IMG/VR virus record: IMGVR_UViG_3300017768_002643
Coordinates: 1 to 22,374 of that record
Reading direction: 5' to 3' (one strand)
Source of the DNA: a virus
DNA: 22,374 nt
In this document: in pieces, positions 1 to 22,374 of the stretch
How positions within the stretch are numbered: the stretch's first letter is position 1
Layout: each line of letters starts with the position of its first letter
The notes under the pieces: model-generated
Seen by the model: the letters and a program-made list of their open reading frames with translations, nothing else
What the model was told of the DNA's origin: nothing
The model's database searches: none
Position numbers and translations under genes: made by a program

Positions 1-129
1 GATTTAAGATACAAAATTGCTCCTAAATTTGATTTAGGCCAAACTGATGCATCTTTAACAAATGGATTATTAGAGATTTTTATACCTTTAGCTGAAGAAG
101 CTAAACCAAAATCAATTAAAATTAAATAA
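1..129 (+). CDS. Hsp20 small heat shock protein, C-terminal end (partial)
   Basis: This is the last 42 codons of a gene that begins left of the window. The peptide reads as the end of an alpha-crystallin domain: a stretch like 'LTNGLLEIFIPL' matches the final beta strand of Hsp20 proteins. The tail ends in I-K-I, the I-x-I motif that docks a neighbouring subunit in small heat shock proteins. Hsp20 holdases bind unfolding proteins without ATP and pass them to other chaperones. Hsp20 genes are a common accessory gene of marine T4-like phages. Here it lies just upstream of groES and groEL, which suggests a chaperone block. The assignment rests on a short fragment, so another beta-rich protein is possible but less likely. 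Confidence 0.75.
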   Translation, partial: DLRYKIAPKFDLGQTDASLTNGLLEIFIPLAEEAKPKSIKIK

Positions 130-135
130 AAGTTT

Positions 136-170
136 CGCAAAAAAAACGTGTCCTAGCAATGTTTTTTTCG
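136..170 (+). terminator. Possible weak hairpin after the Hsp20 gene
   Basis: An A-run with CGC before it (136-147) can pair with a T-run ending in CG (161-170), leaving a loop of about 13 bases. The stem is nearly all A-T with small bulges, so it would be weak. It could end Hsp20 transcription, but it also overlaps the spacer of the promoter at 147-178 and may simply be part of that promoter. Confidence 0.25.
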
Positions 171-178
171 TATATTGA
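147..178 (+). promoter_or_regulatory. Promoter P1 before the groES-groEL block
   Basis: The box TATATTGA (171-178) is preceded by TCG and lies 20 bases after CGTG (147-150), where stronger copies of this promoter carry TTTG or CTTG. An A-rich run lies just upstream. The TCGTATATT core is identical to the copies at 16788, 16998 and 22267 and has the same spacing. The layout fits the Bacteroidota primary-sigma promoter (TTTG, about 19-21 bases, TAnnTTTG). The -33 box is poor, so this copy is weaker evidence than the others. The start codon lies 26 bases downstream. Confidence 0.6.
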
Positions 179-204
179 TGTATAAATCAATTTAAAAACT
201 ATAT

Positions 205-514
205 ATGGCAAGGAAACTTAAATCACATACTCTTATTGAGGACCCAGCGATGGAACCTTATTTTATAACAAAAGATGAACATTGTTATACTGTGAATCAG
301 CGTATACAATCAAATGCTGATCATTTTAGATCAACGGGAAAAAGTAAAGAATATACTAAGGCATTAACATTCCATGCCAATTTTGGACAAGCACTAAATA
401 GAATAACTCAAGATCAACTTCATGATAAAAAGAGTCATTCATCATTAGAAGGATTTCTACAACAATTTAGACAAATAGAGGAAAATATTAAAAATTACAT
501 AAATAATAATAAAA

Positions 515-525
<11 letters not shown>
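205..525 (+). CDS. Conserved-looking phage protein of unknown function, 106 aa
   Basis: I cannot name this protein. It is soluble, with no signal peptide or membrane segment. It carries an N-terminal patch with 'DPAMEPYFITKDEHCYTV' (residues about 13-30) and a C-terminal half predicted to be helical and rich in Q, E, K and N. The N-terminal patch recalls small conserved proteins of T4-like marine phages, but I cannot confirm that without a search. The ATG at 205 is the first after promoter P1 and follows an A/T-rich leader without a Shine-Dalgarno site. The gene overlaps the groES start by 11 bases, so it is probably co-transcribed with the chaperonin genes. Confidence 0.75.
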
Positions 526-2543
<2,018 letters not shown>

Positions 2544-2565
2544 TAATTTTTATTATATTGATAAT

Positions 2566-2838
2566 ATGGAAAATAAAACAAAAACTGTAGAAAATAAAAC
2601 ATTAATCGCTAGGAGAGTACCTCCTGGCGATAAATGGAGATTAGCTGATGAACCAAATGGTAAAGTACATCCAACTTTAACTGATGCTTTAGAAGCTTAT
2701 ATGATTAAAACAGGTTTCAAAGGTGATTATAGATTAGAACCATTAAATAGTTCTTTATATGCTATAACAACTGAAGAACAAATAATCGAACCACCAAAAC
2801 AAAAATTATATTCATTGTATGGCGAATACGGACAATAG
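2566..2838 (+). CDS. Hypothetical protein, 90 aa
   Basis: This is an unrecognised small soluble protein lying between groEL and the gp44 gene. The N-terminus is rich in K, T and N. The centre, 'DKWRLADEPNGKVHPTLTDALEAYMIKTGFKGDYRLEPL', has the alternating look of a small alpha/beta domain. There are no cysteine clusters, signal peptide or membrane segment. The ATG follows a 22-base A/T-rich gap after the groEL stop with no Shine-Dalgarno site. Its last 20 bases overlap the start of the clamp-loader gene, a sign of translational coupling. In T4 the sliding clamp gene 45 lies just upstream of 44, but this protein is far too short to be a sliding clamp. Confidence 0.75.
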   Translation: MENKTKTVENKTLIARRVPPGDKWRLADEPNGKVHPTLTDALEAYMIKTGFKGDYRLEPLNSSLYAITTEEQIIEPPKQKLYSLYGEYGQ

Positions 2839-3733
2839 TTTATTAAATGAGAAGTACAGACCAGTTAAGCTGGATGATTATGTAGGTAATAAAAACCTAA
2901 AGTCATCAGTAGCTAAACAATTAGAACAAAATGATATTCAAAATTATTTATTCTATGGACCAGCTGGTACAGGTAAGACTACGTTAGCTAAATTAATAGT
3001 AAAAAATTTAGATTGTGATTCTCTTTATATTAATGCTTCTGATGAAAGAGGTATTGAAACAATTAGAGACAAAGTATCGGGTTTTGCTAGTGTAGCTTCA
3101 TTTCATCCTATAAAAGTAGTAATTTTAGATGAAGCAGATTTTCTTACTATTCAAGCACAAGCTTCTCTTCGTAATATTATTGAAACATTTTCACGTACAA
3201 CTAGATTTATATTGACTTGTAATTTTGTAGAGCGTATTATAGATCCTCTACAATCTAGATGTCAAACAATAAAAGTTATACCTCCTACCAAGAAAGAGGT
3301 AGCAGTGCATTTAGCTAGTATCTGTGATAAGGAAAGCATCAGTTATAAACCAACTGCCATTGGTAAAATTGTAAATAAGTTCTATCCGGACTTAAGAAAG
3401 ATGCTGAATACTATCCAAGCAAGTAGTAATAAGGGTCAATTAGCGCTTGATGATTCTTTACTTGTAGGTACTAGTTATTTGTCTGCTGTTTTAGATGAAT
3501 TAAAAAAAGATAAACCCAAATTTAATACTATTAGACAAATTATCGCGGATTCAAATGTTGATGATTTTGAAGAAGTGTTTAGATTTTTATATGATAATGC
3601 TGACGAATATCTTCCTGGTAAAGCAGGTACAGCGGCTTTTCTAATTAATGAGCATCAGTATAAAGCTAATTTTAGAATAGATAAAGAGATAAATGTAATG
3701 AGTTTAATTAATAATTTAATAAATAATAAGTAA
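2819..3733 (+). CDS. 44: Sliding-clamp loader ATPase subunit, gp44-like
   Basis: This is an AAA+ clamp-loader ATPase that, with gp62, opens the sliding clamp and places it on primed DNA for the phage polymerase. The 304-residue protein begins with 'LLNEKYRPVKLDDYVG', the family entry motif. It has Walker A 'GPAGTGKT' (47-54), Walker B 'VVILDEAD' (100-107), a sensor 1 region 'ILTCNF' (131-136) and the SRC arginine-finger motif (146-148). The C-terminal third is the helical collar. Length and motif order fit the RFC small-subunit/gp44 family. The ATG at 2819 overlaps the previous gene by 20 bases and leaves the expected N-terminus. The next gene starts immediately after the stop. Confidence 0.93.
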   Translation: MANTDNSLLNEKYRPVKLDDYVGNKNLKSSVAKQLEQNDIQNYLFYGPAGTGKTTLAKLIVKNLDCDSLYINASDERGIETIRDKVSGFASVASFHPIKVVILDEADFLTIQAQASLRNIIETFSRTTRFILTCNFVERIIDPLQSRCQTIKVIPPTKKEVAVHLASICDKESISYKPTAIGKIVNKFYPDLRKMLNTIQASSNKGQLALDDSLLVGTSYLSAVLDELKKDKPKFNTIRQIIADSNVDDFEEVFRFLYDNADEYLPGKAGTAAFLINEHQYKANFRIDKEINVMSLINNLINNK

Positions 3734-3985
3734 ATGGAACAACCGAACCCACAACAAAGAGGTCTTAATGTAGACCTAAAAACCACTGAAGGTCTTAAAA
3801 ATTCTGATGGTGGAAGTATTTTTAAATCAGGAGTTATTTTAAGAAAAATCTCTAAATTTGTAGCAGGAACAGATAATGATGCTATTATGCCAATACCTGT
3901 TTTTTACGATCCATCAACTAATAAAATATTAGGTGAAGGTATCCCAGTTGAATTAAGAGAGGAACTTAAAGACGAGTTAGTATAA
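3734..3985 (+). CDS. Hypothetical protein, 83 aa, between the clamp-loader genes
   Basis: This is a small unrecognised protein placed between gp44 and gp62, which are adjacent in T4. The N-terminus is polar (MEQPNPQQRGLNV). The centre has 'GGSIFKSGVILRKISKFVAG' and 'IMPIPVFYDPSTNKILGEG', a likely beta-rich core, and the C-terminus is acidic. It has no membrane segment or metal ligands. Its ATG directly follows the gp44 stop, and its stop overlaps the gp62 start by one base, so all three are translated as a unit. The position suggests a replication accessory role, but nothing in the sequence shows a function. Confidence 0.8.
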   Translation: MEQPNPQQRGLNVDLKTTEGLKNSDGGSIFKSGVILRKISKFVAGTDNDAIMPIPVFYDPSTNKILGEGIPVELREELKDELV

Positions 3986-4398
3986 TGAAAAACATTTGGG
4001 ATTGGCTTAAGCAGATAAATTCAATTAAAGCTGATCCTGACTCTTTTTCTGATGAAGATTGGGAGTTATGGAATAGTTATATGGTGCACCGATTTATGTC
4101 TATGAATTCAGATTATTTAGATTTAGTTAATGAGGCACAACGAATTTCACCTCAAAATAAAAAACAAATATATTCGATTTATAGAGAATTTATTCCTAAG
4201 AATAATAAATGGAATAAATACATTAAATCAACGTTAAAAAAACGTAACAAACAGTTAGTAGAACATTTAAGTCAATACTGGGAATGTTCACAAACTGAAG
4301 TAAGAGATTACTTAAAATTGTTGGATAACGACGAAGTAAGTCGTATATTGGTCAGTATTGGTTTAAATAAAAAAGAAATAAAACCCCTATTAAAATGA
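3985..4398 (+). CDS. 62: Clamp-loader small subunit, gp62-like
   Basis: This is the non-ATPase subunit that completes the T4-type clamp loader with four gp44 copies. The 137-residue protein is shorter than T4 gp62 (187) but resembles the compact gp62 of marine T4-like phages. It begins 'IWDWLKQINSIKADPDSFSDEDWELWNSYMVHRFMSM' in outline, followed by a 'FIPKNNKWNKYIK' segment near residues 68-80, then a helical C-terminus ending in a lysine. The two-gene gap to gp44 supports the call. Its last bases contain a candidate promoter at 4320-4351, and its stop overlaps the next start by four bases (ATGA). This family diverges quickly, so the call leans partly on context. Confidence 0.82.
   Translation: MKNIWDWLKQINSIKADPDSFSDEDWELWNSYMVHRFMSMNSDYLDLVNEAQRISPQNKKQIYSIYREFIPKNNKWNKYIKSTLKKRNKQLVEHLSQYWECSQTEVRDYLKLLDNDEVSRILVSIGLNKKEIKPLLK
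4320..4351 (+). promoter_or_regulatory. Candidate internal promoter P5 in the end of gp62
   Basis: GTTG (4320-4323), then 20 bases, then TATATTGG (4344-4351), with TCG just before the second box and GATA after the first. These are the same TTGGATA and TCGTATATT words and the same spacing as the promoter at 22243. It lies in coding sequence, 43 bases before the ATG at 4395, so chance or codon constraint cannot be excluded. If real, it would drive the 4395-6422 genes separately from gp44/gp62. Confidence 0.4.
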
Positions 4399-4616
4399 AT
4401 ATAGAAGTATACAATTTTTTAAAAGCAGAAGCTGAAGCAGATAAAGCTAAAGCATTAGCAAGCATTAAATTACTAACAGCACACCCAGCAGGTATAGGTG
4501 ATCATTCAACCAAAGATTATTGGGATAATTGTACTGAATCACTTAAATTACTTTCATCAGCACATGAAAGATTAGAAATGCTAGAAAAGTATTTTAACAA
4601 AACAGAAATATTATAA
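4395..4616 (+). CDS. Hypothetical protein, 73 aa
   Basis: This is a small, probably all-helical soluble protein that I do not recognise. The N-terminal 25 residues are rich in A, E and K, followed by a turn 'HPAGIGDHSTKDYWDN' and a second helix rich in L and E. The pattern suggests a helical hairpin. Its ATG overlaps the gp62 stop (ATGA arrangement), and the next gene starts immediately after its own stop, so it is translated within the run. Short proteins of this kind are frequent in T4-like phages. Confidence 0.75.
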   Translation: MNIEVYNFLKAEAEADKAKALASIKLLTAHPAGIGDHSTKDYWDNCTESLKLLSSAHERLEMLEKYFNKTEIL

Positions 4617-5096
4617 TTGAGTGATTACGACCCACGTAGTTGGTGGGATCACTTTTGCAAACCACAATTAAATAAAAAAGTTATGAGCGACTCAGTAAAG
4701 AAGCACTTCGAAATAATTTCCGAAGAGGAAATGGACAAGTTAGAAGGAACAACTGTATCAGATGCAGTTGAAGTATTTGAAACAGAATACCCAGAATTAT
4801 CAGCTGAATATAAAAAGATAGGAAATGAAATGTATGAAATGTTTGCTCGCAAGCACATGGATTATGGTTTAAATAATATCGCTTTAGGAGGTGATATCCT
4901 AAATAATGAAGCAGATAAAAAATTCTCACTAACAGGATTAGCAATTAGATTAACTGATAAAATAAGTAGATTAAAAAATTTATTAGTTAATGGTAAAAAC
5001 TTTGTTAAAGGTGAAGGTATGGAAGATACCTTTATCGATATAGCAAATTATGGTATAATTGGTCTTTTAGTAGGCCGTGATAAATGGAAAAAATAA
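4617..5096 (+). CDS. DUF1599 / nucleotide modification associated domain 1 protein
   Basis: This 159-residue protein has the all-helical DUF1599 pattern: 'MYEMFARKHMDYGLNNIALGG' (about 72-92), then 'GLAIRLTDKISRLKNLL' (107-123) and 'EGMEDTFIDIANYGIIGLLV' (133-152). The E and D residues spaced along these helices resemble the metal-binding set of MazG/dUTPase-like all-alpha pyrophosphatases, to which I would compare it. The family is named for its proximity to base-modification genes in phages; the reaction is not established. I use the TTG at 4617 because it abuts the previous stop, as other genes here do. The first internal ATG is at 4683 and would remove 22 residues outside the domain. The next gene begins directly after the stop. 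Confidence 0.8.
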   Translation: MSDYDPRSWWDHFCKPQLNKKVMSDSVKKHFEIISEEEMDKLEGTTVSDAVEVFETEYPELSAEYKKIGNEMYEMFARKHMDYGLNNIALGGDILNNEADKKFSLTGLAIRLTDKISRLKNLLVNGKNFVKGEGMEDTFIDIANYGIIGLLVGRDKWKK

Positions 5097-5549
5097 ATGA
5101 TATATTGGTTCACAGGTCAACCTAACTCAGGTAAAACCGTTTTAGCGAATGCGCTTAAGGAAAAATGGCTACCCCATGCTTTTAGAATAGATGGGGATGA
5201 AATGAGATATTTATTCACTAATAAAGATTACTCTATAAAAGGTAGAATAACAAATGTAGATGCAGCTCAAAAAATAGCTCATTATTTACATAATCAAGGT
5301 AAGGATGTAATTGTATCATTAGTTTCACCTTATTTAGATCAACGTGAAGAATTTAAAGCACTACTTAGTTGGCAATTAAAAGAAATCTACGTACATTATG
5401 ACCCAACAAATGGTAAAAGAGGTAGAGAAAAATGGTGGGTAGATCAATTTCAAGCACCAACATCTAATTTTTTAGATATTGACACCACAATAGACGACCC
5501 AGAAGATTCATTAATTAAAATAACAAATTACGTACATGGAGAAATTTAA
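5097..5549 (+). CDS. Adenylylsulfate kinase-like P-loop protein (CysC family)
   Basis: APS kinases phosphorylate adenylylsulfate to PAPS, the donor for sulfation. The 150-residue protein has the P-loop 'GQPNSGKT' (7-14), 'RIDGDEMR' (the DGD-N/E-x-R motif), 'NVDAAQKIAHYLHNQGKDVIVSLVSPY', which follows the family helix and the S-x-x-SPY strand, and a C-terminal 'FLDIDTT' like the family's 'ldT' end. It is shorter than typical CysC (about 170-200), and the usual 'RDPKGLY' lid motif is replaced by a diverged 'NGKRGREKWW' segment, so the substrate may differ. It is the first of four tightly packed genes including a nucleotidyltransferase and a DUF2061 protein. The fold is secure; the substrate is inferred. 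Confidence 0.82.
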   Translation: MIYWFTGQPNSGKTVLANALKEKWLPHAFRIDGDEMRYLFTNKDYSIKGRITNVDAAQKIAHYLHNQGKDVIVSLVSPYLDQREEFKALLSWQLKEIYVHYDPTNGKRGREKWWVDQFQAPTSNFLDIDTTIDDPEDSLIKITNYVHGEI

Positions 5550-5874
5550 TACATACTTTTGTGATATAGATGGAACGATATTTAATTATCGTAAATTTGA
5601 AACATATAAAACAAGCGAACCTGAAGTTATTCCATCAACTTTAGAATTTTTAAATGTAGTAAAAGAACAAGGTCATATGATTATTTTAACAACAGCTAGA
5701 CCTGAAGATCTTAGAGAACATACAATTAAAGAGTTAACCAACAGTAAAGTACCTTATGATAGATTGCTTATGGGTATTGAAAGGGGACCTAGATATCTAA
5801 TTAATGATATGGATCCTAAAAAACCTGGTAAAAGAGCAATCGCGATGAATTTAATTAGAAACGAAGGAATTTAA
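5536..5874 (+). CDS. HAD-superfamily phosphatase, small
   Basis: This is a 112-residue HAD hydrolase with motif I 'DIDGT' (D10 nucleophile, D12 acid/base), motif II near 'TTARP' (52-56) and a late acidic motif 'NDMDP' (90-94). It lacks a large cap, as in small sugar-phosphate or capsule-type phosphatases. Residues after motif II, 'EHTIKELTNSKVPYDRLLMG', follow the usual HAD core. The start overlaps the APS-kinase-like gene by 14 bases. Placed between a kinase and a nucleotidyltransferase, it would fit dephosphorylation of an activated sugar or nucleotide intermediate, but the substrate cannot be read from the sequence. Confidence 0.87.
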   Translation: MEKFNTYFCDIDGTIFNYRKFETYKTSEPEVIPSTLEFLNVVKEQGHMIILTTARPEDLREHTIKELTNSKVPYDRLLMGIERGPRYLINDMDPKKPGKRAIAMNLIRNEGI

Positions 5875-5875
5875 T

Positions 5876-6226
5876 ATGAAATATTCAATGTTTATAGGTA
5901 GATGGCAACCTTGGCACAAAGGTCATCGATGGTTAATAGACCAGCGTTTAAATGAAGGTAAAAACGTATTAATCTGCATTAGAGATGTAGAACCAAATGA
6001 AAATCAACCATTTACTCCAACTCAAGTCTACAGAAATGTTAGTACTGAACTTCATCATTTAATTGAAGAAGGTAGAGTTAAAGTTATGGTAATTCCTGAT
6101 ATTGAATCAATTAATTATGGAAGAGGAGTAGGATATGATGTTATAGAGCATGTTCCACCTACAGATATTAAAGAAGTATCTGCTACAAAAATCAGAGAGC
6201 AAATGAGAAAGGATGGTAAGTTATAA
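5876..6226 (+). CDS. HxGH-class nucleotidyltransferase
   Basis: This is a compact 116-residue nucleotidyltransferase. 'GRWQPWHKGH' (8-17) holds the HxGH nucleotide-binding motif, and 'SATKIREQMR' (102-111) is the C-terminal S-x-T-x-I-R motif. The start resembles the 'GRFQPFHxGH' of NMN adenylyltransferases (NadM/NadR type) more than classical cytidylyltransferases, but it lacks the length of NadM (about 170). The middle is shortened. It would join a nucleotide to a small phosphate-bearing molecule and release pyrophosphate. Candidates are NAD(+) metabolism or activation of a glycan precursor. It starts one base after the HAD gene ends and overlaps the next gene by 14 bases. Confidence 0.87.
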   Translation: MKYSMFIGRWQPWHKGHRWLIDQRLNEGKNVLICIRDVEPNENQPFTPTQVYRNVSTELHHLIEEGRVKVMVIPDIESINYGRGVGYDVIEHVPPTDIKEVSATKIREQMRKDGKL

Positions 6227-6422
6227 AAGACACATTGCAAAAACAGTTTCATGGAGAATAGTAGGTACAATAGACACAATAGTAATTTCAGGATTAGTAA
6301 CGGGTTCTTGGGTAGCAGGTTTGGCTATAGGGGGTATCGAAGTTATTTCCAAAATGGTGCTTTACTTTCTACACGAAAGAGCTTGGTATAAGTTTAGCAA
6401 GTTTGGAATTAAAGAAAAATAA
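6213..6422 (+). CDS. DUF2061 small membrane protein
   Basis: This 69-residue protein matches the DUF2061 pattern: 'RHIAKTVSWRIVGTIDT' (6-22), a first hydrophobic segment about 19-38, 'GGIEVISKMVLYFLHERAWYK' in outline (40-60) and a basic C-terminus. Two membrane segments place it in the inner membrane. The family's function is unknown; in bacteria I recall it near APS-kinase and sulfate-assimilation genes, which would fit the neighbour three genes upstream, but I cannot verify that here. The gene overlaps the nucleotidyltransferase by 14 bases, and its stop overlaps the next start by one base. Confidence 0.85.
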   Translation: MVSYKRHIAKTVSWRIVGTIDTIVISGLVTGSWVAGLAIGGIEVISKMVLYFLHERAWYKFSKFGIKEK

Positions 6423-7372
6423 TGGCTAAAAAAATACCAAAAATAGTAAAGGATATTATACGTAATAGACCTGAGATTAATTATGCTTTTAAAAAGCATG
6501 TTTCATTCTCACAATTACAAATTTATAGTGGTTGTCAACATAGATGGAAATTACAATATAAGGATAAAATTAAGAAATTTAATTCATCTATTCATACTGT
6601 TTTTGGTACTGCAATGCATGAGGTAATGCAAAAATATTTAGATGTGTTTTATAGTAAAAGTAAAGCAGCAGCTAATAGATTAGATTTAGACGACTTATTT
6701 CAAGAATATTATATAGAAGAATATCAAAAACAATATAAATCAAATAATAAATCACATTTCTCAGATGCAGTAGAAATGAGGGAATTTTTTAACGATGGAG
6801 TTGAGATATTAAAAGAATTTAAAAAAAGAATAGGTGGATTTTTTAGTAAAAGAGGTACGTATTTAGTGGGTTGTGAAGTACCTCTTGATCTACCACCAAT
6901 TAAAACATTAAGTGCAGTTCATTATACTGGTTATTTAGACGTTGTTTTATATCATGAACGTAGTGATACTTTTACAATTATTGATATTAAAACTAGTACT
7001 AGAGGATGGAATGATAAAGCTAAGAAAGATACTATGAAAAAGTATCAATTAGTATTATATAAAAAATATTTTGCTGAACAATACAATATACCAATTGATA
7101 AAATTGATGTTAAGTTTTTAATATTAAAAAGAAAAATATACGAAAACACAGAATATATAATGAGAAGAATGACTGAATTTACACCTGCAAGTGGTAAAAA
7201 TACTATAAATGCAGCTAGTCGTACTATGAATAATTTTATTGAAGAAGTGTTTAATCAAGATGGTAGTATAAAAGATAATAAATACCCTAAAAGCGTAAGT
7301 AAATGGAATTGTACCTTTTGTCCTTACGCTGAAGATAATAATTTATGTGGTCAGGGGGTGCATTTTTCATAA
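6422..7372 (+). CDS. PD-(D/E)XK nuclease with Fe-S cluster, RecB/Cas4-like
   Basis: This is a 316-residue nuclease of the RecB/AddB/Cas4 group. Visible motifs: 'SFSQLQIYSGC' (28-38) with C38, 'GTAMHEVM' (62-69) with H66, 'GYLDVVL' (170-176) with D173, 'IIDIKTS' (186-192) with D188 and K190, and 'KYQLVLY' (207-213) with Q209, the QxxxY motif. C297, C300 and C309 form C-x2-C-x8-C, which with C38 gives the four cysteines of the 4Fe-4S clamp typical of the group. All metal and catalytic positions are present. It probably acts as an exonuclease in recombination or replication. Related nucleases occur in marine T4-like phages. No adjacent helicase or CRISPR genes suggest a Cas4 role. Confidence 0.9.
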   Translation: MAKKIPKIVKDIIRNRPEINYAFKKHVSFSQLQIYSGCQHRWKLQYKDKIKKFNSSIHTVFGTAMHEVMQKYLDVFYSKSKAAANRLDLDDLFQEYYIEEYQKQYKSNNKSHFSDAVEMREFFNDGVEILKEFKKRIGGFFSKRGTYLVGCEVPLDLPPIKTLSAVHYTGYLDVVLYHERSDTFTIIDIKTSTRGWNDKAKKDTMKKYQLVLYKKYFAEQYNIPIDKIDVKFLILKRKIYENTEYIMRRMTEFTPASGKNTINAASRTMNNFIEEVFNQDGSIKDNKYPKSVSKWNCTFCPYAEDNNLCGQGVHFS

Positions 7373-7420
7373 ATCCACATATATGTATAGATGAATATAA
7401 TGTTATAAAAAATAAAAATT

Positions 7421-7609
7421 ATGAGCGTTAAAAAACCAATGACACTAACCAGTGTCAAAGTAAAAACTGATTTATTTAATGATTTTAAAGTGGAATGTGT
7501 TAGACGAAAATTCTCGTTCCAAAAGCTTGCTGACCGTAGTCTCTTTTTGTATCTTACAGACGATGATTTTAGAAAGAAGATTACTAATCAAACTAATTTA
7601 GAAAAATAA
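7421..7609 (+). CDS. Small protein, possible ribbon-helix-helix regulator, 62 aa
   Basis: The sequence 'MTLTSVKVKTDLFNDFKVECVRRKFSFQKLADRSLFLYL' (residues about 7-45) has the strand-helix-helix rhythm of ribbon-helix-helix proteins: a short beta strand 'SVKVKTDL', a helix 'FNDFKVECVRRK' and a second helix 'SFQKLADRSLFLYL'. The tail is polar. Such proteins dimerise and bind DNA through the strand. I base the fold on pattern only. It lies after a 48-base gap containing the palindrome CATATATG, which could be an operator or nothing. It could regulate the downstream glycan genes, 14 bases further on, but this is inference. Confidence 0.65.
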   Translation: MSVKKPMTLTSVKVKTDLFNDFKVECVRRKFSFQKLADRSLFLYLTDDDFRKKITNQTNLEK

Positions 7610-7623
7610 AAATAAATAATCTT

Positions 7624-9084
7624 ATGAATAAAAGTTTTAAACACCTTCCTCAAGACAAAAGGAAGAAGATATTATTAATATGCGATGATATAAGAGTTCA
7701 TTCAGGTGTTGCTACTGTAGGTAAAGAAATTGTAATTGCTACAGCTCAACATTTCAACTGGATACAAATGGGAGGTGCTATTAAACACCCAGATCAAGGT
7801 AAATTATTCGATATTAGTACTAGTGTAAATGAAGAAGCTGGTATTAATGATTCTAGTGTTAGAATATTTTGTACAGATCAATATGGTAATGAACAAATTC
7901 TTAGATCAGTACTAAAAGCTGAAAAACCAGATGCTGTAATGTTAATTACAGATCCTAGATATTTTAGTTATATTTGGGCAATGGAGAATGAAATTAGAAA
8001 ACAATGCCCTATTGCTTACTTAAACATTTGGGATGATTACCCAGCTCCAATGTATAATCAACCATATTATAGAGCATGTGATTTATTAATGGGTATTTCT
8101 AAACAAACAGTTAATATCAATAAATTAGTATTAAAAGATTGTGATAATAGTAAGAGAGTATTTAAATATGTACCTCATGGTTTAAAACATGATGGTAAAG
8201 ATTCTTACATTCCATTAGATGAAAATGATGAAGGAATGTTATCATTTAGAAAAAAATTCTTTAAAATTAATAATAATAAAGATGTTGATTTTGTTTTATT
8301 CTTTAATTCAAGAAACATTCGTAGAAAACAAATTCCTGATGCTATGATGGCATATAGAAGTTTCTTAGACAGTTTACCTAAAGAAAAAGCAGATAAAACT
8401 AGATTTATATTACATACAGAAGGATCTACTGATGCTGGTACTGATTTATATGCTGTAAAAGAATATCTATTTGATGAGCATTACGAAAAAAATATAGTAT
8501 TTTCTCATGAAAAACTAACAAGAGAACAATTAAATTATCTATATAATATAGCTGATGTTCAAATTCTTCTAACTTCAAATGAAGGATGGGGATTAACAAT
8601 TACAGAAGCAGTATTAGCAGGAACACCTACAATAGCAAATGTAACAGGTGGAATGCAAGATCAAATGAGATTTGTAGATGAAAATGGAGAATGGTTCACC
8701 CCAAGTGCTGATGTACCTTCTAATCATAGAGGCACATATAAAGAACATGGTGAATGGACATTTCCAGTTTATCCAACAAGTAGATCAATTCAAGGATCAC
8801 CTCCAACACCTTATATCTATGATGATAGATGTAAATGGGAAGATGCTGAAGCTAGAATTAAAGAATGTTATGAATTAGGTAGAGCTGAATTAAAACGTAG
8901 AGGTAAAGTAGGTAGAGAATGGTTCTTAGGTGATGAAGCTGGATTTACAGCTGACCATCAAGGAGCTAGAGTTGTAGAAGCGTTTACTGAATTATTTAAA
9001 ATTTGGGAACCTAGAAATGATTTCGATATAGTAAATGCCACTGAGTATAAAGGTAAGTTTTTAAACCATAAAATAAATTATTAA
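7624..9084 (+). CDS. Glycosyltransferase, GT-B fold, GT4-like
   Basis: This 486-residue transferase has the two-Rossmann GT-B layout. The N-terminal half starts 'KILLICDDIRVHSGVATVGKEI' (15-36), the acceptor side. The C-terminal half has 'FVLFFNSRNIRRKQIPDAM' (223-241) and the donor-binding E-x7-E motif 'EGWGLTITE' (E320, E328), followed by 'GTPTIANVTGGMQD'. This is the GT4 pattern for retaining transfer from a nucleotide sugar. It has no signal or membrane segment, so it acts in the cytoplasm. It is the first gene of the glycan block, and its stop overlaps the start of the next transferase by one base. Donor and acceptor are unknown. Confidence 0.9.
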   Translation: MNKSFKHLPQDKRKKILLICDDIRVHSGVATVGKEIVIATAQHFNWIQMGGAIKHPDQGKLFDISTSVNEEAGINDSSVRIFCTDQYGNEQILRSVLKAEKPDAVMLITDPRYFSYIWAMENEIRKQCPIAYLNIWDDYPAPMYNQPYYRACDLLMGISKQTVNINKLVLKDCDNSKRVFKYVPHGLKHDGKDSYIPLDENDEGMLSFRKKFFKINNNKDVDFVLFFNSRNIRRKQIPDAMMAYRSFLDSLPKEKADKTRFILHTEGSTDAGTDLYAVKEYLFDEHYEKNIVFSHEKLTREQLNYLYNIADVQILLTSNEGWGLTITEAVLAGTPTIANVTGGMQDQMRFVDENGEWFTPSADVPSNHRGTYKEHGEWTFPVYPTSRSIQGSPPTPYIYDDRCKWEDAEARIKECYELGRAELKRRGKVGREWFLGDEAGFTADHQGARVVEAFTELFKIWEPRNDFDIVNATEYKGKFLNHKINY

Positions 9085-10382
9085 TGAATAAACCAGAATT
9101 TGTAATAAGCGCACCATTTGACACTTATAGTGGTTATGGAGCAAGATCAAGAGATTTAATTAAATCAATTATCGATTTAGATAAGTATGACGTTAAATTA
9201 CTTCCGCAAATGTGGGGTAATACAGCTTGGGGATTCTGTGATGACCATGAAGAATGGGCATATTTAAGAGATCACCAAATAGAAGGTGTTAAGCAAGGTG
9301 AAAAGCCAAATATTTGGATGCAAGTAACAATACCAAGTGAATTTACACCTATAGGAGAATATAATATTGGAGCAACAGCTGGTATTGAAAGTACCCAATG
9401 TGATCCTAGTTGGATTGATGGTTTAAATAGAATGGATATGAATTGGGTTTCATCAAAACATGCTAAACAAGTATTTGCATCTATGAAATTCGAACAACGT
9501 AATAAACAAAATAATATCCTAGTTAAAACTATACAATTAGAAAAACCAATTCATGTTGTATTTGAAGGTGCTGACATTAACACTTACAAACATTTACCTA
9601 AAGTAGATCTTGATTTATCATCAGTTAAAGAATCATTTAATTATCTATTTGTAGGTCATTGGATGCAAGGTGATTTAGGACATGATAGAAAGAATGTTGG
9701 TTTAATGGTTAAAGAATTTTTTGAAACATGGAAAGGTAAAAAACAAAGACCTGGATTGATTCTAAAAACAACTATGGGTAAAGATAGTTATTTAAGTGAA
9801 GATATAATCTTAAAGAAAATTAAACAAATAAAAGATTCAATAGGAGGTGATTTACCAAATGTTTATGTAATGACAGGTGAATTAAGTAATTCACAATTAA
9901 ATGAGTTATATAATCATCCTAAAGTAAAAGCAATGATTTGCTATACTAAAGGTGAAGGGTTTGGTAGACCATTAATGGAATTTGGATTTAGTAAAAAACC
10001 AATTATATGCTCAGGATGGTCTGGTCATTTAGATTTTTTAAATCCAACATTTACTTATTTACTGCCTGGTGAACTTGAGAATGTTCATAAAAGTGCTGCT
10101 AATAATTGGTTAAAAGAAGAAGCACAATGGTTTAAACCTAGTTTAAGTCATGGTAGAAAAGCAATGAAAGAAGTATTTCAAAATTATAAAAAATGGGTTG
10201 TTAAAGGTAAACAACAAGGACATTATCTTAAAACTAATTTTACATTAGAAAAAATGGGTGAATTAGTAGATAATATTTTGAAACATAATTTACCTGAGTT
10301 TAAACCTAAAGCTCAACAAGTAGAACTAAATATGCCTACTAATATTAATACTGGGGGCGTTAGTTTACCAACTATAAAATAA
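9084..10382 (+). CDS. Glycosyltransferase, GT-B fold, second copy type
   Basis: A 432-residue GT-B enzyme different from the previous one. The N-terminus, 'FVISAPFDTYSGYGARSRDLI' in outline (6-26), has the glycine-rich acceptor loop. The C-terminal domain contains 'YLFVGHWMQGDLGHDRKNV' (187-205) and the E-x7-E motif 'EGFGRPLME' (E291, E299), with 'KPIICSGWSGHLDFL' after it. The last 25 residues are a polar tail without a clear fold. It overlaps the previous gene by one base. The pair may add successive sugars to one glycan. The 'GFGRPLMEF' word occurs in phage and bacterial polysaccharide transferases; exact specificity is not visible. Confidence 0.9.
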   Translation: MNKPEFVISAPFDTYSGYGARSRDLIKSIIDLDKYDVKLLPQMWGNTAWGFCDDHEEWAYLRDHQIEGVKQGEKPNIWMQVTIPSEFTPIGEYNIGATAGIESTQCDPSWIDGLNRMDMNWVSSKHAKQVFASMKFEQRNKQNNILVKTIQLEKPIHVVFEGADINTYKHLPKVDLDLSSVKESFNYLFVGHWMQGDLGHDRKNVGLMVKEFFETWKGKKQRPGLILKTTMGKDSYLSEDIILKKIKQIKDSIGGDLPNVYVMTGELSNSQLNELYNHPKVKAMICYTKGEGFGRPLMEFGFSKKPIICSGWSGHLDFLNPTFTYLLPGELENVHKSAANNWLKEEAQWFKPSLSHGRKAMKEVFQNYKKWVVKGKQQGHYLKTNFTLEKMGELVDNILKHNLPEFKPKAQQVELNMPTNINTGGVSLPTIK

Positions 10383-10387
10383 ATAAT

Positions 10388-10870
10388 ATGGCACAATATG
10401 ATGAAATTATAAATTGCCCTAAATCAGGAGGTGATTTATGTTATAAAGTTGAAATTAATAATAACGTTACTAATTACATGAGTATATCTTGTGGTTTTTG
10501 GACTAACAGTTTAATGAAAGAAGGTGAAGAATTCTTTGAGTTACAAATGAGTGAATTACCTGAATTATATAAAGATTTAGCTTGGAAAGACCCAAAAACA
10601 GAATTAGTTTGGCTACCAAATACTATAAATACAGATGCTGGGATGGTATTTGCTGATGGTAAAAATTCTGATAGTTGGAATTGGGCAGCTGTTAAATCAA
10701 CTCGACAATATAAAATGCCTGAAGGAGCAACTGTTGTGGATATGGAACAACCAGAATTCAAACCAGATATGACTACATTAAAGCATTTTAAAGAACGTGA
10801 TTATATGGAAGCTTTAGATTATTTAGGAATATTAACAACTCCAAAACCAGTAGTTAATAATGAAGATTAG
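10388..10870 (+). CDS. Hypothetical protein, 160 aa, within the glycan block
   Basis: I do not recognise a named family. The N-terminus, 'INCPKSGGDLCYKVEINNNVTNYMSISCGFWTN' in part (8-40), has cysteines at 10, 18 and 35 that recall a small metal-binding or disulfide-like fold, but a full zinc ligand set is not clear. The middle is acidic and aromatic, with repeated 'W' positions, and 'DPKTELVWLPNTIN' follows. The C-terminus is helical, then polar. It has no signal peptide or membrane segment. It sits between a GT-B and a GT-A gene and overlaps the latter by 11 bases. It could be a structural or accessory protein unrelated to glycan synthesis. Confidence 0.75.
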   Translation: MAQYDEIINCPKSGGDLCYKVEINNNVTNYMSISCGFWTNSLMKEGEEFFELQMSELPELYKDLAWKDPKTELVWLPNTINTDAGMVFADGKNSDSWNWAAVKSTRQYKMPEGATVVDMEQPEFKPDMTTLKHFKERDYMEALDYLGILTTPKPVVNNED

Positions 10871-11483
10871 TTATGCAATAACAGTTTGTAATGAATTAGA
10901 TGAGATAACTCGTTTATTAAATTTTCTTATAAAGAAAAAACGTAAGCAAGATGAAATAATTATTTTATTTGATAAAAAGAATGGTACACCTGAGGTTTGG
11001 AATCGTTTAAGTGAATTAAAAGGTGATGATTGTTGTGAATATCATGCTAAAACGTTTAAACACCATTTTGCTGATTGGAAAAATCAATTAACAGATTTAT
11101 GTAGTGGTGATTATATATTTCAAATTGATGCTGATGAAATACCTCATGATATTTTAATTGAACAATTACCTACTATATTAGAAGGTAATCCTGATAATGA
11201 AGTTTATTTAACACCAAGAGTTAACACAGTAAAAGGTTTAACTAAAGAATATATCGATAAATGGAGATGGAATGTTGACTCAGAAGATAGAGTTAATTGG
11301 CCTGATTATCAATGGCGTATTTGGAAAAATAAACCAGAAATTAGATGGGTAAATAAAGTACATGAAAAACTAGAAGGATTTAAAACCTATGCTCCATTAC
11401 CTGCTTTACCTGAGTTAGCTTTATATCACCCTAAAACAATACAAAAACAAATTAAACAAAATAATTATTACGATACATTATGA
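10860..11483 (+). CDS. Glycosyltransferase, GT-A fold, GT2-like
   Basis: A short 207-residue GT-A transferase. It begins 'ISYAITVCNELDEITRLLNFL' in outline (3-23), the GT2 entry motif. The D-x-D metal site is 'QIDADE' (D90, D92), after 'GDYIF'. A later 'VNKVHEKLEGF' segment resembles the catalytic-loop region of small GT2 proteins. GT2 enzymes of this size usually invert and transfer a single sugar. It overlaps the previous gene by 11 bases and the next by four bases (ATGA). No membrane helices follow, unlike processive GT2 synthases. Confidence 0.87.
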   Translation: MKISYAITVCNELDEITRLLNFLIKKKRKQDEIIILFDKKNGTPEVWNRLSELKGDDCCEYHAKTFKHHFADWKNQLTDLCSGDYIFQIDADEIPHDILIEQLPTILEGNPDNEVYLTPRVNTVKGLTKEYIDKWRWNVDSEDRVNWPDYQWRIWKNKPEIRWVNKVHEKLEGFKTYAPLPALPELALYHPKTIQKQIKQNNYYDTL

Positions 11484-12997
11484 ATATAAATCAAGAAGGA
11501 GTATTACTAGAAGAATTAAGATCAAAACATTCATTTGACTTAAATATTGTTGATCAATTAGATAAAGAATTTGGTGATGATTATTATGATTTAGTAGAAG
11601 AATATAATAATTTTTGGGACAATGGTTATTTCGAACAAGTAAAAACCCAATCATCAGGTGGAGCGGGTCATATTGCAGGAGCAGGCCCAATTGATTATAA
11701 TGAAGGTAAAATAATTTATTTATTCATTAGAACTAAACAACCTAAAAACGTAATGGAAATTGGTTTTGCAAGTGGTTGTTCATCAGCTGTAATTGCTAAG
11801 GCATTAGAAATGAATGGTGAAGGTAAATTATATACTGTAGATCTTAAAGAAAACCCTGGTATGTCAGCAAACCCTGATAATGATCAAGAAAAAGTTTGGA
11901 GAATAGATTATTTTAATGAATATGTTGATAAAGGAATTATTATACCAACATATCCTAAAGATGCAATTGATTATTTAAATGAATTTGATACAAATATTCC
12001 TATTGATTTAGTATTTACTGATGGTGGTCACGAACCAGAATTTTGCTATCCAGTAGCTACTAAATTAAAAGAATTATATCCACAAGCATTACATTTATAT
12101 CATGAATGGTCATTTTCACCTTTAACATTAAATAAAGCTAAAAGTTATATTTCAATAGGTGCAAATTTAAATCACCAAAAGTTTGCTGAAAGAGAAGCAT
12201 TTGAAAGAATATTTAGCTATAAAAATTATGAACATTATGGTTTTTATGGTAGTTGTGGTTTAGGTGTAGTTAAACCTCGTAAACAACCAAATTCAGGTGC
12301 TATAAAAGTATATTATAGATTATCAAATTTTGAAGCTGGTATGTCTAAAAAGAAAATACCTAATGCTACTAAACAACATTGTTTAGAAAATTGTATTAAT
12401 GTTTTTGGTAAAGATAATATAACAATTATAGGTGATACTTTAAATGAAGAAACTAAGAAATTTGTTATTAAAAAAGAACTAAAATTAGTTGAAGTAGAAA
12501 ATGGAACAGGATCAGGTACATTTAGAGATGCTTTAGATTTAGCCATTCAAGAAAATAATAGTGGTGAAATGGTTTATTTATTAGAAGATGATTTCTTACA
12601 TTTACCTCACTCAGATAAATTATTAGAAGAAGGTATAACTAGAGCACCATTATACACTACATTATATGACCACCCAGATAAGTACATCAATAAAGATCAA
12701 GGTGGTAATCCTCAAATAGAACAAAGGGGTGAAGTTACTAGGTTAATTAAAACAGATTCCGTACATTGGAAGTTAACAAATAGTACCGTTATGAGTTTTG
12801 CTTGTAGAGTTGAACGTTTAATTGAAGATCATGATTTACTAATGAAATATTCTAGTAATAATATAACAGATTCATACGGTTTATTTACTGAATTAAGTCA
12901 AACAAAACAAATAGGTGTATTAAGCTCAGTACCTGGTTACTCAACACATTGTGAAGCAGCTTGGTTAACACCATTAACAAATTGGAACGTAATATGA
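11480..12997 (+). CDS. Fusion of SAM methyltransferase and GT-A glycosyltransferase domains
   Basis: A 505-residue two-domain protein. Residues about 75-265 form a class I SAM methyltransferase: motif I 'VMEIGFASGCSSA' (91-103), 'YTVDLK' acidic strand end (118-123) and 'IDLVFTDGGHEPEF' (175-188), close to the CmcI/Methyltransf_24 type. After a short linker near 266-274, residues 275-505 look like a GT-A fold: 'IKVYYRLSNFEAGM' start, 'MVYLLEDDFLH' with acidic E369, D370, D371 as the metal site, and 'GTGSGTFRDAL' before it. Each domain has a free-standing counterpart nearby in the block. It would glycosylate and methylate the same glycan. The stop overlaps the next start (ATGA). The domain boundary is approximate. 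Confidence 0.82.
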   Translation: MNINQEGVLLEELRSKHSFDLNIVDQLDKEFGDDYYDLVEEYNNFWDNGYFEQVKTQSSGGAGHIAGAGPIDYNEGKIIYLFIRTKQPKNVMEIGFASGCSSAVIAKALEMNGEGKLYTVDLKENPGMSANPDNDQEKVWRIDYFNEYVDKGIIIPTYPKDAIDYLNEFDTNIPIDLVFTDGGHEPEFCYPVATKLKELYPQALHLYHEWSFSPLTLNKAKSYISIGANLNHQKFAEREAFERIFSYKNYEHYGFYGSCGLGVVKPRKQPNSGAIKVYYRLSNFEAGMSKKKIPNATKQHCLENCINVFGKDNITIIGDTLNEETKKFVIKKELKLVEVENGTGSGTFRDALDLAIQENNSGEMVYLLEDDFLHLPHSDKLLEEGITRAPLYTTLYDHPDKYINKDQGGNPQIEQRGEVTRLIKTDSVHWKLTNSTVMSFACRVERLIEDHDLLMKYSSNNITDSYGLFTELSQTKQIGVLSSVPGYSTHCEAAWLTPLTNWNVI

Positions 12998-13794
12998 TAA
13001 GTTTAATTATACCATCTTACAGAAATGCTGATTATTTAGATATATGTTTACAATCAGCTATTGAACAACAAGAAAATAAGAATGAAATTATAGTTGCTAT
13101 AGATGGTTTTATAGAAGAAAGTCAATACGTCTTAGACAAATATAAAGATGATATTAAAGTACTTGATTTAGGTGAAAATCAAGGTATGCAAACAGCTTTA
13201 AATCTAGCTGTTATGAATGCTAATAATGAAAAAATATTTATTATAAATGATGATAATGTACTTTGTAGTGGATGGGATACAGCTATTGAATATAGCTTAA
13301 ATGAAAATAGTGTATTAACATTAAATCAAATTGAACCAACAGGACCAGGTATATTTCAATTTCCAGTTAAAGATTTTGGACGTAATCCTAAAGAATTTGA
13401 TTATGAAGCATTTATTAAATATGAAAAAACAATTAAACGAGATAGTTTAACTCTAGATGGTGGCATTTTCCCATTTGCAATGTATAAGAAAGATTATATG
13501 ATTGTAGGTGGTTTTGACACTATGTATAAGTCTCCCTTTATATGTGATTGGGATTTCTTTCTAAAATTAGATCTAAATGGTATCGGCTTTACCAGAACAC
13601 ATCAAGCGCACCTATATCATTTTGGTAGCACAGCTACTAAGAATGGAAAAGAAGGTGAAAAGTTTAGAGCTACAGAAGGACCTGCCGCCCAAGTATTTAT
13701 GTACAAATGGGGAATACCGCCTCAAATATTTGATAATCTATCTCATAACCCAAAAGATAATAAAGTAATAAAAGGAATAAAATATGGAGCATAA
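12994..13794 (+). CDS. Glycosyltransferase, GT2 family
   Basis: A 266-residue GT-A transferase with the GT2 start 'ISLIIPSYRNADYLDICL' (2-19), 'IVAIDGF' (33-39) and the metal site 'INDDNVL' (D86, D87). 'GGFDTMYKSPFICDWDFFLKL' is the conserved GG-F and D-W-D/E-D region that sits in the acceptor-binding C-terminal part of many GT2 enzymes. A longer reading frame from a TTG at 12961 exists, but I choose the ATG at 12994. It gives the proper GT2 N-terminus and overlaps the previous stop as ATGA, a spacing used by other genes here. It overlaps the next gene by 11 bases. Confidence 0.88.
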   Translation: MISLIIPSYRNADYLDICLQSAIEQQENKNEIIVAIDGFIEESQYVLDKYKDDIKVLDLGENQGMQTALNLAVMNANNEKIFIINDDNVLCSGWDTAIEYSLNENSVLTLNQIEPTGPGIFQFPVKDFGRNPKEFDYEAFIKYEKTIKRDSLTLDGGIFPFAMYKKDYMIVGGFDTMYKSPFICDWDFFLKLDLNGIGFTRTHQAHLYHFGSTATKNGKEGEKFRATEGPAAQVFMYKWGIPPQIFDNLSHNPKDNKVIKGIKYGA

Positions 13795-14359
13795 TATAAA
13801 TGTAATCGATAAGTTTTTAGGTACATTAGAATACGCAGACAGACCAGATTCAAAATCAGAATTATTAGTAGAATCTTATTTATCAATTAAAAATATAATC
13901 GAAAAAACAAACCCTAGAGCAATATTAGAATTAGGATTTAATAGAGGATGTAGTGCAGCAATGTTTGCTTATGCAGCACCAACTAGAGAAATTGTTAGTA
14001 TAGATCATTATTCAAATAATCAAATTAAAAGAAATGCTAAAAGAATACAAACATTACATAAGCATTTTCATTTTATTCGTTTAAATCATAATGGTATAAT
14101 TCCTGAATATGGTAAATCATGGAAAGGTAAATTTGATTTAATTTATATAAATGGAGATAAAGACCAAAAATCCATTAAAAGAGATATATTGGCTGCAATA
14201 GAATTAAATACTAAAACAATTGTATTAGACCAGTATAACCATGAGGATATTAAACCTATTTATGACAAATATATTAGTTTATTTAAACTAACTAAAGTAA
14301 AAACATATAATACAAGTAACGGATTAATTTTATTAAGAAACTCACAATATGCAGGATAA
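13784..14359 (+). CDS. SAM-dependent methyltransferase, class I
   Basis: A 191-residue Rossmann methyltransferase. Motif I is 'ILELGFNRGCSAAM' (47-60), the acidic end of strand 2 is 'VSIDHY' with D74, and 'FDLIYINGDKDQKS' follows with the metal/catalytic-type acidic residues. This matches the Methyltransf_24 group, whose members often methylate sugars or small molecules. It resembles the N-terminal half of the fusion protein two genes upstream, so the two may have a shared origin or act on neighbouring positions of one glycan. Its start overlaps the GT2 gene by 11 bases, and its end overlaps the epimerase start by 11 bases. Confidence 0.85.
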   Translation: MEHNINVIDKFLGTLEYADRPDSKSELLVESYLSIKNIIEKTNPRAILELGFNRGCSAAMFAYAAPTREIVSIDHYSNNQIKRNAKRIQTLHKHFHFIRLNHNGIIPEYGKSWKGKFDLIYINGDKDQKSIKRDILAAIELNTKTIVLDQYNHEDIKPIYDKYISLFKLTKVKTYNTSNGLILLRNSQYAG

Positions 14360-15368
14360 AAATGTATTAATAACAGGTGTAGCAGGCTTATTAGGTAGTA
14401 GATTAGCTGATTGGATTATAGAAAACACAGATTATAATGTAATTGGTATTGATGATTTAAGTGGTGGCTATTTAGAAAATGTTCATAGTGATGTTAAATT
14501 GTATAATAATGATTTAGCAACAGAGGATATAGAACATATATTTGATTTTCATAATATTGAGTATGTATTTCATTTTGCTGCTTATGCTGCTGAAGGATTA
14601 TCGCCTTTTATACGTACATTTAATTATGATAATAACTTAAAAGCAACAGCCCGCATAGTTAATGAATGTATAAAGGCTAATGTTAAAAGATTGGTATTTA
14701 CGTCTACATTAGCTGTTTATGGTCATGGTGAAGGAGGTATATTTGATGAAAATCAACAACAAGCACCAATTGATCCTTATGGAGTAGCAAAATATGCTTG
14801 TGAAATGGATATTCAAATTGCTAATGAACAACATGGATTAGATTATTGCATAATCAGACCTCATAACGTTTATGGTGTTAAACAAAATATTTGGGATAAA
14901 TATAGAAATGTGCTTGGTATTTGGATGTATCAATACTTAAAACATAAACCATTAACCATATTTGGTGATGGTGAACAAACAAGAGCGTTTAGTTTTATAG
15001 ATGATTCATTAGAACCATTATGGAATGCAGCTATTAAAGATGAAGCATCATGCCAAATAATTAATTTAGGCGGTGTTAAAGAATATTCTATAACTGAAGC
15101 AGCTGAAACATTAGTTGATGTAATACAGGAAGAAGAAGGTATGGATAATTTTGAAATACCAATTGAATATTTAGAAGGTAGACATGAAGTAAAACATGCT
15201 ATTCCTACATGGCAAAAATCAATTGACATATTAGGATTTGAACATAAAACGGATTTAAAAGAAGGTTTAAGACAAATGTGGAAATGGGTTAGAACACAAC
15301 CTATGAGAGACCAATTTGTATGGCCTAGTTATGAATTAGATAACGGTATTTATAGCTTTTGGAAATGA
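14349..15368 (+). CDS. NAD-dependent nucleotide-sugar epimerase/dehydratase
   Basis: A 339-residue extended short-chain dehydrogenase. 'VLITGVAGLLGSRL' near the N-terminus is the NAD(P)-binding G-x-x-G-x-x-G loop, 'YGVAKYACE' supplies the catalytic Tyr-x3-Lys pair, and 'IIRPHNVYG' and 'FGDGEQTRAFSFIDD' are standard motifs of UDP-sugar 4-epimerases. The start is at the common position. The last 25 residues, ending near 'GIYSFWK', are an extra tail also seen in some capsule epimerases. It would interconvert sugar nucleotides, such as UDP-glucose/galactose or the UDP-uronates, for the transferases around it. Exact substrate is not resolvable. Confidence 0.9.
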   Translation: MQDKNVLITGVAGLLGSRLADWIIENTDYNVIGIDDLSGGYLENVHSDVKLYNNDLATEDIEHIFDFHNIEYVFHFAAYAAEGLSPFIRTFNYDNNLKATARIVNECIKANVKRLVFTSTLAVYGHGEGGIFDENQQQAPIDPYGVAKYACEMDIQIANEQHGLDYCIIRPHNVYGVKQNIWDKYRNVLGIWMYQYLKHKPLTIFGDGEQTRAFSFIDDSLEPLWNAAIKDEASCQIINLGGVKEYSITEAAETLVDVIQEEEGMDNFEIPIEYLEGRHEVKHAIPTWQKSIDILGFEHKTDLKEGLRQMWKWVRTQPMRDQFVWPSYELDNGIYSFWK

Positions 15369-15913
15369 AAAAAATAAAAATAGATAAAGAATTAGGTAGA
15401 CCAATTATGGATTGGATTAATGATAATAGTGATAATTTAGAAACACTACTACCAGAAAGACCCCCTCATGATGGTTATATTATAGGTGCTCAACATTTAA
15501 ATATTAAAGATGATGCTTTAATTGATAGTGGATTTCCTTATTATACATTAAAGGAATTAAATAAACATATATTAAAAGAATATGGGTTAAGCACAAAAAC
15601 ACCTCATGACCCAGCTAATGGAATATTTTTATCTTATTCAACTAAAGGACATTCGGTTTATATCCATAAAGATAAAAACGCGGATGAAAATCATACTCAT
15701 GTTAGGTTTAATTATATGTTAAATAAATCTGTAGGAGGTGATCCAGTTATATCAGATAAAAAAACCATGATTAAAGAAGGTGAAGTATGGGTTTGTGTAG
15801 CGGGAAAATACTTTCATGGCACTACTGAGGTTACAGGTAAAAAACCAAGAGTAATGATTAGTTTTGGTCATAAAATAAAAAATAAAGTTTTACAAAAATT
15901 AGAATCAGAATGA
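15365..15913 (+). CDS. 2OG-Fe(II) oxygenase family protein
   Basis: A 182-residue protein with a plausible facial triad: H101 and D103 in 'YIHKDK', H151 in 'YFHGTTE', then R162 in 'KPRVMISF' to bind 2-oxoglutarate. The order and spacing (H-x-D, about 48 residues, H, then R 11 residues on) fit a short double-stranded beta-helix hydroxylase. Such enzymes hydroxylate a carbon using O2 and 2-oxoglutarate. The start is ATG 15365, overlapping the epimerase stop as ATGA; a TTG at 15359 is rejected. It lies between two sugar-nucleotide genes, so it may oxidise a sugar or lipid of the glycan. Related small oxygenases are common in marine T4-like phages. Confidence 0.78.
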   Translation: MKKIKIDKELGRPIMDWINDNSDNLETLLPERPPHDGYIIGAQHLNIKDDALIDSGFPYYTLKELNKHILKEYGLSTKTPHDPANGIFLSYSTKGHSVYIHKDKNADENHTHVRFNYMLNKSVGGDPVISDKKTMIKEGEVWVCVAGKYFHGTTEVTGKKPRVMISFGHKIKNKVLQKLESE

Positions 15914-16746
15914 ATATAGGAATTATAGGACAAGGTTTTGTTGGTAATGCAATTTACCAAAAGTTTAAAAATTATTATAATGTTTACACATATGATTTAC
16001 AAGCTAAATTATGTAATAGTACATTAGAAATAATTAATGAAGAATGTAATATTATTTTTGTATGTTTACCTACTCCAATGGATAAGAATGGAAGATGTCA
16101 TATTGGTATAGTTGAGGAAGCATTAAATGATTTAGAAATATTAACATCAATAGACCAATCAGAAAAAATAGTAATAGTAAAATCAACAATACCCCCAGGT
16201 ACTACTAAAAAATGGAATAAAGAGTTTACATTTTTAGATATAGTATTTAGTCCTGAATTTTTAACTGAAGCAAATGCTGTTAGTGATTTTGATAATCAAA
16301 AGAGAATTATATTAGGAGGTAGTAAAATTCCTACAACAAAATTAAAACCTATATTTGCTAAGGCATTTCCAAAAGCAACTATAATCAAAACAGATTCAAC
16401 ATATGCTGAAATGGTTAAGTATGTTACTAATTCATTTCTAGCAACTAAAGTATCATTTGCAAATGAAATGTATGAAATATGTAAAGGTTTAAATGTTGAT
16501 TATGATAAGGTAATTGAATATGCTTGTTATGATGAACGTTTAGGTAAATCACATTGGGCAGTTCCAGGTCCAGATGGTAATTTTGGTTATGGAGGTCATT
16601 GTTTTCCTAAAGATATTCAAGCATTAATCAATGTAGCTAAAGATTTAAATGTTAATCCCCGTATGTTAGAAGCAACAAATGAAAAAAACTTTGATACTAG
16701 AGTTGATAGAGATTGGGAAAGCATGACAGGTAGAGCAGTTATTTAA
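15910..16746 (+). CDS. UDP-glucose/GDP-mannose dehydrogenase family, lacking the C-terminal domain
   Basis: A 278-residue NAD-dependent nucleotide-sugar dehydrogenase. It has 'GIIGQGFVGNAI' (4-15), 'VCLPTPMD', 'KSTIPPGTTKKW', 'FSPEFLTEANAV', 'YVTNSFLATKVSFANEM' and the catalytic cysteine C231 in 'GYGGHCFPKD'. These cover the NAD-binding and central domains. Family members of about 390-450 residues continue with a roughly 100-residue UDP-sugar-binding domain, which is absent: only 47 residues follow the cysteine. No frameshift remnant lies downstream, where a promoter begins at once. It may be an active reduced form, need a partner or bind a different substrate. It would make a UDP-uronate from a UDP-hexose. 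Confidence 0.87.
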   Translation: MNIGIIGQGFVGNAIYQKFKNYYNVYTYDLQAKLCNSTLEIINEECNIIFVCLPTPMDKNGRCHIGIVEEALNDLEILTSIDQSEKIVIVKSTIPPGTTKKWNKEFTFLDIVFSPEFLTEANAVSDFDNQKRIILGGSKIPTTKLKPIFAKAFPKATIIKTDSTYAEMVKYVTNSFLATKVSFANEMYEICKGLNVDYDKVIEYACYDERLGKSHWAVPGPDGNFGYGGHCFPKDIQALINVAKDLNVNPRMLEATNEKNFDTRVDRDWESMTGRAVI

Positions 16747-16800
16747 AGACTCCCGCATAAAAATTAGGTTACCCCAAATAGAGGTCGTATATTCACCAGG
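16744..16800. repeat. Promoter-bearing direct repeat, copy A
   Basis: From the stop codon of the dehydrogenase gene, about 57 bases match the segment at 16954-17010 without gaps at roughly 70% identity by eye. Best-kept parts are the AAAGA-TCCCG start, the A-run before the -33 box, GGTTACCC and GGTCGTATATT. Both copies begin exactly at a stop codon. Confidence 0.65.
16764..16795 (+). promoter_or_regulatory. Promoter P2 before the 45-aa gene
   Basis: TTAG (16764-16767), 20 bases, then TATATTCA (16788-16795), preceded by GGTCG. GGTTACCC overlaps and follows the first box as in the copy at 16974. The ATG at 16819 is 23 bases downstream. The layout fits a Bacteroidota primary-sigma promoter. The spacer holds ACCC and GAGGT as a loose inverted pair. 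Confidence 0.7.
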
Positions 16801-16818
16801 AACTTAAAAAAATAATAT

Positions 16819-16956
16819 ATGACTAAAGAAATAGACGGGATGATTTATGATAGTGAAATTGATAAATGGGTAACTATCGAAGAATACAACAAAGAATACG
16901 ATAAAATTGAATGCTCAGCCGACCAAGATTGGGAATGGCATTATGCAAGTGAGTAA
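16819..16956 (+). CDS. Small acidic protein, 45 aa
   Basis: A 45-residue open frame with ATG and TAA, starting 'MTKEIDGMIYDSEIDKW' and rich in D and E, with aromatic residues near its end ('DWEWHYASE'). It has its own promoter upstream and a second promoter directly after its stop, so it is probably transcribed as a separate unit. It has no signal peptide or membrane segment. Acidic small proteins in phages often bind and block a host protein or mimic DNA, but there is no direct evidence here. It lies at the end of the glycan block and before the RadA-like gene. No family is recognised. Confidence 0.65.
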   Translation: MTKEIDGMIYDSEIDKWVTIEEYNKEYDKIECSADQDWEWHYASE

Positions 16957-17010
16957 AGATTCCCGTGGAAAAATTTGGTTACCCGGGGGAAGGGTCGTAT
17001 ATTTACAGAG
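16954..17010. repeat. Promoter-bearing direct repeat, copy B
   Basis: Partner of the repeat at 16744-16800. It begins at the stop of the 45-aa gene and runs through the -7 box. The spacer differs (GGGGGAA in place of CAAATAG) while both boxes and GGTTACCC are kept. This suggests that the small gene and a promoter were duplicated or inserted as a unit. Confidence 0.65.
16974..17005 (+). promoter_or_regulatory. Promoter P3 before the RadA-like gene
   Basis: TTTG (16974-16977), 20 bases, then TATATTTA (16998-17005), preceded by GGGTCG, with an AAAAA run before the first box. This is the best copy of the shared promoter and fits TTTG-N20-TAnnTTT of Bacteroidota. ACCC (16981-16984) and GGGT (16992-16995) form an inverted pair inside the spacer, which could bind a regulator. 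Confidence 0.78.
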
Positions 17011-17034
17011 TAAATAATAAAAATAATAAAGGTT
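17006..17034 (+). promoter_or_regulatory. 5' leader shared with the 22275 leader
   Basis: The 29 bases between the -7 box and the ATG begin CAGAGTAAATAA and end in AATAAAGGTT next to the start codon. The 25-base leader at 22275-22299 has the same beginning and end with four bases fewer in the A-rich middle. AAAGG lies only two bases before the ATG, too close for a normal Shine-Dalgarno site. Confidence 0.6.
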
Positions 17035-17835
17035 ATGTCAAGTCAAATAAAATTAAGAAATAAGAGAAAACAAGTTGGATCAGTTGGTCAATTAAGATGG
17101 AAACCAACAACAATGAAAATGGATGATTTTAAATTCAATCCAGATTTATTTGTTCCAATGAAAACTAACAAGAAAATTGATAACATTCTTTCCAGTGAAG
17201 GTGGATTAATGAAAGGTACTAATGTTGCTTTCGTAGGTGATCCTGGAGTTGGTAAAACAACTGTATTACTAGATATTTTAGCAGATCTTCAAAATAATGG
17301 TCATAAAACACTTTTTATTAGTGGTGAGATGACACAAATTGATATGGTAGGAATGGTTAAAAGATTTCCTAAGTTTGGTAAGTTACCTATTTTATTTATG
17401 GGTGATTGGATTGAAAAAGATCCATTAGTAATATTAAAATCTATCCTTAGTGAAGGATGGGATTCAGTATTAGTAGATTCATTTGCTGAATTAGCAGTTG
17501 CTGTTTGTGATTTTCATGGTGGTACTATGAAAAATGCTGAAACTAAATTATTAAATTTGTTTGAAAAACATAATAAAGGAGAAAATATAAATAAAGTAAA
17601 TACTTGTTTTATGATTATTCAACAGGTTACTAAAGGTGGAGAATTTGCTGGTAGTAACAGATTTAAACACATGATTACTGCAATGGCTCATATGAAATTT
17701 ACCCCTGAAGGTAGTAGAGCTATTTGGTTTAGTAAAAATAGACGTGGAGGTGAAATGAATAAATTACACTTTAGTTTAGATCAGAATAATCATGTTGGAT
17801 GGTTATTTACTGAGCCAATGAATATGGGAATTTAA
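17035..17835 (+). CDS. RecA-fold ATPase, RadA/DnaB-like
   Basis: A 266-residue ATPase with Walker A 'GDPGVGKTT' (68-76), 'TLFISGEMTQIDMVGMVKR' (92-110) after it, Walker B-like 'WDSVLVDS' (142-149) and 'FSKNRRGG' (232-239), which resembles the K-N-R motif of RadA. The first 45 residues are basic and probably disordered. It lacks a DnaB N-terminal domain and the RadA zinc finger and Lon-like domain, so it may be a branch-migration or recombination mediator, or a compact helicase-loading ATPase. It is driven by promoter P3 and is followed 10 bases on by the DNA ligase, which suits a replication/repair role. The exact subfamily is uncertain. Confidence 0.8.
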   Translation: MSSQIKLRNKRKQVGSVGQLRWKPTTMKMDDFKFNPDLFVPMKTNKKIDNILSSEGGLMKGTNVAFVGDPGVGKTTVLLDILADLQNNGHKTLFISGEMTQIDMVGMVKRFPKFGKLPILFMGDWIEKDPLVILKSILSEGWDSVLVDSFAELAVAVCDFHGGTMKNAETKLLNLFEKHNKGENINKVNTCFMIIQQVTKGGEFAGSNRFKHMITAMAHMKFTPEGSRAIWFSKNRRGGEMNKLHFSLDQNNHVGWLFTEPMNMGI

Positions 17836-17845
17836 TAAAATTAAT

Positions 17846-19096
17846 ATGATAGAATTACAAGAATTTATAGATAAGATGCGTGCCACAAGTAGTGGTACGC
17901 AAAAAGTAGAAATAATTAAGGACGCGAGTCCGTTTATCCATAGGTGTTTAGAATATACCTATAATCCTTTTAAGCAGTTTTATGTGACTAGTAAAACTTG
18001 TATCAAGAATAAGGACAAAGGCATAACCACCAATTCAAGCGGTATGTTCGACACCTTGGATAAATTAATTGATAGAGAATTCACTGGACATGATGCTATT
18101 AAATTAGTAAATGGTCACCATGAATTAATTTATAAAATAATTGATAAAGATTTAGGTATTAGAGCTGGAGATAAAATTATAAATAAAGCAGTACCTGGAT
18201 TAATACCAACATTTTCAGTTGCATTAGCTAAAGAATATGATGATAAATGTGATTGGCAAAATGATAATTGGTATGCTTCAAGAAAATTAGATGGTGTTAG
18301 ATGTTTAGCTGTAGTTAACTATGAAGGTGAATGTACACTTTATTCTAGAATGGGTAAAGAATTAACTACACTAAATAAAGTTAAAGAAGCAATTGAAGCA
18401 ACAGGTATTATTAATACTGTATTTGATGGTGAGATTTGTTTAATTGATGAAAATGGAAATGAAGATTTTCAAGGTGTAATGAAACAATTAAGACGTAAAG
18501 ATCACCAAATCGAAAATCCAGCTTATATGATATTTGATATGATCCATAAGCCTAATTTTGATAATCAAAAAGGCGGTCCTATTTTAAGTCAAAGATTAGG
18601 TGCATTAAGAGGATTTTTAACAGGTAGATATATTACAAATAATATTTTACGTTATACAGAACAATTTGTTATAACAGATGGTAGACATTTTGATATGTGG
18701 GGTCAAATGGCAACTGAAAAAAATTGGGAAGGATTTATGTTACGTAAAGATGTTACTTATGAAGGTAAACGTACTAAAAATTTACTTAAAGTAAAAAAAT
18801 TCTATGATGCTGAATATAAAGTAATTGATTTTGATATTGATGATCATGAAGTAGTAAGAGATGGCAAATCAGAAACAATTAAAATGTTATCACAAGTATG
18901 GATTGAACATAAAGGCCACAAAGTAAAAGTTGGTAGTGGTTGGAGTCAAGAACAACGTTTACAATATATGGATGGATCAATTGTAGGTAAAATTATTACA
19001 GTACAATATTTTGAAGAAACTAAAAATGATAAAGGTGGAATCAGTTTAAGATTCCCAACAGTAAAACATATACATGGAAGCAAACGAGAATTATAA
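17846..19096 (+). CDS. ATP-dependent DNA ligase
   Basis: A 416-residue nucleotidyltransferase-type ligase. The adenylation lysine is K147 in 'SRKLDGVR' (motif I KxDG). 'VFDGEI' (192-197) is motif III, 'EGFMLRK' (295-301) motif IV and 'LLKVKKF' (313-319) motif V. The C-terminal 90 residues look like the OB fold, ending near 'LRFPTVKHIHG'. It is a little shorter than T4 gp30 (487) and would seal nicks during replication and recombination. The N-terminal 130 residues form a helical DNA-binding part. Bases 17881-17940 and 18001-18060 are higher in GC (about 42% by my count) than the following gene body. The last bases overlap the next start by 23 bases. Confidence 0.94.
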   Translation: MIELQEFIDKMRATSSGTQKVEIIKDASPFIHRCLEYTYNPFKQFYVTSKTCIKNKDKGITTNSSGMFDTLDKLIDREFTGHDAIKLVNGHHELIYKIIDKDLGIRAGDKIINKAVPGLIPTFSVALAKEYDDKCDWQNDNWYASRKLDGVRCLAVVNYEGECTLYSRMGKELTTLNKVKEAIEATGIINTVFDGEICLIDENGNEDFQGVMKQLRRKDHQIENPAYMIFDMIHKPNFDNQKGGPILSQRLGALRGFLTGRYITNNILRYTEQFVITDGRHFDMWGQMATEKNWEGFMLRKDVTYEGKRTKNLLKVKKFYDAEYKVIDFDIDDHEVVRDGKSETIKMLSQVWIEHKGHKVKVGSGWSQEQRLQYMDGSIVGKIITVQYFEETKNDKGGISLRFPTVKHIHGSKREL

Positions 19097-19292
19097 ATTT
19101 AAAAAGACAGTATTCTGGGAAGAAAAGTTCTTAACAGAAGAAGGTGGTGGGTCAGTTAGCAAAGCTGTTAAACTAAACTCACCAGGATTAGTTAATTTCT
19201 TCAAAGAAATGGAGAATAATAACGATGAAATTTTGGGAATAAGATTCAACGAGGAAGATATCCTTGAAGTATTAATTAGACCAAAACAGTAA
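19074..19292 (+). CDS. Hypothetical protein, 72 aa
   Basis: An unrecognised small acidic protein. It starts 'MEANENYKFKKTVFWEEKFLTEEGGGS' in part, has one possible helix around residues 35-48, and ends with 'ILEVLIRPKQ', a likely beta strand. It has no membrane segment, signal peptide or cysteine. Its ATG lies inside the ligase end (23-base overlap) in another frame, and it is followed by a 12-base gap to the zinc-finger gene. Overlap alone is common here, so I accept it as a gene because it is followed at once by another gene in the same direction. Confidence 0.65.
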   Translation: MEANENYKFKKTVFWEEKFLTEEGGGSVSKAVKLNSPGLVNFFKEMENNNDEILGIRFNEEDILEVLIRPKQ

Positions 19293-19304
19293 AATTATAT
19301 ATTT

Positions 19305-19661
19305 ATGTTACAGACTATTAAAAAACGAACTATGAATTTAAAAATGATACCGTGTAATTGTTGTGGTGAACCAATGCCTGAATTAAGATTAACTAAATAT
19401 GGCTACAATTTTTGTGTTAAGTGTTCAGAAGCAGGATTAGGCGAAGGTAGAAAACAAGGTGTTCCTATCTTAATGGGTGAAGGTGATCATACTTGGGTTG
19501 AAACAGTTATTATGACTGATGAACAATTTAGACAATATGAACGTCAACAGGAAGCTGAACTTAGTTTAGACAAAAATAATAAAGCAGAGATTATCAATAT
19601 GGATAAAGAAGATAAAAATCTTATTGGCCCTATGACAATCAAAAACCCAGATGGCAAATAA
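19305..19661 (+). CDS. Zinc-finger protein, DksA/TraR-like C-terminal type
   Basis: A 118-residue protein with a four-cysteine zinc finger: C17 and C20 (in 'CNCC'), then C37 and C40 ('CVKC'), 16 residues apart, close to the C-x2-C-x17-C-x2-C of DksA/TraR. The text around it, 'GEPMPELRLTKYGYNFCVKC', matches the finger. It lacks the long coiled coil of DksA and instead has an acidic tail with E, Q and D. DksA/TraR proteins bind RNA polymerase; a phage version could alter host transcription, but the family likeness is to the finger only. Start is ATG 19305; an internal ATG at 19332 is also possible. Confidence 0.75.
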   Translation: MLQTIKKRTMNLKMIPCNCCGEPMPELRLTKYGYNFCVKCSEAGLGEGRKQGVPILMGEGDHTWVETVIMTDEQFRQYERQQEAELSLDKNNKAEIINMDKEDKNLIGPMTIKNPDGK

Positions 19662-20271
19662 GAAAAAATTTCTTAGTAAGGAACAAATAGTTGCAGCTCA
19701 AGGTAAAACATTATCAAATATGGCTGCAGCTAGGTACTTGCATGTTTCATACCAGCATTATAAGAAATACGCTAAAATGTATAACTTATTTGAGCAACAT
19801 AAGAATCAAGCTGGTAAAGGTATACCTAAGTACTTAAAAGGTCCTAAAAAGATGCCTCACATGAAGGAAATAATTGAAGGTAGAATAGCAGCATCTTCAT
19901 TTAATCCTAATAAACTTAAGTATGCTCTTATAGAGCAGGGATATTTATTAGAGGAATGTTCTGTTTGTAAATTTAATGAACGTAGAGTACTTGACTATAA
20001 AGTACCATTACTGTTGCACTTTAAAGATAATAATTCCAATAATTACAGCTTAGATAACGTTGAGTTACTATGCTATAACCATTATTTTTTAACAGTTGGG
20101 GACATTTTTAATTCTAAAGATATTAAGCAGATTGAAAGTAAGCAAGAGCATTATGGAACATCTGAAAAAGTGGAGTGGGAGGTAGACGAATATCATTTAC
20201 AACGTTTAAAAGAATTAGGTTTAGATGATGAAGATGAAGATGACCCTAACCAATATATTTCTAAAATATGA
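19651..20271 (+). CDS. HNH-like zinc protein, possible endonuclease
   Basis: A 206-residue protein with an N-terminal helical part ('LSKEQIVAAQGKTLSNMAAARYLHVSYQHYKKY' in outline, 8-40) that resembles a helix-turn-helix DNA-binding unit. The second half has C103 and C106 (CSVC), H123 in 'LLLHFKDNNSNN', and C141/H144 in 'LLCYNHYF', the layout of a treble-clef HNH nuclease. The fourth ligand is His where similar proteins usually have Cys. Proteins like this are common in T4-like phages and may be homing-type or structural. Catalytic status is not certain. It overlaps the zinc-finger gene by 11 bases, and its stop overlaps the next start by four bases (ATGA). Confidence 0.72.
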   Translation: MANKKKFLSKEQIVAAQGKTLSNMAAARYLHVSYQHYKKYAKMYNLFEQHKNQAGKGIPKYLKGPKKMPHMKEIIEGRIAASSFNPNKLKYALIEQGYLLEECSVCKFNERRVLDYKVPLLLHFKDNNSNNYSLDNVELLCYNHYFLTVGDIFNSKDIKQIESKQEHYGTSEKVEWEVDEYHLQRLKELGLDDEDEDDPNQYISKI

Positions 20272-20438
20272 AGAAAGTAAGATCAATAAATAAAAAACAC
20301 CATAAAATAACTCGTGATTATGGTAAACAAAAAAGTAAGCATTTAGAAAAACTAACAGATAAAATGCTTAAAAACGATGAGAAAGCCCAGCAACTAAAAT
20401 CTAAACAAATGAAGGGCGATTTTTTAAATAACTTTTAA
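20268..20438 (+). CDS. Small basic protein, 56 aa
   Basis: An open frame of 56 codons starting at the ATG in the ATGA overlap with the HNH-like gene and ending in TAA, with the next start only three bases later. The product is Lys/Gln-rich and positively charged, beginning 'MKKVRSINKKHHKITRDYGK', with a helical middle and no hydrophobic segment. It could bind nucleic acid. No family is recognised. The tight fit between two genes, the absence of other use of the stretch and its coding-like composition support it as a real gene. Confidence 0.7.
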   Translation: MKKVRSINKKHHKITRDYGKQKSKHLEKLTDKMLKNDEKAQQLKSKQMKGDFLNNF

Positions 20439-20441
20439 TAT

Positions 20442-20969
20442 ATGAGACACTTAATATCAATTATTATGTTGATGATTACACCAACATTGGTAGCTCCTAC
20501 TGCATACGAGCAACCAGAACCAATTAAAATTGAACCAAAAGTAGAAATAATAAATGAAATGGATTTATTTTTAAATGATTTAGGACATAGAGAATCAGGA
20601 AATAGATACGATATTGTTAATAAATTTGGATACATGGGTAAGTATCAATTTGGTAAAGCAACATTAAGAACATTAAAAATTAAAGTAACTAAAGAAGCAT
20701 TTTTAAATAGTCCTGATTTACAGGAATATGCTATGCAACAAAATTTACTTTACAATAAAAAGAAATTACAAAAATATATAGACAAGTTTGAGGGGCAAGA
20801 AATAAATGGTATATTGATAACTGAGTCTGGTATTTTAGCTGCAGCACATTTAGGTGGTCCTGGTAGTGTTAAGAAATTTTTCCGATCAGGTAAAATAATG
20901 CAAGATGGAAACGGAGTAAAAATCACTTCTTATCTGAAACGATTTGGAGGTTATAAATTAAATATATGA
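20442..20969 (+). CDS. Exported lysozyme/lytic transglycosylase-like protein
   Basis: A 175-residue protein with an N-terminal signal-like segment ('HLISIIMLMITPTLVAPTAYE', about 3-22): basic start, hydrophobic core, small residues at the end. Behind it, 'DLGHRESGNRYDIVNKFGYMG' in outline (46-66) places a glutamate (E51) in an E-S-G-x-x-x-Y context as in lysozyme-like transglycosylases, followed by 'KYQFGKATL'. It would act on peptidoglycan in the periplasm. It may be the lysis enzyme or help DNA entry; no holin gene is visible. The call is by motif, not by whole-fold evidence. Its stop overlaps the next gene by four bases (ATGA). Confidence 0.72.
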   Translation: MRHLISIIMLMITPTLVAPTAYEQPEPIKIEPKVEIINEMDLFLNDLGHRESGNRYDIVNKFGYMGKYQFGKATLRTLKIKVTKEAFLNSPDLQEYAMQQNLLYNKKKLQKYIDKFEGQEINGILITESGILAAAHLGGPGSVKKFFRSGKIMQDGNGVKITSYLKRFGGYKLNI

Positions 20970-21553
20970 GAAATAATATAATTACAATAGAAAATTTTTA
21001 TGATAACCCATTAGAGACTAGAGAATGGGTATTAGAACAAGACTTTGCTGTTAGAGGTAATTACCCAGGTCAAAGAACAGTATCACATGCTACTCAACAG
21101 ATGAAAGATATAATTGAATCAGCTGTTAAACCATTAGCAGGTCCAATTACTAGTTTTCCTATAGGCGAAAGAGAAGATGGTGAACCAAATTATAATGGAG
21201 CTTATCAATATACTACTTGTCATGATAAAACTTGGATTCATAGTGATAGTGGTACTTCATGGGCTGCTGTTGTTTATCTAACACCTAATGCACCTTTAAG
21301 CGGTGGTACTGGTTTATATAGACACAAAAGCACTGGTTTACATGAGTGGGTTGATGATGAAAAAGTAATGGATTTAATATGGAGTGAATGTAATGATTAT
21401 ACTAAATGGGATTTATGTGATACAATTGGAAATGTATTTAATAGAATGATTCTATATAGAGGAACTATGTTCCATGCTTCATTAGATTACTTTGGTCAAG
21501 ACATAAATGATGGTAGATTATTTCAAACATTCTTCTTTGATACAGAATATTAA
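20966..21553 (+). CDS. 2OG-Fe(II) oxygenase, DUF6445-like
   Basis: A 195-residue oxygenase with H92 and D94 ('TWIHSDSG'), H170 ('GTMFHASL') and R184 ('GRLFQTFFF'): a complete facial triad plus the 2-oxoglutarate arginine. The central 'WAAVVYLTPNAPLSGGTGLYRHKSTG' in outline (99-124) is typical of small phage oxygenases of the DUF6445 type. The N-terminus 'IITIENFYDNPLETREWVL' matches the 'f.dNP...R' start of this group. It overlaps the previous gene by four bases and the next by one. Its substrate could be a protein, nucleotide or glycan. Confidence 0.83.
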   Translation: MRNNIITIENFYDNPLETREWVLEQDFAVRGNYPGQRTVSHATQQMKDIIESAVKPLAGPITSFPIGEREDGEPNYNGAYQYTTCHDKTWIHSDSGTSWAAVVYLTPNAPLSGGTGLYRHKSTGLHEWVDDEKVMDLIWSECNDYTKWDLCDTIGNVFNRMILYRGTMFHASLDYFGQDINDGRLFQTFFFDTEY

Positions 21554-22182
21554 TGGATAACGGATATTTACATTTAAAACAAGTTATACCATCTGATGTA
21601 GTAGTTGAAGTTAGATATAGGTTAATTGATTTAAAAAACAAATATTTAAATAGAGTTGGTCAACCAAGACATAATGGTTCAGGTACATTTTGGGAGGGTT
21701 TAGAATTAGCAAGTACATTTGATCCTAATTTATGGAAATATTATACTGCTGATTTTATGTTTGATATAGTTAAATCAATTATACCAACACCTTATTTATT
21801 TAACGATCAAGCTGTAGTTAAATTACCTAAATCAGATTTAAAATTTGAAGCACATTATGATAATCAATTTGGTCCTGATCCTGAAGGTGCATTAAGAGGT
21901 GATTTTAAAACAATTAATTGTAGTTGGATATTAACTAATATGAATGAATCAAATGGTTGTTTGTATATAGATGATAAACCAATTATAGCAAATGCAGGTG
22001 ATATAGTTATAATAGATGGAAATAAAACCCATTATTCAGGTATTAATAAAACAAACGGAGTAAGAGTATTATATGCTTGCTGTTATTCAAGTAAACCAAT
22101 TGGTAATTTTCAATCTGGATTTTATAATGAAGAATTTAAAAGAAATACAAGTAACATTACAGGAAATTTGGGCGGCTACTAG
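21553..22182 (+). CDS. 2OG-Fe(II) oxygenase, phytanoyl-CoA dioxygenase-like (PhyH)
   Basis: A 209-residue PhyH-type oxygenase. H101 and D103 come from 'FEAHYDNQFGP', H160 from 'GNKTHYSG' and R171 from 'GVRVLYAC', so the facial triad and the 2-oxoglutarate arginine are complete. 'NCSWILTNMNESNGCLYI' (122-139) is the family's central strand pair, and 'AGDIVIIDGNKTH' leads to the second His. It differs from the neighbouring oxygenase in fold details, so the two are not recent duplicates. The adjoining pair may act in one pathway or on one substrate. The gene ends before the fourth promoter copy. Confidence 0.85.
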   Translation: MDNGYLHLKQVIPSDVVVEVRYRLIDLKNKYLNRVGQPRHNGSGTFWEGLELASTFDPNLWKYYTADFMFDIVKSIIPTPYLFNDQAVVKLPKSDLKFEAHYDNQFGPDPEGALRGDFKTINCSWILTNMNESNGCLYIDDKPIIANAGDIVIIDGNKTHYSGINKTNGVRVLYACCYSSKPIGNFQSGFYNEEFKRNTSNITGNLGGY

Positions 22183-22255
22183 ACCTAATGTATTTAAAAA
22201 TAAAAAGAAATACACTAGACGTAAAAAACATCCGCGTAAAGGCTTGGATACCTGA
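22127..22255 (+). CDS. Possible small basic protein, 42 aa
   Basis: An open frame of 42 codons begins inside the end of the PhyH-type gene (56-base overlap) and continues to 22255. The product starts 'MKNLKEIQVTLQEIW' and ends in a strongly basic tail ('KKKYTRRKKHPRKGLDT'). A Lys/Arg-rich end of this type is common in short phage proteins. It fills the only gap before promoter P4, but the -33 box of P4 lies inside its last codons. A longer frame from 22073 is less likely. Evidence is limited. Confidence 0.4.
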   Translation: MKNLKEIQVTLQEIWAATRPNVFKNKKKYTRRKKHPRKGLDT

Positions 22256-22274
22256 GATATCTTTCGTATATTTA
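22243..22274 (+). promoter_or_regulatory. Promoter P4 before the right-end gene
   Basis: CTTG (22243-22246), 20 bases, then TATATTTA (22267-22274), preceded by TTTCG. GGATACC after the first box matches GGTTACC of P2 and P3 at six of seven bases. The downstream leader is nearly the same as that of P3. The same Bacteroidota-type layout is kept. Confidence 0.75.
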
Positions 22275-22299
22275 CAGGGTAAATAAAAAAATAAAGGTT
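22275..22299 (+). promoter_or_regulatory. 5' leader matching the leader of P3
   Basis: The 25 bases begin CAGGGTAAATAA and end AATAAAGGTT directly before the ATG, as in the leader at 17006-17034. Conservation of both ends across two unrelated genes suggests a functional leader, or a copied promoter-leader module. Confidence 0.6.
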
Positions 22300-22374
22300 A
22301 TGCCCATAGTAGAATTTTCAAATTTAAACAAATACGGAAATGTAAGAACCCGTAGATTCTGGAGAGAAAGCTCC
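22300..22374 (+). CDS. Gene cut by the right edge, first 25 codons
   Basis: An open frame starts at the ATG after promoter P4 and runs off the window. It begins 'MPIVEFSNLNKYGNV' and continues with an arginine-rich stretch ending 'FWRESS'. No family is recognised from 25 residues. Its own promoter and the shared leader show that it starts a new transcription unit. Confidence 0.7.
   Translation, partial: MPIVEFSNLNKYGNVRTRRFWRESS

Follow-up and report, generated by a model that had tools for sequence, protein, structure and literature searches.

A compact nucleotidyltransferase paired with APS kinase in aquatic phages and marine microbes is a candidate third type of ATP sulfurylase

The four-gene cassette described here is best explained by its context as a phage-borne sulfate-activation module that makes PAPS, a reading to which we assign a probability of roughly 0.8. 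One of its members, a compact HxGH nucleotidyltransferase (NT), is probably a third family of ATP sulfurylase, about 115 residues long, that replaces Sat or CysDN in most SAR11 and in diverse marine bacteria and archaea. Many aquatic phages would then carry this enzyme with an APS kinase, a sulfotransferase and a DUF2061 protein as a complete sulfation pathway. In our best reading, the NT and a lid-shortened APS kinase together constitute a mini PAPS synthetase. What was observed is gene order, conservation, gene fusions, neighbouring genes, predicted folds and patterns of presence and absence, and from these we infer the ATP sulfurylase activity, the substrate of the HAD phosphatase, the role of DUF2061 and the final acceptor.

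The cassette is located in a virus record of 22,374 bases with a G+C content of ~29%, and this whole stretch of DNA is hereafter called the window. The window also encodes GroES/GroEL, clamp-loader proteins, a PD-(D/E)XK nuclease, glycosyltransferases, a RecA-like protein and a DNA ligase, some of which were named by inspection. All four open reading frames of the cassette that were listed in the initial annotation are present on the plus strand, and every one of them scores above the curated Pfam cut-off. They are a 150 amino acid APS-kinase-like P-loop kinase with a shortened lid (KIN; 5097 to 5549, PF01583), a small HAD phosphatase that is an optional member and a candidate PAP 3'-phosphatase (5536 to 5874, several HAD families), the 116 amino acid NT, an adenylyltransferase proposed as the third ATP sulfurylase type (5876 to 6226, PF01467), and a 69 amino acid predicted membrane protein of the DUF2061 family, a putative membrane partner (6213 to 6422, PF09834). 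These genes had been described as overlapping end to end, which is true of the kinase and HAD genes and of the NT and DUF2061 genes (14 nucleotides each) but not of the HAD and NT genes, which are separated by a single nucleotide.

Directly 5' of the kinase gene is a DUF1599 gene (nucleotide modification associated domain 1; 4617 to 5096) with a TTG start codon, whose linkage to the cassette is confined to the window's own phage lineage. Genes for glycosyltransferases, an epimerase and a UDP-glucose dehydrogenase are found downstream of the cassette. Elsewhere in the window, a GroES/GroEL pair (515 to 2543) is located 5' of the clamp-loader genes and is kept in close relatives, and a DUF6445 gene followed by a gene for a PhyH-type dioxygenase (20966 to 22182) occupies the end of the window.

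The kinase matches the APS_kinase family PF01583 (E-value of 2.2e-15, 57.5 bits against a cut-off of 21.1) and falls below the cut-off of the curated equivalog model TIGR00455 (58.8 versus 138.7 bits). It resembles the APS kinase CysC, which these two models describe, in its fold, its Walker A and DGD motifs and its conserved set of R37, R50 and N53. We take these invariant or near-invariant Arg, Arg and Asn residues to be the equivalents of APS-binding residues in fungal APS kinase. Unlike CysC, the window kinase has lost the RDPKGLY lid motif, as had been proposed, together with the lid segment that follows. The sequence found in place of the motif is KRGREKWWVDQFQAP, and the lid reads RGREKWWVDQFQAP, wherein R108 is the only lid residue retained. 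This arginine is present in 54 of 55 aligned kinases. An AlphaFold model of the kinase (pLDDT 94.7), built from an alignment that took in five full-length APS kinases, retrieves APS kinases first among solved structures, with a Z score of 21.2 and an rmsd of 2.0 Å over 149 residues to 7yq1, the Archaeoglobus APS kinase with APS. The first structures that are not APS kinases are gluconate kinases (Z 16.7), and others are near 14.

The NT exceeds the cut-off of CTP_transf_like PF01467 (E-value of 2.3e-5). It is indeed shortened, as initially noted, with 116 amino acids compared to 168 to 181 in the archaeal NMN adenylyltransferases of the PDB, which are its best matches by both sequence and fold. 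The predicted structure (pLDDT 88.4) has the PPAT/NMNAT fold with Z scores of about 10.8 to 10.9. The match lists from Foldseek and VIA-align are composed of PPAT and NMNAT structures, and they neither support nor exclude a relation to Sat. Like archaeal NMN adenylyltransferase (NadM; 1ej2, 1f9a), the NT has an HxGH core with the pattern GRxQPxHxGH and a C-terminal SxTxxR motif. Unlike NadM, it has an invariant GRxVGY motif and a short linker in place of ~45 residues before the shared SxTxxR motif, and an invariant arginine (R36) at a position where NMNAT has glycine. A smaller second substrate would suit these differences from NadM, and an anion may be bound by R36 and R83. Sat, which is an HxGH nucleotidyltransferase too, and CysDN carry out the reaction that we propose for the NT. 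CysD belongs to a different family. A direct sequence link to Sat was considered and set aside, given that the NT scores below the PF01747 cut-off (12.5 versus 24.3 bits, E-value of 0.097), and the sulfate-binding residues of Sat have no recognisable counterparts in the NT.

Because the NT hits NadM, the first function considered was NAD salvage, a NadR-like combination wherein the kinase would phosphorylate nicotinamide riboside and the NT would adenylylate NMN, possibly as a means of restoring NAD under host defence. The close resemblance to archaeal NMN adenylyltransferases speaks for this function, as does a NADAR gene that adjoins the fused kinase-NT gene of Stenotrophomonas phage Bhz60 (L004, 3148 to 4324, Casjensviridae), where a MazG-like gene is also close. 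The divergent Casjensviridae subfamily represented by this phage may use another substrate. However, the NT remains below the cut-offs of the curated NadM model TIGR01527 (27.8 versus 181.2 bits) and of a second curated NMNAT model (35.6 versus 127 bits). In addition, its profile alignment with the archaeal NMNATs of the PDB breaks at residue 76, ahead of a stretch present in those enzymes but absent from this family, and the kinase groups with APS kinases. The neighbours of the family are APS kinase, aprBA, sulfotransferases and a cys-type DUF2061 rather than NAD genes. These cut-offs, the lack of the C-terminal segment and the gene neighbourhood led us to reject NAD salvage of the NadR/NadM type, which we regard as very unlikely.

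Relatives of the NT and the kinase were gathered from IMG/VR, where at least 595 and at least 346 candidate stretches, respectively, encode them, and thus both genes are common in aquatic phages. There are 156 phage NT loci in our collection, some of which were obtained with the kinase as the query. The kinase gene is directly upstream of the NT gene in 100 of these, and the order kinase-HAD-NT is found in 47. Among the remaining nine, the kinase gene is further upstream, within 2 kb, in seven and is missing in two, both of which begin at the end of a contig. When the NT was the only query, the kinase was found in 78 of 80 loci. With the kinase linked in nearly all of the 156 loci, the arrangement is not a matter of chance.

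The core of the cassette is the kinase and the NT, and the HAD and DUF2061 genes are optional but faithful when present. HAD is missing in about two thirds of the loci, and 15 of 18 non-redundant phage HAD homologues are located directly between the kinase and the NT. Likewise, 63 of 67 non-redundant phage homologues of DUF2061 have the NT nearby, 54 of them in the adjacent position. The four-gene string of the initial annotation, when searched for in phages and bacteria, holds together at its kinase-NT pair, which is neither split apart in relatives nor made up of unrelated standard activities, and in part dissolves at the two optional genes. Kinase and NT are combined in one protein, matching PHROG 10255, in phages of Xanthomonas and Stenotrophomonas, namely two Casjensviridae and DLP6. 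The NT identity of these phage fusions is 32 to 36%.

The composition of this core also bears on the earlier proposal that the cassette activates a sugar precursor. More broadly, the kinase or the NT might act on another small acid, a sugar phosphate or a phosphonate by the logic of ADP-heptose or CDP-polyol synthesis, and so feed the downstream glycosyltransferases. A kinase, a HAD phosphatase and an HxGH nucleotidyltransferase are the enzyme types of ADP-heptose synthesis, and the glycosyltransferase, epimerase and UDP-glucose dehydrogenase genes downstream would suit such a pathway. The dispensable HAD and a kinase that is APS-kinase-like, rather than of the PfkB or GHMP type, nevertheless led us to reject it. 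Moreover, there are no recurring sugar-activation neighbours, and the kinase-NT pair also occurs next to aprBA and CysC, contexts that require no sugar nucleotide. The proposal did not survive these comparisons, and we hold sugar activation to be highly improbable.

Sulfation, which had been raised as a possibility in the initial annotation, fares better, with curated APS kinases fused or adjacent to the NT, aprBA adjacent to it, and sulfotransferases nearby in both phages and bacteria. Matches to Sulfotransfer_3 (PF13469) are found in 21 of 49 larger cassette-bearing phage records, of which 15 are above the cut-off, and the strong matches are mostly located just upstream of the kinase gene. 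A profile for a 272 amino acid sulfotransferase identifies a member upstream in 28 of 128 non-redundant loci with room for one, and the stop and start codons overlap by four nucleotides in many of these. In the reverse search, the kinase is present in the flanks of 31 of 70 non-redundant sulfotransferase loci and is within 70 bases in 20 of them. This tight spacing between sulfotransferase and kinase genes is a stronger argument than the sulfotransferase frequencies, which were taken from cassette-bearing phages. In one locus (L333), two different sulfotransferases, one from PF03567 and one from the 272 amino acid family, precede kinase-HAD-NT. No recognised sulfotransferase was found in the 22-kb window with two sulfotransferase queries. 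In a 145-kb relative (L360), exonuclease, kinase-HAD, NT, DUF2061 and two glycosyltransferases follow one another as they do in the window, and the glycan block of this relative holds a PF00685 sulfotransferase.

To find cellular relatives, GTDB genomes were scanned once with an alignment of the NT family. Members occur in Marinimicrobia, Bacteroidota, Omnitrophota, Nitrospirota, Acidobacteriota, Planctomycetota, Marine Group III archaea and many Pelagibacteraceae, and the NT is mostly fused to a kinase or adjoins one. Several of these kinases exceed the TIGR00455 cut-off of 138.7 bits, including those in an NT-kinase fusion from Omnitrophota (L179, 203 bits), a fusion in the reverse order from Nomurabacteria (L195, 200 bits), a DUF2061-kinase protein followed by the NT (L212, 187 bits) and the CysC of a CysC-NT locus (L175, 255 bits). 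Bacterial sulfotransferases near the NT score above Pfam cut-offs in four loci (two in L165, and one each in L179, L186 and L189) and exactly at the cut-off in L212. By inspection, genes resembling those for SAM synthetase, adenosylhomocysteinase and methionine synthase surround the NT in Bacteroidota and Marine Group III. In three Bacteroidota loci (L173 to L175), a second, TagD-like nucleotidyltransferase of 132 amino acids is encoded between CysC and the compact NT. Two consecutive sulfatase-like genes, also recognised by inspection, are located 3' of the fused NT-APS kinase and the sulfotransferases of L179 (9107 to 12149).

Among 28 NT-bearing cellular genomes from GTDB, 22 have neither Sat nor CysD, including Bacteroidota that encode a full-length CysC beside the NT. 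PF01747 is present in four of the 28 and a CysD-like protein in three, with both in one genome, and these co-occurrences count against the sulfurylase reading. Many of the 28 are single-cell or metagenome assemblies in which some absences may be gaps, and we therefore took a set of 148 SAR11-family genomes, each at least 85% complete.

Most SAR11 lack ATP sulfurylase despite having AprAB (2023 paper, PMC10356861). In our set, the NT is present in 109 genomes and AprA in 106, with both in 94, the NT only in 15, AprA only in 12 and neither in 27. This co-occurrence corresponds to an odds ratio of 14 and a Fisher p value of 3e-10, which is too small because related genomes are not independent. 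The 12 AprA-positive genomes that lack the NT are a further point against its assignment as a sulfurylase. Classical Sat is found in nine of the 148 genomes and CysD in five, all five of which are NT-negative, and 102 of the 109 NT genomes have neither enzyme. Given AprAB, the general lack of Sat and CysD, and the frequency of the NT, this protein is a natural candidate for the missing ATP sulfurylase step.

The gene order in SAR11 points in the same direction, with the NT gene directly upstream of genes for a 264 amino acid membrane protein and the sulfite-oxidation proteins AprB and AprA. Both Apr subunits exceed the cut-offs of their curated models (TIGR02060, 188 bits; TIGR02061, 999 bits). 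The NT and aprA genes are within 8 kb of each other in 25 of the 148 genomes. The majority of SAR11 genomes encode the NT away from aprBA, next to a divergent kinase and various other genes. By inspection, the neighbours of such kinase-NT pairs (L210-like loci) encode a Rieske-type oxygenase, methyltransferases, an enoyl-CoA-hydratase-like protein and a selenium-binding, methanethiol-oxidase-like protein. The divergent kinase-NT pairs of the SAR11 and Casjensviridae types might use another substrate.

The linkage to aprBA without a kinase in part of SAR11 also invites the suggestion that the NT works only in reverse, cleaving APS with pyrophosphate to yield ATP and sulfate after AprAB, and that it supplements the host sulfurylase in phages. 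We doubt this strongly, since the partners of the NT in phages and Bacteroidota, APS kinase and sulfotransferase, both depend on the forward direction. The reaction of known ATP sulfurylases is reversible, and operation in reverse is thus a sub-case of the sulfurylase assignment more than a rival to it.

The 69 amino acid protein of the window matches DUF2061 (PF09834) with an E-value of 6.7e-22 and 78.1 bits against a cut-off of 23.1. DUF2061 was found in 22 of 198 Bacteroidota genomes, and CysH and/or CysD adjoin it in ~13 of these 22 loci as judged by inspection. Representative loci were confirmed with curated models. DUF2061 occurs with CysD and a CysH-like protein in L337, with CysH and CysD in L341, and with CysQ, CysC and CysD around it in L350, and it is fused to an APS kinase with a second APS kinase alongside in L351. 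Such fusions are found in two loci, L212 and L351. The residence of DUF2061 in Bacteroidota cysH/cysD/cysC/cysQ operons indicates sulfate activation independently of the NT, and these operons offer a lead to its function in that phylum. The membrane component proposed in the initial annotation is plausible, and it is a cys-operon resident as well as an optional part of the cassette.

The HAD protein carries motif I (DxDGT, present as CDIDGTI) and matches several HAD families, the best being PF03767 (E-value of 6e-7, 29.6 bits versus a cut-off of 27), followed by PF08282 (26.8 versus 20.9 bits). In loci that have it, this protein may dephosphorylate the by-product PAP at the 3' position. It has a weak similarity to the PNKP 3'-phosphatase domain, just under the cut-off (E-value of 1.2e-5, 25.9 versus 27.6 bits). 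The least credible of the alternatives is a split polynucleotide kinase-phosphatase for nucleic-acid repair, like T4 Pnkp, with an unrelated NT alongside, which draws on weak matches of both kinase and HAD to PHROG 505 (polynucleotide kinase), a kinase-HAD fusion in the 145-kb relative (L024/L360) and the replication genes upstream, and which we rejected since APS kinases lead the structural matches of the kinase model by a wide margin and the conserved pair is kinase-NT rather than kinase-HAD.

The module, as we propose it, would begin with the NT converting ATP and inorganic sulfate to APS and pyrophosphate, as ATP sulfurylase does. The NT would do so as a minimal HxGH domain, a relative of NMN adenylyltransferase in which another segment has taken the place of the substrate-binding C-terminal part. 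Phosphorylation of the 3'-OH of APS by the APS-kinase-like protein would then give PAPS. A sulfotransferase from the phage or the host would use PAPS to produce a sulfated product and PAP, and its target is probably a glycan or a phage structure. The neighbouring glycosyltransferases make a glycan our first guess for the acceptor. Finally, the HAD protein, or the host, would convert PAP to AMP, and DUF2061 might anchor or assist the module at the membrane. Gene linkage supports the steps given to NT, kinase and sulfotransferase, whereas the chemistry of NT and HAD is what we infer.

The closest known system is PAPS synthetase (animal PAPSS and the Aquifex Sat-APS kinase 2gks), in which APS kinase is likewise joined to an HxGH adenylyltransferase. 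The cassette family shares with it fusions in both domain orders and the proposed production of PAPS from ATP and sulfate. It differs in that the NT is ~116 residues long, fails PF01747, lacks the accessory domains of Sat and resembles NMNAT/PPAT, and in that the phage kinase has a shortened lid. In the open-access literature, we found no earlier description combining these enzymes. Viral cysC 'auxiliary metabolic genes' and adenylylsulfate kinase in uncultivated viruses appear in articles matched by keyword only (PMC9789665, PMC12766990). The partnership with NT and sulfotransferase suggests phage-directed sulfation, and not host sulfur assimilation, for the kinase of the cassette.

If the proposed module is real, many phages produce their own PAPS and use it for a sulfation of their own, and at least some viral cysC genes that are now read as host sulfur-assimilation genes would be recast. 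DUF2061, a family with no assigned function, is tied to sulfate activation. For SAR11, which rank with the most abundant of all ocean cells, the NT family provides a small, concrete candidate for the published ATP sulfurylase gap, and it bears on whether these cells conserve energy from sulfite.
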